A stretch of 64,000 bases of DNA, from contig JAPLTN010000052.1 of the NCBI GenBank assembly GCA_026398135.1, forward strand, positions 1 through 64,000, in the 5' to 3' direction. A program made the position numbers and the translations under genes. Below, piece after piece: positions 1 through 64,000 of this stretch. How positions within the stretch are numbered: position 1 is the stretch's first letter; every line of letters starts with the position of its first letter. Source of the stretch: Verrucomicrobiota bacterium (lineage in GTDB: Bacteria > Verrucomicrobiota > Verrucomicrobiia > Opitutales > Opitutaceae). The notes beneath the pieces are model-generated. The model did not search any database, was not told the origin of the DNA, and saw nothing but the letters and a program-made list of their open reading frames with translations.

Positions 1-101
1 CCAAAGTGCGGGTGTTTTTTAGTAACTCCTTCATTCGCACTACAGTATCGGGAGGAAAATCCTTGGGTGGGCGCATAAAAAAAACTCCGGGGCTGCACCC
101 A

Positions 102-1973
102 CTAAAACCAGGTTATTATATCTTTGAAAGCGAAATGGTATAAGCCGTCGGGCCGGGTGATGAGTTCTTCGTGGGTTCCGGTTTCCACCACCCGGCCGGC
201 GGAGATGACCGCGATGAGGTCGGCGCTGCGGATGGTGGCGAGCCGATGCGCGACGATAAACGTGGTGCGGCCGTGCATGAGGGTTTCCAGCGCTTCTTGC
301 ACGAGGCGTTCGCTTTCGCTGTCGAGCGAGCTGGTGGCTTCGTCGAGGATGAGGATGGCCGGGTTTTTGAGGATGGCCCGGGCAATGGCCACCCGTTGGC
401 GCTGTCCGCCGGAGAGTTTGATGCCTCGGTCGCCGACCACGGTGGCGTAGCCTTCGGGAAAGCCGCGAATGAAGGCGTCGGCGTTGGCCTGTTTGGCCGC
501 CCGGGCGATTTCGTCGGCCGAGGCGCCGGGGCGGCCGTAGGCGATGTTTTCCGCGATGCTGCCGCCAAAGAGCAGCACATCCTGCGGCACGATGGCCATC
601 TGGCCGCGCAGTTCGCGCAGGGGATAGGAGCGGGCGTCGCGACCATCGATGAGCAGTCGGCCGGACTCGGGGTCGTAAAAGCGGAGCAGGAGGGCGGTAA
701 GGGTGGATTTGCCGGCTCCGCTGGGGCCGACGAGGGCGATTTTTTGGCCGGGCCGGGCGAGCAGGGAGATGTCGGTGAGCACTTGGATTTCCGGCCGCGA
801 GGGGTAACGAAAACCCACGCCGGAGAACTCCACTTCGCCGCGCAGCCGGGGCACTGAGGAGGGCGGGGTGGGGGAGGGTGTTGCTTGGGTTGCGGTGGGC
901 AAGACCGTGTCGCCCTCGGGGACCTCGCGCAGGAGTTCACGCACGCGCTGGGTGGCGCCGATGGTTTTCTGGAGCTGGCTGAAGAGTTCGGCTGCCTGGC
1001 CCATGGCACCCGCGACGAAGGTGGTGTAGAGCACGAAGCGGGTGAGTTCACCGACGGTGATCTGGTGGGTTTGCAGGAGGCGCGCGCCAAACCACAAGAC
1101 CACGACGATGCCGCCGAAAAGCGCGGCGATGATGAAGCAGATAAACGCCGCGCGCCAGCGCGCCGCTTGCAGGCTGGCGGCGAGCACCGCCTGGTTGCCG
1201 CGCCGGTAGCGGCCCAATTCGTAGTCCTCGTTTTTAAAGGCCTTTACGCTGGCGATGGCTTGCAGCGTCTCTTCCACCAAGGTTCCGACCTCGGCGAGAC
1301 GGTCCTGGGTTTCGCGCGAAAACCGCCGCAGACGTCGGCCAAAAGTCACCGCCGCCGCGACGAGGAAGGGAAGGGTGCAAAGCAGCAGCAGCGTGAGTTT
1401 GCCCGAGGTGAGCGAGATCAGCACGATGCCGCCGGCGAGGAAGATGGCTTGCCGGAAAAGCTGGGGCAGGGTGTCCACCAGCGCGGCTTCGATCTGGGAG
1501 ATGTCGGTGGAGATGCGGCTGGCGAGTTCGCCCACGCGGCGGCGGGCGAAGAACTCCATGGGCAGGGTGATGACGCGGGCGTATACTTCCTCACGCAAGT
1601 CGGCCAGGGCGCTTTGGCCGGTGCGGTTGAAGCAGTAGGCGCTGCCGTAGGCGGCGGCGGCTTGAAGGCTGATGGTGGCGGCGAGCACGGCGGCCACTTG
1701 ATTGAGGGTAAGCGCGCCGAGGACCGGAATGGCCACGCCTTCGGGATGGAGCGCGGCATCGATCAAGCCGCCGGCCAAAAGCGGAAAACATAAGCCGAAG
1801 GTGGCACCCGCGCATAGGCTGCACAGGCCGGCGATGAAGAGTCGGCGATAGGGCCGGAGGTAGCGGAAAAACTGCCAGGTCTCGCGCAGGGATTCGCGGT
1901 TGAGGGCGGCTTTGGGCAGGCGGTCCAAGGCGGCTTCTTCAGCAGTGGGATTGCGGCGCGACATGCAGCCCAC
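102..1973 (-). CDS. ABC transporter, ATP-binding/permease half-exporter (MsbA/ABCB type)
   Basis: A half-size ABC exporter that should act as a homodimer in the inner membrane. A six-helix transmembrane domain (about residues 35-345) precedes a nucleotide-binding domain (about 380-615). Visible motifs are Walker A GPSGAGKS near residue 416, the Q-loop VPQD, signature LSGGQ near 520, Walker B ILILDEATS and the H-loop VAHR. Length (623 aa) fits the MsbA/BmrA family. The substrate, lipid or drug, cannot be read from sequence. ATG codons at 1973 and 1964 are equally plausible starts. The last ten or so residues (after GLYHFAF) are encoded by a repeat that recurs near 49990, so the native C-terminus seems to have been replaced. 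The next gene upstream on the same strand is the PEP-CTERM protein, which looks independent. Confidence 0.93.
   Translation of the reverse strand: MGCMSRRNPTAEEAALDRLPKAALNRESLRETWQFFRYLRPYRRLFIAGLCSLCAGATFGLCFPLLAGGLIDAALHPEGVAIPVLGALTLNQVAAVLAATISLQAAAAYGSAYCFNRTGQSALADLREEVYARVITLPMEFFARRRVGELASRISTDISQIEAALVDTLPQLFRQAIFLAGGIVLISLTSGKLTLLLLCTLPFLVAAAVTFGRRLRRFSRETQDRLAEVGTLVEETLQAIASVKAFKNEDYELGRYRRGNQAVLAASLQAARWRAAFICFIIAALFGGIVVVLWFGARLLQTHQITVGELTRFVLYTTFVAGAMGQAAELFSQLQKTIGATQRVRELLREVPEGDTVLPTATQATPSPTPPSSVPRLRGEVEFSGVGFRYPSRPEIQVLTDISLLARPGQKIALVGPSGAGKSTLTALLLRFYDPESGRLLIDGRDARSYPLRELRGQMAIVPQDVLLFGGSIAENIAYGRPGASADEIARAAKQANADAFIRGFPEGYATVVGDRGIKLSGGQRQRVAIARAILKNPAILILDEATSSLDSESERLVQEALETLMHGRTTFIVAHRLATIRSADLIAVISAGRVVETGTHEELITRPDGLYHFAFKDIITWF
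114..143. repeat. Dispersed 30-nt repeat, copy A (inside the 3' end of the ABC exporter gene)
   Basis: These 30 nt match 49979-50008 at 26 of 30 positions; the shared core is TTTGAAAG(C/T)GAAATGGTAT. On the minus strand the copy encodes the final codons of the ABC exporter (around YHFAFKDII). A third, inverted partial copy of the core lies at 49778-49791. Confidence 0.75.
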
Positions 1974-2052
1974 GGTTTCCGGCCGGGGCTAAAACACAAG
2001 GGCGGCAGGCGTGAATGGCGCTTAGTTAAGGGGTATGATCGGTGTATTTGAC

Positions 2053-5000
2053 TTAGGTCGCCCGGACGCGGCGGCGGCGGAAAACGGCAAACACGGTCAG
2101 GCCGCCGAGGCCGAGCAGGCCGTAGGTGGCGGGCTCGGGCACGGGGGTGATCTGGTAGTAGTTGCTATCGTAATTCTGCCATTTGGCGGTGCCGGGGTAG
2201 CCGTCGAAGATGACGCGGGAGAGCTGGGTATCGTCGAAGGTGGCTTTTTCGACCAAGAGGAAATCCGTGAACTCGAGCCAGTTGGTGATGGTGAGCAGGG
2301 AGTTGGCGTCCACCGATAGGTATTTGAGATAGAGGAAGGTGGGGGAACAGACCGAGCCGCCGCCGAAATCGAGCACGCTGTTGCCGGTGATGGTGAGGGT
2401 GTCGAAGGTTTCCATGCGGGAGGCGTCGCCGACGCTGACCGCGCCGTTGAGCTCGAAGCGGGCGACGTTGGCGGCGTTGCCGACTTCGCCGCCGCGCAGG
2501 GTGACGGTGGCGGTGTCGGCGATTTGTTCGTTGGCGGCGAGTTTCAGGGTGTCGATGCCGCGTCCGTCGCCGACGGTGATGTTGCCCGCGATGGCGGTGA
2601 CGCCGCCGGATTTGGCGAGGGCGAGGGTGCCGGCGTTGACGGTGGTGGTGCCGGTGAGGGTGTTGGCGGTGGTGCCGGAGAGCGTGAGTGTTTCCGTGCC
2701 GGATTTGGTGAGGCCGCCGGTGCCGGTGAGGGTGGAATTGATGGTGGAGCCGCCGGTGTTGTAGGCGTGGACGATGAGTTCGTTGGCGTTGCCGGTGGTG
2801 AGGGTGCCGCCGGATAGGGTGGCGACGGTGGAGCCGGTGGTGAGCAGGCCGCCGGATTGAAGGGTAACGGTGAAACCGGCTTGGGCGATATCGATGCCGG
2901 AGGCGAGTTTGAGCGAGTTGATGGTGCGGTCGGCGGTGAGGGTCTGGTCGGTGGCGGGTGCGGCGTTGTCGGCGGTGGCGGTCCAACCGGTCTGGGCGCC
3001 GGTGTCGTAGCCGGTGTAGGCGACGATGCTGGAGCCGCTCAGGGTGGCGAAGTCCGCTGAATTTACCGTGCCATAAGCGAGGATGCCGTCATCGAGGGCG
3101 GGAGCGCTGGTAAAGGCAAGGCGGGGGGTGTTGCCGGTGCCGTAAGTGCCGTTGGTCTGGGTGGTGTTGACGAAGTCGATGGTCGCGCCGGCGGAGCGGG
3201 AGAGGGAGGCGGAGGTAAGGGTGGTGCTGCGGCCCGAGCGATTGTTGACGACGTCGAGGGTATTGGCACCGCTGCCGAGGGTAATGGTGCCAATTGTCTC
3301 CGCGGTGCTGTTGTTGTCGGTCCGGCCCCAGAAGGCCAGGGTGCCGCCTTGGAGGTTTATGCCGGTGGAGTTACCGATGCGGCTGGTATTGTTGCCGCCG
3401 CCGGTGGCGGAGGAGTGGGTGCCGGCGTTGTCGAGGGTCAGGGTGCCGCCGGAAGTGACGGTAAAACCGGTGACGGAGGTCATGGTTCCTGCGCTGGTAT
3501 TGAGACGCAGTTCCGCGCCGCGGACTTCGACGGTTCCGGCGAGGGAATTATTGGCTACGCTGGAATCGAGTCGGCCGTTGCCGGTCACGATGAGGCTGCC
3601 GTTGGACAAGGCTTGGGTTAGGCGGGCCTCGGCGCGGGTGGAGACGGCGGCGCTGTCGATCACTTGGATGGTGCGGGTGCCTGCGCCGAGGTTTATCGCG
3701 GTATCGAACTGGAGCGTGCCGGCGGCGCTGGTGGAGCCCAGGATGAGGGTGCCGCCATCCGCGACGAAGCCGCTGGTGGTGCCCCAAGTGACGGCGGTGG
3801 CGCTGTTGTTGAGGCGCAGGCGTGGGTCGGCGCTTTCGGCGGCGAAACCGCCGGAGCCGGTCCACTGGACTTGATTGGCACCGGTGCCGAGGGTGGGGCC
3901 GAGGTTGGTGTTTATCTCGCGCACGCCGCCGTTGAGTTGGAGGTTGGAGTTGGCGGAGAGGTTGCCGCGCAGGGCGCCGGCGCGGATCTCGGTGGCGCCG
4001 GTGTAGTTGTTGGCGCCGGTAAGGTTGAGGGTGCCGGTGCCGGTTTTGATGAGGCCGCCGACGCCGGTGTCGGTGAGGTTGCCGGAGAGGGTGGCGTCGA
4101 TGGCGGCGGAGCCGTTGGCGACGCGGAATTCGCGTTGGCCGCCGTTGAGGTCGATGGCGTTTTGGAAGGTGAGGGTGTTGTCGGAAACGTCGGAGGAGAG
4201 GAGCAGGGCCTGGTTGTCGCCGAGGAAGCTGGCGGTGGAGTTCCAGGTGAGGGCGGTGCCGCCGCCGAGGTTGACGTTGCGGGCGGCACCAAAGGCGGAG
4301 AAGCCGCCGTCGGAGGTGAACTGGACTTGGCCGGCGCCAGTGCCGAGGGCGGCGGTGTAGTTGGCGGCACCGAGTTCGAGCACGCCGCCGGCGAGTTGCA
4401 CGTTGGTCGAGGCGGATAGAGCGGAGGCGTTGGCGAGGCGCAGTTCGCCCTCGTTGATGATAGTCGCTCCGGTGTAGGTGTTGGCTGCGCCAAGGACGAC
4501 GGTGCCGGCGCCGACTTTGGCGAGGCTGCGGGCTCCGCCGGTTTCGCTGATGACGCCGTTGAGGGAGAGGCTGCCATCGCGGGAGCCCACGGCGGAGTTG
4601 GAGGCGAGCACGACGGTGCCGGCGAAGGTGTTGGCGCCGCCGTCGTTGTGGAGGGCACCGGCAAGCTCGCCGGTGCTGCGGGTGATGCCGCTGCCGTTGA
4701 GCGTGATCGTCTCGTTGGCGGTGTAGTTGACGTCGTTGCGGAAGGCGAGGGTGGCACCGGAGGCTACGGTGGTGGTGCCGGTGGTATCGCCGAGGGCGCC
4801 GGCGGCGGTGACAACGAGCATGCCTTGGTTTACGGTGACATTGCCGGACCAAGTTCCCGAGTTGTCGTTGTTTATCGTCGTTATGCCGGCACCGTTTTTG
4901 AACAGGTCGCCGGTGCCGGAGATATCGCCGTTAAAGTTGACCGCGCCGAAGCCTGAGACGGTGATGTCTTTGCCGTTGGTCCCGGTGGTGCCGTTAATGC

Positions 5001-6402
5001 AGAGGGTCGAGTAGGAGAAGTTGCGGATGGCGAGGTCTTCAACGAGGGCGAGGTCGGTGTTGATTTTGTGCCGGGCGTAGGCGCCGTTGTAGTCGTTGAC
5101 GTTGATGGAGGGCAGGCCCGCCTGGGCGGTGTCGCCGAGGGTGATAACCTTGCCGTCGCCCACGGTACCGATGGAGTAATTGATGCTTGAATCGAAGGTC
5201 ATGTTACGCACTTCGATGTTGTTCGCGAGGGTGACGGCTTGGGTGTTGTTGGTGCCGTTGTTGGTCGGCTTGTTACCGAAAAGCACGTCGGAGTCGCGCA
5301 GAGGGGTTTTGTTGTCGTCGGCGGAGACGGAGGAGTACCAGTTGGAGTTGGCTTCGCCGCCGGCGGTGGAGCCCCATGCGGTGGTGCCGGCGCCGTTGTC
5401 CCATTCGTAGGCACCGGAGCCGGTGGACCAAGGGGTGGTGGTGACACTCAGGTTGCGGATTTCGTGGATCTCGTTGGATCCGCCGGTGGACGCGGTGAAA
5501 CCTATTTTCAGGGTGTCGGGACGTGCGTAGCCGGACAGGTCGGCGGTGAAGGCGGTGATGTAGCTGGCGCTGGCCCCGAACTTCATCTCGACGGTCAGTT
5601 GATTATTGGCGTCGATGACGAGTTTGAAGGAGCGGTAGTCCGCGCCGGTTTGATCGGGGCGGGTGGTATACGAAGGGAAGTCCATCTGACCGCCGCCGGA
5701 GAGGGTTTCGAGCGGAGCGGAGGAGGCGATGTAATCGTAACCGGTTTGGCCGGAACCGGGGCCGCGCACGGCGATCCGATTGGGCAGGAGAGTGGCGTCG
5801 TTGTCGCCTAATTGGCCACCGTTGCGGCCTTCGCTACCGTTGGAGTAGTTGCCGAAGTTATCGAAGCCGACACCCAAGTATCCGCCGACCATGCCGTCTG
5901 CGCCGGTACGGTTGGCGTAACCGAGGGAGCCGCCGTAGGCACCCGGGGTGAAAGAGGCGGCATTGACGCTGCCGTCGACGAGGAAAAAAGTAATGCCGTC
6001 GGCTCCGGAGCCATTGTGGAACGCGTAGTCCATCGTGACCTCAAGCCGCGCGTTTACGGAAAAAACCTGGTTATCGAGCAGTGCGGCAGTGGATTGGTTG
6101 CCGGTGTTGGTGTTGAGGCGCAGCCAGCCGGTGCCGGGCGTATCGATGGTGGTGGCGGTTAAGACGGGCAGGGTATCGCCAGGCGCGGCGTAAAAATTCC
6201 ATCCCGAGGCGGTGGTCCCGGTGAAGTTTTCGGTAAAGTTTATTTGAGCCAGCGCTGAGCTGAACAAAAGCGCGGTGCATCCGGAAAAAAGGGTGGCCGC
6301 CCGGTGAGGTGAGCGGGCTAATTTAGCTGCAAACGAAACTGGAAGGAGCAGACGCACGTTGAAGGGGTGCCCGTAACATGACGTTTTACACTGGCGCTGC
6401 AA
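2053..6402 (-). CDS. Giant PEP-CTERM surface protein: L-type-lectin-like domain plus autotransporter-associated beta-strand repeats
   Basis: A predicted exported, surface-anchored protein of up to 1449 aa. The N-terminus has a hydrophobic signal segment ending near ALA-Q (about residue 52). Residues ~53-325 resemble a bacterial L-type (legume-like) lectin domain (motifs FHNGSGADGITFFLVDG and YLGVGFDNFGNYS). Residues ~480-1300 hold at least five autotransporter-associated beta-strand repeats of the form G(A/T)GTxxLxGANxYTGxTxIxxGxL. The last 29 residues are a PEP-CTERM signal: VPEPATYG, a hydrophobic stretch, then FRRRR, expected to be processed by an exosortase not present in this window. There is no C-terminal beta-barrel, so it is not a true type V autotransporter. 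The frame opens at TTG 6402; GTG 6357 is an alternative start. Neither has a clear Shine-Dalgarno, so the start is uncertain. Confidence 0.88.
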   Translation of the reverse strand: MQRQCKTSCYGHPFNVRLLLPVSFAAKLARSPHRAATLFSGCTALLFSSALAQINFTENFTGTTASGWNFYAAPGDTLPVLTATTIDTPGTGWLRLNTNTGNQSTAALLDNQVFSVNARLEVTMDYAFHNGSGADGITFFLVDGSVNAASFTPGAYGGSLGYANRTGADGMVGGYLGVGFDNFGNYSNGSEGRNGGQLGDNDATLLPNRIAVRGPGSGQTGYDYIASSAPLETLSGGGQMDFPSYTTRPDQTGADYRSFKLVIDANNQLTVEMKFGASASYITAFTADLSGYARPDTLKIGFTASTGGSNEIHEIRNLSVTTTPWSTGSGAYEWDNGAGTTAWGSTAGGEANSNWYSSVSADDNKTPLRDSDVLFGNKPTNNGTNNTQAVTLANNIEVRNMTFDSSINYSIGTVGDGKVITLGDTAQAGLPSINVNDYNGAYARHKINTDLALVEDLAIRNFSYSTLCINGTTGTNGKDITVSGFGAVNFNGDISGTGDLFKNGAGITTINNDNSGTWSGNVTVNQGMLVVTAAGALGDTTGTTTVASGATLAFRNDVNYTANETITLNGSGITRSTGELAGALHNDGGANTFAGTVVLASNSAVGSRDGSLSLNGVISETGGARSLAKVGAGTVVLGAANTYTGATIINEGELRLANASALSASTNVQLAGGVLELGAANYTAALGTGAGQVQFTSDGGFSAFGAARNVNLGGGTALTWNSTASFLGDNQALLLSSDVSDNTLTFQNAIDLNGGQREFRVANGSAAIDATLSGNLTDTGVGGLIKTGTGTLNLTGANNYTGATEIRAGALRGNLSANSNLQLNGGVREINTNLGPTLGTGANQVQWTGSGGFAAESADPRLRLNNSATAVTWGTTSGFVADGGTLILGSTSAAGTLQFDTAINLGAGTRTIQVIDSAAVSTRAEARLTQALSNGSLIVTGNGRLDSSVANNSLAGTVEVRGAELRLNTSAGTMTSVTGFTVTSGGTLTLDNAGTHSSATGGGNNTSRIGNSTGINLQGGTLAFWGRTDNNSTAETIGTITLGSGANTLDVVNNRSGRSTTLTSASLSRSAGATIDFVNTTQTNGTYGTGNTPRLAFTSAPALDDGILAYGTVNSADFATLSGSSIVAYTGYDTGAQTGWTATADNAAPATDQTLTADRTINSLKLASGIDIAQAGFTVTLQSGGLLTTGSTVATLSGGTLTTGNANELIVHAYNTGGSTINSTLTGTGGLTKSGTETLTLSGTTANTLTGTTTVNAGTLALAKSGGVTAIAGNITVGDGRGIDTLKLAANEQIADTATVTLRGGEVGNAANVARFELNGAVSVGDASRMETFDTLTITGNSVLDFGGGSVCSPTFLYLKYLSVDANSLLTITNWLEFTDFLLVEKATFDDTQLSRVIFDGYPGTAKWQNYDSNYYQITPVPEPATYGLLGLGGLTVFAVFRRRRVRAT

Positions 6403-6577
6403 TACCGGGAACGGAGTTGCGTAGTACTACTCCAAGCCTGCATTTACGGTCCATAACGGTGATGTGAAACCTGCGGACTTCATTTATCGCCCCGAATCAT
6501 AACAGCTAGCCGCGCCGTTTGCCCGGGGTTTGGAGCGTGGCCTTGCTTGCGGCCGGACGGTGGCGCAAGGCTGGGGC

Positions 6578-7291
6578 ATGCATCCGACCCGCGAAGGCTC
6601 CATCCGCCTCTTTCGATTTCAAGGTATTGAAGTGTTTCTGCACTGGTCGTGGTTCGCGGTGGCCTTTTACACGCTCTCGCAGCGCAACCAGGAGTATGCC
6701 TCGGTTTACTGGAACGTGGCGGAATACCTCAGCCTTTTTCTCATCGTGCTGCTGCACGAGTTCGGCCATTCGCTGGCCTGTCGTTCGACCGGGGGCAGTG
6801 CCGAGCAAATCGTGCTTTGGCCTTTGGGCGGAGTGGCTTACGTGGCCCCGCCGCAGCGACCGGGGGCGCAGTTATGGAGCATAGCGGCCGGCCCGCTGGT
6901 GAATGTGGTGCTCGCTCCGTTTCTGTTCGGGGCCTTGTGGTGGGCGGGAAATGCCCAGGTCTCACCCGATTTTTACGCGTGGTTGAGCACCATCAATATG
7001 ATCAACGCCGTGATTTTGGGTTTTAATCTCCTGCCGGTTTACCCGCTCGATGGCGGGCAAATCCTGCGTTCGCTGCTTTGGTATTTCATGGGACCGGCCA
7101 GCAGCCTGCTCGTCGCGACCGTCATCGGTTTTTTGGGCGGGCTGGGTTTCGTCGCTTACGGTGTGTTCGAGGGCTCGATGTGGACGGTGGTCATGGCCGC
7201 GTTTCTCCTGTTCAACTGTTACCGTTCTTTCGTGTTCGCACGACAGCTCCGTCGGCATCTGGCCGCCCAGCCGGTAACGGTGGACGTGTAA
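6578..7291 (+). CDS. M50 (site-2 protease) family membrane metalloprotease
   Basis: A polytopic membrane zinc protease of 237 aa. The zinc motif is HEFGH (H60, E61, H64), and the third-ligand motif NLLPVYPLDGG lies at about residues 150-160; both sit in hydrophobic segments, as in S2P-like M50B proteins. Short single-domain members like this lack PDZ and CBS domains, and their substrates are mostly unknown; release of membrane-bound regulators is the usual role. The frame extends upstream to a TTG at 6530, but the ATG at 6578 starts at the conserved N-terminus and follows an AAGG at 6567-6570. It is divergent from the PEP-CTERM gene and 43 bp upstream of the AAA ATPase gene. Confidence 0.88.
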   Translation: MHPTREGSIRLFRFQGIEVFLHWSWFAVAFYTLSQRNQEYASVYWNVAEYLSLFLIVLLHEFGHSLACRSTGGSAEQIVLWPLGGVAYVAPPQRPGAQLWSIAAGPLVNVVLAPFLFGALWWAGNAQVSPDFYAWLSTINMINAVILGFNLLPVYPLDGGQILRSLLWYFMGPASSLLVATVIGFLGGLGFVAYGVFEGSMWTVVMAAFLLFNCYRSFVFARQLRRHLAAQPVTVDV

Positions 7292-7334
7292 CTCTCCGCT
7301 CGCCGCCGATCAGTCGGCAAACCAAGCTGCGGGT

Positions 7335-8342
7335 GTGATCGCTTCCGTCGCCTTTCGGAATTTCAAAGCCCTGCGTTCCGCCCGCATCGAGCTGGGGCCG
7401 TTTAACCTCGTGATCGGACCGAACGGTTCGGGCAAAACGAGTTTGATCCAGGCGCTCTTGCAGCTGCGAGGGCTGGCGCGTCTGCCCTTGCGCGAACCGG
7501 TGGCGGAGGCGGAGCGTTTGCCGGAGTCGGCGGAGATCACGTTTGGCTTCCATGCACCGTATGACGGCTTGGAGGCGCAACTGGCCTGCGCGGGCGAGGC
7601 ACAGTGCGATTTGTTACAGGTGCTTCCCTTGCCACGAGGCGAGGGGCGCGATGACTGGGCGGGGCTGCGCGCACGGCTGCTGACGATTCGCACCTACCTT
7701 TTCGATGCGGCGGCCATCGCACAGGCCGTGTATCCGGTGACTTCCGGCGAGCTGGCGGCCAACGGAGCCAATCTCGCCGCGCGGCTGGCGGGCTTGCAGG
7801 CGCGGGCACCGGTCGCCTACGCGGGTTTGCAAAGCGAGCTGCTGAGTTTGTTTCCCGAATACGCGGCCTTGGAACTTCAGCCGGCGACGGGGAGTTTTGC
7901 GTTGAGACTGGCCGACCCGGAGGAGCCGGTGCTCGTGCCGGCGGACGAACTGTCGCAGGGCACCCTGACCACGCTGGCTTTGCTGGCTTTGGCGCACGAC
8001 CCGGCGCCTCCCGCCTTCGTATGCATCGAGGAACTGGATCGCGGGCTGCACCCGAGATTATTGCGCGGCGTGCGGGATGTGCTTTACCGCCTCAGTTTCC
8101 CGGCGGATTACGGCCACGACCGCCCGCCGACGCAGGTCATCGTGACGACGCATTCGCCGCATTTGCTGGATCTGTTTCGCGATCATCCCGAGGAAGTCAT
8201 CATCGCGGACAAAGTGGGCCGCGCGGCGACGTTTATGCGGCTCTCGGATCGTGCGGATCTGGTCGACTTGCTCGCGGAGGGCGGGTCGCTCGGCGATTTG
8301 TGGTATTCGGGCATCTTGGGAGGCGTTCCGGAGGCGTCATGA
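7335..8342 (+). CDS. AAA/ABC-type ATPase (RecF/OLD-like, AAA_21 type)
   Basis: A 335-aa soluble ATPase of the RecF/SMC/OLD superfamily. It has Walker A GPNGSGKT (residues 28-35), a signature-like LSQGT ahead of Walker B, Walker B FVCIEELD (about 228-235, with tandem Glu), and a switch segment VTTHSPHLLD. This layout is typical of the ATPases of two-gene systems that pair with a nuclease. The start is GTG at 7335. Its stop overlaps the next gene by 4 bp (ATGA at 8339-8342), so the two are translationally coupled and probably act together. Neighbours are unrelated housekeeping genes. An anti-phage or DNA-repair role is inference; no specific family name can be assigned by eye. Confidence 0.85.
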   Translation: MIASVAFRNFKALRSARIELGPFNLVIGPNGSGKTSLIQALLQLRGLARLPLREPVAEAERLPESAEITFGFHAPYDGLEAQLACAGEAQCDLLQVLPLPRGEGRDDWAGLRARLLTIRTYLFDAAAIAQAVYPVTSGELAANGANLAARLAGLQARAPVAYAGLQSELLSLFPEYAALELQPATGSFALRLADPEEPVLVPADELSQGTLTTLALLALAHDPAPPAFVCIEELDRGLHPRLLRGVRDVLYRLSFPADYGHDRPPTQVIVTTHSPHLLDLFRDHPEEVIIADKVGRAATFMRLSDRADLVDLLAEGGSLGDLWYSGILGGVPEAS

Positions 8343-8995
8343 GCGGGCGACCCTTGCGTCTGGCCTTGCTGGGCGAGTCCCTGGTGGACGAGGCGGCGCT
8401 GGGGATTTTGGTCGAGGCGGTGCTGGGCGCGCCCTTTGTGCAGGTGCAGCCCAATTTGCGCGCGCGCGGTTGGCCGTCGGTGCTGCAAATCCTGCCGGCC
8501 ATCGTGCGGCATTTGCATTTTAACACCGACGCCGACGGGCTGGTGGTGTTGGTGGATTCGGACGATACGGAGCCGCATCCGGCGGAGCACGAGGTGGCGG
8601 GCTATTTTCACCCGCGCTGCCGGCTCTGCCAGCTGCGGGCGACGTTTCGGAGGGCGACCAAAACCCTGCCGCCCGCTCACGGGCGCAGCCGGGTATTGCG
8701 CGCCATCGGTCTGGCGGTGCCGGCGGCCGAGGCATGGTATCTTTGCGGCTTGGAGGACGCGGTGAGCGAGGCGGCATGGCGGGAGGGGCGGACGAAGGGG
8801 CGGGCGCCCTACACCCGGCGTGAGCTCAAGGCGCGGGTTTATGGCACGGAGCGGCCGAATTTGCAGCAAGCGGTGGGGCACGCTTCGGCCGCGGCGAAGC
8901 GGCATGCGCGGGATCTGCGGCGGTTGGAGTATGATTTTCCCGGATTTGCGGCGCTGGCGGTGGATCTGCGGGAGCTGGCGCGAGTAAACGGTTGA
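8339..8995 (+). CDS. Hypothetical TOPRIM-like protein, partner of the upstream ATPase
   Basis: A 218-aa protein coupled to the ATPase gene by an ATGA overlap. Its N-terminus follows a TOPRIM-like pattern: a beta strand ending in an acidic residue (LALLGES, E13) and, about 60 residues on, a hydrophobic strand ending in an acidic cluster (LVVLVDSDD, D73, D75, D76). A CRLC pair near residues 95-98 could bind metal. The C-terminal half is basic and helical. Small TOPRIM-like proteins (DUF4276, DUF4435/AriB) are known partners of RecF/OLD-type ATPases in defence systems. Assignment here rests on pattern and context only. The larger open frame beginning inside the ATPase gene at 8021 is not used; the coupled ATG at 8339 is. 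Confidence 0.75.
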   Translation: MSGRPLRLALLGESLVDEAALGILVEAVLGAPFVQVQPNLRARGWPSVLQILPAIVRHLHFNTDADGLVVLVDSDDTEPHPAEHEVAGYFHPRCRLCQLRATFRRATKTLPPAHGRSRVLRAIGLAVPAAEAWYLCGLEDAVSEAAWREGRTKGRAPYTRRELKARVYGTERPNLQQAVGHASAAAKRHARDLRRLEYDFPGFAALAVDLRELARVNG

Positions 8996-9027
8996 TGTAA
9001 GATTAAAGTTCCGGCGCGTTTACGTAC

Positions 9028-11262
9028 ATGCCTGCTCAATATCTGCCTTCGATCATCGCCGCGCCGGTGCGTTTGTTGGTGCGCTGTCTTTATCGTATAA
9101 AAGTGCTGGGGGCCGAGCGTCTGCCCGAGGGCGGGGCGCTCTTGCTGGCCAACCATCTTTCCTACGCGGACGTGGCGGTGTTGCAGGTGGCGTGTCCGCG
9201 CCCGATCCGGTTCGTGGGTTATGCGGAGCTGCCGCGCACCTCGTGGTTTTTTCGTTTGGCCTTTAACCTTTCGGGCACGATTCCCGTCTCGCCCAGCAAT
9301 GCGTTGGAGGCGACCCGGCGGGTGGCCGAGAGTCTGCAACGCGGCGAATACGTGCTCCTGTTTCCCGAAGGTTCGATCTCGCGCACGGGGCAGTTGATGA
9401 AGATTCAGCGTGGCTTTGAGCTGATGGCGCGGCGGGCCGGGGTGCCGGTGGTGCCGGTGGCGCACGACGGGCTTTGGGGCTCGGTGTTTTCGTTTTCGGA
9501 CAACACCTATTTATTCAAATATCCACGGGTGCGGCGGACCCATGTGTGCGTGGCTTGGGGTGAGCCCATCGCGGCGAAGGACGCGACTACGGCGGCGGTT
9601 CGGCAGGCGTTGTTGGATCTCGGGTATCAGGCGTTTACCGAGCGCCCGCAGTTGCGGCGTCACTTGGGGCGCGAGCTGGTGCGGCGGCTGGCGCGGCGGC
9701 CCGGGCATTTGGAGTTTGTGGATCGCACGGCGGGACGAAAGCCGCTGAGCGCGGGCGAGCTTTTGGCGGCGGCGGCGGCTTTGTCGCGCCACCTGCGGCG
9801 CAAGGTGGCGGCGCGGCGGATCGGCGTGGTGCTGCCTCCAGGCGCGGGGGCGACCATTGTAAATCTCGCGGCGGTGTGCGCGGGAAAGGTGCCGGTGAAT
9901 CTCAACTTTACCGCCGGGCGGGCCGCGCTGGAGTCTAGCCTGCGGGTGGCGGAGATTGATACGGTGATCACGGCGAAGGCGATGCAGGCGAAGTTGCCGA
10001 ATTTCCCCTGGCCGGAACGCACCCTGGATTTGCAAACCGAGATGACCGCGCTGGGCGGGAAACGGGCGCTGTTGCCCTGGCTGGTGGCGGCGTGGGTGGT
10101 TCCGAATCAGTGGATCGCGGACTGGCTGGGTTTGCCCAAATACGGCGACCGCGAGGAGGCGGGTTTGATTTTCACCAGCGGAAGTTCAGGCGAACCGAAG
10201 GGCGTGGTGTTGAGCCACCGGAATATTTTGGCGAATTGCTGGCAGGTGGCGTCGCTCTCCATCCTGCCGGAATCGGCCATCATGCTGGCGTGCCTGCCGA
10301 TGTTTCACAGCTTCGGATTTACGGTCACGCTGTGGTATCCGATGTTGCGCGGGTGCCGGGTGGTGAGTGTGCCGAGCCCGCTGGAAACGGGGAAAATCGT
10401 GGAGGCGATTCGCGAGGAAAAAGTGTCGGTGTTCGTGGGAGCGCCAACCTTTCTGCGGCCGGTGATTCGCAAGGCGACGTCCGCTGATTTGCGCACGCTG
10501 GCAGTGGTGGTTTCAGGGGCGGAAAAACTGCCGATGGATCTCTACGAAACCTACCTCGACAAGTTTAACATCGAGATCATGCAGGGTTACGGACTCACCG
10601 AGACTTCGCCGGTGGCCAATGTGAACCAGCCCGACCCGGCGATTCCGACCCCAACGGCGGAGCGTCAGGCGGGGCGGCGGCGCGGCACGGTGGGCCGCAT
10701 GATGCCCGGCATGACCGTGCGCATCCTGAATCCCGATACCAAGGCGGAGATGGCGGCGGGCGAGACCGGCATCGTGGTTTTTAAGGGCGATAATATTTTC
10801 CCGGGCTATCTAAAGGATGAGGCGAAGACGGCGGCGGCGTTTCATGACGGCTGGTTCGTCACGGGGGACTTGGGACGCTTCGATGAGGACGGGTTTTTGA
10901 TCATTGAGGGGCGGCTGTCGCGCTTCTCCAAGATAGGCGGCGAGATGGTGCCGCATGGCACGGTGGAAGCGCGCATCGTCGAGGCGTTTGGGTGCGATGA
11001 GAGCGACGGCTACGCGGCGGTGGTGATGGGGGTGCCGGACGCGACCAAGGGCGAGCAGTTGGTTTTGTTGACCACGCGGGACGAGCTGACGGCGGAGGCG
11101 GTGCGGGAGAAGTTGTCCGGCCTTGGCTTGCCGAATCTGTGGATTCCCAAGCTGGTGCATCGCGTGGCCAGGATTCCGGTGTTGGGCACGGGCAAGCTCG
11201 ATCTCAAGGCGGCGAAGGAAATGGCGCTGGCGGCGGCCGAACCGGGAGCGTCCAAGGCCTGA
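9028..11262 (+). CDS. aas: Bifunctional acyltransferase / acyl-ACP synthetase (Aas-like)
   Basis: A 744-aa fusion. The N-terminal domain is a PlsC-type acyltransferase with HX4D motif NHLSYAD (H43, D48) and the glycerolipid-binding motif FPEGS (residues 112-116). The C-terminal domain is an adenylate-forming ligase with P-loop FTSGSSGEPKG (from about residue 382), motif GYGLTETSP and the WFVTGDLGR motif. E. coli Aas (719 aa) has the same order and re-acylates lyso-phosphatidylethanolamine using acyl-ACP made in situ. The LplT flippase that often accompanies or is fused to Aas is absent here. It probably recycles membrane lysophospholipid at the inner leaflet. Start is the ATG at 9028; three bases separate its stop from the next start. 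Confidence 0.88.
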   Translation: MPAQYLPSIIAAPVRLLVRCLYRIKVLGAERLPEGGALLLANHLSYADVAVLQVACPRPIRFVGYAELPRTSWFFRLAFNLSGTIPVSPSNALEATRRVAESLQRGEYVLLFPEGSISRTGQLMKIQRGFELMARRAGVPVVPVAHDGLWGSVFSFSDNTYLFKYPRVRRTHVCVAWGEPIAAKDATTAAVRQALLDLGYQAFTERPQLRRHLGRELVRRLARRPGHLEFVDRTAGRKPLSAGELLAAAAALSRHLRRKVAARRIGVVLPPGAGATIVNLAAVCAGKVPVNLNFTAGRAALESSLRVAEIDTVITAKAMQAKLPNFPWPERTLDLQTEMTALGGKRALLPWLVAAWVVPNQWIADWLGLPKYGDREEAGLIFTSGSSGEPKGVVLSHRNILANCWQVASLSILPESAIMLACLPMFHSFGFTVTLWYPMLRGCRVVSVPSPLETGKIVEAIREEKVSVFVGAPTFLRPVIRKATSADLRTLAVVVSGAEKLPMDLYETYLDKFNIEIMQGYGLTETSPVANVNQPDPAIPTPTAERQAGRRRGTVGRMMPGMTVRILNPDTKAEMAAGETGIVVFKGDNIFPGYLKDEAKTAAAFHDGWFVTGDLGRFDEDGFLIIEGRLSRFSKIGGEMVPHGTVEARIVEAFGCDESDGYAAVVMGVPDATKGEQLVLLTTRDELTAEAVREKLSGLGLPNLWIPKLVHRVARIPVLGTGKLDLKAAKEMALAAAEPGASKA

Positions 11263-11265
11263 GGA

Positions 11266-12291
11266 ATGACTATGCGTATCGACTGCCATGTTCACGTGAT
11301 CGGCACCGGTAAACACGGGTCCGGTTGCTGGTATCAGCCGCGCGGGCTTACGCGTTACGGCGCACCGGTGCTGTTGCGGGCGATGGGATTGAAGGCGGCG
11401 GATTTGGATGCCGATTTTGAAACGATTTACGTCGAGGCGCTGCGCCGGCAGGTGCTCGCCGCCGGGATCGATGCGGCAGTGGTGCTGGCGCAGGAGGAAC
11501 CTTATCGCGACGACGGCACCCTGCTGGCCGACACGGGGTCATTTTACGTGCCCAACGATTACGTGCTCGGGCTGGCGAAGGCGCATCCGGAGTTTTTGCC
11601 GGCGGTGTCGATTCATCCGGCGAGGCGGGATGCGCTGGCGGAGTTGGAGCGGTGCATCGCGGGCGGGGCGGTGATGCTCAAGTGTCTGCCGAATTGTCAG
11701 AACATGGATTGGAACGAACGGCGTTACCGGCCGTTTTTGGAGCGCATGGCGGAGGCGGGATTGATCCTGCTCGCGCACACGGGCAGCGAGCGGACGATGC
11801 CGGTGTTGCGCCCCGATCTGGCGACGCCACGCATGTTGACCCAGGCGCTGGAGGTCGGGGTGACGTGTATCGCGGCGCATTGCGGCACGGGCATGATCGC
11901 GCTGGATCCCGACTATTTTGACGAGTTCGTGGCGATGACGCGGCGTTATCCTAATCTTTACGGCGACAATAGCGCGCTGGCGGGACTGAGCCTGCGTTTC
12001 CGGCCGCGGCAGATGCGGCGGATTCGCGAGGATGAAGAGCTGGCGGCGCGGATATTGTATGGCAGCGATTTACCGGTGCCGCCGAGTGGTTTGGTGATGG
12101 CGGCGTTTGGCATGCTGGGGTGGCGGGATTACGCGGAGTCGCGTCGCCACGAAGAGCCGTTGGCGCGGGATTTGATGTTGAAGCGGGCGCTGGGGTTTCG
12201 AGCGGAAAGCGAGACGCGGTTGGCGGGGATTCTGCGAGGCTTGGGCCGGTGGCGGGCGCGCGGTTTGACGCAGAGTGAGTCTGGTGGTTAG
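11266..12291 (+). CDS. Amidohydrolase-family (Amidohydro_2) protein
   Basis: A 341-aa TIM-barrel metal-dependent hydrolase. The N-terminal metal motif is HVH (H8, H10 in IDCHVHV), followed by a cluster AHCG at mid-protein and a late aspartate in YGSDLPVP, as in the amidohydrolase-2 family (decarboxylases and hydrolases of small carboxylates). The substrate is unknown. Start codons at 11266 and 11272 are both possible; the GAGG upstream overlaps the aas stop codon, so the gene is co-transcribed with aas. Its TAG stop nearly touches the subtilase gene downstream. Confidence 0.8.
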   Translation: MTMRIDCHVHVIGTGKHGSGCWYQPRGLTRYGAPVLLRAMGLKAADLDADFETIYVEALRRQVLAAGIDAAVVLAQEEPYRDDGTLLADTGSFYVPNDYVLGLAKAHPEFLPAVSIHPARRDALAELERCIAGGAVMLKCLPNCQNMDWNERRYRPFLERMAEAGLILLAHTGSERTMPVLRPDLATPRMLTQALEVGVTCIAAHCGTGMIALDPDYFDEFVAMTRRYPNLYGDNSALAGLSLRFRPRQMRRIREDEELAARILYGSDLPVPPSGLVMAAFGMLGWRDYAESRRHEEPLARDLMLKRALGFRAESETRLAGILRGLGRWRARGLTQSESGG

Positions 12292-12299
12292 TGAATGGT

Positions 12300-13937
12300 A
12301 TGAAGCGTTCGCGTGCACGATTCCGGTTGGGTGTCGGGGCGGTGTTTTTGATCTTGGGCGGGGTGGTTGCGTGGTGGGGTTTGGGAGCTGATAAAGGGGC
12401 GGATCGTAAACTCGTCGTCGGAGCGGGCGGATTGGGGGGATTGCGCATGGAACCGGATGAAGCTTCGTTGGAAATCGCGTCTTCGGTGGAAAATTATGAG
12501 CCGTTGGCCGACATGTTACAGGCCCGATTGCGCCGGCCCAATGTGCGGGCCGACGAAGTGGTGTTGAGCTTTAAAGACGCGGAGGCGCGCCGGAGATTTT
12601 TGGCGCGTGCCGCGCAGGCGGGAGTAACGCCGCTGGCGACGATCGAGGCCTTGCAGACCGTGCGTTTGCGCGTCACCGACTACACGGCTTTCGCGCGCGA
12701 ACTCGCGACCCATGCGACCGATTACGCGACGGTGGGAGCGAATGTGGTGCTGGCTGCGCCTACTCCGCCCAAGGACCTCTCGCGCACGATGGCGGGGGCG
12801 GTCCCGGTGGGTGGGGATCTCATGGCGGCAATCGGCCTGCGCGGGGATAATTCCCAGTTGGGCAAGGGTGTGATGGTGGCGGTTTTGGATGGCGGGGTGG
12901 CCCCCGATCCGGTGCTGGGGGAACGGCTGCGTTATCTGGATATTGGTTATGGGCTGGCTGGAGGTGGTGAGGGTGGTGCGCATGCATTGGCGGTGGCGGC
13001 GCTGGCGGCGGGCGGCGCTCCGGACGCGCGCGGGGTGGCACCGGGGGCGACGGTATTGAGTGTGCGGGTGACGGGGGCGGACGGCGCGGGGGACACGTTT
13101 TCGGTGGCGCGCGGAGTGGTGGCGGCGATCGAAGCGGGGGCGCAGGTGATCAACATCAGCCTGGGTGGCTACGCGACTTCATCGGTTCTCGGTGCGGCGG
13201 TGGATCAGGCCTTGGCGGCGGGCGTGGCCGTGGTGGCGGCCAGCGGGAACGATCAGGCGACGCGCCTAAGCTGGCCGGCGGCGTATCCTGGAGTCGTTTC
13301 GGTGGGTGCGGTGGATGCGGCGGGGCAGCAGGCGATTTTTTCCAATGCGGGCGAGGGTTTGCAGCTCACTGCGCCGGGTTACGCTATCTGGACGGCGGGG
13401 CCCGGCGGGACGCGGGTGGCCTTCAGCGGCACCTCGGCGAGTGCGCCGGTGGCGGCGGGGGCAATAGCGGCGTTGATGTCGCAGACCCCGGGCTTGGGTG
13501 CGATTCAGGCGGCCGACTTGCTGGCCAACTATGCGAATGACGGCGGGGCGGCGGGGGCGGACCCTGATTACGGACGTGGCAGTGTGAACCTTGGCTGGGC
13601 TTTGGATCGCGCGAACACGGCGCGGCGGGATGTGGCGATTTCGGCGCTGAATCCTCATTTGTCCGAGAGCTACGTCGATGTTGTGGTACAGAATCGCGGA
13701 GCAGTGCCGGTGGCGGGTTTGGCCCTGACGGTCGAGCTAGGTGCCACAAGTGAACTCTATTCGATGCCGAAGTTGGCGGCGGGTGCGTCTGCCACCGTGC
13801 GCGTGCCGGCGGCGGGAGGGACTTTACGGGCGGCGGCGCGTTTGGAGCTGCCGCCCGCGATGAGAGATGACGAGCTGGCTAACAATGCCCGGTCCGGAGT
13901 GATTCAGGCACAGGCGGAACAGCCTTTCGCGAAGTGA
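12300..13937 (+). CDS. S8-family (subtilisin-like) serine peptidase, membrane-anchored or secreted
   Basis: A 545-aa protein with an N-terminal basic stretch and one hydrophobic segment (about residues 9-27), which could be a signal peptide or an anchor. The S8 catalytic residues are visible: Asp197 in VAVLDGG, His228 in GGAHALAV, oxyanion Asn317 in AASGND and Ser379 in FSGTSASAP. The His motif is unusual: subtilases normally show HGT-HVAG, whereas here it is AHALAVAAL. The last ~100 residues look like a CARDB/Ig-like beta domain (VDVVVQNRGAVPVAG). GTG 12291 is an alternative start, but ATG 12300 gives a cleaner signal. It ends 10 bp from the convergent AAA_14 ATPase gene. Confidence 0.85.
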   Translation: MKRSRARFRLGVGAVFLILGGVVAWWGLGADKGADRKLVVGAGGLGGLRMEPDEASLEIASSVENYEPLADMLQARLRRPNVRADEVVLSFKDAEARRRFLARAAQAGVTPLATIEALQTVRLRVTDYTAFARELATHATDYATVGANVVLAAPTPPKDLSRTMAGAVPVGGDLMAAIGLRGDNSQLGKGVMVAVLDGGVAPDPVLGERLRYLDIGYGLAGGGEGGAHALAVAALAAGGAPDARGVAPGATVLSVRVTGADGAGDTFSVARGVVAAIEAGAQVINISLGGYATSSVLGAAVDQALAAGVAVVAASGNDQATRLSWPAAYPGVVSVGAVDAAGQQAIFSNAGEGLQLTAPGYAIWTAGPGGTRVAFSGTSASAPVAAGAIAALMSQTPGLGAIQAADLLANYANDGGAAGADPDYGRGSVNLGWALDRANTARRDVAISALNPHLSESYVDVVVQNRGAVPVAGLALTVELGATSELYSMPKLAAGASATVRVPAAGGTLRAAARLELPPAMRDDELANNARSGVIQAQAEQPFAK

Positions 13938-13947
13938 AGTGCCACGG

Positions 13948-15126
13948 TCACGCCATTCCCAATCGGGTGGCCCAACGGGGCAGGTTCGTGATCCCCACCA
14001 CTTCGATCACGTCGTCGATTCGGTAATCCTGTGATCCTGGATAAACAACCACCAGCTGCCTGAGCCCGAGGGTTTCGATTGCGGCCGTCATGGACCGAGT
14101 GCGCCGCGGCGCATCCTCGGACTTGAACTCGACGCCCACCAATCCCTGTGACAGCCGGAGCACGAGATCGACTTCGGCTCCTCCCTGTACCGACCAGGTG
14201 AAACACTGGTCCTCGCGCAGGTGCAGGAGCGCGACGATTTGCTCGATGCCGAAACCCTCCCAGGAAGCGCCGATTTGCGATGAAGAGTAGAGCTGGCCCC
14301 GATCACGAACGAGCAAGAGTGCATGGAGCAATCCCGTGTCCCGGAGATAGAGCTTGGGCGCCTTCCGCAGCCGCTTGCCGGAGTTCTCGAAATAGGGCGG
14401 CAGCTCGCGCACGAGGTAGGCGCCCTTGAACAACTCGACATGCCTTTGCACCGTCTTCGCGTTCACCCCGATCACTCCGGCCACCTCGGAATGATTCCAA
14501 TACTGCCCATGGTGATGCGCCAGCATTTGGAAGAAGCGCCTCAACTGCTCCTGGCTCAAGCGGGTCTCCGCCAAGGAGGGTAAATCGCGTCCTAGAAACA
14601 GCGCTATGTAATGATGCCTCCGCTCGAGCGAAGTCTCCTCCATCGCCGTAAGATAATGAGCGGGATAACCACCCCTCAGCCATAGCCGCTCCCAGTTTTC
14701 CGGCCCCACCTCCGCCAGCGAAAAGCCGCTCAAATCCAGCAAACGCGCCCGGCCGGCCAGACTTTCCGAGGCTTCGCGATAGATGTGCGGCGACGCGCTG
14801 CCCGTCAGAATAAAGCGGGTATGTCGCTCCGCCCTATCCGCCAGCACGCGCAGCTTGCGAAACAGCTCCGGTTTTTCCTGCGCCTCGTCGATCACCACGA
14901 CGCCCTCCAACCCGTCGAGCACCCGGTAATTGCTCTCCTCCAGACGCACCTGATCCACGAAGTTTTGCAGGTCAAAATAGTGCTCCGGCGAAGTGGCCAT
15001 TGGGCGCGTCAACCACGTCTTTCCCGCTTGGCGCGGGCCAAGAACGACCGTGACCACCCACTCGGCCAGGCCGGCTCTGATACGAGTGGTTATTTCAGGA
15101 CGCGGAACGAGATTGACAGGCTCCAT
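13948..15126 (-). CDS. AAA_14 / DUF4143 ATP-binding protein
   Basis: A 392-aa protein with a P-loop ATPase domain (Walker A GPRQAGKT at residues 30-37; Walker B VVVIDEAQ with D80, E81; sensor motif LTGSAS) followed by a C-terminal DUF4143 domain, which carries a winged helix and a nuclease-like fold (GGAEVDLVLR). These proteins are common in accessory regions and have no settled function; some have been proposed to act in DNA metabolism or toxin-like systems. The start is the ATG at 15126. It is divergent from the nuclease-STAND gene with only 41 bp between them, so a shared promoter region is likely. Confidence 0.9.
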   Translation of the reverse strand: MEPVNLVPRPEITTRIRAGLAEWVVTVVLGPRQAGKTWLTRPMATSPEHYFDLQNFVDQVRLEESNYRVLDGLEGVVVIDEAQEKPELFRKLRVLADRAERHTRFILTGSASPHIYREASESLAGRARLLDLSGFSLAEVGPENWERLWLRGGYPAHYLTAMEETSLERRHHYIALFLGRDLPSLAETRLSQEQLRRFFQMLAHHHGQYWNHSEVAGVIGVNAKTVQRHVELFKGAYLVRELPPYFENSGKRLRKAPKLYLRDTGLLHALLLVRDRGQLYSSSQIGASWEGFGIEQIVALLHLREDQCFTWSVQGGAEVDLVLRLSQGLVGVEFKSEDAPRRTRSMTAAIETLGLRQLVVVYPGSQDYRIDDVIEVVGITNLPRWATRLGMA

Positions 15127-15167
15127 ACCTGCTTTCTGGTATTACTAATACGGATTCGCAAGGATAA

Positions 15168-18100
15168 ATGTCTTTAACCTCTCCAATCTCTTATCTCGAC
15201 GAGCATAGGCGTTTGCGTTTCTCGGATTTCTCCGCGAAGGCATTTGAGGATTTTTTCCTCCACTTTCTGAGTGCCGGTATCTCGCTCGTGGTGGAGCGCG
15301 CAGGTCGGCGCGTGGAACGTAAAGTGATCACGGCCGAGCTCTACCACGCCGGCACCGGTCGCGATCAAAAAGGCATTGATCTCACCCTTCGCGTCGAAGG
15401 CGGGGAAACCTGGGTGGTCCAGTGCAAGCGCCACAAGACGTGGAACGTCTCGCAAACCGAAAAAGCCGTGGCCGAGGCGGAGGCGCGTTTCCCCGCCCAG
15501 CATTACTTTCTCATGGTCGCCTGCGATCCGGCGGAGGGCGTGCAGGACTGCATGGCCGCCCGGTCAAATTGGTCGCTCTGGAATCTCGACAAAATTTGCT
15601 CCGAGTTTCGCCTGCGCGTGCCGCAGTCGCTCCAACCGCGCGTGCTGGGGTTTTTAGCTCCCGAGGAATTGCGCCGCTTCGCGCCTTATGCCTCGCAAGC
15701 GCTGGTGTTGGCGGAGGAATTTTTCGCCTCACGACGGGAGGCGGACCGCGTCTTCCACCACCAGCATACGCTCGTGGGCCGCACCGACGAGATGCGCCGC
15801 CTCCGCGCCTTCGCCACCTCGCGCAAAGCCAAAGTCCTGCTGCTTGTCGGTCCCGGCGGGGTCGGCAAAACCCGCCTGCTGCGCGAACTCGCCCGCGTAC
15901 CCGGAAAAAACGTCCGCTGGCCCGAAATTTTATTCCTCAACCCGCACGCGACCGCCTCGAATCCGGCCGCAGACATCACGCTCGCACTTTGGGATGGCGC
16001 GACGCCGCGGCTTGTCGCCGTGGACGATGCGCACCGTCCGGAGATCCTTCCCGCCGCCTTGCTGGCCCGCGCGCGAGAGAGTCCAGGCGTAAAGCTGATT
16101 CTCGCCACCCGCCCATCGGCGCTCGACGTGCTGCGCACCCGCCTGCGCGAGCACGGCATCCCCGGAGAGTTTGAAACCATCCACCTGGACCCGCTGGCCA
16201 AGAAAGACCTGCGCGCCCTCGCCGCCGAAGCGCTGGGCAAAAAGCTTTCCGCCCATGCCGATGACCTCGTCGCCCGCGCCGGCCCAAGCGCCTTTCTCGT
16301 GGCCCTGGCCGGCGACCTGCTGCGACGGGACCGCCTGCGCTGGGCAGAGATGGGAACCGACGCGACGTTTCGCGACGCCGTGTTTCGCTGCTACGAAGAC
16401 GACAACTTGGTGGATCTGACCGCGAGCGACCGCGATCATGCTTCGCGCCTGCTCCGTCTCATCGCCTTGGTCGCGCCTTTTTCACCCAACGAGGTTTTCT
16501 GCCGTCGCGCAGGCCATGTCCTCGGCCTCGCGCCCGCGGCTGTTGAAAATCTGGCGCGCCGGTTTCAGGCCGCCGGTTTGCTCAGCGGCGGCGAACGCGA
16601 GCTTCGGGTAGTGCCCGATCTCTTCGGGGACTTCCTGGTTTTCCAGGCGGCCTTCGATCCGGACAAACGCCTGCCCGTCTTCGTCGGCTCCATCCTGGAA
16701 CAGTTCACCGACGACACCGGCGACATCCTTCGCAACGTCGCCGAGGCTGTTTGGCTTGCCCCGCACCAGGCCGTCGGCCGCGACGAATTGATCGGCCCGC
16801 TCGTCGCCGAAGAACGGCGGCGCTTCAACGAAGCCGACTTTTTTCAGCGTGGCCGAACTCTCGAACGCTGGTCGCATTTCAGTGTTTATCTGCCCGCTGA
16901 AGCCGTGGCCTTTGCCCGCCATGCCTGGGATCTTGTGTGTGCGGCCGAGTCCGCCGGAGCCGATCCCGAGGGAATCTATTCCCCGTGCTTCCTTTGCGCA
17001 CGAATCCCGGAACTTCTGCGCCCCGTCGTCCTCCGGCAGGATTCTCAACGCGAGGCCGCGCTGGATTTCCTCTGGATGCTCGGCGCCCATCCTCAGTTTC
17101 GGGAGAATGACCAAAACCATCCCTGGGGCATCATTGCCAAAACCATCGGCTACGGCCCGTATAAATCGCCGCAAGCGACGCCCGACACCGTCGCTTGGAT
17201 GGAGCGGATGGTGCTGCGCCCCTCGGCCCGCGCCACGTTCGAGAAACACCCCTTGGCGCTCGCCACGCTGCTGCGTCCGCTCTTTGAGCGCGAAGCGGCA
17301 TGGACCGACTGGGAAGGGCGCACTTGTCATATGCGCTGCCGCCGCCTGCCGCCCGATTTCGTGCGTCCCTGGCGCGACCGCGCGCTGGGCCTGCTGCGCG
17401 GTCTGCTGGAATCCGATTCGCTCCCCCTCGCCCTCGCGGCGCTCGCCGTTTTGCAGACGGCGCTCGGCCGCATCGTCGGAGGAAGAACCGATATCGAGAA
17501 GGACTTGGCGCACTTAATGGACATCTGGCGCGCAGACCGCCTGCGAGCTTTGGAGCTGTTGCCCGTCGCGCTGCGGTGCCATCCGAAAGCCGTTATGCGC
17601 CACGCCGTACGCCAAACGCTGGAACGGGATCTGGCCTATGAGGAGGATTCTCTTTTTGCGGAGGCCGCACGCTCGATATTGCGAAACGTGCCAGACGATC
17701 TCGCCTTGCGAATCGGAACCGCGCTGATGCTCCATGCCAACGAACTCGAAACCGCCTACCATCTCGGCTTCAAATGGTCGCCGGAAAGCACCCCCGGGAT
17801 TCGCCGCCGGTGGAGCGAGATTGTGGAGCGCACCGCTGCGGAATGGATCGAAAAGTATCCGGAACCCGACGAAGCGCTTTCGTTTTTATCCAATGTCGCG
17901 AACGAGTTTGAGGCACACGGCTACTGCCCTTTGTTTCAATCTCTTTTCGCTGCCGCAGGCCGCGCGCGCCCCGAGACCGCAGCCCGCTTGCTTGAGGCGA
18001 TTTTTTCCGGAGTCGGCACGCCGTCGATGCGGCAATGCTGGCCGGCGCTGGCGACCGCGTTGCCACAAGCCCTCGCGGAGAGCGAGCTTCTGACACGCGC

Positions 18101-19160
18101 CCGGCATCACCCCGACGCCATCATCTTTCGTGGCGTGATCGACTATCTGGAGCGGCGCGCCATCCAACTCGGCGGCCTCGGACCGGCGGATCGCGCGCTC
18201 CTTGAGGACATGGCGGCCACTGTCACCGACGCCCGGACCTTGAGCGCCCTTGTGTGGCTGGTAATCGCGCTCCCGCCGGGCGAAGTGGAATGGGGCTTCG
18301 GTCTGCTGCGCGCCCTACCGCTCCCACTCCTGGTCGAGCAGGGAGCTGCGGACCGCCTGCTCAACGCGCTCCATCCGATTCGTGCCCCCGAAACAAGGCC
18401 CCCGGTCGGGCTTGTGCGGGAAGTGCTGGCCGCCCTCGTCCCCCTGCCGGATTTCGGCCAAGGCCATATTGTCTATGAGTTATCCCGGATAAAGGCCCTG
18501 TTTCCGCGCGAGTTTTATGAGTTCATCCTCGCCCGGGTTCGCCACGCCGAGACCTTGTCTGCGGATGTGCGTTACAAGCCCTTTCCATGCGAGTTTAACC
18601 AACGCTTTACGCTGCCGGGCCTGGAAAACGAACCGGAATTTGCCCTCATCTGCAACGAACTCTACGTTCACGCCTTGGAAGAAACCCGGCGGGAACACCG
18701 CAACCATTGGACCACGCTCTTTCAGGCGGTGGCCATCGATCACACCGAGCACTGGCTGGAAAAATTTCTATCCGAAGTCGCCAAGAGCGGCGACTTCGAG
18801 TGGTTGCTTAGACTGACAAATCTCATTCGTTTCGATGCCTCGCTGCTGATTTTCAACCAACCGCAGCTCACGCGCGTTTTTCTGACGAAAGCAGAGGATA
18901 TGGAGCATACGGATGGTCTCAAGAGGATGGAGTCCCGGCTCTACGAAATCAGTAGCCCCTTGGTGCGCGGTTACTTAAATGGAATTCTTAACCCCGAATA
19001 CGACTACACGGAGGCCGCCGCGCTCAAGGCGGCGGGGACTCACGCCCAGGACGCCGTGCTTGGCCCCTTTTTTAGATGGATCGCAGTGATCGAACGTGAA
19101 GATCGCGAAAACCAAAAGCGCTTCTCGGAGGCCAGCATGGCCGCTTTGGACAAGGACTGA
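15168..19160 (+). CDS. Nuclease-STAND NTPase (Mrr-like PD-(D/E)XK domain + P-loop NTPase + long helical C-terminus), Avs-like
   Basis: A 1330-aa multidomain protein. Residues ~15-140 look like an Mrr/restriction-endonuclease-like PD-(D/E)XK domain: the acidic residue in KGIDLTLR (D71), then WVVQCKRH with the Q85-x-K87 pair typical of Mrr. A linker leads to an NTPase domain beginning LVGRTDEMRRL, with Walker A GPGGVGKT (228-235) and Walker B RLVAVDDAH (281-289), followed by an ATRPS sensor; this matches STAND-class (nSTAND3-like) NTPases. Residues ~420-1330 are helical and repeat-like with no catalytic motif, as expected of a sensor. The order effector, STAND NTPase, helical sensor is that of Avs antiviral proteins. 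A Shine-Dalgarno AAGGA (15160-15164) supports ATG 15168. The defence role is inferred. Confidence 0.82.
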   Translation: MSLTSPISYLDEHRRLRFSDFSAKAFEDFFLHFLSAGISLVVERAGRRVERKVITAELYHAGTGRDQKGIDLTLRVEGGETWVVQCKRHKTWNVSQTEKAVAEAEARFPAQHYFLMVACDPAEGVQDCMAARSNWSLWNLDKICSEFRLRVPQSLQPRVLGFLAPEELRRFAPYASQALVLAEEFFASRREADRVFHHQHTLVGRTDEMRRLRAFATSRKAKVLLLVGPGGVGKTRLLRELARVPGKNVRWPEILFLNPHATASNPAADITLALWDGATPRLVAVDDAHRPEILPAALLARARESPGVKLILATRPSALDVLRTRLREHGIPGEFETIHLDPLAKKDLRALAAEALGKKLSAHADDLVARAGPSAFLVALAGDLLRRDRLRWAEMGTDATFRDAVFRCYEDDNLVDLTASDRDHASRLLRLIALVAPFSPNEVFCRRAGHVLGLAPAAVENLARRFQAAGLLSGGERELRVVPDLFGDFLVFQAAFDPDKRLPVFVGSILEQFTDDTGDILRNVAEAVWLAPHQAVGRDELIGPLVAEERRRFNEADFFQRGRTLERWSHFSVYLPAEAVAFARHAWDLVCAAESAGADPEGIYSPCFLCARIPELLRPVVLRQDSQREAALDFLWMLGAHPQFRENDQNHPWGIIAKTIGYGPYKSPQATPDTVAWMERMVLRPSARATFEKHPLALATLLRPLFEREAAWTDWEGRTCHMRCRRLPPDFVRPWRDRALGLLRGLLESDSLPLALAALAVLQTALGRIVGGRTDIEKDLAHLMDIWRADRLRALELLPVALRCHPKAVMRHAVRQTLERDLAYEEDSLFAEAARSILRNVPDDLALRIGTALMLHANELETAYHLGFKWSPESTPGIRRRWSEIVERTAAEWIEKYPEPDEALSFLSNVANEFEAHGYCPLFQSLFAAAGRARPETAARLLEAIFSGVGTPSMRQCWPALATALPQALAESELLTRARHHPDAIIFRGVIDYLERRAIQLGGLGPADRALLEDMAATVTDARTLSALVWLVIALPPGEVEWGFGLLRALPLPLLVEQGAADRLLNALHPIRAPETRPPVGLVREVLAALVPLPDFGQGHIVYELSRIKALFPREFYEFILARVRHAETLSADVRYKPFPCEFNQRFTLPGLENEPEFALICNELYVHALEETRREHRNHWTTLFQAVAIDHTEHWLEKFLSEVAKSGDFEWLLRLTNLIRFDASLLIFNQPQLTRVFLTKAEDMEHTDGLKRMESRLYEISSPLVRGYLNGILNPEYDYTEAAALKAAGTHAQDAVLGPFFRWIAVIEREDRENQKRFSEASMAALDKD

Positions 19161-19460
19161 GCACCAGGCCCAAGCCAAGAGGCTCTGGCCGCTGTTCGCT
19201 GTTTTTTGCAGTGGAATCGTCCATGGCGCATCCGAGCTGCTTTCTCTTTCGCTCGCAGGAGTCGTTTCGTCTGGTGGAGGGCAACCCGATACCTGTCGGG
19301 GTGATGCAGGTGCCGCTCTAATAGTTTTTTACCACAGAGACTCGGAGGCTCAGAGTATTAATCGAAGGCTTTCTCTGCGGCTCTGCGTCTTTGCGTTAAA
19401 AACTCGGTTTGATCACTAATGAGTAGGTGCCAGGCAACAGGCAGGAATGCCTGTATCACT
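19161..19460. other. Intergenic region between the STAND gene and cimA (convergent)
   Basis: No gene is visible. The region holds a degenerate inverted repeat (19331-19397, listed separately) and a small 7-bp hairpin with a GGAA loop at 19437-19454, immediately downstream of cimA on its transcript. Confidence 0.6.
19331..19397. repeat. Degenerate inverted repeat (ACCACAGAG-type)
   Basis: The left arm at 19331-19355 (beginning ACCACAGAGACTCGG) pairs imperfectly with the right arm at 19373-19397 (CTCTGCGGCTCTGCGTC), at about 18 of 25 positions. It is non-coding and lies between convergent genes. Similar degenerate palindromes are familiar in many environmental bacterial genomes. Confidence 0.55.
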
Positions 19461-21026
19461 TCACGCGAGACCGAGGGTGTAGTTGACGGCGTCGAGCAGG
19501 GCGGCCCAGGAGGCGTCGATGATGTTGTCGCTCACGCCGACGGTGCCCCAGACGCGGTGGCCGTCGCCGCTTTCGATGAGTACGCGGGTGCGGCTGTTGG
19601 TGCCGTTACGGCCGTCGATGATGCGCACTTTGTAGTCGCGCAAGGTCATGGTGCGGAGCTTGGGGAACGTGGGCTCAAGGGCGAGACGGAGGGCCTTGTC
19701 GAGCGCACCGACCGGGCCGGAGCATTCGGCCACGGTATGGCGAGCCTCGCCGTTGATTTTGAGTTTCACGGTGGCCTCGGCGACGAGCCGGCCGTCGGGG
19801 CCGCGCTCGACGATGACGCGGTAACCCTCGACTTCGAAAAAGGAATTCAGGCGTCCGCTGGTGCGGGCGATGAGGAGTTGGAGGGAGGCGTCGGCGGCCT
19901 CGAATTCGTAGCCGCGGAATTCGAGTTCTTTGAGCTGCTCGATAAGCGCCTTCATTTCGGGGGCTTTTTCGTCGAGCTCGAAGCCGAGTTCCTTGGCCTT
20001 CATGGCGATGGAGCTGCGGCCGGCCATGTCGGAGACGAGCACGCGGGTGCGGTTGCCGACGAGGGCGGGGTCGATGTGTTCGTAGGAGGATTTGACCTTT
20101 TGGGCGGCGTTGGCGTGCAGGCCGCCCTTGTGGGCGAAGGCGCTGGCCCCGACGTAGGGCGATTTGGTGTCGGGCTTGAGATTGGCGAGCTCGTCGAAGG
20201 TGAGTGCGAGTTCGCGCAGGTCGGCGAGGTTTTGCGCGCAGCGGGCGGTTTTGCCCATTTTCAGGAAGAGGCTGGGGAGAACGGTGAAGAGATTGGCGTT
20301 GCCGGTGCGCTCGCCGTAGCCGTTGGCGGTGCCTTGCACGAGGGTGGCTCCGGCGGTTACGCCGGCGAGGGAGAGGGCGACGCCGAGGCCGGAATCGTTG
20401 TGGGTGTGAACGCCGACTTTTTCGGGTCCAAACTCGGCCACGACGCGGGCGACGATGGCCTTGAAGTCATCGACGAGGGTGCCGCCGTTGGTGTCGCAGA
20501 GCGTGAGGTTGCTGGCACCGCCGGCCAGGGCGGCGCGCAGGGTGCGCAGGGCGTAGTCGGGGTCGGCCTTGTAGCCGTCGAAAAAGTGTTCGGCGTCGTA
20601 AACGACCTCGCGGCCTTGCGAGGTCACGTAGCGGACGGAGTCCTCGATCATGGCGAGATTCTCTTCCAGGGTGGTGCGCAGGATTTCGGTGACGTGGAGG
20701 GTCCAGGTTTTTCCGACCAGAGTGAGAACGGGAGTGTCGGCGGCGAGCAGGGTGGCGAGCTGGGCGTCTTCGGCGGCGGTGATGCCGGCGCGGCGGGTTG
20801 AGCCGAAGGCGGCGAGTTTGGCGTGTTTGAAAACGAGTTTTTTGGCCTCGGCGAAAAAGGTGATGTCGCGAGGGTTGGAGCCGGGGAAGCCGCCCTCGAT
20901 GTAGTCCACGCCGAAGGCGTCGAGTTTTTGCGCGATGAGCAGTTTGTCGGTGACGGAGAAGCTGATGCCTTCGCCCTGCGTGCCATCGCGCAGGGTGGTG
21001 TCGTAGATTTTAACGGCGTTGCTCAT
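19461..21026 (-). CDS. cimA: (R)-citramalate synthase
   Basis: A 521-aa member of the 2-isopropylmalate/homocitrate synthase family. It condenses pyruvate and acetyl-CoA to citramalate, the first step of the threonine-independent route to isoleucine. The DRE-TIM catalytic motif TLRDGTQGEG is at residues 11-20, FGVDYIEGGFPGSNP follows, and the metal-binding HTHNDSGLGVA sits mid-protein. The C-terminal third is a LeuA-type allosteric domain. The motif TQGEGISFS and the length favour the CimA subfamily over LeuA. The start is the ATG at 21026. It is the only isoleucine-pathway gene in the window; feedback control by isoleucine is expected from the family. Confidence 0.9.
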   Translation of the reverse strand: MSNAVKIYDTTLRDGTQGEGISFSVTDKLLIAQKLDAFGVDYIEGGFPGSNPRDITFFAEAKKLVFKHAKLAAFGSTRRAGITAAEDAQLATLLAADTPVLTLVGKTWTLHVTEILRTTLEENLAMIEDSVRYVTSQGREVVYDAEHFFDGYKADPDYALRTLRAALAGGASNLTLCDTNGGTLVDDFKAIVARVVAEFGPEKVGVHTHNDSGLGVALSLAGVTAGATLVQGTANGYGERTGNANLFTVLPSLFLKMGKTARCAQNLADLRELALTFDELANLKPDTKSPYVGASAFAHKGGLHANAAQKVKSSYEHIDPALVGNRTRVLVSDMAGRSSIAMKAKELGFELDEKAPEMKALIEQLKELEFRGYEFEAADASLQLLIARTSGRLNSFFEVEGYRVIVERGPDGRLVAEATVKLKINGEARHTVAECSGPVGALDKALRLALEPTFPKLRTMTLRDYKVRIIDGRNGTNSRTRVLIESGDGHRVWGTVGVSDNIIDASWAALLDAVNYTLGLA

Positions 21027-21100
21027 GTCGGTGTGCGGGTCGGATGCGGTCGGTGGGAAAGGGAAACGTGGGGAGTGGCGGGCGGAGTTTAAACAACGAA

Positions 21101-21128
21101 AAACCCCGGGCTGGAGGGCCCGGGGTTT
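21101..21128 (-). terminator. Rho-independent terminator of the DUF218 gene
   Basis: Perfect 11-bp arms AAACCCCGGGC (21101-21111) and GCCCGGGGTTT (21118-21128) enclose a 6-nt loop. On the minus strand the stem runs into GGGGTTTTTCGTTGTTT, a fair U-tract. It separates the DUF218 gene from cimA. Confidence 0.85.
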
Positions 21129-21231
21129 CGGTGAATCGTTGGCGTGCGCGCGATGCGTTTACGCCCGGATTCCCGGCCCGGGGGGCGGGATAATAATCGA
21201 GGCGTTAATTCGGCGGGTGGCGCGCATGGTT

Positions 21232-22095
21232 TCAGGCAGAAAGCCCGGGACTGGGCGTTTTGTCGAGGGGGGATTGATTGGGTGCGGGCAGGGGCGGGCC
21301 GAGCAGGGTGCGCACGCTCCAGGCCCAGAATTGGCCGAGGTATTCGCGCCAGGCGCGGGTGGAGTCCTGGAGGGCTTCAGCGCTCCAACTGCGCCAGGCG
21401 CGGGCCGTGATGATGGCCTCGCGACCGCCGAGGTAGTCGGCGGGGCAGGGGAGGGCATTCAGGCCGGCGGCGGCGGCGAGTTGCATCGCGCGGGACAGGT
21501 GCCAGGCGGAAGTGACGAGGGCGACGGTTTTGCGGCCGGCGAGTTGGGCGAGGGCGGCGGTTTCCTCGGCGGTGTCGCGCGCGGTGTTGAGCTCGACGAT
21601 GCGGTCGCGGGGAAAACCGAGCTCCACGGCGGCGTCGGCCAGAATGCGGGAGTGGGCGGGATAGTCGTTGTCGGGTTCGTTTTTGGGGCCGGAAACGATC
21701 AGGGTGGCCGAGGGATGAAGCAGGGCGATGCGGATGCCTTCGATGAGGCGGGCGCGGGCGGAGGCGCTGAGTTGTTGTCCGGCGGGCAGGGAGGGGTTGT
21801 CGCCGTGGCCGCCGCCGAGCACTGCGACGAAGGCGAGGGGTTGCGCGGGTGCCGAAGCGGGTGTGGCGGTACCGGGCACGACGGAGGCGGGGTAGGTTTT
21901 TTGCAGCGATGCAGTGAGGGCTTGGGAGATGCCGTGATTGGAGGCGGTGCCGAGCACGAGCCAGCCGAGCAGCAGAGCGCACCAACCCCGCCAGCGACGG
22001 CCAAAGGCGATCAGGAGTATGCCGAAAGTCAGTAAGCCGAGCCCAAGCGGAAGGGGCATGAGCAGCGTGCCGAGCACTTTTTTTAACCAGAACAT
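21232..22095 (-). CDS. YdcF/ElyC-family (DUF218) membrane protein
   Basis: A 287-aa protein with two N-terminal transmembrane helices (about residues 8-30 and 37-50) and a DUF218 domain (about 88-245). Visible family motifs are AVLGGGH, LIVSGPKNE, NTARDTAEE and VTSAWHLSRAM. E. coli ElyC, with the same layout, influences envelope integrity and undecaprenyl-phosphate lipid use; the biochemical activity of this domain is not settled. The start is the ATG at 22095. It is divergent from cysE across a 164-bp gap and is closed by a strong terminator. Confidence 0.85.
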   Translation of the reverse strand: MFWLKKVLGTLLMPLPLGLGLLTFGILLIAFGRRWRGWCALLLGWLVLGTASNHGISQALTASLQKTYPASVVPGTATPASAPAQPLAFVAVLGGGHGDNPSLPAGQQLSASARARLIEGIRIALLHPSATLIVSGPKNEPDNDYPAHSRILADAAVELGFPRDRIVELNTARDTAEETAALAQLAGRKTVALVTSAWHLSRAMQLAAAAGLNALPCPADYLGGREAIITARAWRSWSAEALQDSTRAWREYLGQFWAWSVRTLLGPPLPAPNQSPLDKTPSPGLSA

Positions 22096-22259
22096 GGCGC
22101 AGTCTTCGCACCGAGGAAGCTACGGCGCGAGCAGAAGGCGGGGGTTTGCAAAATCGGTTTTGACCCGGGCGAGTGCTGACCGGACCTTAGCTTCTGTCTT
22201 TTGCGCGAAGGGCGCGGTGCCGTTCGCATTTCTTCTCACTGCCAAAACCTACGTAACGC

Positions 22260-23207
22260 ATGTCGCTCGACGATACTCTGCAGGCCCTGCTTCGTTCTTA
22301 TGAAACCGAGGGGGGAATCAACCATCTGGACGGGAGTAATCTGCCGTCCGACGAGTCGATCAACCGGCTGGCCAACGAGGTCATGCATCTCTTGTTCCCG
22401 GGGTTTTTCGAGAACCAACCCATTGCCCAATCCGATGTGCCGGCGATCACACGGGCCCGGCTGCGGGCGGTGCACAACCGGCTGCGCGAAGAGGTGGCCA
22501 AGTCGTTCACCTTTGCCGGACCCTCGGTGTGTCCGGATCCGGCTGGGCGGGCTTTGGACGTGGCGGATACGGTTTTGGCGCGTTTGCCGGAGCTCCGGCG
22601 GATCGTGCAGACGGATGTGCAGGCGGCCTACGCGGGCGACCCGGCGACGCGTCACGTGGAGGAAATCATCCTGGCCTATCCGTGCGTATTGGTGATCTCG
22701 ATTCAGCGGTTTGCCCATGAGCTGTACCGTATGGGAGTGCCTTTGTTGCCCCGCATGTTGACCGAATACGCGCACGAGCGAACCGGCTGCGACATTCATC
22801 CGGGCGCGCGAATTGGCGGCCACTTCTTTATCGACCACTGCACGGGTGTCGTGATCGGCGAGACGGCGACGATTGGTGAGCATGTTAAAATCTACCAAGG
22901 CGTCACTCTTGGGGCGAAATCCTTCGAGGTGGATAACGCCGGGAACCCGGTGAAAGGCGTGAAACGCCACCCTGACATCGGCGATCACGTGACGATCTAC
23001 GCCCATGCCACGATCCTCGGTGGCGAGACGCGCATCGGGCCGCACTCCATCGTCGGCGCGAACGTATGGCTGCTCGAAAACATCCCGGCCAACAGCATCG
23101 CCTACTACAAAAACGAAAGCCTGGTCGTGCGCTCGCGCCAGAAGCAGGAAGCTGCGGTCGAGTGCCGCAAACAGGACGAGTTGCAGGCCTGGAATTGGTC
23201 GATTTGA
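22260..23207 (+). CDS. cysE: Serine O-acetyltransferase (EpsC/CysE type)
   Basis: This enzyme acetylates L-serine with acetyl-CoA, the entry step to cysteine. The 315-aa protein has a helical N-terminal domain and a left-handed beta-helix of hexapeptide repeats (about residues 175-285). Typical motifs are GCDIHPGARIG, FFIDHCTGVVIGETA, VKIYQGVTLGA and KRHPDIGDHVTIYA. The long N-terminus and overall length match the EpsC subgroup rather than the shorter E. coli CysE. The start is the ATG at 22260. It ends 17 bp before a convergent gene. Confidence 0.92.
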   Translation: MSLDDTLQALLRSYETEGGINHLDGSNLPSDESINRLANEVMHLLFPGFFENQPIAQSDVPAITRARLRAVHNRLREEVAKSFTFAGPSVCPDPAGRALDVADTVLARLPELRRIVQTDVQAAYAGDPATRHVEEIILAYPCVLVISIQRFAHELYRMGVPLLPRMLTEYAHERTGCDIHPGARIGGHFFIDHCTGVVIGETATIGEHVKIYQGVTLGAKSFEVDNAGNPVKGVKRHPDIGDHVTIYAHATILGGETRIGPHSIVGANVWLLENIPANSIAYYKNESLVVRSRQKQEAAVECRKQDELQAWNWSI

Positions 23208-23224
23208 GAGAGCGGCCGGTCTGA

Positions 23225-24187
23225 TCAGCCGAAGCGTTTCTGGATCAAGTCATTGATGTGTTCGCGTGAGGCGAGGACATCCTCGGGCGAGGTGCGCGGG
23301 CTCAACTCCAGAGTCAGCAAATGGTGGGGCTGCCAAAAAGAGCTGATCATCTCGAAGTCTATGCGACCGGTGCCGATGGGCTGATGGTCTTTGCCCTTGG
23401 CATTAACGTCGTGCAGGTGAAACCCGAGCAGGCGCGGGGCGTTCCTGGTCAGATGATCCTGGTGGTTGATCAGCCCCATGCCGGCTTTGATGTCTGCGTG
23501 ACCGGTGTCGTGCCAATAGCCGCAGGGGGTGTTTTCGCCCAGTGCCTCAAACATCGCGCCGAAATCGTCGTCGAGGGGGAGTTCCTCGAATTTTTCCCGA
23601 TTCTCACAGCCCAGGGCGATGCCGCGCTCGGCGGCGTAGGCTTTGATCTCGCCGAGACTGGCCAGGGTTTGTTTCCACGCCGGTCCCATGCGGGAGCGCA
23701 TTTTTTCCCCGGCCTTGCGCAGCACGTTCCGGTATTTGGGGTCGGTTTGCGCGACGGTGGCGGGGTTTTTTTCCAAAAACGCCTTCAGTTTTCGGGATGG
23801 CGGGAAAAACCAGAATTTCACGCTGCCCAAATGCAGCACACAGACCCTCGCTTTGACCTGCGCGGAAAAATCCAAGGTTCGTTTGGTATGCCGGAGCCAT
23901 TGATCGTGCTCCTTGGGGTCGGTCGCGGAGGGTTCGAATAAATTCGGTGCGGCTTGGGTGATACCGGCCGGCAAGGGGCAGAAGTTATGGGTCGAACTGA
24001 TCTTGATCACGCCCTCTTCCACGGCGCGAAGAATGCCCGGAAGCAGCAAAATCCGGATGCCGTGGCTCAATTCGGCGTGGGTGAACCCAAGCGCCGCAAT
24101 CTCTTTAAGCATCGCATACCCGTCGTTGTGACGAAACGAGTTCCAACAACTGGAGAGGGCGAAGGAGGGTTTCACGGGTGCGATCAA
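23225..24187 (-). CDS. Sugar phosphate isomerase/epimerase family TIM-barrel protein
   Basis: A 320-aa (beta/alpha)8-barrel protein of the AP-endonuclease-2/xylose-isomerase-like superfamily. Motifs include CWNSFRHNDG at the N-terminus, GCENREKFEELP with a probable metal Glu, YWHDTGHA and FHLHDVNAKGKDHQPIGTG, which carry the expected metal-binding His and Asp residues. The substrate cannot be told. The frame opens with TTG at 24187 and a GTG follows at 24175; no ATG is available near the conserved N-terminus, so a non-ATG start is likely. It is convergent with cysE and lies downstream of rpsU's terminator on the same strand. Confidence 0.78.
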   Translation of the reverse strand: MIAPVKPSFALSSCWNSFRHNDGYAMLKEIAALGFTHAELSHGIRILLLPGILRAVEEGVIKISSTHNFCPLPAGITQAAPNLFEPSATDPKEHDQWLRHTKRTLDFSAQVKARVCVLHLGSVKFWFFPPSRKLKAFLEKNPATVAQTDPKYRNVLRKAGEKMRSRMGPAWKQTLASLGEIKAYAAERGIALGCENREKFEELPLDDDFGAMFEALGENTPCGYWHDTGHADIKAGMGLINHQDHLTRNAPRLLGFHLHDVNAKGKDHQPIGTGRIDFEMISSFWQPHHLLTLELSPRTSPEDVLASREHINDLIQKRFG

Positions 24188-24232
24188 AGCGGGTGTGCAT
24201 TAAGTGCACGGAGCGTGCCGGGGATCGAAAAC

Positions 24233-24267
24233 AAAAAAACCGCGCGGGCACGTGGGCACCGGCGCGG
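24233..24267 (-). terminator. Rho-independent terminator of rpsU
   Basis: On the minus strand a stem CCGCGC...GCGCGG (24262-24267 with 24240-24246) is followed by seven T residues (24233-24239). It lies about 50 bp downstream of the rpsU stop. Confidence 0.75.
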
Positions 24268-24314
24268 CTGGGAAACGAAGGCTGGTCAGCCGTCGTTGCG
24301 GGGCAGTGCGCCCT

Positions 24315-24512
24315 TTATTCCGCGTAGCGGCGGCGGAGCATCTGGGTGAAGGCCTGGACCTTCTCCTTGCGACGGCGGCGCTCGCAGGGCTTCTCGAAGT
24401 AGCGCTTGGCGCGGACATCCTTGATGATGTTTTCACGCTCGAGCTTCTTCTTGAGGCGACGCAGGGCGCGGTCAACAGGCTCGTTTTTGCGGATTTTGAT
24501 CTCGATGGACAT
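24315..24512 (-). CDS. rpsU: 30S ribosomal protein S21
   Basis: A 65-aa, very basic protein with the hallmark S21 sequence: start MSIEIKIRKNEPVDRAL, then KKKLERENI, and a C-terminal arginine-rich stretch RYFEKPCERRRRK. It binds near the anti-Shine-Dalgarno end of 16S rRNA in the 30S subunit. The ATG at 24512 gives the canonical N-terminus; the frame continues open upstream but the extension is only antisense to tyrA. The leader lacks a Shine-Dalgarno. The gene has its own terminator. Confidence 0.95.
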   Translation of the reverse strand: MSIEIKIRKNEPVDRALRRLKKKLERENIIKDVRAKRYFEKPCERRRRKEKVQAFTQMLRRRYAE

Positions 24513-24692
24513 GGTGAAAGAGAGGGTCGGGAGTTGGAAAAAGATAAGAACCAACCGGTCGCGTCGGTCGCCGTCAACGGCTTTTTTCCCATCTGGCCAG
24601 GTCGCCGGGTCGAGGTCGCGATTTCCCGCCTCCCTGCATGCCCCGAGGCTCGACAAGCCTCCCGCCGCTTTCACGCTCCCCGCTTCTTTGCC

Positions 24693-25544
24693 ATGATTCA
24701 CCACCTTTCCATCCTCGCTCCCGGTCTGCTCGGTGCCTCCGTGGCCCGCGCCGCTCATGCGCGCGGACTGGCAAAACACATCACGGTCTGGGCGCGCAGG
24801 GCCGAGGTGCGGGCTGCACTGCGCGGCCAAGATTGGCTGAACAACGTGGCCGAAACGCCCGAAACCGCAGTTGCCGGTGCCGATCTCGTGGTGCTCGCGG
24901 CGCCGGTGGATAAGATCATCGAGCTCGACCGCCAGATCGGCCCGCACCTCGCCGCCGGGGCGATCGTTACGGATGTAGGAAGTGTGAAGGGGCCGATTTG
25001 CACCGCCGCCGCCGGTCACGCACGCGCCGCCGGCTCGTGTTTTATCGGCTCGCACCCGATGGCCGGGAGCGAAAAAACCGGCTGGGAACACGGCACGGCC
25101 TCGCTGTTCGAGGGGCGGGTTACTTTCGTCACGCCGACAGCGGATACGCCGCCGTCGGCGCAGCGCACCCTGGAAGCTTTTTGGCGCGCGCTGGGCTCGA
25201 GCGTGGTTTCGGTGGCACCCGAGGCGCATGATGAGATCGTGGCCAACATCAGCCATTTGCCGCAGGCCGTCGCCACCAGCCTGGCCTGCACCCTGGCGGC
25301 GCGAGACGGGCAATGGCGGCATCTGGCGGGCAACGGCCTGCGCGACACCACCCGGATCGCGGCGAGCGACGCCGCGATGTGGATCGAGATTTTTCAGCAC
25401 AACCGGACGGCCGTATTGCAGGCGCTGGCTCGCCATGAGGAGGAGTTGGCGGCGTTTCGCCGTGCACTGGAACAGTCCGACTGGGTGGAGATTCGCGCCC
25501 GCCTGGAACGCGGTAAACTCTGGCGCGATGGGTTTCGCGCTTAA
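24693..25544 (+). CDS. tyrA: Prephenate dehydrogenase
   Basis: A 283-aa NAD(P)-dependent enzyme converting prephenate to 4-hydroxyphenylpyruvate for tyrosine. It has an N-terminal Rossmann domain followed by the helical dimerisation domain. Family motifs are DVGSVKGPI, FIGSHPMAGSEKTGWEH, NISHLPQAVATSLA and LRDTTRIAASD. The nucleotide-binding turn reads LAPGLLGAS, so the first Gly of GxGxxG is Ala here. The ATG at 24693 starts at the Rossmann strand; the frame is open further upstream but over the rpsU leader. It heads the operon tyrA-aroA-cmk-plsC, with 58 bp to aroA. Confidence 0.92.
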   Translation: MIHHLSILAPGLLGASVARAAHARGLAKHITVWARRAEVRAALRGQDWLNNVAETPETAVAGADLVVLAAPVDKIIELDRQIGPHLAAGAIVTDVGSVKGPICTAAAGHARAAGSCFIGSHPMAGSEKTGWEHGTASLFEGRVTFVTPTADTPPSAQRTLEAFWRALGSSVVSVAPEAHDEIVANISHLPQAVATSLACTLAARDGQWRHLAGNGLRDTTRIAASDAAMWIEIFQHNRTAVLQALARHEEELAAFRRALEQSDWVEIRARLERGKLWRDGFRA

Positions 25545-25602
25545 CATAAACCTTTAATCGATCCGCGTTTCGCAGTCCGAATCTGAAATTCATTTTTTAA
25601 CC

Positions 25603-26970
25603 ATGTCCGCCGTCGCCTCGTCGCTTCCCGCCCAACTCCCCGTGATTCCGTTTGTCCGTCCGGTCGCTGGAACGGTGGAAATACCGGGCTCGAAGAGCCT
25701 GACCAACCGCGCCTTGTTGCTCGCCGCGTTGTGCGATGCGCCCGTCGCGCTGACCGGGGCATTGTTCAGCGACGACACCCGGTTGATGGCCGGGGCGCTG
25801 CGCGAGTTGGGCTATACCGTGATCGCGAATGAGACGGCCAAGACGCTCTACGTGGCCGGCCAGGGCGAGGCTTTCCAGTCGGAGTCTCCTGTTGAGTTGT
25901 TCGTGGGATTGGCGGGCACGGCGGCTCGTTTTCTGACCGCGCTCTGCGCCGCCGCGCCGCGCGGCGTTTACCGTATCCAAGGCACCGAGCGGATGAATCA
26001 GCGTCCGATGAAGGGCTTGATCGAAGCCCTGCGCGCACTCGGGGCCGAGATTCGCTGCCTTGGGATCGAAGGTTTTTTCCCGATTGAGATCTATGCGCGC
26101 GGCCTGCGCGGCGGCGAGGTGGCGATTGATGCCACCGAAAGCAGCCAGATGTTGTCCGCATTATTAATGATCGCACCCCGCGCCGCCGCGCCGGTCGAGG
26201 TTTCGTTGATTGGCGGGGTGCGCTGGCCGTTTGTGGAAATGACCACGCGATTCATGGAGCAATTCGGACAGCCCGCGCTGGAGCGCACGGGGCCGGACCG
26301 GTTCCGTCTGCCGGCCGGAGTGCGTTACGTTTATCCGGGGAAAAGCTGCCCCATCGAGCCCGACGCCACCGCCGCCAGCTATTACGCGGCGTTACCGCTG
26401 GTCGTCGGGGGCGAGCTGACCTTGCTGAATCTTCGCGAGGGATTGCAGGGCGATACGCGGTTTGTCGGCGTGATGGCGGAGGTCGGTCTCGGGACCGAAG
26501 TGGTAGCGGACGGGTTGCGGGTCTCGTTTGCGAAAGGCGCGGCGCGAGGCGGCGTGACACGGGATTTTTCCGGGTTCTCCGACACCTTTTTAACTCTCGC
26601 GGCGATCAGCCCGCTGCTTACCGGGCCGACGACGATCACGGGAGTGGCGCACACCCGAAAACAGGAGACGGATCGGGTGGCGGGAATGGTCGCCGAACTA
26701 CGCAGACTCGGGCAGGCGGTGCACGAGCACGAGGACGGCGACGGTTTGACGATCACGCCGAATCTGACGGCCTTGCGGGCGGCGCGCGGAGTGGTGATTC
26801 AAACCTACCATGACCACCGTTTCGCGATGAGTTTTGGCATACTCGGTTCGTGCGACTTGCACGGAGACGGAAAACCCTGGCTGACCATCGACAATCCGGC
26901 GTGTTGCGCGAAGACCTTCCCGAATTTTTTTGAGGTGCTCGAAACCCTGCGCACTCGCGGCTCCGTTTAA
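25603..26970 (+). CDS. aroA: 3-phosphoshikimate 1-carboxyvinyltransferase (EPSP synthase)
   Basis: This enzyme joins phosphoenolpyruvate to shikimate-3-phosphate in the shikimate pathway. The 455-aa protein has the two-domain inverse alpha/beta barrel signatures: PGSKSLTNRALLLAAL, LFSDDTRLM, GLAGTAARFLTAL, RMNQRPMKGLIEAL, and near the end RKQETDRVAGM and TYHDHRFAMSF. Start is ATG 25603. The GLAGTAARF segment has Ala where many class I enzymes have NAGTA, so glyphosate class cannot be assigned by eye. It lies second in the aromatic operon; only 10 bp separate it from cmk. Confidence 0.95.
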   Translation: MSAVASSLPAQLPVIPFVRPVAGTVEIPGSKSLTNRALLLAALCDAPVALTGALFSDDTRLMAGALRELGYTVIANETAKTLYVAGQGEAFQSESPVELFVGLAGTAARFLTALCAAAPRGVYRIQGTERMNQRPMKGLIEALRALGAEIRCLGIEGFFPIEIYARGLRGGEVAIDATESSQMLSALLMIAPRAAAPVEVSLIGGVRWPFVEMTTRFMEQFGQPALERTGPDRFRLPAGVRYVYPGKSCPIEPDATAASYYAALPLVVGGELTLLNLREGLQGDTRFVGVMAEVGLGTEVVADGLRVSFAKGAARGGVTRDFSGFSDTFLTLAAISPLLTGPTTITGVAHTRKQETDRVAGMVAELRRLGQAVHEHEDGDGLTITPNLTALRAARGVVIQTYHDHRFAMSFGILGSCDLHGDGKPWLTIDNPACCAKTFPNFFEVLETLRTRGSV

Positions 26971-26980
26971 CTTTTTCCTG

Positions 26981-27643
26981 ATGTCTTTTCTAATCATCGC
27001 TATCGACGGCGGCGCAGCTGCCGGCAAATCGACCACCGCGCGCGCCCTCAGCTCGCGTTTTAATTTCCTGCATATCGATACCGGGTCTTACTACCGGGCG
27101 CTGACCGCCGAATTGTTGCGCCGGGGCTTGAACCCCGCCGAGGTCGCGGCGGTGGAGAGCGCTTTGGCCGAGCTGCCCTTGGGCACGGTGTTGGATGGCC
27201 GACGCGCCCAGATCGAGGTCGGCGGTCGGCTGGTGCCGGAGGCCGAGTTGCGCGGACCGGCGGTGAATGCGGCGGTGTCCCATTTCGCCGCTTTGCCGGC
27301 GGTGCGGGCGGCCTTGCTGGCGTATCAACGCGATCAGGCCCGCATCGCCCGCGAGCATCGTTTTGCCGGCTTGGTGATGGAAGGACGCGACATCGGCACG
27401 GTGATTTTCCCCGACGCGGATTTTCGGTTTTTCCTGCATGCCGACCCCGAGGAGCGCGCGCGGCGTCGCGCCGCCGAGGGGCAGCAGGATTCCATCGCGG
27501 AACGCGACCGCTTGGATAGCACACGCAAGGCGGCACCGTTGCTTTGTCCGCCCGGGGCTATTGATATCGATTCCACCTTTTTATCGCTCGACGAGGTGGT
27601 GGCGCGGGTCTCCGAACCTATCGCCGCCCGGCTGGGTGTTTGA
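26981..27643 (+). CDS. cmk: Cytidylate kinase
   Basis: Phosphorylates CMP and dCMP using ATP. The 220-aa protein begins with the P-loop IAIDGGAAAGKST, followed by the NMP-binding signatures IDTGSYYRALT and GRDIGTVIFPDADFRFFLHA, and the lid region EERARRRAAE. The ATG at 26981 gives the canonical start at the P-loop strand, 10 bp after the aroA stop; an upstream open extension overlaps aroA and is not used. The aroA-cmk order is conserved in many bacteria, often followed by rpsA, but here plsC follows. Confidence 0.95.
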   Translation: MSFLIIAIDGGAAAGKSTTARALSSRFNFLHIDTGSYYRALTAELLRRGLNPAEVAAVESALAELPLGTVLDGRRAQIEVGGRLVPEAELRGPAVNAAVSHFAALPAVRAALLAYQRDQARIAREHRFAGLVMEGRDIGTVIFPDADFRFFLHADPEERARRRAAEGQQDSIAERDRLDSTRKAAPLLCPPGAIDIDSTFLSLDEVVARVSEPIAARLGV

Positions 27644-27701
27644 GCGGAACGGCATCGAGCCAAGGTAACCCGCAGGCCAATTCAATTCCTTCGTTTCAGC
27701 C

Positions 27702-28364
27702 ATGTCCGCCCGAGAATCGTTCGCCCAGCTCCGCATGGAGCCGATGTATGGGTTTTTCCATTATTTTCTGAATTGCGTTCATGAGGCGCTGTTTCGCGGC
27801 GAAGTCGCCGGGTTGGAGAACTTGCCGGGTGACGGGGCCTTCCTCGTCGCGGCCAACCACGCCAGCCATTTGGACCCGCCGTTCATCGGCGCGGTGATGC
27901 CGCGGCAGATGGCGTTTTTTGCCCGTAAAACGCTCTGGTCGCCCGGCCTCGGGGCGTGGTGGATGGACGGGGTGGGGGCGATTCCGGTGGACCGCGACGG
28001 AGCGGACTTGGCGGCAATCAAGCGCGTATTGGGCACCTTGGCGGCGGGGCGGCCTATCGCGCTGTTTCCCGAGGGCACGCGTTCGCCGGACGGCAAGCTC
28101 CAGCCGGCCAAGGGCGGGGTCGGCATGATCGTGTGCAAATCGAAGGTGCCGGTGGTGCCGTGCCGGATTTTTAACAGCCACATCGCGTTTGGGCGCGGCG
28201 GTGGGTTTCGGCCAGGCACCCAGGTGCACATAGTCTTTGGCCCCGCGCTGCGACCGGCCGATTACGATAGCCCGGCGGATGGCAAGGAGCGCTACCAGCG
28301 CGCCAGCGAACGCATCATGACGGCTATCGCGGCGCTGGGTGAGCCTCCGTTGGTGGTGGTTTAG
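27702..28364 (+). CDS. plsC: 1-acyl-sn-glycerol-3-phosphate acyltransferase
   Basis: A 220-aa membrane-associated acyltransferase that makes phosphatidic acid. It has the HX4D motif NHASHLD, the GVGAIPVDR block, the substrate motif FPEGTRS and the VPVVPCRI block in the usual order and spacing. ATG 27702 is the start, 58 bp after cmk, and the gene closes the tyrA-aroA-cmk-plsC run. A second PlsC-type domain exists in the aas-like fusion at 9028. Confidence 0.92.
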   Translation: MSARESFAQLRMEPMYGFFHYFLNCVHEALFRGEVAGLENLPGDGAFLVAANHASHLDPPFIGAVMPRQMAFFARKTLWSPGLGAWWMDGVGAIPVDRDGADLAAIKRVLGTLAAGRPIALFPEGTRSPDGKLQPAKGGVGMIVCKSKVPVVPCRIFNSHIAFGRGGGFRPGTQVHIVFGPALRPADYDSPADGKERYQRASERIMTAIAALGEPPLVVV

Positions 28365-28546
28365 TCGCTCACTAAAATTTGGCTTTGATCAAATTGCCTG
28401 CCCGCTTGCGCCGAAGTTGGCCCGGCATAAGCTAGGTGAGTCGGTGTTCCTGTTCTGCCGTTAGATTCGTCTCATCGAGGCGGGTTGACCGGCCTAAAGT
28501 CCATCAACCGGTGCACGGGCACCCCCAGCTCGAAAGGTCATTAATC

Positions 28547-28960
28547 ATGAAACTCTCGCAACTGCTCGCTTCCCGTTCCGATTTAGTGCGTCAGGCCACT
28601 CTGGCCAACGCCGCCTTCGCCTATACGACGTTTGCCGCCATGGATCAAAGGATCCAACGCGGTGGTTTACAGGGCCCGGTGCGTTTCCTGGGCATAGATC
28701 CCGCCGCTGAACGCTACAGTCCGCAGATTGTCGCTTTGGGCGGCAGCCAGGCGGTGTTGGATGAACATTTCGACGAGGCAGACCTCGTGAAATGGGCCGA
28801 TGCCTTGGCTTATGTTTCCGAGGAAGGTACGACTGAGTTTGAGTTCCGTTTGGAAGAATTAACGGGGCGTTTTTCGCCTGCTTTGGAAGATACGCTGCGT
28901 CGGGCCGGAGTGCAGCTAGACTCGGCTGGGCTCGGTAATATTGAGCCAAAGCTCCGATAG
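28547..28960 (+). CDS. Hypothetical protein, 137 aa
   Basis: Not recognised. The protein starts MKLSQLLASRSDLVRQATLA and is mildly acidic, helical and soluble, with no signal peptide, membrane segment or cysteine. A recurring pattern RFLGIDPAAERYSP and EFEFRLEELTGRFSPALEDTL is visible. The ATG at 28547 follows GAAAGG (28531-28536), a good ribosome-binding site; an open extension to 28436 is rejected. Codon use matches the neighbours. It stands alone between plsC and a strong bidirectional terminator. Confidence 0.7.
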   Translation: MKLSQLLASRSDLVRQATLANAAFAYTTFAAMDQRIQRGGLQGPVRFLGIDPAAERYSPQIVALGGSQAVLDEHFDEADLVKWADALAYVSEEGTTEFEFRLEELTGRFSPALEDTLRRAGVQLDSAGLGNIEPKLR

Positions 28961-28994
28961 GTTAAGTCGGCACAGGGTTTGATTTGAAATAACG

Positions 28995-29027
28995 AAAAAG
29001 CCGGGGCTTCGCGGCCCCGGCTTTTTT
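28995..29027. terminator. Bidirectional Rho-independent terminator
   Basis: A perfect 13-bp stem (28995-29007 with 29014-29026) and 6-nt loop, GC-rich core CCGGGGC/GCCCCGG, flanked by A-run and T-run. It serves the 137-aa gene on the plus strand and trpS on the minus strand. Confidence 0.92.
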
Positions 29028-29050
29028 ATGGAGATTTTGAGTTATGGTGT

Positions 29051-30019
29051 TCAGCGCAAGCCGCAGGCGCGGCGGGCGCGGTCGAGCACGGGGGCGGCGA
29101 CGGCGCGGGCTTTGGCAGCGCCGTCTTGGAGAGTTTTTTCCACGTGATCGAGGTTGGCCACCAACTCGGCGCGGCGGGCGCGCGCGGGCGCGAAATGGGT
29201 CCAGACTTGCTCGAAGAGGATTTTTTTGAGGTCGCCGTAGCCGAGGCCGCCGGCGCGGAGTTTTTCCTCGGTCTCGGCGGCGAGGGTGGGCTCGGCGACG
29301 ACTTTGAGCAGGCGGATGGCGATGTTTTGGTCGGCGTCGGGTTTGGGTTCGGCCGGGGTGCGCGAATCCATGGGGATGCCCATGATTTTTTTGCGCGTGG
29401 CTTTTTCCTCTCCGAAGAGTTCGAGGGTGTTGCCGTAGCTTTTGCTCATCTTCTGTCCGTCAAGGCCGGGGACGACGGCGGACTCGTCGCGGATCACCGA
29501 CTCGGGAATGGTGAAGGTTTCGCCGTAGCTGAGGTTGAACTTGATCGCCATGTCGCGGGTCATCTCGACGTGTTGCTTTTGATCGCGACCAACGGGCACG
29601 TGGGTGGTGTTAAAGAGCAGGATGTCCGCCGCCATGAGCACGGGGTAGGTGAAGAGGCCGACGTTGGCGGCGATGCCGCGGGCGGTCTTGTCTTTGTAGC
29701 TGTGGGCGCGTTCCAGCAGGCCCATGGGGGCGAGGGTGCCGAGCATCCAGGCGAGTTCGCAGACCTCGGGCACATCGCTTTGGCGCCAGAGCACGGCTTT
29801 GGCGGGGTCGAGGCCGCAGGCCAGCCAGTCGAGGGCGACGCCGAGGGTGTAGTCACGGCGTTTTTGCGGATCGAGCAGGGAGGTCATCGAGTGGTAGTCC
29901 GCGATGAAGTAGTAGCAGTCGCCCGGCTGGTCCTGCGCGGCGATGGCCGGCTGCATCGCGCCGAGGTAGTTGCCGAGGTGGAGAATGCCGGAGGGCTGGA
30001 TGCCGGTGAGGGTGCGCAT
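29051..30019 (-). CDS. trpS: Tryptophanyl-tRNA synthetase
   Basis: A class I aminoacyl-tRNA synthetase of 322 aa. The HIGH-equivalent PSGILHLGNYLGA is near the N-terminus (residues 9-21) and the KMSKS loop reads GQKMSKSYGN. Length fits the usual bacterial TrpRS (about 330 aa). The ATG at 30019 gives the canonical MRTLTGIQPSG; a TTG at 30064 would add an unlikely N-terminal extension. The gene runs into the shared terminator at 28995-29027. Confidence 0.95.
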   Translation of the reverse strand: MRTLTGIQPSGILHLGNYLGAMQPAIAAQDQPGDCYYFIADYHSMTSLLDPQKRRDYTLGVALDWLACGLDPAKAVLWRQSDVPEVCELAWMLGTLAPMGLLERAHSYKDKTARGIAANVGLFTYPVLMAADILLFNTTHVPVGRDQKQHVEMTRDMAIKFNLSYGETFTIPESVIRDESAVVPGLDGQKMSKSYGNTLELFGEEKATRKKIMGIPMDSRTPAEPKPDADQNIAIRLLKVVAEPTLAAETEEKLRAGGLGYGDLKKILFEQVWTHFAPARARRAELVANLDHVEKTLQDGAAKARAVAAPVLDRARRACGLR

Positions 30020-30108
30020 GAAAGGGAGGCGGGTAAGGTGGGGCGAAGCGGTGCCAGGTTTCAATCCGTGGTTTGGCGATGAGCCGATCGGGCAGGCGGT
30101 GGGGCGGT

Positions 30109-31002
30109 TTAGCCAAGGATGGTGAGCACAATGCCGGTCAAGATGCCGAGCACGGGCACGATTTTTTGGCGACCGTTGGCCTCTTTAAGCAACCAGACGC
30201 TGCCGGCAAAGGCCACCAAGGTGCTGCCTCGCCTCAGGCTGGAAACCAGCGAGACGAGGGCCTCGGGGTTGCGCAGCGCGTCGAAGTAGAGGAAGTCCGC
30301 CACCAGCAGGCCGGTTGAGATACCGATAATGCTCCAGCGCCATTGGAAGGTCTTGCGCGGCCACCAGCGGAGTTTCCAGCCCACCGCCAAAGGCAGAAAA
30401 AGCAGTGCGAGGTAGATCGAGAACCAGCACTGAACGGTGGCGGCGGTGAAACCGTTTCGACCAAGCAGAAATTTGTCATATAGGCCGCTGACCGCGCCAA
30501 TCAGCGTGCCGGCCAGCAGCCAGCCTATCCAGGGGTTTTTATGGAAATGAACGCCCTCGCGAGCTCCGGCTAGCGAGAGGCTGAAAAAGGAAACCAGGGT
30601 CACGCCCACGCCGAGAAACTCCAACCCGGTGGGCCGTTCACCGAGGATAAGGAGCGCGCCAAACAGGGTCCACATCGGCCCGGTTGCCCGGATCGGTGCG
30701 GCCAGCGACAGCGGCAGGTTTTTCAGTGCGAAATAACTGCACAGCCAGGAAGCGGCCACGATGGCGGATTTCAGCAGAAGCTGGAGATGTTGCCCGGCGG
30801 TGAGGGCATCGACGTGCAGCACGGCCGGTAGCGCCGCGCCGCTGCCTGCGATGGCGAGCAGCACGAGCCAGATCAACGCACTGCAAACGTTGGCCAGAAA
30901 CAGCACCGGGAGCACGGCGTTGTCGCGTACCGCGTGCTTGGTACTCAGGTCGTAGAACCCGAGGAACAGGGCGGATAGAAGACTGGCGGCGATCCATGGC
31001 AT
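30109..31002 (-). CDS. EamA/DMT-family transporter
   Basis: A 297-aa integral membrane protein with about ten hydrophobic segments in two tandem EamA halves. Typical motifs are the N-terminal ALFLGFYDLSTKHAV, the LSLAAPIRATGPMWTLFGALLILGERP block at the end of the first half and SLRRGSTLVAFAGSVWLLKE in the second. Substrate unknown; such carriers usually move metabolites. ATG 31002 follows GGAAG on the minus strand, a good ribosome-binding site, and is preferred to the TTG at 31053. The divergent region towards prfC holds a striking palindrome at 31162-31182. Confidence 0.85.
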   Translation of the reverse strand: MPWIAASLLSALFLGFYDLSTKHAVRDNAVLPVLFLANVCSALIWLVLLAIAGSGAALPAVLHVDALTAGQHLQLLLKSAIVAASWLCSYFALKNLPLSLAAPIRATGPMWTLFGALLILGERPTGLEFLGVGVTLVSFFSLSLAGAREGVHFHKNPWIGWLLAGTLIGAVSGLYDKFLLGRNGFTAATVQCWFSIYLALLFLPLAVGWKLRWWPRKTFQWRWSIIGISTGLLVADFLYFDALRNPEALVSLVSSLRRGSTLVAFAGSVWLLKEANGRQKIVPVLGILTGIVLTILG

Positions 31003-31161
31003 GAAAACTTCCAGCTGTGCCAAGAAGCCCCCCGCCGCACAAGACGTGAGCAACTTCCGCGCGGAAAACCTGCCGCGTTGAATCTGCCGCGCAGTTTCCC
31101 GTGCGGAATGTTTCCCGATGATGCGTCCGCGATGTGCCCATCCCGCCCGACACCGCCGACA

Positions 31162-31182
31162 AAGTAACCTATTAGGTTACTT
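31162..31182. promoter_or_regulatory. Perfect palindrome, candidate operator
   Basis: AAGTAACCT (31162-31170) and AGGTTACTT (31174-31182) form perfect 9-bp arms around a 3-bp centre. It is AT-rich in a GC-rich background and sits between the divergent EamA and prfC genes, 160 bp and 117 bp from their starts. The symmetry fits the binding site of a dimeric regulator; which one is unknown. Confidence 0.55.
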
Positions 31183-31299
31183 GATGCTTGGGGCGGCGGG
31201 GTGAGTGTTGGGCGGAAGGGCGATTGTTGGCGATGATGGCTCGGTGGTGTTTTGCCCTTTCCCTTGCCGCTTGCGCCGCGTGTGCTCTCGCGTTTCGCC

Positions 31300-32940
31300 A
31301 TGACGCCCGCCCAGGAAATCGCCCGCCGCCGCACCTTCGCCATCATCTCTCACCCGGATGCCGGTAAAACCACGCTGACTGAAAAGTTCCTGCTCTACGG
31401 CAACGCCATTCACCTCGCCGGCTCCGTCACCGCCCGCAAACAACAGCGCTCCACCACCTCCGACTGGATGGAACTAGAGAAGCAGCGCGGCATCTCGATC
31501 TCCTCGACCGTCCTGCAATTCGATTATCAGGGCTACGCGGTCAACCTGCTCGATACGCCCGGCCACAAGGATTTCTCCGAGGATACTTACCGGGTGCTGA
31601 CTGCGGTGGACGCCGCGCTGATGGTGATCGATTCGGCCAAGGGCATCGAGCCCCAGACGCGCAAGCTTTTCGAGGTCTGCCGTCGTCGCGGCATCCCGAT
31701 TTTCACGTTCTTCAACAAGTGCGACCGGCCCACCCAGAATCCGCTCGAATTGATCGACGAGTTGGAGCGCGTGCTCGGGCTCGCGCCGTGTCCCCTGACC
31801 TGGCCGCTGGGCAATGGGCCGACCTTTCGCGGCGTGTTCGACCGGCGCTCCAGCGAGGTCCATCTTTTCGAACGCGTGCCGGGCGGGGCCTTCCGCGCTC
31901 CGGTAAATGTCACCGGTCTTTCCGATCCGGTGGTGCGCAATAAATTCGACGACGTCACTTACGAGGAAATCACCGAGCAGATCGCCATGCTGGACGGCGC
32001 GACCGCCCCTTTCGATCTCGCCGCCGTGCATGCCGGCAAGCAGACACCGGTGTTTTTCGGGTCGGCGGTGAACAACTTTGGCGTGCAGCTGTTGCTGGAG
32101 GGTTTTTTGAAAAACTCGATTTCACCGACGCACCGGCGCTCCGTCACCATCGCGGCTCCGGGCGCGCCCGCGCCGACCGAGGCCAAGGTGGTGCCGATCG
32201 AGCATCCAAAGTTTTCCGGTTTCGTTTTCAAGATCCAGGCCAACATGGATCCCAAGCACCGGGATCGCATCGCCTTCATCCGCGTCTGTTCCGGCAAGTT
32301 CGAGCGCGACATGGTGGTGACCCATCAGCGCACCGGCAAACAGGTGCGGCTATCCTCCGCGCACCGGCTTTTCGGACAGGAACGCGAGACGGTGGACGTG
32401 GCCTGGCCGGGTGACGTGATTGGCTTGGTGGGTCATGACGCCTTCGGCATCGGCGATACCCTGACCGAGGATCGCACCATCGCCTTCGACGAAATCCCCC
32501 GGTTTCCGAGCGAAGTCTTCGCCTACATTTTCAATCCGACTTCCTCGGACGCCAAAAAATACCGGACCGGTTTGGAGCAGCTTCTGCAGGAGGGCGTGGT
32601 GCAGTCCTTCATGCCGCGCAACGCCCCGCCGGGCGCGACTTTGCTGGCGGCGGTGGGGCCGCTCCAGTTCGAGGTGGTGCAGTCTCGTCTCAAGTCCGAA
32701 TACAACGCCGAGTGCAAACTCGAGGCCACCCCGTGGACGCAGCTGCGCTGGCTTTCGCCGCATCCCAGCCTGGCCAATCCGAACGCGCTGGTGGTGGCGA
32801 GCGGCGTGGCCTTCGGCGCGGATAAATTCGGGCACCCGATCGTGCTCTTTCCCAACGACTGGACGCGCGAGTATTTCATCGAGAAAAATCCCGATCTGAA
32901 ACTCCACGAGATGCCGATCGAGCAGACGGCGGAAGCGTAG
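31300..32940 (+). CDS. prfC: Peptide chain release factor 3
   Basis: A 546-aa translational GTPase that recycles RF1/RF2 from terminated ribosomes. G-domain motifs are G1 SHPDAGKTT (about 17-25), the RF3-typical GSVTARKQQRSTTSDWMELEKQRGISI, G3 DTPGHKDF and G4 NKCDR. The conserved LFGQERETVDVAWPGDVIGL block appears in the second half. ATG 31300 gives the standard N-terminus; upstream in-frame codons at 31252 lie in the promoter region. Confidence 0.95.
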   Translation: MTPAQEIARRRTFAIISHPDAGKTTLTEKFLLYGNAIHLAGSVTARKQQRSTTSDWMELEKQRGISISSTVLQFDYQGYAVNLLDTPGHKDFSEDTYRVLTAVDAALMVIDSAKGIEPQTRKLFEVCRRRGIPIFTFFNKCDRPTQNPLELIDELERVLGLAPCPLTWPLGNGPTFRGVFDRRSSEVHLFERVPGGAFRAPVNVTGLSDPVVRNKFDDVTYEEITEQIAMLDGATAPFDLAAVHAGKQTPVFFGSAVNNFGVQLLLEGFLKNSISPTHRRSVTIAAPGAPAPTEAKVVPIEHPKFSGFVFKIQANMDPKHRDRIAFIRVCSGKFERDMVVTHQRTGKQVRLSSAHRLFGQERETVDVAWPGDVIGLVGHDAFGIGDTLTEDRTIAFDEIPRFPSEVFAYIFNPTSSDAKKYRTGLEQLLQEGVVQSFMPRNAPPGATLLAAVGPLQFEVVQSRLKSEYNAECKLEATPWTQLRWLSPHPSLANPNALVVASGVAFGADKFGHPIVLFPNDWTREYFIEKNPDLKLHEMPIEQTAEA

Positions 32941-33222
32941 CGCGGGGCACCGTCCTTGGCGAAAAACCAAGCTGGAACTGATGTCTACCTGACACCTGCT
33001 CGGGTTTGGCGATGCCTTTGCCGGTGGTGATCAGATTGGGTAACCTTGCAACAGAGCAAATGCAGCATGTTACGGCCCGATCAGAATTTCTAACCCGCAC
33101 CTTATTTTAGCCAGCCATCGGCTCGACCCATCGGTTCGACGCCCCCCATTGGAATTTAACGGAGCAACGCCTTAATAATAAAAATATCCCATGCTAAAAA
33201 AGGGCGGTGTCAATGTAGGTGC
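32941..33222. other. Intergenic region downstream of prfC and of the orphan antitoxin
   Basis: No convincing gene on either strand. In particular, no PIN/RelE toxin follows the antitoxin at 33223. An AT-rich patch lies near 33170-33200. Confidence 0.6.
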
Positions 33223-33465
33223 TCACCGGTCACCCCGGTCGTGGTCAACGACGGCCCGGGCGTCACCAGACACCGGGCCGTCGGGGAAAAGGCGGTGAAG
33301 CCGGTCGAGGCGGTCGAGGGGCGCGGGTTTCTTACGCCTGCGGACGGGGGACAGGGTGGCGAAGGGCAGGCCGCGCTTGGTGATGGTGACGGCCTCGCCT
33401 TCGTGAATCCACTTGGAGATGGCGGCGAAATCGTTGCGCAGATCGGCGACGGTGGCAGTCTTCAT
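33223..33465 (-). CDS. Phd/YefM-type antitoxin, orphan
   Basis: An 80-aa protein with the Phd/YefM N-terminus: MKTATVADLRNDFAAISKWI, followed by GEAVTITKRGLPFATLSPV. In type II toxin-antitoxin modules this domain binds the operon promoter while the disordered C-terminus masks a PIN or Doc/RelE toxin. Here the C-terminal part (DRLDRLHRLFPDGPVSGDA) is followed by no toxin frame, so it is solitary or the toxin was lost. The start is the ATG at 33465. Confidence 0.8.
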   Translation of the reverse strand: MKTATVADLRNDFAAISKWIHEGEAVTITKRGLPFATLSPVRRRKKPAPLDRLDRLHRLFPDGPVSGDARAVVDHDRGDR

Positions 33466-33654
33466 GATGAGAGCAAAGCTATCACTAAACGATCATCACC
33501 CCGCCTCTGTGGCTCAAAGGCATAAACCATTCCCCATGGCCGCCCGGAAGCAGAATCTAGAATAGCAAAACCAAGAAATCACCCAACTGCGCGATGGGCT
33601 CCTCCCCATGCGCATGAACGGCCAGGTGGCCCTGACGTCGCAGGAGTGGGGCGC

Positions 33655-33680
33655 AAAAAAACCGCCGCTGGAGACGGCGG
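33655..33680 (-). terminator. Rho-independent terminator of the suf/HDOD operon
   Basis: On the minus strand CCGCCG (33675-33680) pairs with CGGCGG (33662-33667), followed by seven T residues (33655-33661). It lies about 40 bp after the HDOD stop. Confidence 0.88.
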
Positions 33681-33721
33681 CGGGAACAATGCAGACGAAC
33701 CCAAAGGGTTTATCAGGTGGC

Positions 33722-34567
33722 TCAGGTGGCGTTGTAACGCTGGCTGACCTGCTGGTAGCGGGTGGCGGCGGTCGAGCAAAGCTCCGGGAGTTTTTCCAAG
33801 GAGAGGCCGAGGCGGGTGGACACTTCGGGGTCGATGACGGTTTCCACGGTGCGGCCCTCCAGGCCGGCCTCGATGCTCTTGGCGATTTGGTTCGCGACAT
33901 ACGTTACATCGCAAACGACCTCGTGCGGAACCTCGGGTTGGTGGTGGTAGCCGATGGCCTGGGCGACTCGCTCGGGCAGCTGCCAGTGACGGGCTATCAG
34001 GCCGCCGAGCTCGGCGTGATGGACTTTGAGGATGAGCATCTCGGCTTCAAGGCGGCCGATTTTTTCGACCTCCTGGGCTTGTTGGATGTAGCCCAGAATT
34101 TTGGGGTCGATGAAGCGACCCATGACGAGTTTGCCCACGTCGTGCAGCAGGGCGGCGGTGAAGCTTTCCGGCGGTATGTCTTGCCGGCAGAACCCCGGCA
34201 GCACCTCGGCAGCCACGGCAGCGGCCACGGAGTGACGCCACAGTCCGCCTTCGTCCAGCCCGTAGGCGGGAATCTGTTTTTGCAGGAGAGGCTTGGCACC
34301 GGTGGCCACGGCCATGCTCAAAATACGGGCGGCACCCAGGCGCAGCACGGCTTCTCCCACGGTTCCGACCTTGGTTTTGCCGGCCTCTGCGGCGGAATTG
34401 GCCGCGCGGAGGAGTTTCACCGTCAGAGCCTGGTCGAAATCGATGAGCGCGACCACGTCATCCATGTGGTAATCGGGTGAACTCACTAACTGCGCCAGCC
34501 GGACGGTGCTGGCCGGCAGAGGGGCCAGGTCGTTCGCTTGTTGGATTAGCTCATCGATGTTGATCAT
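33722..34567 (-). CDS. HDOD-domain protein (HD dyad retained)
   Basis: A 281-aa single-domain HDOD protein. HDOD proteins are HD-like helical proteins of signalling pathways, usually without hydrolase activity. Motifs are LPASTVRLAQLVSSPDY, the family's VLRLGAARIL and the late YHHQPEVP. Here AALLHDVGKLVMG keeps an intact His-Asp pair, unlike the second HDOD protein in this window (39639). The start is the ATG at 34567, 43 bp after sufT; the gene ends the suf transcript before a terminator. Its presence at the end of a suf operon is unusual. Confidence 0.88.
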   Translation of the reverse strand: MINIDELIQQANDLAPLPASTVRLAQLVSSPDYHMDDVVALIDFDQALTVKLLRAANSAAEAGKTKVGTVGEAVLRLGAARILSMAVATGAKPLLQKQIPAYGLDEGGLWRHSVAAAVAAEVLPGFCRQDIPPESFTAALLHDVGKLVMGRFIDPKILGYIQQAQEVEKIGRLEAEMLILKVHHAELGGLIARHWQLPERVAQAIGYHHQPEVPHEVVCDVTYVANQIAKSIEAGLEGRTVETVIDPEVSTRLGLSLEKLPELCSTAATRYQQVSQRYNAT

Positions 34568-34610
34568 GGGGTAATTTAAGGGTTGGGATGAGCTCCTTAT
34601 AGAAGAGGGC

Positions 34611-35159
34611 CTAGATGAGGCCGAGCTTCATTTTGCCCTCTTCGCTGATCATGGACTGGTTCCAGGTGGGCTCCCAGACGATGCGCACGTCGGCCATGCT
34701 GAGACCGGGCACGAGCAGCAGTTTGCCCTTGGCGTCCTCGGCGATGGCGGGGCCCATGCCGCAACCTGGGGCGGTGAGGGTCATGGCGACATCGGCCTTG
34801 TAGCCGGTGTCGGACTTGGTGACGTCGAGCGAGTAAACGAGGCCGAGGTCCACGATGTTTACCGGGATTTCGGGGTCGTAAACTTTGCGCAGCTGGTCCC
34901 AGAGCGCCTCGGGGTCGGGCGCGCCGTCGGCGAGGGTGGCGGCCTGGACGGCGTGGTCTGTGACCGTCTCGCCAATGGCGTCGGCGTCTTTGCCATCGAT
35001 GCGGTAGAGGCCGGCGTCGCCCTGTACGGTGTAGGTGCCGCCGAGGACCTGATGGATGAAGACCTTCGCGCCGGCGAAGAGCGTGTGTTTGTCGCCCGAA
35101 GGGATTTGGGTGACGACGATGTCGCGGGATAGGATGCGGTCTTTGGAGGCGGAGGACAT
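34611..35159 (-). CDS. sufT: Putative Fe-S cluster assembly protein SufT
   Basis: A 182-aa protein with an N-terminal SufT-specific region (HTLFAGAKVFIHQVLGGTYT) and a C-terminal MIP18/DUF59 domain (about residues 85-175). DUF59 motifs are VYDPEIPVNIVDLGLVY, MTLTAPGCGMGPAIAEDA with the conserved Cys, and VRIVWEPTWNQSMIS. DUF59 proteins help cluster maturation or delivery. Its place just downstream of sufD supports the SufT name. ATG 35159. Confidence 0.9.
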   Translation of the reverse strand: MSSASKDRILSRDIVVTQIPSGDKHTLFAGAKVFIHQVLGGTYTVQGDAGLYRIDGKDADAIGETVTDHAVQAATLADGAPDPEALWDQLRKVYDPEIPVNIVDLGLVYSLDVTKSDTGYKADVAMTLTAPGCGMGPAIAEDAKGKLLLVPGLSMADVRIVWEPTWNQSMISEEGKMKLGLI

Positions 35160-35173
35160 GGGCGGGAAGAAAA

Positions 35174-35253
35174 GTAGCGTGTAGCGAGTAGTGGGTAGCG
35201 AGCAGGTTCGGAGCAGGCGATTGGTGGGCCCGCTTACTCGCTACCCGCCACTG
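35174..35253. repeat. Heptamer (STRR-like) repeats and inverted copy, sufD-sufT gap
   Basis: Four tandem heptamers of the GTAGCGA type (GTAGCGT, GTAGCGA, GTAGTGG, GTAGCGA) occupy 35174-35201, and an inverted copy (ACTCGCTACCCGCCACT) lies at about 35235-35251. The two sides can form a long hairpin in the sufD-sufT transcript. Confidence 0.7.
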
Positions 35254-35259
35254 GATACT

Positions 35260-36582
35260 TCATTTCTTGAACTGGGCGGCGATCAAGCCGGTGAGGGCGG
35301 CGTGCAGGTCCTCGTTTTCGAGTTTGTTGAGCACTTCCTCGAAGAAGGCGGAGACGAGCAGGCGGCGGGCCTCGGTGGGGTTGATGCCGCGGGCTTTAAG
35401 GTAGAATTCCTGTTCGCCGTCGATGCGGGCGCTGGTGCTGCCGTGGGAGCATTTGACGTCGTTGGCCTGGATTTCGAGACCGGGCAGGCTGTGGGCCTCG
35501 GCGGTGTCGCTGAGCATCAGGTTGCGGTTCTTCTGGTAGGCGTCGGTTTTCTGCGCGTCGGGTTCGACGATGATGAGTCCGGAGAAGATGGTCTTCGCGG
35601 TGTCGAGCAGGGCGTTTTTGTAGGGCAGGTTCGACGTGGTGCGGGGCGAGACGTGGGTCTGCAACGGGCGTTGGTCGAACTCGCTGTCGCCGTCCGCGCC
35701 GGGGCCGAGCAGGCGGGAGTGCGACTCGTGGCGTGCCTGGCGGCCGCCGAGGTGGAGGTTGAGCGAGAGCACGCGGGCATCGCGCTCGGCGGCGATGCTG
35801 TTGACCTGGATGGCGAGGGTCTCGCGGCTCCAGCGCTGGGCGCCGACGTAGGTGAGCTGGGCGCCCTCGGCGGCGTGGAGATCGTTCACGCCGGAGACGA
35901 ACTGGCGTTCGGTGGGGGCGGCATTCGCAAGCGAACGCCCTGCGTCGGAAGACGAACCTCCGGAGACGAAGAACTCGACCAGGGTGGCCTTGGCGCGGGG
36001 GCCGAGGACGACAATCGTGTGGGGGAAAACCGATACGTTGTGGCCGGTCAGGGTGTGCTGGATGACGAAGGGCAGGGCGACCTCGACATCGGCGGGCACG
36101 TAGAGGAAGCCGCCGGCCACGGTGAGGGCGGTGTTGAGGGCGACGAATTTTTCCGAGCCGAGGTTGGCCGGGTGCTTCTGGAAGTAGGTGCGAACGAGAT
36201 CGCCGTGCTGGCGGAGGGCTTCGTCGAGCGGGGCGAAGATGACGCCCTTGGCGGCGAGGTCGGCGGAGACGTGGCTGCGAGCCACGACCTGGCGGTTGGA
36301 GAAGACGATCTCGGCGGCTTCGGGGAAGGACGAGACGTTGGGGATTTGCCGGGAGTGGTCCTCGGGCACGGTGAAGCCGGAGAGGTCGAGGCCCTTGAGG
36401 TCGGAGAAACGCCAGTTTTCGTCCGTGCGGGAAGGCAGGGGAAGGGCGTTGAACTGGTTCCAGGCGGCTTTTTTCGCTTCCAGCCACCAGGCGGGCAGGT
36501 AGGCGCGATGGGAAAGGTGCTGGGCGAACCGGGTGGAGGTGAAGCCTTCTACGGGCGAGGAGGAAAGGGCGGGAGCGGACAT
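35260..36582 (-). CDS. sufD: Fe-S cluster assembly protein SufD
   Basis: A 440-aa SufD homologue, part of the SufBC2D scaffold that builds Fe-S clusters. Typical features are the N-terminal LPSRTDENWRFSDL, the central beta-helix and the C-terminal KCSHGSTSARIDGEQEFYLKARGI block, written here as SHGSTSARIDGE plus EARRLLVSAFFEEV. Start is ATG 36582. Near the middle the segment AGRSLANAA is encoded by a 24-nt repeat (35918-35941) read in frame, so an eight-residue insertion of repeat origin is likely. Confidence 0.93.
   Translation of the reverse strand: MSAPALSSSPVEGFTSTRFAQHLSHRAYLPAWWLEAKKAAWNQFNALPLPSRTDENWRFSDLKGLDLSGFTVPEDHSRQIPNVSSFPEAAEIVFSNRQVVARSHVSADLAAKGVIFAPLDEALRQHGDLVRTYFQKHPANLGSEKFVALNTALTVAGGFLYVPADVEVALPFVIQHTLTGHNVSVFPHTIVVLGPRAKATLVEFFVSGGSSSDAGRSLANAAPTERQFVSGVNDLHAAEGAQLTYVGAQRWSRETLAIQVNSIAAERDARVLSLNLHLGGRQARHESHSRLLGPGADGDSEFDQRPLQTHVSPRTTSNLPYKNALLDTAKTIFSGLIIVEPDAQKTDAYQKNRNLMLSDTAEAHSLPGLEIQANDVKCSHGSTSARIDGEQEFYLKARGINPTEARRLLVSAFFEEVLNKLENEDLHAALTGLIAAQFKK
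35918..35941. repeat. REP-like palindrome inside sufD
   Basis: These 24 nt (core CATTCGCAAGCGAACGCC) match 55227-55250 with one mismatch. The core is an imperfect palindrome (arms GGCGTTCGC and GCGAATGCC on the minus strand). It is read in frame within sufD. Confidence 0.75.
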
Positions 36583-36591
36583 GGGCTGAAG

Positions 36592-36625
36592 GTAGCGAGG
36601 AGTGAGTAGCGAGGAGCGAGTAGCC
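36592..36625. repeat. Heptamer (STRR-like) repeats, sufB-sufD gap
   Basis: Two tandem 14-mers GTAGCGAGGAGTGA and GTAGCGAGGAGCGA (36592-36605, 36606-36619), then a partial GTAGCC. It is the same heptamer family as in the sufD-sufT and fur-sufC gaps. Confidence 0.75.
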
Positions 36626-36633
36626 GGGCGGTA

Positions 36634-38100
36634 TCAGCCGACCGACCCTTCCATTTCGAGGTCGATGAGGCGTTTGAGCTCGACGCTGTATTCCATGGGG
36701 AATTGGCGGACGAGGTCATTGACGAAGCCGTTGACCGCGAGGCTCATGGCCTGGGCCTCGGTGAGCCCGCGCTGCTGCATGTAGAAGATCATGTCTTCGG
36801 AAACCTTCGATACGGAGGCCTCGTGCTGGACGGCGTGGGTATCGCCGCGCACGACGATGGCGGGGTAGGTGTCGGTGCGGCTGTTGGTGTTGATCAGCAG
36901 GGCGTCGCACTCGGTGTTGTTTTTGCAGCCCTTGAGGTGCTTGGGGATGTGCACGACGCCGCGGTAGGTGGAGCGGCCCTGGCCGACGCTGATGGATTTG
37001 GCGACGATGACGGAAGTGGTGTCGTCGGCGGCGTGGATCATCTTGGCGCCGGTGTCCTGGTGCTGGCCGTCGTTGGCGAGGGCGATGGAGATGACTTCGC
37101 CGCGGGCGCGTTTGCCCTTCAGGATCACGCCGGGGTATTTCATGGTGAGGCGGCTGCCGATGTTGCAGTCGATCCACTTGACCTCGGCGTCTTCCATCGC
37201 GATGGCGCGTTTGGTGACGAGGTTGAAGACGTTGGGCGCCCAGTTCTGGACGGTGATGTATTGGATCTTCGCGCCCTTGAGCGCGACCAGCTCGACCACG
37301 GCGGAGTGGAGGGTGGAGGTGGAGAACTTGGGGGCGGTGCAGCCCTCCATGTAGGTGACCTCGGCGCCTTCGTCGGCGATGATGAGGGTGCGCTCGAACT
37401 GGCCGAAGTTTTCCGCGTTGATTCGGAAGTAGGCCTGGAGCGGCATGGCGACCTTCACGCCCGGCGGGACGTAGATGAAGGAGCCCCCGGAGAAGACGGC
37501 GGAGTTGAGGGCGGAGAATTTGTTGTCGCCGGTGGGGATGACCTTGCCGAACCACTTGCGGAAAATCTCCGGGTGCTCGCGCAGGGCCTCGGTGGAGTTG
37601 CAGAAGATGACGCCCTGTTTGGCGACGATGTCTTTGACGTTGGAGTAGGCGGCTTCGCTGTCGAACTGGGCTTCGACGCCGGCGAGGAACTTGCGTTCCT
37701 GCTCGGGGATGCCGAGGCGCTCGAAGGTGCGCTTGATGTCGTCGGGCACCTCGTCCCAGGTGCGCTTGGGTTTCTGGCCCTGTGAGAGGTAGTAACGGAT
37801 TTTGTTAAAATCGATGTTCTCCAGATCCTTGGTCGCCCAATGGGTGGGCATGGGTTTATCGAGAAAGGTCTGGTAGGCCTTGAGGCGGAAATCGAGAATC
37901 CAGGAGGCCTCCTTTTTGACGTCGCTGATGTAGCGGATGACGCCCTCGTTGAGGCCGGAACCGGCGTCGAAGGCGTATTTCACATCGTAGGTGAAATCGC
38001 CGACGGACTGGTCGATGCCGACGGTGGGGTTTTCCACGGCGGTGGCGGTGTCGGCCGCTTCGGTTTCGGGCGCGGCGAGGAGGTCGGAAGGAGGCTGCAT
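36634..38100 (-). CDS. sufB: Fe-S cluster assembly protein SufB
   Basis: The 488-aa core scaffold subunit of the SufBCD complex. Characteristic segments are [40 protein letters not shown] as [19 protein letters not shown], the EGCTAPKF block with its cysteine, and the C-terminal [20 protein letters not shown]. SufB accepts sulfur from SufS/SufU or SufE (no such gene is in the window) and binds the nascent cluster. Start is ATG 38100; gap to sufC is 71 bp. Confidence 0.96.
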
Positions 38101-38101
38101 G

Positions 38102-38146
38102 TTTGAAAATTTGAAATTTGGAAAAGCGGAAAAGCTGAAATTTGGG
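38102..38146. repeat. Period-7 A/T-rich repeats, sufC-sufB gap
   Basis: A run of loosely repeated heptamers of the TTTGAAA/TTGGAAA type fills the sufC-sufB gap, a second sequence family of period-7 repeats in this operon. Confidence 0.6.
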
Positions 38147-38171
38147 AGTGTCAGCCAGGGCCTGACGCGGG

Positions 38172-38957
38172 TTAGGCGTTCGCGACGGCGGCGGAGGAGG
38201 CGGCGAGTTCCTGTTTCACCCAGTCGTAGCCCTTGGCTTCGAGTTCGAGGGCGAGGGACTTGTCACCGGATTTTACGATGCGGCCGTCATACATGACGTG
38301 CACGAAGTCGGGCACGATGTAGTCGAGCAGGCGCTGATAGTGGGTGATGAGAAGGACGCCGAGCTTATCGCCGCGCATGAGGTTGACGCCTTCGGCGACG
38401 ATGCGGAGGGCGTCGATGTCGAGGCCGGAGTCGGTCTCGTCCATGAGCGAGAAAGTGGGTTCGAGCATGGCCATTTGCAGGATTTCGCAGCGTTTCTTTT
38501 CGCCGCCGGAGAAGCCCTCGTTGACCGAACGGGAGGTGAACTTCCGGTCGATCTTGAGCAGGTCCATCTTGGCGTAGAGACGCTTGTAGTAGGCGGTGGC
38601 GTCGAGCTCCTCGCCCTCGGCGAGGCGGGCCTGGACGGCGGCGCGGACGAAATTGGCGATGGAGACGCCGGGGATTTCGCTCGGGTATTGGAACGCGAGG
38701 AAGAGGCCGGCGCGGGCGCGTTCGTCGGGCTCCATTTCGAGGATGGATTTACCGTCCAGGATGACGTCGCCGGAGGTGATAACGTAGTCGGGATGGCCGG
38801 CGATGGCCTTGGAGAGGGTGGATTTGCCGGTGCCGTTGGGCCCCATGATGGCGTGCACCTCGCCGGTGCGGATCGTGAGGTTAAGGCCCTTGACGATGGG
38901 CTTGTCGGGAGTCGCGGCGAGAGCGACGAAGAGATCGCGGATTTCGAGGGAGGGCAT
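38172..38957 (-). CDS. sufC: Fe-S cluster assembly ATPase SufC
   Basis: A 261-aa ABC-type ATPase that dimerises on SufB/SufD. Motifs are Walker [10 protein letters not shown], the Q-loop [13 protein letters not shown], signature [16 protein letters not shown], Walker [13 protein letters not shown] and the switch ITHYQRLL. The ATG at 38957 gives the canonical start MPSLEIRDL; the frame is open further upstream but that part overlaps the fur gene. The gene lies second in the minus-strand operon. Confidence 0.96.
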
Positions 38958-38970
38958 GGTTTGGAAAAGG

Positions 38971-39000
38971 AGTGAGTAGCGAGGAGTGAGTGGTGAGGAG
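38971..39000. repeat. Heptamer (STRR-like) repeats, fur-sufC gap
   Basis: Two 14-mers of the unit AGTGAGTAGCGAGG (38971-38984, 38985-38998, the second with changes), the same family as in the sufB-sufD gap. Confidence 0.7.
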
Positions 39001-39004
39001 AGGC

Positions 39005-39433
39005 TCAGGGGGTGGGGGATTGGCCGTGGAAGGTGATTTCGACGGTCTTGGCGGAGTAGCCGGGGGGCAGAACCGAGCGGATGCGCTCGATGACATCGGG
39101 CGGGAGGTCGAGATCGTAAGTCGCGCCGGTTTTTTCGTCGTGGAAGTGAGCGTGGGGCTGGAGGTTGGCGCAGTAGCGGGAGGGGCCGCGCTCGAAGTTC
39201 ACCTGGCGGACGAGGTCGCACTGCACGAGGGTTTCGAGGCAGTTGTAAACGGTGGCGAGGGAGATGGAGGGCATCTCGGGGCGAACGCGTCCGTAAACTT
39301 CATCGGCGGTGGGGTGATCGCGCTTGTCGAGCAAGGCGCGATAAACCACCTCGCGTTGCGGGGTATTGCGCAACCCGCTGCGCGTGAGGCGTTCAGCGAG
39401 GTTGGCGGGATGGTCTGTGGTATCGTTGCGCAT
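39005..39433 (-). CDS. Fur-family transcriptional regulator lacking CxxC zinc motifs
   Basis: A 142-aa Fur-family regulator. The winged-helix domain shows [15 protein letters not shown] and [30 protein letters not shown]. The regulatory-metal segment is [10 protein letters not shown]. It lacks the two CxxC structural zinc pairs usual in Fur and PerR, and its HxHFHDExTG segment looks more like Irr-type members. It heads the suf operon, and a canonical-looking Fur box lies 37 bp upstream, so autoregulation and iron control of suf are likely. Start is ATG 39433; sufC follows after 47 bp. Confidence 0.9.
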
Positions 39434-39470
39434 GGCGGAAGGCCGGTATCGGGAGGGATTATGGCGCAGA

Positions 39471-39485
39471 GAATGAGAATCATTC
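39471..39485. promoter_or_regulatory. Fur box
   Basis: GAATGAGAATCATTC is a perfect inverted repeat (6-bp arms GAATGA/TCATTC) matching the core of the Fur consensus GATAATGATAATCATTATC. It overlaps a second inverted pair, ATTCCAAT at 39482-39489 and ATTGGAAT at 39502-39509. It lies between fur and the divergent HDOD gene and could control both. Confidence 0.75.
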
Positions 39486-39638
39486 CAATCTGCAAGTGCG
39501 AATTGGAATTATTATTGATAAGAGTTGGTGAGTGATTCGGAAGCGACGTTTTACCCGGCATTACACGGTCGTGGATTCGGTTAAGAAATTTGGTTTTCGC
39601 GTTTAAGTGTTTCTCGACTGTGTCGAATTACTTCCGCG

Positions 39639-40487
39639 ATGAGCCTTACTTCCACTCTTGATCGCGAGGCGATCATCGCCTCCTCCGCTTCTCTTCCCGC
39701 CGCGCCGCAAATCATGGCGCGTTTGTATAAGCTGCTTTTGGATTTTAACGCCGGCCTGCGTTCCATCGCAGATCTCCTGAAGCGTGATCCTGCCCTGACC
39801 GCGCGCGTCATTCGTATCGCCAATAGTCCGGCCTATGGTGCCGGGGGCGTTGGCACGATTGAAGACGCGTTGCAACGCGTGGGATTTAGCGAGGTTTACC
39901 GCCTCGTGGGGTCCGCCTCGAACTCAAGCATCGGCGAAAAGGGCCTGAGTTGTTACGGCTTTTCGGCCGACGACTACCGGCGTCACAATTTATTCAGCGC
40001 GCTGGTCGCGGAGCAGCTGGCGATCATCACCAAGATGGATGCCCGCGCGGCGTACACCGCCGGTTTGCTGCGCGGTATCGGTCAACTGCTCCTGGATGGG
40101 GTGGGGCGCACCAGTCTGTCGCCCTCGGAAGGCTTCGTGCAGTGCGGGGCCGGTCGGGCGGTGGAGTGGGAGCGACGTTTCTTCGGCGTGACGCATTACG
40201 AGGTCGCAGGAATTTTGCTGGCCGAGTGGGGCTTCCCCGAGGAAATCGTTGATGCGGTGCGTCATGCGCATAGCGAAGCGGGGGAGATTTCCCGGCTTAG
40301 CAAGCTGATCGACATTACTGACAACATCGTGCGCATCGCCGGTTTCGGACTGACGGCGGACGAGGCTGAGTGGGGGGTGCCGCAGGAGAAATTAGAGGCG
40401 CTCGGTATCAAGCACGACGATGTGGAGCGGGTACAAACCGAGGCGATGTCCAAGCTTGAGGCTTTGGAAAGCGCCCAGAAGAGCTGA
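39639..40487 (+). CDS. HDOD-domain protein (HD dyad lost)
   Basis: A 282-aa single-domain HDOD protein. Motifs are SLPAAPQIMARLYKLLLDF at the N-terminus, DPALTARVIRIANSPAYG and ALQRVGFSEVYRLV. Where the paralogue at 33722 has an intact His-Asp pair, this protein reads AGLLRGIGQLLLDG, so the HD dyad is lost. ATG 39639. It is divergent from fur across 205 bp that hold the Fur box, so it may share iron control. The two HDOD genes flank the fur-suf operon on opposite strands. Confidence 0.88.
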   Translation: MSLTSTLDREAIIASSASLPAAPQIMARLYKLLLDFNAGLRSIADLLKRDPALTARVIRIANSPAYGAGGVGTIEDALQRVGFSEVYRLVGSASNSSIGEKGLSCYGFSADDYRRHNLFSALVAEQLAIITKMDARAAYTAGLLRGIGQLLLDGVGRTSLSPSEGFVQCGAGRAVEWERRFFGVTHYEVAGILLAEWGFPEEIVDAVRHAHSEAGEISRLSKLIDITDNIVRIAGFGLTADEAEWGVPQEKLEALGIKHDDVERVQTEAMSKLEALESAQKS

Positions 40488-40524
40488 TACCAGTCCGCGC
40501 TCAAATTTAGCCTATTTCGGAAAT

Positions 40525-40587
40525 TTGGCCGGGGACGGCCAACGCTACACAAAGAAGGCTGCTGTAGAGTTGGCCGTCCTCGGCCAA
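40525..40587. repeat. REP-like inverted repeat (TTGGCC family)
   Basis: Left arm 40525-40549 and right arm 40563-40587 are complementary at 23 of 25 positions, with a 13-bp loop. The right-arm sequence recurs at 50240-50264 (23/25). It lies downstream of an HDOD gene and could act as an mRNA 3' hairpin. Confidence 0.75.
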
Positions 40588-40681
40588 TTAAGCTAAATCT
40601 CAAGGCGAATGGGAGCGTGTTCCCGAAGTAGGATTTGTTGCCAGATATGGCGGCGCAGTTGCGCCATGGCGATTCGTCGCC

Positions 40682-41380
40682 ATGGCTTTGTTGTCTATGA
40701 AAATCGTTTTGACCGGATGTACCCAGGGCCTCGGACGCGCACTGCTGGATGAGTTTGTCGCCTTGGGGCACACGGTGATCGGGTGCGGGCGGAGTCCGGA
40801 GGCGATTCTGGATCTGCGTTTCGGCGTTTCTGCTCCCAGCACCTTCGATGTGCTCGATGTGGCGGAGCCGATGAAGGTGGCGCTTTGGGCCGAGCGCATG
40901 CTCACCGTGCACGGCGCGCCGGATTTGGTGATCAATAACGCGGGTCTGCTCACCGCGCCCGCGCCGCTTTGGAAGCAGGACGCAGCGGCGGTGGCGAAGT
41001 TGTTTCAGGTCAATTTAACCGGCGTGGTGCATGTGGTGCAGGGCTTCGTGCCGGCGATGATCGCGCGGGGCAGCGGCGTGGTGGTGAATCTTTCCTCGGG
41101 CTGGGGTCGCTCGGTCTCGGGTGATTTCGCGCCCTACTGCGCGAGCAAGTGGGGCGTGGAAGGCCTGACCAAGGCGCTGGCGGAGGAGTTGCCCGCGCCC
41201 CTCGCCGCTGTGCCTTTGAGCCCGGGCGTGATCGATACGGCGATGCTGCGGCTGTGTTACCAGGATGGAGCGGACGCGTACCCCAAGCCGGCGGCGTGGG
41301 CGAAGGTGGCCGCGCCGTTTATGCTGCAACTCGGGCGGAAGGACAACGGGCACAGTTTGACCGTGCCGGATCTGGGCTGA
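40682..41380 (+). CDS. SDR-family oxidoreductase
   Basis: A 232-aa short-chain dehydrogenase/reductase. The nucleotide-binding motif is TGCTQGLG, followed by the NNAG strand (VINNAG), the catalytic Ser in NLSSGWGRS and the YxxxK pair in YCASKWGVEGL. The substrate cannot be inferred. ATG 40682 and ATG 40697 are both possible; the latter begins directly at the Rossmann strand. It is a single gene between HDOD and xylA, convergent with xylA. Confidence 0.85.
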   Translation: MALLSMKIVLTGCTQGLGRALLDEFVALGHTVIGCGRSPEAILDLRFGVSAPSTFDVLDVAEPMKVALWAERMLTVHGAPDLVINNAGLLTAPAPLWKQDAAAVAKLFQVNLTGVVHVVQGFVPAMIARGSGVVVNLSSGWGRSVSGDFAPYCASKWGVEGLTKALAEELPAPLAAVPLSPGVIDTAMLRLCYQDGADAYPKPAAWAKVAAPFMLQLGRKDNGHSLTVPDLG

Positions 41381-41426
41381 GCCGGAGCAAAGTGCTACGG
41401 TCGCTAAACACGGGCGGTGAATAAAA

Positions 41427-41458
41427 AAAAGCCGGCCCGTGTGAAGCGTACCGGCTTT
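41427..41458 (-). terminator. Rho-independent terminator of xylA
   Basis: On the minus strand AAAGCCGG (41451-41458) pairs with CCGGCTTT (41428-41435) around a 15-nt loop, then a run of eight T residues (41423-41430). It closes the lacI-xylA transcript. Confidence 0.8.
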
Positions 41459-41497
41459 CGATTAATCAGAGTATTTTAAATAAAGTCATAGCCGAAT

Positions 41498-41531
41498 ATG
41501 CAGGGCGGGGTGCGGCGACCCCGCCCTGCAT
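41498..41531. promoter_or_regulatory. Perfect 14-bp hairpin just after the xylA stop
   Basis: ATGCAGGGCGGGGT (41498-41511) and its exact complement (41518-41531) enclose a 6-nt loop. There is no U-tract, so it is more likely an mRNA 3'-stability hairpin than a terminator; the real terminator lies 40 bp further on. Confidence 0.65.
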
Positions 41532-41549
41532 GGGCCTTAGTCGGGTTGC

Positions 41550-42902
41550 TTAGACTTGGCGGAAGAGTTCGGCGTTGAGCAGGTTTTCGAGTTTTTCCTG
41601 CTGGCCGCTCTTAATCGTGGGCTCGCCGAGCTTGGTGAGCACGAGTTTCTCGAGGCTTTCGAAGTCGGCTTTGCCGGTCTCGATGTCCTTGCCGAAGCCG
41701 CTGTCGTAGGAGCTGTAACGCTCGGCGACATGTTTGGCGAACTTGCCTTCGGTGTTGATGCGGTGGGCGAGCTTGAGGGCCTGGGCGTAGGCATCCATGC
41801 CGCCGATGTGGGCGTGGAAGAGGTCGGCCAGATCGGTGGAGGGGCGGCGGAGCTTGGCGTCGAAGTTAAAGCCGCCGGAGCCGAGGCCGCCGAATTTGAG
41901 GATGCTCATCATGGCGAGGGTGAGTTCCTTCACGTCGGTGTTGAACTGGTCGGTATCCCAGCCGAGGAGGAGGTCGCCGGAGTTGGCGTCGATGGAGCCG
42001 AGCATGCCGGCGGAGCCCGCGACCTCGATCTCGTGTTGGAAGGTGTGGCCGGCGAGGGTGGCGTGGTTGGTCTCGATGTTGAACTTGAAGTGCTTGTCGA
42101 GTTTGTAGGTCTTGAGGAAGCCGATGCAGGTGGCGCAGTCGAAATCGTATTGATGCTTGGTGGGCTCCTTGGGCTTGGGCTCGATGAGGAACTGGCCCTT
42201 GAAGCCGATCTTCCTGGCGTAATCCACCGCCATGCCGAGGAGGCGGGCGAGGTGGTCCTGTTCGCGTTTAAGGTTGGTGTTGAGCAGGGTTTCGTAGCCT
42301 TCGCGGCCGCCCCAGAAGACGTAGTTTTCGCCGCCGAGTTCCTGGGTGACGTCGATGGCCTTCTTCACCTGCGCGGCGGCGTAGGCGAAGACGTGGGCGT
42401 CGGGGTTGGTGGACGCGCCGCACATGAAGCGGGGGTTGCTGAAGAGGTTCGCGGTGCCCCAAAGGAGCTTCACGCCGGTGGCTTTTTGGAGGGCCTTGGC
42501 GTGGGCGATGAGGGCGTCGAGGTTCTTGTTGGACTCGGCGAGGGTGGCACCTTCGGGGGCGATGTCGCGATCATGGAAACACCAGAAGGGGGCGCCGATT
42601 TTTTGGTAAAACTCGAAGGCGGCGTCCATGCGGACCTTGGCGACGGAGACCTGGTCCTTGGAGGAGGATTCCCACGTGCGCACGATGGTGCCGGGGCCGA
42701 AGGGGTCGGCGCCGGTGCCGCGGAAGGAGTGCCAGTAGGCGATGCCGAAGCGGAGGTGCTCGGCCATGGTCTTGCCGCCGACTTTTTCGCTGGCGTTGTA
42801 GTGCTTGAAGGCGAGGGCGTTGTCGCTCCGGGGGCCTTCGTAGGCGATTTTGGAGAAGCCGGCGAAATGTTCGGCGGACTTGGCTTTGGTGGCTTTGGCC
42901 AT
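41550..42902 (-). CDS. xylA: Xylose isomerase (class II)
   Basis: Interconverts D-xylose and D-xylulose (and glucose/fructose) using two divalent metals. The 450-aa protein is the longer class II type (class I enzymes are ~390 aa). Motifs include [27 protein letters not shown] with the catalytic His/Asp, [33 protein letters not shown] and [18 protein letters not shown] 42902. No xylulokinase follows in the window. It is the downstream gene of a lacI-xylA pair, 29 bp apart, so the regulator is probably local. Confidence 0.96.
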
Positions 42903-42931
42903 GGTGATCGGGGGTTTGGGCTGAGTTTACG

Positions 42932-43993
42932 TTACGAACCGGAAAGGGGACGGGCGGCGGCCGTGGTCGCGCCGGGGACGAGCCGGGGCGCGACGAGGGT
43001 AAGCCGGCGTTGCGAATTGGGCTGGAGGAGACGATTGACCAGGCGCGCGGCGGCGGAGGCGCCGATGTCGGCGTTGGGCACGGCCACGGTGGTGAGTTGG
43101 GGCAAGCCGTCGGGCACGGGCTGGCCGTCGAAGCCGGTGATCGAGAGGTCTTGCGGGACGCGCAGGCCGAGGGCGGCCAGGTCGGTGATCAATTGGTAGG
43201 CCTGGTGGTCGGCGGCGCAGACCCAGGCGGTGACGCCGTCGCGGCGGGAGATTTTGGCCGCGGCGGCGGCGAGTTTGGCGGGGTCGGGGCAGCAGACCGA
43301 GGCCGGGCCGACGTTGCAAATCCAGGCCGGGTTGAGCGGGAGGCCGCGGGCGAAAAGGGCTTCGGCGAAAGCGGCGAAGCGGCGCGAGGCCCAGAGGCCG
43401 CCGGCGGCGTAAGTCCAGGTGGCGAAGCCGATGCGCCGGTGGCCGAGCGCGACGAGGCGATCCACGAGCGAGCGTACTGCGCCGTGATCGGTGTCCACGG
43501 TGTCGATACGTTCGTCGCCGCATTCGTGCAGGACGGAGACGACGGAGAGTTTGTCGGCCAGCATGGAGACGGTGGCCTCGGGGAAAGGGTAGAGCAGGAG
43601 GGCGCCGCGCCAGGCCTCGGCGCGGAGATGGCCGAAAAGGCGGCGGCGGCCGGCCAGAGGGGTGGTCTCTCCGGGAGCGAACGGAAGGATATCGACCTCG
43701 GCGCGGTCGAGGCGGGCCCGGGCGCGGATACCTTCAATGATCCTGGGCAGGGTGAGCTGGTCGGCGGCGACGAGGGGGTCGCCGATGAGGACGCCCAGTT
43801 TGAGCGGGGGAGCGTCTGAGGGACGGCGAACGCTGCGCGCAGGGGTGCCGCGATAGCCGAGTTGGCGGGCGAGGTCTTGCACGCGGGCGCGGGTTTCGGC
43901 GCTGAGGGCGGGGTGGTTGGCCAGGGCGCGGGATACGGTGGCGCGCGACAGTTTCAGCTGGCGGGCAAGTTGGTGCTGACTCGGGGCGCGCAT
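42932..43993 (-). CDS. LacI-family transcriptional regulator
   Basis: A 353-aa LacI/GalR regulator. The N-terminal helix-turn-helix is QLARQLKLSRATVSRALANHP, with the hinge helix following AETRARVQDLARQLGYR, and a periplasmic-binding-protein-like effector domain fills the rest (PLKLGVLIGDP through SITGFDGQPVPD). The ATG at 43993 starts just before the HTH; GTG codons at 44005/44008 would add five residues. It is probably the xylose regulator of the downstream xylA, by position. Confidence 0.9.
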   Translation of the reverse strand: MRAPSQHQLARQLKLSRATVSRALANHPALSAETRARVQDLARQLGYRGTPARSVRRPSDAPPLKLGVLIGDPLVAADQLTLPRIIEGIRARARLDRAEVDILPFAPGETTPLAGRRRLFGHLRAEAWRGALLLYPFPEATVSMLADKLSVVSVLHECGDERIDTVDTDHGAVRSLVDRLVALGHRRIGFATWTYAAGGLWASRRFAAFAEALFARGLPLNPAWICNVGPASVCCPDPAKLAAAAAKISRRDGVTAWVCAADHQAYQLITDLAALGLRVPQDLSITGFDGQPVPDGLPQLTTVAVPNADIGASAAARLVNRLLQPNSQRRLTLVAPRLVPGATTAAARPLSGS

Positions 43994-44036
43994 GGGGGCG
44001 GGCACCACCAGGGCACGAAGCCGGACGGGTTACAAG

Positions 44037-44128
44037 AAAAGTGTGCAACAAAATTGGGAGCGAGGTTTTAAAACCAAGCTATCTAAGGGTAAAATCCCTC
44101 ATAATCGCGGGTTAAAAAGTGTGCAACA
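44037..44128 (-). promoter_or_regulatory. Candidate lacI promoter and operators
   Basis: A 14-mer AAAAGTGTGCAACA occurs twice (44037-44050 and 44115-44128). On the minus strand a -35-like TTGCAC (44121-44126) is 17 bp from a -10-like TATGAG (44098-44103). Between them and the gene lies a perfect 12-bp palindrome GGTTTTAAAACC (about 44073-44084). Symmetry and position suggest autoregulation by the LacI-type protein. Confidence 0.5.
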
Positions 44129-44147
44129 CAAAGGCATTACAAGTTGT

Positions 44148-45719
44148 TTAAAGGGCATGCACGCGGAGCAGGGTCTGGCGGCCGCGCACGGTGCGCAGGT
44201 CGCAGTCCACGAGGTCGTGCACGAGCTCGCTGGGGCAGCGCTGGCGGACGTCCTCGCTGAGCGCGATGCGGGTGCCGAGCTCCTTGTTCATTTCTTCAAG
44301 GCGGGCGGCGACGTTGACGGTATCGCCCATGACGCAGTAGCGCATGCGCGAACGGTTGCCGATGTTGCCGGCGACGACAGGGCCGGTGTGGATGCCGATG
44401 CGGAGGACGATTTCTCCGATGCCGATTTTTTGCCAGCGCAGGGCGAGGTCGCGGGTTTCCCATTCGCCGTTTAGCTGGTTCATGCGTTGTTGCATGCGGA
44501 GGGCGCTGCGGACGGCGCGCTCGACGTGGTCGGGGTGGGGAATGGGCGCGCCGAAGACCGCCATGATACCGTCGCCGTTGAAGTCGAGCACGCAGCCGCC
44601 GTGGGATTCGATGACCTCGGTCATGGCGCCGAGGTATTCGTTAATGAGAGTAACGATTTCGGCGGGGGTGAAGCACTCGCTGATGCGGGTGTATTGGGCG
44701 AGGTCGCAGAACACCACGGTGGCGAGGCATTCGGCGCCGCCGAGTTCGGGGAGTTTTCCCGTGGCCAGGAGGGTGCGGGCGAGGTCGCTGCTGACGTAAA
44801 GTCCGAGGGTGGCGCGGATGCGTTCGCGCTCGGCGAGTTGACCGGCCATGGCATCGATGCGGTGTCCAAGCAGGCCGAATTCATCGCGACTGAGAATGGC
44901 GGTGCGCGTCTCGTAGCGGCCGACGCTGATATCGTCGGCCGCGATCAGAACGCGGGAGATGGGCCGACGCACCAGATGGCGCACCAAGGCGGCGACGGCC
45001 AGGATGGCGAGGGCGCTGAAACCGAAGAGCACCAGGCAAAAGCGGAGAACCTGGGCGCGGGTTTCGTCGAGGTGCACGGCGAGTACGTCCACGCCGATGA
45101 TGCCCGCGACCTCGCCGGAGGACGTGCGCAAGGGGGCGTAGCCGGACTGGGTGGCTCCGAACTCGTCGGCGTAAACGCGATCCTCGACTTGCACCTGGGT
45201 GAAGGCGCGCAGCATGAACGGGTATTCGCTCGCGTCGTAAAGTTCGCCGTGGGAGGCCACGCGGGAAACCTTGGAGGCGTCGAGCAGGAAGCGCAGTTTG
45301 GCGGGTTGATCGGTGGCGAGCAGGATGTAGATGGAGTCGATGTCCGGTTCGCTGCGCACGATGGCGAGCAGTTTTTCCTGCCAGCGTTCCCGCCAGGCCG
45401 CGCCCTGATCGGGCAGGGAAGCGAGGGAGGGAATGGCATCGACCTCGACGGTTTGAGCGAGTCCCAAGGCGACGGATTCGAGCCGCTTGCGGAACGAATC
45501 CATGCGCGCGTCGATAATCAATACGTAGGTGAAAATCGCCGATACCGTGATGATCAGCAGGGAAATGCCGCCGAAAATGGCGGCGAGCCGCACATCGAAG
45601 CGTCGCCACCAAGGCAATGCGATCAGGGTTGTGGCGGTTTCGCGGTGGTGCTCGGGTGAGCCGGGGCCGGACGGCTTGACCGCAGGAACAGTTCGGGAGG
45701 CGGCGGTATGGGCGGGCAT
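44148..45719 (-). CDS. Membrane-bound class III adenylate/guanylate cyclase with sensor and HAMP domains
   Basis: A 523-aa signalling enzyme. One transmembrane helix (about 44-68) precedes an extracytoplasmic Cache-like sensor, a second helix (about 233-252) leads into a HAMP domain (RRPISRVLIAADDISVGRYE), and a class III cyclase domain follows from about residue 300. Metal-binding Asp residues are visible in VVFCDLAQYTR and FNGDGIMAVFG, and the purine/transition-state region reads GDTVNVAARLEEMNKE. It should make cyclic nucleotide in response to an external signal. ATG 45719; it is divergent from an aminotransferase gene. Confidence 0.9.
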   Translation of the reverse strand: MPAHTAASRTVPAVKPSGPGSPEHHRETATTLIALPWWRRFDVRLAAIFGGISLLIITVSAIFTYVLIIDARMDSFRKRLESVALGLAQTVEVDAIPSLASLPDQGAAWRERWQEKLLAIVRSEPDIDSIYILLATDQPAKLRFLLDASKVSRVASHGELYDASEYPFMLRAFTQVQVEDRVYADEFGATQSGYAPLRTSSGEVAGIIGVDVLAVHLDETRAQVLRFCLVLFGFSALAILAVAALVRHLVRRPISRVLIAADDISVGRYETRTAILSRDEFGLLGHRIDAMAGQLAERERIRATLGLYVSSDLARTLLATGKLPELGGAECLATVVFCDLAQYTRISECFTPAEIVTLINEYLGAMTEVIESHGGCVLDFNGDGIMAVFGAPIPHPDHVERAVRSALRMQQRMNQLNGEWETRDLALRWQKIGIGEIVLRIGIHTGPVVAGNIGNRSRMRYCVMGDTVNVAARLEEMNKELGTRIALSEDVRQRCPSELVHDLVDCDLRTVRGRQTLLRVHAL

Positions 45720-45856
45720 CGCAGAAGTTTCAGGATGAGCTAGCGTTCAATGCGTTGTCCATCGGCGCACGGGGCACAAGCCGCGAGTTTGGCTTTTGTG
45801 CTGAAAGACGGCGTGGCGGAAGATTTTACAGGCCGGTGGGCACAGAAGTGAGGGTG

Positions 45857-45955
45857 ATGAATAAAGGGCCTGGGCCGGCGTTGCCATCGACGGCAGCGCC
45901 CGCTGGGCCATTTCCGCCTCGGCAGCCTGGGCCCAGCCCCTTTTTGCCCTCGTGA
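45857..45955 (+). CDS. Possible 32-aa proline-rich leader peptide overlapping a hairpin
   Basis: ATG 45857 follows GAGGG and opens a 32-codon frame ending at 45955 with 11 prolines. A stem within it pairs 45863-45876 with 45930-45943 and runs into TTTTT at 45941-45945, so it resembles an attenuator upstream of the aminotransferase gene. It could equally be chance in GC-rich sequence. Confidence 0.3.
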   Translation: MNKGPGPALPSTAAPAGPFPPRQPGPSPFLPS

Positions 45956-45988
45956 TGGCCTGATTTATTTCCCAAACACGGCTTAGAA

Positions 45989-47275
45989 ATGACGATCACA
46001 CCATTGAAGCTTTCTGCCTTGGGCCGGCGTGCGCGGCCGCCGGCGATCACGGCGTTGATGCAAATGGCTCTGGAGACGCCGGGATTGTTGTCCCTGGCGG
46101 CGGGCTTTACCGATAACGCGACCCTGCCGGTCACGGCAGTGGGGGATGCTCTGCGTAGTATGAGCGAAAGCGGCCCGGACCGGGAATTTTTGCAGTATGG
46201 CACCAATGCGGGGCGGCCCGGATTGCGCACCGTATTGGCCGAGAGACTCCTGGTGCAGGATGGTCGGGGCGATTCTGCGGGCAACGGGGACGAGGTGCGA
46301 CGCTGGTCTGACCGGGTTTTCGTGACCAACGGTTCGCAGCAAGCACTCTATCTCGCGATTCAGACCCTGTGCGAGCCGGGGGACATCGTGTTGGTGGACC
46401 GGCCGAGTTACTTTGTTTTTCTGGAGCTGTTGGGCGGCTTGGGGGTGGAAGCGAAGTCGCTGCCGGTGGATGCGTCGGGACGGCTGGATTTGGCGGGCTT
46501 GCGTGTCCTCCTGGGCGCTTTGCGGTCGGAGGGTAAACGCGAGCGGGTGAAAGCGGTGTATTTTGTGAGCTGGTTTGCCAATCCCAGCGGACGCACGTTG
46601 GACGCGGCGGAGAAGCGGGGGCTGGCCGAGACCTTGCGCGCCGAGGATTGCGTGGTGCCGGTGATCGAGGACGCGGCTTATCGGGAGCTCGGTTACGACG
46701 CGGGGGCGGCGGAAGCGCAGCCCGGCATATTGGGCGATCCGGGCTGGGAGGGATTTCCGCGCCTCTACACCTCGACGCTGACCAAACCCTTCGCGACCGG
46801 GCTGAAGGTTGGCTACGGGGCGTGCGACCACGACGGATGGCGGGCGGCGATGCTCCATGTGAAAGGGCATCATGATTTCGGGACGGGCAACTTCGCGCAG
46901 GCCTTGCTGGAACATGCGCTGCGCGACGGCGCCTACGATGCACAGCTCGCGGTCTTGCGCCGGGCGTATCGGGAAAAACGCGATGCGTTGCACGCCGCGC
47001 TGGAAGCGGGGGGGCTGCGTTCCCGTGGGTGGCGCTGGCGGGTGCCGGAGGGCGGCCTGTATTTATGGTTGGAGGGGCCGGCTACTTTGGACACGGGCGG
47101 CGACTCGGACTTTTGCCGCGCCTGCCTGCGGGAAGGCGTGCTCTACGTGCCGGGGGCGCTTTGCCATGGTGATCATCCGCCAAAAAACACCGTGAGGTTG
47201 AGCTTCGGCGTGCTGTCGGTTGAGCGCTTGGCGGAGGCCGGGGCGCGGTTTTGTCGCGCGGCCGCCTCGGTGTAG
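45989..47275 (+). CDS. PLP-dependent aminotransferase (class I/II, 2-aminoadipate-transaminase-like)
   Basis: A 428-aa fold-type I aminotransferase. Motifs are YGTNAGRPGLRTVLAERL, VTNGSQQALYLAIQTLCEPGD, the substrate block VSWFANPSGRTLD and the PLP lysine in YTSTLTKPFATGLKVGY, ending with LSFGVL near the C-terminus. This is the MocR/LysN-type aminotransferase group; the substrate is unknown. ATG 45989. It is a single gene divergent from the cyclase. Confidence 0.88.
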   Translation: MTITPLKLSALGRRARPPAITALMQMALETPGLLSLAAGFTDNATLPVTAVGDALRSMSESGPDREFLQYGTNAGRPGLRTVLAERLLVQDGRGDSAGNGDEVRRWSDRVFVTNGSQQALYLAIQTLCEPGDIVLVDRPSYFVFLELLGGLGVEAKSLPVDASGRLDLAGLRVLLGALRSEGKRERVKAVYFVSWFANPSGRTLDAAEKRGLAETLRAEDCVVPVIEDAAYRELGYDAGAAEAQPGILGDPGWEGFPRLYTSTLTKPFATGLKVGYGACDHDGWRAAMLHVKGHHDFGTGNFAQALLEHALRDGAYDAQLAVLRRAYREKRDALHAALEAGGLRSRGWRWRVPEGGLYLWLEGPATLDTGGDSDFCRACLREGVLYVPGALCHGDHPPKNTVRLSFGVLSVERLAEAGARFCRAAASV

Positions 47276-47483
47276 GCAGTAGGCGGTGTGACAGCTCGTA
47301 GGTCCGCGGCGTACTGGCGCGAGGTGTGCTGCCGAGTATCATGGGCAAATTGTATCCATGTAACACCCCGACCCCTTTTGCCCCGCCTTTTTTCAGGCGG
47401 CCCTTTTCAAGAAAGTTGCTAAGTCATAAAATATGCTTGCTCCAGGTTGACACATGCGTGCACTTAAAATTTCAAGTGCTAAA

Positions 47484-48113
47484 ATGACCATCATTAACAT
47501 TATAAATAAAATCAAGCAATTCGTTGGAATCGCTCTAATTATGGCGCCTGCAGCGGGCGAATTAAATGCTGGGGTGATGAGCGTGCCGGGGTTTGATAAC
47601 TGGAACGTAAATGCACCCAAAGTATATATGGATGCACCCAATCGGAGGGGGAGTATTTATGTTAGGACCGCCCCACCTGCTGGAATACCTGTAATAAATA
47701 ATATAGTAGTAAACGTGATGGCGCATTACAGATACCAAAGTCGCCACTTTCCCTACGCCACTTCTATACGGCAGACCCGAACCATAACATTTCAATTCAA
47801 CAATCTCATCATTAATCCTGTCCAGGAACAGTTTTTGCGAGTTCCAGGCAGGGATGATGAGGATATTATAGTCATGCCCAACTATATATTTCAGCGAGTT
47901 CGTTTAAATCTCCAGCGAGGTGTTGGTTATAATGCGATGCCCCCATTAGTTCGATCTCTCACAGCTGAACAAGCGATTGCTGTTGATACACTTAGAATAG
48001 TAAGGCTTTGGGAAACTAGAGATGGTGAGTTGCGCAGATTACACACAATACCTGATTTTATTTTTAATAATAATGGTAGTTTATTTAAACCCTTCCCTTT
48101 TCCTCTTAAGTAG
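47484..48113 (+). CDS. Hypothetical secreted protein 1 of the AT-rich island
   Basis: Not recognised. The 209-aa protein begins MTIINIINKIKQFVGIALIM and has an N-terminal hydrophobic segment with a probable signal-peptide cleavage after AAG or LNAG. It is beta-rich with repeated aromatic residues (YRYQSRHFPY, QFNNLIINP). Base composition and codon use are strikingly AT-rich against the GC-rich genome, which suggests recent acquisition. The start could instead be ATG 47454. Its N-terminus MTIIN matches that of the opposed hypothetical gene at 49079, so the two may be related. Confidence 0.65.
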   Translation: MTIINIINKIKQFVGIALIMAPAAGELNAGVMSVPGFDNWNVNAPKVYMDAPNRRGSIYVRTAPPAGIPVINNIVVNVMAHYRYQSRHFPYATSIRQTRTITFQFNNLIINPVQEQFLRVPGRDDEDIIVMPNYIFQRVRLNLQRGVGYNAMPPLVRSLTAEQAIAVDTLRIVRLWETRDGELRRLHTIPDFIFNNNGSLFKPFPFPLK

Positions 48114-48330
48114 CACTGAAGCCAGGCTTTTTAGAGCGGGAGTGCGTGCTTCCAAGGAGTTTTATGGCGTGGACGTTTTAACCCGGATTCCGCGATTGAA
48201 GGTCAAACGGTGAGGTTATCGTAAGGAGAAACCGGTGCCGGAAGTGAGGGGGCCGAGTCTGTTTTGGGTAATCGCGGCGGGATTACGCGGCAGAAGCGGG
48301 AGGTATCTTTGATCATGGGGATGCGTTGTT

Positions 48331-49010
48331 CTAGGCCACCCCAGGCTTGGCTAAGATGAACACCGGGGCGCGGCCTTCAGTGTCGGCGATGGCGCCGCAC
48401 AGGAAGACCTCGGTGCGCAGGGTGGCCGGGCGGCGATAGGTCTGGTTCGGCCGGGCGGCGGTCTGCTACAACAACAGCAGGTTGAAGAGCAGGAGCATGG
48501 AGCGGAACGCCGCCTCGGTGGCGTAAAATTCGCGGCGGCAAAAGTCGTCCACCCCAAGTCGCCTTTGTGTTCGTCGATGCGCTGCTCAAGAGTGGCGCGT
48601 TGGTTGCAGTCGCGTCAGATGACTTCCGGGGCCTCGCTGCGGTTGGTCACAAAGCCCCGGCAGGTGTAGCCGGGGACATCGATCAGCTTGCGGCCCACTG
48701 CGGCCCGGCCTTCGCGCACGCGTTCGCGGATGACCTCGAAGCGACGTTCGCAGGACCAGCCCGCCAGTTGGGCGGAAACCTCGCCGGCCTCGACATGCTC
48801 GTCGATCTTGCGACACTGGCAGGAACCGGCGGCGCAGCGTTTGAGGGTGCTGGTCAGGCGGGCCACCACGACATAAGACAACGTCCGTCCTTCCAAAAAC
48901 TCCAGCAGCTTGCCGTCGAAAAAGTCGCTGCCGGCCCGTACCCCGCGCAAGCGCCAGCCTTCGGGCAACAGGGTCAGCGCCTCGGTAAGGAACTCGACCA
49001 CGCCGTGCCC
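48331..49010 (-). pseudogene. Degraded IS1380-family transposase (C-terminal part)
   Basis: A minus-strand reading from about 49010 to the TAG at 48331 resembles the C-terminal part of IS1380-type transposases: VVEFLTEALTLLPEGWRLRGVR, FDGKLLEFLEGRTLSYVVVARL, RRFEVIRERV, GYTCRGFVTNRSEAPEVI, then NQRATLEQRIDE and AAFRSMLLLFNLLLL. It is broken by a TGA at 48615-48617 where a Trp codon is expected, a one-base deletion near 48552, and a TAG at 48466-48468. The N-terminal half is missing. It sits between two AT-rich genes and is GC-rich itself. Confidence 0.75.
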
Positions 49011-49078
49011 TGCTTAGAGAGAGTACGGACATCGTTGGCTCGCTCCCATTAGGTTTGGTCACATAGAAAATTTCAGTT

Positions 49079-49651
49079 TCAAGGCGCGTCGTTTTTAAGT
49101 ACAGATTTTTTAGCGACACAGTATAAGCAACGGCCAGTTATGTTGATTTTTAGCTTTGGTCTATATGTACTTAATCGTCTGTCGGGATAAATATCGAACC
49201 TAGATTGTGCAGTATTAATGTTATAATTAGTAGAAGACACTGTACTTACTGCCACCCGATCTAGCGTATAACCCAAGCGAGAATTACGTTGAAATGTATT
49301 ATCAAAACCAACTGGAACAGGTATTTCAAAAGTAGGAGGAATACTCGTAGGTCCAGTGGTTACAGGATACCATGCAGTAGCCGTTATGTAAAAAGAATGT
49401 CGAGTTTCAGTGTTTTGAAAAAAGTAACGAGCTCGTAGATTAACACTTACTACTGATGGTCTTTGTGTTATGACGGTAATTTCAACATGATTGTCGCCAC
49501 CAATTAGACCGGCATAATCAATAGAGACTACAGGGAGTGAAGGAGTTCCTCTATTAGGTGCAATCCCGCTGCTATCCGCATTTGAAGCTGAGCTCCAAAA
49601 AGCAAAAAAGAATAAAACCAAGTATGTGCGGTATTTGTTTATTATTGTCAT
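49079..49651 (-). CDS. Hypothetical secreted protein 2 of the AT-rich island
   Basis: Not recognised. The 190-aa protein begins MTIINKYRTYLVLFFFAFW, with a clear signal peptide probably cleaved after NADS or SNA. It is beta-rich (SVNLRARYFF, FYITATAWYPV) and has one CLYC pair near the C-terminus. Codon use is AT-rich. The frame lies opposite the transposase remnant and shares the MTIIN start with the gene at 47484. ATG 49651. Confidence 0.65.
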   Translation of the reverse strand: MTIINKYRTYLVLFFFAFWSSASNADSSGIAPNRGTPSLPVVSIDYAGLIGGDNHVEITVITQRPSVVSVNLRARYFFQNTETRHSFYITATAWYPVTTGPTSIPPTFEIPVPVGFDNTFQRNSRLGYTLDRVAVSTVSSTNYNINTAQSRFDIYPDRRLSTYRPKLKINITGRCLYCVAKKSVLKNDAP

Positions 49652-49777
49652 AATATACGAAAACGGGGAGACGCTTTTAGATTGGTTTTGTTTTTAAAAT
49701 TATAGTAATTTTCGTTAACCGAAGAAGTTCTACTTATAGGGAACTGGATTTTGCCGGGGATCGGGCCGGTAGGGGTT

Positions 49778-50008
49778 TTATACCATTTCGCATTCTGTAA
49801 TATAAAACAATACTCTTGATCTCTTCGAGTATCACTCCGTTTTTATACCAAATCCCCGATGAATTTTGACTTTGGCCCAATGTAGGCCCGACCGGTGGTC
49901 GGGCTTTTCCCGGAGACCCCGATCACCGGTCGGGCTTACACCAAGCGATGCATAAGTCTAAAACCAAAGGGGTAATGGTATTATACGTTTGAAAGTGAAA
50001 TGGTATCA
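49778..50008. mobile_element. MITE-like element with terminal inverted repeats
   Basis: The ends TTATACCATTTCGC (49778-49791) and, inverted, TGATACCATTTCAC (49995-50008) match at 12 of 14 positions and enclose about 230 bp without a gene. The right end belongs to the same repeat as 114-143. No target-site duplication could be confirmed. Confidence 0.5.
49881..49940. repeat. Internal inverted repeat (CCCGACCGGTG family)
   Basis: TGTAGGCCCGACCGGTG (49881-49897) pairs with CACCGGTCGGGCTTACA (49924-49940) at 16 of 17 positions with a 26-bp loop. It lies inside the MITE-like element. Confidence 0.7.
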
Positions 50009-50239
50009 GGGGAGGGTATGTGTTGAAAGTGACTTCGCAGTGCTTGGCGGACGAACCGGAACGACTGATAAAGGAGGCGGCCGGAACCGTGCCGCGACGG
50101 GCACCTCACAATGAGGTTTTGTGCTATGAAACTGCAGGTTTTTGCTGACGGCAACTCATGGCCACAGCCAAAGCTCCGTCTTCGCGCGGGACAAACTTTT
50201 TGGTCCTACAAAAAACAAAGGCCTTTTTATTTTTTAAAC

Positions 50240-50264
50240 TGTAGAGTTGGCCATCCCCGGCCAA
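50240..50264. repeat. REP-like repeat, second copy of the TTGGCC family
   Basis: Matches 40563-40587 at 23 of 25 positions. Its TTGGCC...GGCCAA core can form a hairpin downstream of the cytochrome oxidase operon and may help end that transcript. Confidence 0.65.
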
Positions 50265-50377
50265 GCTCCGAGGGTTTTTGGCGCCCTTTAATAAAGTAGA
50301 ATTAAGCGTTCCCCAAGCGGCTCGACTGCCAAAGTTTAAAACTCTGGTCCCGTTGGATCGGGTTTTCTGAAGGGTGC

Positions 50378-50752
50378 TTACTTGGCTGCTGCTGCGGCGG
50401 CGCGCTCGGCGTAGATGGCCTGGGAGGTGAGGGGCACGCTGTCGTGGGCCGAGAAAATCGCCAGCAGCGCGGCCACGGTGCCGCCGGCAAGCACCAGGCC
50501 GATGAAAAACAGGATGGTGCAGAAGACTTTGTCGAACTTCAGGTGCATGAACCAGAAGATGACCATCAGGAACTTGACCAAGGAAAGCACTATGAGGGTG
50601 CTCACAATCAGCCACTTGGCCAGAGGAAGGTAGATGAGTACGATTTCGACGCCGGTAATGACGGCGAGGATCATGGCGATCTGCACAAACAGGTGGAATT
50701 TACCGTCGTCCTTGTGGGCGTGATCCTGGGAAGTGGCGGAGGGAGCGGACAT
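50378..50752 (-). CDS. Cytochrome c oxidase subunit IV (small subunit)
   Basis: A 124-aa membrane protein with three hydrophobic helices (about residues 20-42, 45-69 and 78-100). It matches the small fourth subunit of bacterial caa3-type oxidases in size and position. Motifs include IVLSLVKFLMVIFWFMHLKFD. It has no catalytic residue; it probably aids assembly or stability. ATG 50752. It is the last gene of the minus-strand operon. Confidence 0.85.
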   Translation of the reverse strand: MSAPSATSQDHAHKDDGKFHLFVQIAMILAVITGVEIVLIYLPLAKWLIVSTLIVLSLVKFLMVIFWFMHLKFDKVFCTILFFIGLVLAGGTVAALLAIFSAHDSVPLTSQAIYAERAAAAAAK

Positions 50753-50794
50753 CGTTTCTTTGAGTTTAAGGTTTTTGGTGAGCCCGGGGACGGA

Positions 50795-51637
50795 TCAGAG
50801 GTATTCGAAGAGGTAAACCACGGTGAAGATCACGATCCAGACGATGTCCACGAAGTGCCAGTAGAGGCCCATGGATTCGACGTCGATGGCGTTGGCTTCG
50901 CCGAAATCCACCGCCCAGGTGGAGCGGGACAAGGCGATGAGCACTACGGATGAAGCGACGAACGCGATGGTGGCGGGCAGCGAGTGGGTCACGCCGGCGC
51001 CCAGCGCGGCCAAATCGTAGCCATGCTCCGCGCCGGCATGGGTGACAGCCAGCATGACGACCATGCTGGAGACGGTTGCCACGGCGAAGGCGGCGAATTG
51101 GATCACGGCGCGGATAAACCATGACTTGCTGGCGTCGGCAGGCTTGAAGGTGCGGATATACATCATGACCAGCCAGAGGACACCGATGGCGACGTGCACG
51201 CCGTGGGTTCCGGTCAGGGTGTAGAAGGTGGCACCAAACATGTCGCTCTTGAGAGTGAGACCGAGGTGCACGAAGTGGGTGAATTCGTAAACCTGGCAGC
51301 CGAGGAAGATCAGCCCGAAGAAAATGGTGCCGAGCAGCATTTGGCGGGTCGCCTCGACCTTGCCCTTTTGGCTCGCGCCCACGGCAAGGGCCATAAGGAG
51401 GGAGGACATGAGCAGGATGAACGTCGAGAAGGAGGTGAGCTCGATGGAGAAGAGCTTGAGCGGGTCCGCGCCATCGGGTGTGGGGTGCAGACGGTAGATG
51501 ACGTGGGTGGAAATGAGCGCGCCGAAGAACATGCAGTCCGAGGCGAGGAAGGCCCACATGAAGAGCTTCTTGTTGGGAATGCCCGTGGTGGTGGTGTGAT
51601 CGTGGTGATGATCGATGGTGCCGGCGTGAGCGCTCAT
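50795..51637 (-). CDS. ctaE: Cytochrome c oxidase subunit III
   Basis: A 280-aa, seven-helix membrane protein, the COX3 subunit of the heme-copper oxidase. Motifs are KLFMWAFLASDCMFFGAL, GTHGVHVAIGVLWLVMMYIR and the C-terminal YWHFVDIVWIVIFTVVYL. ATG 51637. It lies 54 bp after ctaD. Confidence 0.94.
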   Translation of the reverse strand: MSAHAGTIDHHHDHTTTTGIPNKKLFMWAFLASDCMFFGALISTHVIYRLHPTPDGADPLKLFSIELTSFSTFILLMSSLLMALAVGASQKGKVEATRQMLLGTIFFGLIFLGCQVYEFTHFVHLGLTLKSDMFGATFYTLTGTHGVHVAIGVLWLVMMYIRTFKPADASKSWFIRAVIQFAAFAVATVSSMVVMLAVTHAGAEHGYDLAALGAGVTHSLPATIAFVASSVVLIALSRSTWAVDFGEANAIDVESMGLYWHFVDIVWIVIFTVVYLFEYL

Positions 51638-51691
51638 GCGGATAAAATAGGATGTTTAATTAAAGGGAACCGACGGTGGTGGCGGGGCAGC

Positions 51692-53659
51692 TCAGTGGCT
51701 GGCTTCGTCCTGGCCCTCGCCCCCGGTGACGGTGCCGTCTTTATGGATGTGCAAGTGGTAGCCGCCGGGACCCTCGAAGGCCCAGCCCAGGACGCCGAGC
51801 AGCATGATGCAGCCGCCCGCGATCGCGCCTTGGAAGTTGTGGTGGGTGAAGAACAATCCGCCGATCAGCAGGCCGGTCGCGGTGACCAAGGGGAACCAGG
51901 ACTGGCTGGGCATGTGGATGCCGCCGTGGCTGTCCTCGTCCTTGGCGTGTTTGGCTTTTTCCTCGGCGATTTCCTTGGCGTGGGTCTTTTCATACCAGAA
52001 GGCGTCGCGGGCGTGCACGGTGGGGGTGACGTTGAAATTGTGCTCGGGGGGCGGGGTGGTGGGCACGGCCCACTCCAAGGTGCGGGCATCCCAGACGTCG
52101 CCGGTGGCTTTTTTGCCCTTGAAGTAGGTGTAAACCATGACCGCGAAGTAAATGCCGATGCCGATCGCAAGGATGAAGGCGCCGATGGAGGCGACGAGGT
52201 TGGCGCTGTTCCAGCCCATGTTGCCGTCGTAAACGGCGGTGCGGCGCGGCATGCCGTTCAGGCCGAGGAAGTGCATGGGGAAGAAGGTCACGTTAAAGCC
52301 GACAAAGATGACCCAGAAGGAGAGTTTGCCCCAGAACTCCGAGACCATGCGGCCAAATACGAGCGGGAACCAGTAGTGGATGCCGGCGAGCAGGGCGAAG
52401 ATCGAGCCGCCGATGAGCACGTAGTGAAAGTGGGCGACCACGAAATAGCTGTCCTGTTGCTGGGCGTCGGCGGGGGCGGCGGAGTGCATGACGCCGGAGA
52501 AGCCGCCCATCATGAACATCCAGATGAAACCGAGGGCGAACATCATCGGGGTGCGGGTGATGATCTGGCCGCCCCAGAGGGTGCCGACCCAGTTGAAAAT
52601 CTTAACGCCGGTGGGGACCGCGATGGCCATGGTGGCGAGGGAGAACGCGGCCGTGGCCATGGTGCCCATGCCGGTGGTGAACATATGGTGCGACCAGACG
52701 CCGAAGCCGAGGAAGCCGATGACCGCGCCGGAGAATACGACGATGGGGTAGCCGAACAAAGGTTTGCGGGAGAAGGTGGGCAGGATCTCCGAAACGACGC
52801 CCATGGCGGGCAGAATCAGGATGTACACCTCGGGGTGACCGAAGATCCAGAAGAGGTGTTGCCAGAGAATGGGCAAACCGCCCTTGGCGACCTCAAAGAA
52901 ACCGGTGCCGAAGGAGCGGTCCATCATGAGCTCGACCAGCGCGATGGTGATGGCGGGGAAGGACAGGATGATGAGGAACGCGGTGAAGAGTGTCATCCAA
53001 GTGAACACGGGCAGGCGCATCATGGTGAGGCCCGGGGCGCGCATGTTGATGATGGTGACGATAAAATTCAGGGAGCCGATGACCGAGGAAACACCGAGGA
53101 TTTGCAGGCCCATGACCCAGAGGTCGGTCGAGGAGTCGCCGGAGAATTGGTTGGAGTAGGCCACGGAGGTGAGCGGGGCGTAGCCGAACCAGCCGGAATC
53201 GGGGGCGCCGGCGCGGGTGAACCAGCCGACGTTCAGGACGATGGCACCGGCGAGGAAGACCCAGAAGGCGAAGCCGTTGAGCCGGGGGAACGCCACGTCG
53301 CGAGCGCCGATCTGAAGCGGCATCATGTAATTGAAGAACGCGGCGGAGAGCGGCATGACGGCGAGGAAGATCATCGTCGTCGCGTGCATGGTGAAGAGCT
53401 CGTTGTAGAGCTGGTGGCTGATGAAGGTGTTGTTCGGCACCGCCAGCTGCACGCGGATCATCAAGGCCTCGACGCCGCCCACCAGGAAGAAGAAGAGGGC
53501 GGTGATGGCGTAGAGCAGGCCGATCTTTTTGTGGTCCACCGTGGTGAGCCAGGAGACCAGGCCGGTCTTGGCCTTGGGGCGGGTGAAAAACCACGGCCGG
53601 GCCGACGTTTTGGCGGCGGACTCGGGGGCGGTGTAGGCGGTCTTTAATGCGGCTTCCAT
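51692..53659 (-). CDS. ctaD: Cytochrome c oxidase subunit I
   Basis: The 655-aa catalytic subunit with about 12 transmembrane helices. Heme and CuB ligands are visible: His in FTMHATTMIFLAVMP, the CuB/Tyr motif FGHPEVYILILPAMG, the paired HH in VWSHHMFTTGMG and the heme His residues in FVVAHFHYVLIG. It reduces O2 to water and pumps protons. A ~100-residue C-terminal extension (helix plus a hydrophobic pair) continues past the usual end at ~550, like CaaA-type fusions with a COX3-like piece. ATG 53659. Confidence 0.96.
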   Translation of the reverse strand: MEAALKTAYTAPESAAKTSARPWFFTRPKAKTGLVSWLTTVDHKKIGLLYAITALFFFLVGGVEALMIRVQLAVPNNTFISHQLYNELFTMHATTMIFLAVMPLSAAFFNYMMPLQIGARDVAFPRLNGFAFWVFLAGAIVLNVGWFTRAGAPDSGWFGYAPLTSVAYSNQFSGDSSTDLWVMGLQILGVSSVIGSLNFIVTIINMRAPGLTMMRLPVFTWMTLFTAFLIILSFPAITIALVELMMDRSFGTGFFEVAKGGLPILWQHLFWIFGHPEVYILILPAMGVVSEILPTFSRKPLFGYPIVVFSGAVIGFLGFGVWSHHMFTTGMGTMATAAFSLATMAIAVPTGVKIFNWVGTLWGGQIITRTPMMFALGFIWMFMMGGFSGVMHSAAPADAQQQDSYFVVAHFHYVLIGGSIFALLAGIHYWFPLVFGRMVSEFWGKLSFWVIFVGFNVTFFPMHFLGLNGMPRRTAVYDGNMGWNSANLVASIGAFILAIGIGIYFAVMVYTYFKGKKATGDVWDARTLEWAVPTTPPPEHNFNVTPTVHARDAFWYEKTHAKEIAEEKAKHAKDEDSHGGIHMPSQSWFPLVTATGLLIGGLFFTHHNFQGAIAGGCIMLLGVLGWAFEGPGGYHLHIHKDGTVTGGEGQDEASH

Positions 53660-53704
53660 GGGTGGAAAAGTAAGGGAGGCTGAAAGTGAGGGCTCGGCGT
53701 GGGA

Positions 53705-54967
53705 TTACTTGAGGCTGTGAAGGTATTCTACGATGGCGCGGGCCTCGGTGTCGTTGACCTGAATGTGGGCCTTGGTCATGCGGCCTTTATCGTCGGCAGT
53801 CATGTAGCCCGCCATGCCGTTTACGCCCATGTACATTTTGTTGCCGGGCTTTACGTTGTTGGGGTCCACGATCCAGCGATGGAGGTTGGGCTTGTTGTTT
53901 TCGAGCAAGCCGGCGGCCAGGGTGGTGCGGGAGCCGAAGTGGGTGAGGTCGGGGGCGTTGACGCCGGAGGCGCCGTGGCCGCGGACGGCGTGGCAGGTGA
54001 CGCAGTTTTTCTCGGCGAAGAGTTTGCGGCCCTGATTTACCAAGACGGCGTCTTCGTCTTTTTCGGGAAACTGCATGGCGGTCCAGGCGGCGAGGGGATT
54101 GGCGTCGAAATCGGCGGTGTAGCCGGGGGCGTTGCGTTTTTTGGGCGTCATATCGTAGCTCGCCAAAACGGCCTTGGCCCCGGCGGGGGCGACGACGTCG
54201 CGGGCGGGCTTCTTTTGGTTTTCCAGCCAGGCGGCGAAGTCGTCGGCGGCGAGGGCGATGACGCGGAAGCGCATGACGGCGTGGGATTCGCCGCAGAATT
54301 CGGCGCACTGGCCCCAGAAGTAGCCGGGTTCGTCGGCTTGCAGCCAGAGGTGGTTGCCGCGGTTGGGCATCATGTCCACTTTTCCGCCGAGCTTGGGAAC
54401 CCAGAAGGAATGGATGACGTCGGAGGTGCGGAGGTTGATGCGCACGGGGCGACCGGCGGGGATGACGAGTTCATTGCCGGTGACGAGCTGGCCGGAGCCG
54501 TCGATTTGCTCGTGGGGGTATTCAAATTGAAACCACCACTGGAGACCGCGGGCGTTGACCTCGTAGGCGTTGGCGCGCTCGGCTTCGGGAACGTCGTAGG
54601 TGTACCAAATGGCGCGCAGGGTGGGCACGGCGATGACGACCAAGGCGGCGATGGAAGCGCCGATGAGGCCCAGCTCGATGAACGGGTTGCCGTGGCCTTG
54701 ATCGGGCACGGGGGCTTTTTCAGCGGAGTCGCTGCGGGCCTTGTACTTGATCGTGGCGTAGGCGAGGATGCCGGCGACGATAAAGAAAACCGCGAAGGTG
54801 ACGTAAACCGTTACGTGAAAGACTTCGAGCTGGGCCTTCGCGACCGGACCCTTGGTGTCGAAGGTGGATTGGGGTCCGGAAGTCCAGCCGCCGGTGACGA
54901 GCGGAAGGGCGAGAAGAGCGAGCGTCGTGGTGATACGGCGCAGGATATCGGCAGGGCGGAAACGCAT
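53705..54967 (-). CDS. ctaC: Cytochrome c oxidase subunit II with fused cytochrome c domain (caa3 type)
   Basis: A 420-aa subunit. After a signal/transmembrane helix (about 13-30) and a second helix (about 47-70) comes the CuA cupredoxin domain with the binding motif FWGQCAEFCGESHAVM. The C-terminus carries a class I cytochrome c with heme motif CVTCH and a late Met ligand. The fusion is the mark of caa3 oxidases and lets the enzyme take electrons from soluble cytochrome c. It heads the operon ctaC-ctaD-ctaE-subunit IV; 45 bp separate it from ctaD. ATG 54967. Confidence 0.95.
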   Translation of the reverse strand: MRFRPADILRRITTTLALLALPLVTGGWTSGPQSTFDTKGPVAKAQLEVFHVTVYVTFAVFFIVAGILAYATIKYKARSDSAEKAPVPDQGHGNPFIELGLIGASIAALVVIAVPTLRAIWYTYDVPEAERANAYEVNARGLQWWFQFEYPHEQIDGSGQLVTGNELVIPAGRPVRINLRTSDVIHSFWVPKLGGKVDMMPNRGNHLWLQADEPGYFWGQCAEFCGESHAVMRFRVIALAADDFAAWLENQKKPARDVVAPAGAKAVLASYDMTPKKRNAPGYTADFDANPLAAWTAMQFPEKDEDAVLVNQGRKLFAEKNCVTCHAVRGHGASGVNAPDLTHFGSRTTLAAGLLENNKPNLHRWIVDPNNVKPGNKMYMGVNGMAGYMTADDKGRMTKAHIQVNDTEARAIVEYLHSLK

Positions 54968-55053
54968 GGTCGTGGTCTGGTAAAGTCGTAGGGCGATAAA
55001 GGGAGGCCGTGGCGCAGGGTTTGCAGTCTCGGAGTGTTATCAAGCTATAATCT

Positions 55054-55079
55054 AAAGGATGATTTTCCACTCATCCTTT
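55054..55079. promoter_or_regulatory. Palindrome upstream of ctaC, candidate operator
   Basis: AAAGGATGA (55054-55062) and TCATCCTTT (55071-55079) are perfect 9-bp arms around an 8-bp AT-rich centre, 87 bp upstream of the ctaC start. A -10-like TTATAG lies just downstream on the minus strand. Confidence 0.5.
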
Positions 55080-55226
55080 GTCCTAAGGCGTGCAAAATAG
55101 AGTTATTAGGAGAAACGTGGGGGGCGTAAGCGGAACTTAAGCTGGATTTCAATGGCTCCGCCCGAGAACGTGGGGGGATGGGGAATTGTGAGTCTTTGCG
55201 AAAGTTTTGGCAGTCGTTCCCCGAGA

Positions 55227-55250
55227 GCGGCATTCGCGAGCGAACGCCCT
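55227..55250. repeat. REP-like palindrome, intergenic copy of the sufD repeat
   Basis: Matches 35918-35941 at 23 of 24 positions. Its palindromic core (CATTCGCGAGCGAACGCC) can form a hairpin in the transcript. Confidence 0.75.
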
Positions 55251-55283
55251 ACCAAAGGCAGATGATTTCGTGAGGATTATTGC

Positions 55284-57830
55284 TTAAGGTTGGGACCAGA
55301 GGCCGATGAGGGCTTCGGAGCGGACCCAGCCGGTGTTGCCATCCTTTAGCACGAGGCGGCGCCAGCCGAGGAAGGATTTGTCCACGCGGGCCAGGGTGCC
55401 GGCGGGCAGGGGGGAGGTGACCTGTTGTTCGCCGAGTTCGGTGGGCACGGCGCGCAGGGTGTCGTCCTGCCAGATGAGCACGGTTTCGGCGTGGGCGGCG
55501 TCGCCGTAGGCGCGCAGGGCAAGACCGGTGGCGAAAAGTCCGGCGATGGCGGCCACAAGGGTGAGGGCGAAGAGCGCGCGCCAGAAGCGGCGGTAGCCGG
55601 GGTGATAGGCGGAGATAACCCAAAAGGCGGGGCAGAGCAGGACGAGCAGGGCGGCGAGGAGCCCGTCGTTTTGCCATTCGGGCACGGAACGGCGCAGGGC
55701 GAAGGGCTCGATGACGGGGGGGCGGTAGGCGGATTTGGCCTGGGTGACGGTGAGCAGGCGTTGGAGGGCGGGCGAATGGGGGTCCTGAAGATGGGCGACG
55801 TAGGCGTGGGCGGCGGCTTCGGCCCATTGGCCTTGCTGGGCGAGGGCGAGGGCGAGGTTGTGGCGGAGGGCGGGGTCGGTGGGGGCGGTGGCGAGTTGGG
55901 CGCGTTGCAGGGCCTCGGCTTTGGCGAAGTCGGCACTGGTGTAGGCGCGGACGGCTTCGAGCGGGTCGGGCGTGGGGGCGGGCTGGGCCCGGGTGGGTTG
56001 CGGGCTGGCGAGGGCGAGCAGGGTGAAGGCGAGGGCGGCGGGGAAGAGATGCGGGGCTCGGAGGGCGGCGGTGGCGGGGAGGGGAGCCAGGGCGGCCTGC
56101 TGCCAGGCGGTTTTGGCCTGGGCCAGCCAGTCGGGGGACAGGGTGGTGCCGGGGCGGTAGAGCACGCGTTCGGTCTCGGCCCAAAGCGCGCTCCAGACCG
56201 GATCGGTCAAATCGCGGGCGGTGGGGGTGAGGTTATCGAGGCTGAAAAAGGTGCGGGTGGCGTATTGCCAGGCGAGAAGGTCGGCGTCGGTCACGCCGGA
56301 GGAGAGGCGACTGAGGATTTCGCCTAGTTGGGCGTGGGCTTGGCGTCGGGGGATGAGGGGGTCGTTGCGGCGGGCGTGGCGGTAGGCGAGAGCGAGCCAG
56401 AGTACCAACGGCAGGAGAAGCGCGGCGAGGTAGGGCCAGCGGGAGAAGGGCCAGCCGGTTTGTGGAACGGGGGCGAGGAGACCGGTGGGCAGGGGATCGG
56501 CGGGCAGGGTCACCATGGCCTCGGGTGGGTTGATCGGAACGGGTTCGAGGCTGGGCGTGGCCGGGGCGGCGGGAGCGGCTTCGGGATTGGCGGGGGCGGT
56601 GCCGGGCCCGGTCGGGGCCGGGCTGATCTCAATCGTGACCGGGGAACTGCGAAGGGTTTCGTAAGCGCCGGTGACGGGGTTGAAGATCGAGAGGGTGTAG
56701 GTGCCGAGTTCGTAACGGCCGGGTTTTTGCGGGATGAGGACGAGGTCTTCGCTCAGGCTGGCGTCGAAGAGGCGGTTCTCGACGGGGGTTTTTTGGGCGC
56801 GAGGGGTGACGACGCGGAAGTCGCGATTGAGGTCGCGGGGGGGCAGGCGGTCGAGGACCGGCCAGTTGCCGGTGCCGGCGAGGGTGAGGGTCCAGGTGAT
56901 GGGTTCGCCGAGGGTGGCTTTTTCGGGGACGATTTTAGAGGTGAGGGTGAACTGGCCGACGCCGCCGGAAAAGTCGGCCGGGGCGGGGGTGGGGAGCGGA
57001 CGGCTTTGCAGTGAAACGGGTGCGGTCGTGATGGTGAATTGCTCCAGGGTGGGGCCGCCGAAGATGCTGCCGAAGGGGGCAGAATTGCCGGTGGGCAGGT
57101 TGGCCGGGATGGTGGCCGGGGGGAAGGGCAGGGGGCCGGAGACTGCGGGGGCGATGGCGCGGGTCTCGGACGTGATGAGAACGCGGGGTTGTCCGTTGGT
57201 GGTGGTTTCGGCGGCGGCGGGTTTGGACCATTCTTCGGCGGTGAAGGGGGTGGAGGGCCAGTCGAGCGGACCGCCGAGGATGCTGTTGGTGAAGTAGCGG
57301 CGATCAACCTCGACGGTGTGGGTGAGGCGGAAGACCTCTCCGGCCCAGATGGGGGCGGCGGGCGGGGTGAAGCGGGCGGTGATGATCTGGTTGAGGGGGA
57401 GGCCGGTTTGACCGACGGTGGCGGCGACGATGGTAAAGCCGGCGGCGGGCACGGTGAGCGTGCCGGCATCGGTCTCAACGGTGATGGCGGGGATGCGCAC
57501 CTGGCCGTCGGCGCGGAGGGGGCGGACGCGGTAGATGTAGCTGCGGGTGCTTTGGCGCACGGCGCGGGCACCGGTGCCGAAGTTGAGCACGGTCTGGGAA
57601 CCGGCGCGCACGCCGGGTTCGAAGGCGAGGTCGTTGACGGTGGGGGCGGGCGGCGGGCCTTTGACCGGTTCGCAGTCCTGGAAAATGAGGGTGAGCTCGG
57701 AGATTTGTTCGCGGGCGAGGGTGCCGGAGGAGGGCTCCCAGCGGACGGACTGGGCGCGGGCCAACAAGCCGGAAAAAAGAAACAATCCGAGGAGGACGGC
57801 GGCGGGAAAACGGTGTAGAAGGCGTGGCAT
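55284..57830 (-). CDS. BatD-type protein with BatE-like TPR/SH3 C-terminus
   Basis: An 848-aa exported protein. A signal peptide ends near LLARAQS (about residue 27). Tandem BatD beta domains (about 30-400) show motifs such as VNDLAFEPGVRAGSQTVLNF and TLGEPITWTLTLAGTGNW. A Pro/Ala-rich linker and a transmembrane helix (about 465-485) follow. The C-terminal third has TPR-like helices (LRHNLALALAQQGQWAEAAAHA), two more hydrophobic segments and a final SH3-like domain (LARVDKSFLGWRRLVLKDG), the layout of BatE. So BatD and BatE appear fused. It is the last gene of moxR-DUF58-batA-batB-batD. ATG 57830. Confidence 0.85.
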   Translation of the reverse strand: MPRLLHRFPAAVLLGLFLFSGLLARAQSVRWEPSSGTLAREQISELTLIFQDCEPVKGPPPAPTVNDLAFEPGVRAGSQTVLNFGTGARAVRQSTRSYIYRVRPLRADGQVRIPAITVETDAGTLTVPAAGFTIVAATVGQTGLPLNQIITARFTPPAAPIWAGEVFRLTHTVEVDRRYFTNSILGGPLDWPSTPFTAEEWSKPAAAETTTNGQPRVLITSETRAIAPAVSGPLPFPPATIPANLPTGNSAPFGSIFGGPTLEQFTITTAPVSLQSRPLPTPAPADFSGGVGQFTLTSKIVPEKATLGEPITWTLTLAGTGNWPVLDRLPPRDLNRDFRVVTPRAQKTPVENRLFDASLSEDLVLIPQKPGRYELGTYTLSIFNPVTGAYETLRSSPVTIEISPAPTGPGTAPANPEAAPAAPATPSLEPVPINPPEAMVTLPADPLPTGLLAPVPQTGWPFSRWPYLAALLLPLVLWLALAYRHARRNDPLIPRRQAHAQLGEILSRLSSGVTDADLLAWQYATRTFFSLDNLTPTARDLTDPVWSALWAETERVLYRPGTTLSPDWLAQAKTAWQQAALAPLPATAALRAPHLFPAALAFTLLALASPQPTRAQPAPTPDPLEAVRAYTSADFAKAEALQRAQLATAPTDPALRHNLALALAQQGQWAEAAAHAYVAHLQDPHSPALQRLLTVTQAKSAYRPPVIEPFALRRSVPEWQNDGLLAALLVLLCPAFWVISAYHPGYRRFWRALFALTLVAAIAGLFATGLALRAYGDAAHAETVLIWQDDTLRAVPTELGEQQVTSPLPAGTLARVDKSFLGWRRLVLKDGNTGWVRSEALIGLWSQP

Positions 57831-57850
57831 GTCGGTCGGGAAGTGGGTGT

Positions 57851-58001
57851 TTACCAGTCGTGGTTGTTTTTGGCCGGGCCGCGCTCGGTGCCGGGTGGCT
57901 TTTCGGCGTCCTGCATGAGCTGGTAAAGGCGGGAGGGGGAATCGGAGTCGCGGGAACCAGGGACTCCCGCCGTTTCCATTCCTTGTGGGTGAGCCGAAGG
58001 C
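57851..58001 (-). other. Likely displaced C-terminal tail of BatB, in another frame after a repeat-like palindrome
   Basis: After the BatB stop at 58002 the minus strand first reads two nested hairpins (GAGCC...GGCTC near 58005 and GCGGGA...TCCCGC near 57950-57975). A different frame then encodes DSPSRLYQLMQDAEKPPG and ends KNNHDW at 57851. This reads like the conserved tail of Verrucomicrobial BatB/BatC proteins, so the tail seems split from its gene by repeat insertion and a frameshift. The tail match rests on recall, not a search. Confidence 0.45.
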
Positions 58002-59759
58002 TCATTCGGCGGCGGGTTGGTCGGGCTGGCCGGAGGCGGAGACGCCGCCGACGCGCTGGGTGGAGTCCTTGGGCGGTTTGCCGTCTTTGGGGGGCGGGGC
58101 GGGCGGGTTGTTGTCTTTGCCTTCGGGCTTGAGGTCGCCGAGGGCCTCCTGGGCGGCGGAGGCGGGTTTGGTGTCGGACTGGGCGCGTTTGTCGTCGCCG
58201 GGCGCGTTGCTCTCCTTGGAGTCTTTTTTCTGGTCGTCCTTGGGTTCCTGGTCCGAGGGGCTGGGTTGTCCTTCACCGGATTGTTTTTTTTCCTCGCCGG
58301 ATTGTTGCTGTTCGTCGGGAGGCGGCTCCTGGTCCTCGTTTTTGGGCGGGTTGAGGAGTTTCTGGAGACGGATGCGGAGTTCGCGCCATTCGGCGGCCTT
58401 GGGGTCGGCGGCTTCGCCTTGGTTGACGGCGGCGAGGGCGTCGAGCAGGGCGCCGCGCGGCATGGGTTCGGGGGTGCCGGTATCCTGGGCTTCACCGCGA
58501 TCCACGGTGAGGCGGGCGAAGCGGGCGAGTTCGCGCGGGGCCGGGGCGGGGGAGTCGGCGAGCTGGCCAACGAGATCGACGATGGGGTCGAAGCGCGGGG
58601 TCGGGGCCTCGGCCTCGGCGGGAGCGGGTTTGGCCAGCGGGGTGGTCTGAGCTTGGGCGGGAGAAAGGACTACGTGGACGAGGAGGAGGGCGAGCAGGGC
58701 GGGGGCGACGGGTGAGTTGCGCACGGCGCGGAGGGCGCGGGCGGCGGGCGAGATGGGGAATTCCCTCACGAGGGCGAGGGCGAGCAGCAGGAGTGAGGGG
58801 GCGAGGAACCAGGAGAACAATTCTTCGCGGCGCGGGGCGGCGTTTTCGATGGAGCGGCTGGAACGTCCGCGGGCGATGGTTTCGCGGAGAATTGCGGGCA
58901 GGTCGAGCCAGGTGGAGGCGTCGCGGTAAACGCCGTCGCTCAGGCGGGCGAGTTCCTGCAGGGTGGAAGCATCGAGACGGGAAAGCACGGCCGCTCCGCG
59001 GGCGTCTTTGATCAGGCCGCCCTTGGCGTCGGGTACCATGGCTCCGGCGGCGGTGCCGAGACCGAGGGTGATGATGCGTACGCCGCGGGCGGCGAGTTTC
59101 CGGGCAATCGGTTTCCAAGCCGGGTCCTGGGCTTCGCCGTCGCTCAGGATTACGAGGTAACGATCCGCCACTGGCATGACTCCGGGGGCGGGGGCGACGA
59201 CGGGGCCGAAGGCGTCGTCGGCGACGGTGAGCAGAGCGGCGAAATCGCTGCCACCGGCGGGAATCATATCCGGGCCGAGCTCGTCCACGAAAGTGCGGAA
59301 GATCTCGTAATCGACGGAGAGCGGGCTTTGCAAAAAGGCCGAGCCGGCGAAGGGCAGGAGGCCGAGGCGTTCGCCTTTGAGTTCGTCGGCCAGACTGCGA
59401 ACCAGCAGGCGGGCGCGGTCGAGCCGGGTGGGCGGTACGTCGTCGGCGAGCATGGAGCGGGAGACGTCCACGGCGACCAGGACGTCGCGGGCCTCGGTCT
59501 GGGCGGCTTTGCCGATCTCGGCGCCTTGGGGGCGGGCGAGGGCGGCCAGCAGGCAGGCGAGGGAGAGGACGAGGGCTATGGCGCGGGCGCGCGGGGCGGA
59601 GCGGCCTTTGACGAGGGAGAGGGAGTCGGCGTTGAGGCGTCCGCGCAGGATGCGCGGGAAGGGCGAGGCGGAGGCGGCGCGCGCCGGGCGAAGGGCCACG
59701 AAGAGCAGCGCGAGCGGGGCGAGGAGGAGCCAGAGGAGTTGCGGGTGGGCGAAGGTCAC
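58002..59759 (-). CDS. BatB-type VWA membrane protein with charged BatC-like C-terminus
   Basis: A 585-aa protein: two N-terminal membrane helices, a von Willebrand A domain (about 85-285) with a MIDAS motif DVSRSM, and another membrane helix (about 325-345). The C-terminal ~200 residues are low-complexity and highly charged (Gln/Glu/Lys/Pro-rich), like the BatC linker region. It begins at GTG 59759, 16 bp after batA. The C-terminus appears truncated: the reading stops at QPAAE, and its likely true tail continues in another frame downstream (57851-58001). Confidence 0.85.
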   Translation of the reverse strand: MTFAHPQLLWLLLAPLALLFVALRPARAASASPFPRILRGRLNADSLSLVKGRSAPRARAIALVLSLACLLAALARPQGAEIGKAAQTEARDVLVAVDVSRSMLADDVPPTRLDRARLLVRSLADELKGERLGLLPFAGSAFLQSPLSVDYEIFRTFVDELGPDMIPAGGSDFAALLTVADDAFGPVVAPAPGVMPVADRYLVILSDGEAQDPAWKPIARKLAARGVRIITLGLGTAAGAMVPDAKGGLIKDARGAAVLSRLDASTLQELARLSDGVYRDASTWLDLPAILRETIARGRSSRSIENAAPRREELFSWFLAPSLLLLALALVREFPISPAARALRAVRNSPVAPALLALLLVHVVLSPAQAQTTPLAKPAPAEAEAPTPRFDPIVDLVGQLADSPAPAPRELARFARLTVDRGEAQDTGTPEPMPRGALLDALAAVNQGEAADPKAAEWRELRIRLQKLLNPPKNEDQEPPPDEQQQSGEEKKQSGEGQPSPSDQEPKDDQKKDSKESNAPGDDKRAQSDTKPASAAQEALGDLKPEGKDNNPPAPPPKDGKPPKDSTQRVGGVSASGQPDQPAAE

Positions 59760-59775
59760 GGCGGCGGGTGCGGGT

Positions 59776-60843
59776 CTAGGCGCGGGGGCGGCGCAGGATG
59801 GCGGGGGTGGCGAGGGCGAGGAGCAGGGCGGCGGCCCCGGCCGGCCAGAGGTAGAACTCGGTGGCGAGCACGAGCGGGGTCTGGTCGAAGGTGATTTTTT
59901 GGTTACGGTCGATTTCTGCGAAGGCTTCCGAAGTCGTCACGGGGTCGTCGGCGCGGAAGAAGCGGCCGCCGGTGGAGGCGGCAAGTTCGCGGATGGCGTT
60001 GGTATCGAGATCGGACATGCGGCGGCTGGTGCCGATGCGGCGGCCTTGTTCGTCGAGCACGGGGAAGGGCACCAGGCCGTCGCGGCCGACGCCAATGGTG
60101 TACACGGGGATGCCGCGCGATTTGGCCAGGGCGGCGGCTTGCTCGGGGGTGAGCTGGCCGCGGTTGTTGGCACCGTCGGTGAGCAGAATAACGAAGGCTC
60201 CGGCGCGGCGGGCGCTGGCGGAATCGCGGCCCTTGGTAAGGCGGGTGAGGGAAAGGCCCACGCCGTCGCCGATGGCGGTGCCGTCCTCAATCAAGCCGAT
60301 GCGCAGGCGGGCGAGCTGGCGGGCCAGCCAGGCGTGGTCGTGGGTGAGGGGCGCGAGGGTGTAGGCGCGGCCGGAGAAGGCCACGATGCCGATGCGGTCG
60401 TCGGGGCGCTGGCGGATGAAGGCTTCCAGGATGGGTTTGAGGGCGACGAGGCGGTTGACCGGGCGGCCGTCCACGATGCTGTCCTCGGCGTACATGGAGG
60501 TGGAGAGGTCGATGGCGAGGACGAGATCGTAGCCTTCGCCGCGCAGCACGCGGCGGTCGTCGATGCGTTGGGGGCGGGCGAGGGCGAGGGCGAGGCAGGC
60601 GGTGGCGATGTAGGCGAAGGCGACCGGCCAGCGGCGGGGCGGGGTGCGGCGGGGGGCGGACCAGGCGGCCGCGCCCGGGATGAGCAAGACCGCGACGGGA
60701 CGACGGCGGCGGAGCATGCCGATGGCGGGCAGAATAAGCAGGGCCGCGAGCCAGAAGGGTTGCGCGAACTGGTAGTCGCCGAAGGCCCAGACGGGCATTT
60801 CGGGGAAGAGCACGGAAAACAAAGTGACGGCGTGGGGGTTCAT
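59776..60843 (-). CDS. BatA-type VWA membrane protein
   Basis: A 355-aa protein with N-terminal membrane helices, a VWA domain carrying MIDAS residues DLSTSM (about residues 109-114) and LTDGANN, and a C-terminal membrane helix (about 330-348). BatA and BatB act with MoxR-type ATPases and DUF58 proteins in the Bat (aerotolerance) group; the molecular role is unsettled. Its ATG at 60843 overlaps the DUF58 stop by 4 bp, so translation is coupled. Confidence 0.9.
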   Translation of the reverse strand: MNPHAVTLFSVLFPEMPVWAFGDYQFAQPFWLAALLILPAIGMLRRRRPVAVLLIPGAAAWSAPRRTPPRRWPVAFAYIATACLALALARPQRIDDRRVLRGEGYDLVLAIDLSTSMYAEDSIVDGRPVNRLVALKPILEAFIRQRPDDRIGIVAFSGRAYTLAPLTHDHAWLARQLARLRIGLIEDGTAIGDGVGLSLTRLTKGRDSASARRAGAFVILLTDGANNRGQLTPEQAAALAKSRGIPVYTIGVGRDGLVPFPVLDEQGRRIGTSRRMSDLDTNAIRELAASTGGRFFRADDPVTTSEAFAEIDRNQKITFDQTPLVLATEFYLWPAGAAALLLALATPAILRRPRA

Positions 60844-61754
60844 CGGCGGGCGCTTTCGCGGCGGCGGAAGAAACGCACGAGGGCGTCGAGCCGGTTTTGG
60901 TCGGTGCCGAAGGCCTGGCGGCCGAAGGGATCGGGGAACCAGGCGGCGAGGGAGGCGTCGCGGGCCTCGCGCCAGCGGGCGTGGGCGGTGCGTTCGGCTT
61001 CACCCCGGCCAAGGGTGACGAGCTGGTTGGTCAGCGGGTCGTAGGCGGAGAGCGGGCGCTTGGTTTCGGGGAAGTCGCGGTCCCACGGGTCGTCCACGCG
61101 CAGGCCGAGCAAGGTGCAGCGTTGGGCGAAGGCGACCCAGCCCTCGGGGACGGGGCGGGCGGGGTGATCGGAGAGCCAGACCACGATGCTGTGGCGGGGG
61201 ACGAGGGCGGAGAGCGAGGAAAGGGGGATGGGGATCACACCGGCTTCGGTCGGCGGCGGCGGGGGCGCGCCGAAAAGCTGGGCGGCGAGGTGGTGGATGG
61301 GGCCGCGACCATGCACCGGCGGGAAGAAGACCGGGCCCTCGGGGCGGAGGTGGGCGAGGCCGACCCGGTCGCGATTGACCGAGCCGAGCAGGAGAAGCAG
61401 GCCGGCCAATTCGAGCAGGGCTTCTCGGCGGGTGACCGCGCCGGAGCCGAATTGAAGGGAGGGGGAGTCCTCGAAAACGAGCAGGACGGTGACTTCGCGT
61501 TCCTCGACGAATTTTTTGCGGTAGGGTTCGCCGAGGCGGGCGGTGACGTTCCAATCGATGTCGCGCACGTCGTCGCCGTAGGCGTAGCGCACGACCTGAT
61601 CGAACTCCATGCCGCGACCGCGGAAGACGGAGCGGTAGCCGCCGCCGAGGGAGGTTTCGACGGCGTGGCGCAGGCGCCATTCCAAACGCCGCAAGGCCGC
61701 GAGAGGTGCGGAGCTGGCGGGGGGTGGGGCGACGGTTGCAGGCGAGTTTTTCAA
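60840..61754 (-). CDS. DUF58 domain protein of the MoxR/Bat operon
   Basis: A 304-aa soluble protein with a DUF58 domain, a VWA-like module that works with MoxR. Key motifs are GGGYRSVFRGRGMEFDQVVRYAYGDDVRDIDWN and VTARLGEPYRKKFVEEREVTV (shown here in part), with the MIDAS-like EDSPSL. The frame begins with TTG at 61754; no ATG lies near the conserved N-terminus, so a TTG start is accepted. It is coupled to batA by an ATGA overlap. Confidence 0.88.
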   Translation of the reverse strand: MKNSPATVAPPPASSAPLAALRRLEWRLRHAVETSLGGGYRSVFRGRGMEFDQVVRYAYGDDVRDIDWNVTARLGEPYRKKFVEEREVTVLLVFEDSPSLQFGSGAVTRREALLELAGLLLLLGSVNRDRVGLAHLRPEGPVFFPPVHGRGPIHHLAAQLFGAPPPPPTEAGVIPIPLSSLSALVPRHSIVVWLSDHPARPVPEGWVAFAQRCTLLGLRVDDPWDRDFPETKRPLSAYDPLTNQLVTLGRGEAERTAHARWREARDASLAAWFPDPFGRQAFGTDQNRLDALVRFFRRRESARR

Positions 61755-61803
61755 TGCGAGACGACGGGCGCTTGCGGGAAACGGGACGCGGTGGCGCGGC
61801 CTA

Positions 61804-62778
61804 TCAGGTGGTGGAGGCGGACGGCATGGGCGTCTGGGCCAGGACTTGGGCGACGATGCTGTCGGCGCTGAGGTTTTCGGCCTCGGCTTCGTAGGTCAGG
61901 CCGATGCGGTGGCGGAGCACGTCGGGGGCGAGTTCCTGCACCAGGACGGGGGCGACGAAGTCCTGGCCGCGCAGCCAGGCGAGGGCCTTGGCGGCTTGGT
62001 AAAGGGCGAGCGAGGCGCGGGGCGATGCGCCGTAGGAGACGTGGCGGGCCTTGCCGCCGGGGATGGGTTTGGCGAGGTCGCGGGTGGCGCGGACGATGGC
62101 GATGATGTAGGCCTGCACGGCGGGGGCGACGTGCACGGCGTCCACGGCGGCGCGCAGCCCGAGCAGTTCTTCGCCGCTGGAAACGGGCACGAGGGCGGGG
62201 GACTTGGTGACCTGGCCCCAGCGCGACATGACGGCGGTCTCGTCGGCGAGGGTGGGGTAGTCCACGAGGAGTTTGAACAGGAAGCGGTCGGTCTGGGCCT
62301 CGGGGAGCGGGTAGGTGCCTTCCTGCTCGACCGGATTTTGGGTGGCCATGACGAAAAACGGCTTGGGCAGGGGGTGGGTCTGGCCGCCGAGGGTGACCTG
62401 GCGTTCCTGCATGGCTTCGAGCAGGGCGGATTGGACCTTGGCGGGGGCGCGGTTGATTTCGTCGGCGAGGACGAGGTTGGCGAAAATGGGTCCGCGATGG
62501 GGGGCGAAGGCGGCGTCCTTGGGCGAGAAAATCATGGTGCCGACGACGTCGCTGGGGAGCAGGTCGGGGGTGAACTGGATGCGTTCACATTGCACGCCGA
62601 GGGCGGTGCCCAGGGATTTGACCAGGAGGGTTTTAGCCAGGCCGGGCATGCCCTCCAGCAGGACGTGGCCGTTGGCCAGCAAGGCGAGCAGCAGGCGTTC
62701 AATAACATCGTGCTGGCCGATGACGGCCTTGGCGATTTCTGCACGGATTTTTTCAGACCAAACGGGACCGGTAAGCAT
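61804..62778 (-). CDS. moxR: MoxR-family AAA+ ATPase
   Basis: A 324-aa AAA+ chaperone-like ATPase. Walker A is GMPGLAKT, Walker B reads LVLADEINRAPAKVQSALLEAMQE, and the sensor-1 region is MATQNPVEQEGTYPLPEAQTDRF (shown in part). MoxR proteins assist maturation of VWA-domain partners, here BatA, BatB and DUF58, which follow on the same strand. It heads the operon. ATG 62778. Confidence 0.94.
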   Translation of the reverse strand: MLTGPVWSEKIRAEIAKAVIGQHDVIERLLLALLANGHVLLEGMPGLAKTLLVKSLGTALGVQCERIQFTPDLLPSDVVGTMIFSPKDAAFAPHRGPIFANLVLADEINRAPAKVQSALLEAMQERQVTLGGQTHPLPKPFFVMATQNPVEQEGTYPLPEAQTDRFLFKLLVDYPTLADETAVMSRWGQVTKSPALVPVSSGEELLGLRAAVDAVHVAPAVQAYIIAIVRATRDLAKPIPGGKARHVSYGASPRASLALYQAAKALAWLRGQDFVAPVLVQELAPDVLRHRIGLTYEAEAENLSADSIVAQVLAQTPMPSASTT

Positions 62779-62858
62779 GAGGACGTGGGTGGAGGAAGTT
62801 TTTTGGGACTCGCGTGGAAGGCGAGGGTTGCATTTTTAGGGACGTAAAGAGTCGAACA

Positions 62859-63242
62859 ATGGATTTACCACTTCAAATCAAGGCTCGGCTCGACGCGTTG
62901 GGCGTTTTGGAGAGCGATGTGGAGGAGGTGTTTATTCGTGGTTCGGGTGCGGGTGGGCAAAAGATTAACAAGACGGCTTCTACGGTGGTGCTGCGGCACA
63001 AGCCGAGCGCCACCGATGTGCGCTGTCAGCAGGAACGCAGCCAAGCCGTGAATCGTCTGCGCGCCTGGGAACTTTTTTGTGAAAAACTGGAAACGCGTCT
63101 GCGCGCGGCCGAGGCGGAACGGATGGCGGAGCGGGCCAAGGCGCGACGGGTGAACCGGAAGCGGAGCGCGCGGCAAAAGGCTTTGTTGGTGGCGGAGAAA
63201 CGGCGGCGGGCGGAGACCAAGGCGGGGCGGCGGGATCCGTAG
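62859..63242 (+). CDS. Release-factor-like protein (ArfB/YaeJ-type GGQ domain)
   Basis: A 127-aa single-domain class-I-release-factor-like protein. The catalytic GGQ sits in GSGAGGQKINKTAS, and the C-terminus is a basic tail (NRKRSARQKALLVAEKRRR). Such codon-independent factors (ArfB and relatives) enter the empty A site of stalled ribosomes and release the peptide. ATG 62859 is preferred to the in-frame start at 62814. It is divergent from moxR. Confidence 0.88.
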   Translation: MDLPLQIKARLDALGVLESDVEEVFIRGSGAGGQKINKTASTVVLRHKPSATDVRCQQERSQAVNRLRAWELFCEKLETRLRAAEAERMAERAKARRVNRKRSARQKALLVAEKRRRAETKAGRRDP

Positions 63243-63441
63243 TCTGGGCGACGGGATCTGGCGGAGGCGGAAGACGGAATCGGAAGGGGTAAACCGCTAA
63301 TGCAGCGGCTCAATGAGCGCTGCCGGGGAGAGAGGTTTCGCGTTGCGAAACAGGGGTGTCGATGGGTCGGCCAATGGCCTCAGGGGGCGGGAGCGGACCG
63401 GGGGAGGGCGAGATGCGTGCGGCCCCCGGTCCGGGGCGGAC

Positions 63442-63891
63442 TCAGGCGAGCTTGGACTGGATGAGTTTGCTGGCGGCGCCGAAGTCGATGAGGCCGGCTT
63501 CGGGGCTTTGCTTCAGGGCGGCGACGACTTTGCCCATTTCTTTTTTGGTGGTGGCTCCGGTGGCGGCGATGGCGGCATCGACCAGGGCGGCGACCTTGGC
63601 TGCGTCGAGGCCGGCGGGCAGGTATTTTTCGAGGATGGCGATTTCGGCGACGTTGGTGGCGACGAGGTCGGCGCGGCCGCCTTTGGTAAACTCGGCGTTG
63701 GCGTCCTGGAGGTTTTTCACCGCTTTGCGCAGGGTGGTGAGGACAAGGGCGTCGTCGATGGGTTTGGCCAGATCCATGGAGGCGCGTTGCACAGCGGCGT
63801 CAGCGGTTCGCAGGCTGGTGGCGCGGGCGGAGTCTTTGGCTTTCATGGCGACGATGATGTCGGCGCGCAGGGTCTCGTAGATCGTGGGCAT
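63442..63891 (-). CDS. yqeY: GatB/YqeY-domain protein
   Basis: A 149-aa helical YqeY protein resembling the tail domain of GatB (tRNA-amidotransferase). Typical motifs are LRADIIVAMKAKDSARATSLR and the C-terminal GATTKKEMGKVVAALK. Its own role is not firmly known. ATG 63891. A cut gene lies 24 bp upstream on the same strand. Confidence 0.92.
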   Translation of the reverse strand: MPTIYETLRADIIVAMKAKDSARATSLRTADAAVQRASMDLAKPIDDALVLTTLRKAVKNLQDANAEFTKGGRADLVATNVAEIAILEKYLPAGLDAAKVAALVDAAIAATGATTKKEMGKVVAALKQSPEAGLIDFGAASKLIQSKLA

Positions 63892-63915
63892 GGGAGGGGC
63901 AGGCTGCGCGGCGGG

Positions 63916-64000
63916 TCAGCGGGTGTCGATGGTGGAAGCGGGTGGCAGCGGGCGGTCGTGACCGAGGGCGAATTCGCTGAAGTCGTTTACGATGTCGGCG
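63916..64000 (-). CDS. C-terminal end of an unidentified gene, cut by the window edge
   Basis: A minus-strand frame enters from the window end and stops with TGA at 63916-63918, reading ...ADIVNDFSEFALGHDRPLPP and ending IDTR. Only 27 residues are visible and the product is not recognised. Spacing of 24 bp to yqeY fits an operon. Confidence 0.4.
   Translation of the reverse strand, partial: ADIVNDFSEFALGHDRPLPPASTIDTR

What the first reader, a model, noticed from the sequence alone, without database searches (positions are those of the whole stretch)
7335..8995. Coupled AAA ATPase plus TOPRIM-like protein: candidate two-gene defence system
An RecF/OLD-like ATPase and a small protein with a TOPRIM-like acidic pattern (E13, then D73/D75/D76) overlap by ATGA. 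This architecture is that of ATPase-nuclease immune pairs (OLD/Gabija-like, PARIS-like), but the partner matches no family I can name. It could be a new member or a known DUF4276-type pair.
Basis: partly seen in the sequence, partly recalled or inferred. Interest (0 to 1): 0.6.

Follow-up and report, generated by a model that had tools for sequence, protein, structure and literature searches.

The report
Resident ATPase-nuclease gene pair in Opitutaceae
Two overlapping genes, an ATPase and a probable Toprim-type nuclease, look like an antiviral system but appear to be passed down mainly vertically within one family of Verrucomicrobia, which suggests a fixed role rather than a mobile defence cassette.

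Summary
In detail: an OLD-type ABC ATPase (7335-8342) and a 218-residue protein (8339-8995) overlap by ATGA. The partner is a probable Toprim nuclease: the AlphaFold model puts E13 after strand 1 and D73-x-D75-D76 after strand 3; D17, E131 and K164 complete an OLD-like two-metal set by order only. The solved-structure match (OLD Toprim, Z 8.0) barely exceeds background. By profile its first 137 residues are remotely related to DUF4276/HEC-01B. An invariant H-x3-H-x6-H-x2-C-R-x-C segment, inserted relative to HEC-01B, follows the DxDD (57 of 57 rows). The mobile-defence reading is not supported: the partner is in 114 of 171 family genomes, nearly always single copy; in a 387-genome phylum draw all 27 clear hits are in this family; the partner has no plasmid, phage or viral-contig match; gene order is largely kept; most strongly supported tree splits agree with rpoB. 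The same genome carries a true HEC-01 pair, a patchily distributed family, elsewhere. Best reading: an ATPase-gated nuclease of OLD/HEC-01 kind resident in the Opitutaceae chromosome, dispensable (missing in a third), under purifying selection. Maintenance or resident immunity remains open.

The parts
7335..8342 (+). OLD/SMC-type ABC ATPase, 335 aa, GTG start
   Evidence: AAA_21 1.4e-28; PADLOC HEC-01A 6.1e-40; AF2 pLDDT 91.4; solved folds PtuA Z 18.3, AriA 16.2, TsOLD 15.8, PtuA Foldseek 2.2e-12; 57-row alignment A2
7416..7442 (+). Walker A GPNGSGKTS (residues 28-36)
   Evidence: G28, S32, G33, K34, S36 invariant in 57 rows
7953..7964 (+). ABC signature-like SQGT (residues 207-210)
   Evidence: Q208 and G209 invariant
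8019..8033 (+). Walker B VCIEE (residues 229-233)
   Evidence: C230 and E232 invariant, E233 nearly invariant
8151..8153 (+). H-loop histidine H273
   Evidence: nearly invariant
8339..8342 (+). ATGA stop/start overlap
   Evidence: sequence; 30 of 40 named loci keep -4
8339..8995 (+). Toprim-like metal-dependent nuclease candidate, 218 aa, remote DUF4276/HEC-01B relative in residues 5-137
   Evidence: AF2 pLDDT 90.1, pTM 0.87, beta-alpha order with E13 and DxDD at strand ends; VIA: OLD Toprim 6njv Z 8.0, tied with 2p62; hhalign to HEC-01B with shuffle control
8375..8392 (+). acidic cluster E13-S14-x-x-D17-E18 (metal ligands by analogy with OLD E400/E404)
   Evidence: 56 of 57 rows each, one row gapped; PMC6755086 passages
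8555..8566 (+). D73-S-D75-D76 (DxD motif at end of strand 3)
   Evidence: D73, D75, D76 in 57 of 57 rows
8576..8629 (+). H80-x3-H84-x6-H91-x2-C94-R-x-C97, candidate second metal (zinc) site just after DxDD; an insertion relative to HEC-01B
   Evidence: 57 of 57 rows, and read in seven more partners (G027, G043, G046, G050, G157, G149; G034 with a 4-residue shorter spacer), none of them more than 80% identical to any of the 57; gap in the HEC-01B alignment; absent in the divergent paralogue L108
8729..8731 (+). E131 of the EAWYL motif at the start of the helix after strand 4 (OLD E508 analogue by order)
   Evidence: 57 of 57 rows; aligned with EAW of HEC-01B
8828..8830 (+). K164 (OLD K562 analogue by order)
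   Evidence: 57 of 57 rows
6530..7291 (+). upstream neighbour, M50 peptidase, 43 bases before the ATPase (not part of the pair)
   Evidence: Pfam Peptidase_M50 6.6e-17; seen only in own-genus loci and their named copies
9028..11262 (+). downstream neighbour, acyltransferase plus AMP-binding protein (syntenic flank, not part of the pair)
   Evidence: Pfam AMP-binding 5.6e-65 and Acyltransferase 3.9e-25; found in 31 of 40 named loci

Best explanation
The two genes make an ATPase-gated nuclease. The 335-residue OLD-type ABC ATPase dimerises or oligomerises on ATP through its Walker A/signature/Walker B/H-loop set and holds or positions the 218-residue partner. The partner is a two-metal Toprim hydrolase (E13, D17, D73, D75, E131, K164) that nicks or cuts nucleic acid when the ATPase changes state; an extra His/Cys metal knuckle probably shapes substrate choice or partner docking. 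Shown here: both ORFs, their tight coupling, conserved residues, predicted folds, a distant relation of the Toprim half to HEC-01B/DUF4276, and mainly vertical single-copy residence in one family. Inferred: complex formation, nuclease activity, zinc, ancestry in the OLD/HEC-01 conflict repertoire. I think it now serves a fixed, non-essential function of the Opitutaceae chromosome, more likely genome maintenance or a stress response than a mobile antiphage cassette.
For: Co-occurrence: partner in 114 (E <= 1e-3) and ATPase in 115 (E <= 1e-30) of 171 family genomes, 113 with both by comparing the two listings; two of the three odd ones (G156, G220) have the ATPase running off a contig end. Active-site conservation. 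Toprim element order at pLDDT 90. HEC-01B relation: hhalign score 47.7 against a best of 21.2 in 100 column shuffles, covering window residues 5-137 with E13, DxDD and EAW in register. Family restriction: 27 clear hits of 387 phylum genomes, all in this family, 9 family genomes listed without one. No match for the partner on plasmids, phages or viral contigs or for the ATPase on plasmids. Acyltransferase gene downstream in 31 of 40 loci. Pair tree shares 9 of 19 splits with rpoB against a permutation maximum of 3, and 5 of 6 splits with support of 95 or more are in the rpoB tree. dN/dS at or below 0.17. Contrast: a true HEC-01 pair in the same genome (L116) belongs to a family hit in 18 of 387 genomes over 17 genera, five of them weakly. 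Published parallel: Cran1, an OLD ATPase-nickase vertically inherited in Sulfolobales with a cell-cycle role and no detected antiviral effect (PMC12796447; abstract and sections 7, 11, 16 read).
Against: The partner is missing in 57 of 171 family genomes, including same-genus relatives, so the function is not essential; that also suits resident immunity. Over all 22 genomes distances follow rpoB (r 0.70 and 0.58, 0 of 2000 permutations), but outside the own genus only weakly (15 genomes: partner r 0.27, reached by 79 of 2000; ATPase r 0.17, by 294 of 2000). One strongly supported conflict with rpoB, around G015, whose pair also lies about 6 kb from the acyltransferase, suggests a transfer. G157 has the partner but no ATPase found nearby. 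In only one of five same-genus comparisons is the pair the sole difference at the site. The solved-fold match of the partner is weak: Foldseek best is a riboflavin synthase at 1.4e-3; VIA Z 8.0 for OLD Toprim is tied with 2p62, and an Argonaute-type MID domain scores 7.6. The C-terminal 80 residues, K164 included, do not align with HEC-01B locally. No experiment exists; no model of the complex was made.
Confidence: 0.55

Rival explanations
1. Resident core immunity: the pair is an antiphage system, biochemically the same ATPase-gated nuclease, that became fixed early in Opitutaceae and is inherited mainly vertically, with frequent loss when its cost outweighs its use.
For: Relatives by profile or fold (HEC-01A, AriA, PtuA, Old) are known or candidate defence proteins; partner missing in 57 of 171 genomes; flanking genes adjacent where it is missing in 3 of 5 comparisons; one likely transfer.
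Against: No match for the partner on plasmids, phages or viral contigs or for the ATPase on plasmids; neighbour ORFs scanned, 71 of 168, gave only matches I judge generic; purifying selection.
Confidence: 0.35
2. The partner is not a nuclease but another Toprim-like or Rossmann-like metalloenzyme (for example a phosphohydrolase) working with the ATPase in an envelope or lipid role suggested by the acyltransferase and, in other genera, efflux and membrane-anchored neighbours.
For: Frequent neighbours are envelope or lipid genes; the fold search is not decisive.
Against: ATPase is of the OLD/SMC/Rad50 class; full OLD-like acidic set plus lysine by order; upstream neighbours change between genera while the pair stays.
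Confidence: 0.07
3. A mobile two-gene defence system of PARIS or Gabija type, as first proposed.
For: Two-gene ATPase-Toprim layout and ATGA coupling.
Against: No AriB model among the PADLOC matches of the 57 partners, no helicase next to the pair in the window, mainly vertical, family-limited distribution.
Confidence: 0.03

Closest known systems
HEC-01 (PADLOC candidate system: AAA_21 ATPase + DUF4276 protein)
   Same: Two genes in the same order, overlapping or a few bases apart in most HEC-01B loci read; ATPase matches HEC-01A 6.1e-40; the partner's residues 5-137 align by profile with the E, DxDD and EAW motifs in register.
   Different: The window partner's only PADLOC hit is HEC-01B at E 0.02; best of 57 members 2.2e-4. 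Shorter ATPase (335 aa versus 391-437 in the HEC-01 loci read). Lacks the C-terminal N-x-S-x-S-F seen in most of the 14 HEC-01B proteins. Has the inserted His/Cys segment. Family-wide instead of patchy.
PARIS (AriA/AriB), the split Class 4 OLD system
   Same: Separate OLD ATPase and Toprim genes (layout from PMC10568477 and PMC12409363 passages); AriA fold Z 16.2; AriA profile 3.9e-29.
   Different: No AriB profile hit; not found on mobile elements; trigger biology not testable here.
Cran1 (Class 5 OLD, Sulfolobales; PMC12796447)
   Same: Vertically inherited in one clade, OLD-type ATPase with nuclease, unusual for defence genes.
   Different: Archaeal; one protein with ATPase and nuclease domains; its gene could not be deleted, whereas this pair is often absent.
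Class 2 OLD nucleases (BpOLD, XccOLD; PMC6755086, passages)
   Same: Same order of catalytic residues: E, E/D at +4, DxD, E in the helix after the Toprim sheet, K in the helical part; VIA Z 7.7 and 8.0.
   Different: One polypeptide with the ATPase, helicase neighbour; no His/Cys segment mentioned in the passages read.
Septu / retron PtuA
   Same: Best solved-structure match of the ATPase (Z 18.3, Foldseek 2.2e-12).
   Different: PtuB is an HNH nuclease; the partner here has no HNH match.

Membership tests
Toprim fold | E at the end of strand 1 and DxD at the end of strand 3 in a beta-alpha sandwich | tested here: met
   AF2 DSSP: strand 7-12 then E13; strand 67-73 then D73-x-D75-D76; strand 121-127; 56-57 of 57 rows
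Toprim fold | clear structural match to a solved Toprim domain | tested here: inconclusive
   OLD Toprim 6njv Z 8.0, rmsd 4.1, 155 aligned; tied with 2p62 Z 8.0; MID domain 7.6 and lumazine synthase 7.0 close behind
OLD/HEC-01A ATPase | AAA_21/AAA_15 ABC ATPase with Walker A, signature, Walker B, H-loop | tested here: met
HEC-01B / DUF4276 | sequence match above the curated Pfam cut-off (PF14103, 30.2 bits) | tested here: not met
   no Pfam family for the window protein and no DUF4276 among the 9 families matched by the 57 members; two true HEC-01B proteins score 27.7 and 31.6 bits
HEC-01B / DUF4276 | profile-level homology | tested here: met
   hhalign probability 90.4, score 47.7, 0 of 100 column shuffles as high, reversed 15.5; Toprim half only, residues 5-137
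PARIS | AriB-type Toprim partner | tested here: not met
   no AriB model among the 10 PADLOC families matched by the 57 members at E up to 1
Gabija | UvrD-like helicase gene (GajB) next to the ATPase-Toprim protein | tested here: not met
   window neighbours are an M50 peptidase and an acyltransferase/AMP-binding protein
Septu (PtuAB) | HNH partner | tested here: not met
   no HNH match in Pfam at E up to 1
RecF/RecR | being the genome's RecF and RecR | tested here: not met
   own genome carries separate recF (C88) and recR (C38), each family found in 27 of 29 relatives
Mobile antiphage system | patchy distribution, occurrence on mobile elements or in defence islands | tested here: not met
Two-metal Toprim nuclease | metal-dependent cleavage of nucleic acid | not testable with these tools
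   needs purified protein

The most novel reading that the evidence does not exclude
A bacterial lineage has turned an OLD/HEC-01-type conflict module into resident chromosome or RNA maintenance machinery: a split, clade-specific OLD-like class whose Toprim subunit gained a three-His, two-Cys metal site, a bacterial counterpart to archaeal Cran1.
Probability: 0.35. Interest if true: 0.72.

Novelty: new variant of a known kind. Interest (0 to 1): 0.47.

Why it matters
OLD-type ATPase-Toprim modules are usually filed as defence on sight. This pair gives a bacterial test case where distribution, gene order and trees point to residence rather than mobility, and where a true HEC-01 pair sits in the same genome as a built-in contrast. 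If shown to act on the host's own nucleic acids, it would support the idea that conflict modules are recruited for housekeeping, as reported for Cran1. The invariant His/Cys segment beside a Toprim centre is a further biochemical feature to test.

Tried and rejected
Rejected: PARIS, Gabija, Septu and RecFR membership (see Membership tests). Rejected: defence island. 71 of 168 neighbour ORFs that recur between loci (one or two per cluster) were scanned with PADLOC; 17 models matched at 1e-10: mad3, mad8, BrxH, PsyrT, SngC, DpdF, DpdJ, DrmD, DruE, a type IV restriction model, Cas3g and subtilase. I judge these generic: the Pfam scan shows two DEAD helicases and two ABC transporters among the members, no member matches our ATPase profile, and the four Walker A motifs found are in elongation-factor-like and transporter-like ORFs; the tool did not name which member hit which model.

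Led nowhere: literature searches for DUF4276 (0 papers), HEC-01 with PADLOC (0), other HEC terms, Opitutaceae with defence terms and Opitutaceae/Toprim/OLD/DUF4276 listed no paper that by title and abstract describes this pair; only open PMC papers are held. Rfam: no match in the window. Promoter scan of 6300-9300: none found. Foldseek of the partner against viral models: no match at or below 0.001. Profile search of solved sequences with the partner: best E 1.1.

Weaknesses: phylum scans with the partner scored at most 7 first-look candidates per genome, family scans at most 17 or 12. One search also listed three hits of 33-35 residues at E 0.008-0.009 in another family, which I treat as noise. 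The viral-contig scans work through short peptide patterns. The family carries no name in the genome searches; I call it Opitutaceae from the titles of the 40 named loci. Trees use 22 of the 30 genomes searched for rpoB; dropped were G003 and G012 (no match), G002, G004, G005, G007, G028 (short fragments) and G018 (its pair locus was not among L001-L030). A first run misread rpoB for G015, G049 and G051 and was replaced. The partner alone shares 5 of 19 splits with rpoB, with no strongly supported conflict. Alignment A1 leaves out L001, L008, L055, L070 and identical rows. A first HEC-01B comparison ran in global mode (probability 85.5, whole-length alignment forced); the local one covers only the Toprim half. 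The divergent pair in G003 sits in a genome with 7% contamination and may belong to another organism. Residue mapping to OLD is by order and spacing only.

Full report
Observation. The window holds two overlapping ORFs: an ATPase at 7335-8342 and a 218-residue partner at 8339-8995, joined by ATGA. The ATPase hits AAA_21 (1.4e-28) and PADLOC HEC-01A (6.1e-40); the partner hits nothing in Pfam, NCBIfam or PHROGs and only HEC-01B at E 0.02 in PADLOC. The genome's family is unnamed in the genome searches; the titles of 40 named loci with a close relative point to Opitutaceae, Verrucomicrobia.

Conservation. Relatives of the partner were found in 46 of 95 relatives searched, own genome included, and in 40 named loci, each with the ATPase just upstream. 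In 57 aligned partners D73, D75, D76, E131, K164 and H80, H84, H91, C94, C97 are invariant, and E13, D17, E18 are present in 56 with a gap in one. The His/Cys segment is also readable in seven more partners, at most 79% identical to any of the 57; four of them are only 48-56% identical to the window, and one (G034) has a shorter spacer. The ATPase keeps Walker A, signature, Walker B and H-loop residues. dN/dS against two relatives is 0.168 and 0.161 for the partner, 0.107 and 0.082 for the ATPase.

Fold. AlphaFold2 gives pLDDT 90.1 and pTM 0.87 for the partner, with strand 7-12, helix 15-29, helix 47-62, strand 67-73, helix 95-107, strand 121-127, then a helical part. That is the Toprim order. 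The search against solved structures is only suggestive: OLD Toprim domains (6njv Z 8.0, 155 aligned, rmsd 4.1; 6nk8 Z 7.7) rank second and third, tied with 2p62 (Z 8.0), with a MID domain at 7.6 and lumazine synthase at 7.0; Foldseek prefers a riboflavin synthase at 1.4e-3. The published active site of Class 2 OLD is E400, E404, D455, D457, T506, E508 and K562 (PMC6755086, passages). Ours has E13, D17, D73, D75, E131 and K164 in the same order, with E131 at the start of the helix after strand 4 and alanine at the place of T506; this mapping is inference. The ATPase model (pLDDT 91.4) resembles PtuA (Z 18.3), SMC and Rad50 heads, AriA (16.2) and TsOLD (15.8).

Relation to HEC-01B/DUF4276. The own genome has a clear HEC-01 pair on contig 20 (L116; HEC-01B 7e-87, HEC-01A 2.1e-188). 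BLASTP sees no useful similarity between the two partners and 31% over 192 residues between the ATPases. Profile against profile, the partner family and 14 HEC-01B proteins give a local score of 47.7 (probability 90.4); best of 100 column shuffles 21.2, reversed 15.5. The local alignment covers window residues 5-137 with E13, DxDD and EAW in register and a gap where the His/Cys segment lies, so that segment is an insertion relative to HEC-01B; the last 80 residues are not aligned. A divergent pair in G003 (L108), with partner 35% and ATPase 34% identical, lacks the segment and has DGDG in place of DSDD. Adding it raises the score to 57.4.

Distribution and inheritance. Partner in 114 of 171 family genomes over 32 of 40 genera, single copy but for G003 (divergent second copy) and G201 (two fragments); ATPase in 115 of 171. 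By comparing the listings, 113 have both, G156 and G220 the ATPase alone (at contig ends) and G157 the partner alone. In the phylum draw 27 of 387 genomes have clear hits, all in this family, with 9 further family genomes listed without one. HEC-01B in the same draw: 18 of 387 over 17 genera, five of those genomes with a best hit no better than E 2e-9, and 2 of 57 relatives. The partner has no match in plasmids, phages or viral contigs, nor L108's partner in plasmids or viral contigs, nor the ATPase in plasmids. The downstream acyltransferase/AMP-binding gene is found in 31 of 40 loci; four of the nine without it end inside the partner or within 1.9 kb after it.

Empty sites. In five same-genus comparisons of a carrier and a non-carrier, three non-carriers (g21, g26, g16) have the two flanking genes next to each other. 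In g21 the pair is the only difference; in g26 and g16 the carrier also has about 2.3 kb and 4.3 kb of other sequence between the flanks. The g38 non-carrier has about 3 kb of other sequence, and g2 is not comparable.

Trees. On 22 genomes the pair tree shares 9 of 19 splits with rpoB against a permutation maximum of 3; 5 of 6 strongly supported splits agree and one conflicts, around G015. Distance correlations are strong over all 22 genomes but weak outside the own genus. I read this as mainly vertical inheritance with losses and one likely transfer.

Context. Frequent neighbours are lipid, efflux, transport and other ordinary genes; PADLOC matches among 71 of 168 neighbour ORFs look generic. 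Separate recF and recR genes exist (27 of 29 relatives each), so the pair is not the RecFR module.

Interpretation. The biochemical model, an ATPase-gated two-metal Toprim nuclease, rests on conserved residues, predicted fold and family relation; it is not shown. For the role, residence and vertical descent resemble Cran1, whose authors started from the same kind of argument and found a cell-cycle role (PMC12796447, abstract and sections 7, 11 and 16). But the pair is absent from a third of the family, so a dispensable role, including resident immunity, is a close rival. I give 0.55 to resident nuclease machinery with a maintenance or stress role, 0.35 to resident immunity, 0.07 to a non-nuclease role and 0.03 to the mobile defence reading.

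Novelty. New variant of a known kind: OLD/HEC-01-like, but outside the Pfam DUF4276 cut-off and only weakly hit by PADLOC HEC-01B models, with an inserted His/Cys segment and a family-wide, mainly vertical distribution. My searches of the held papers listed no description of it.

Noticed in passing
G000 contig 20, L116:5573-7516 (+): The same genome has a true HEC-01 pair (AAA_21 ATPase plus DUF4276/HEC-01B, PADLOC 2.1e-188 and 7e-87). From reading the ORFs only, the neighbours look like cell-shape genes upstream and a sigma-factor-like gene downstream.
   Followed up: partly
L108:8247-9935 (-), G003 contig 56: A second, divergent pair (34-35% identical) without the His/Cys segment and with DGDG in place of DSDD; the contig may be contamination.
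   Followed up: partly
window 2053-6402 (-): Large secreted-looking repeat protein ending in a PEP-CTERM-like sorting signal (label recalled, not tested).
   Followed up: no
window 49001-50000: G+C falls to 0.41 against about 0.56-0.60 in the flanking kilobases and about 0.63 in most of the window; ORFs nearby (47454-48113 +, 49079-49651 -) look like small secreted proteins; possibly acquired DNA.
   Followed up: no
G027 and G043 ATPase genes: ATPase match flagged with one internal TGA while the partner match has none; decay or assembly error.
   Followed up: no
G157 contig 168, L198: Partner gene without a detectable ATPase upstream, the one clear exception to the pairing.
   Followed up: partly
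window 13948-15126 (-): AAA_14/DUF4143 ATPase right after a subtilase gene.
   Followed up: no
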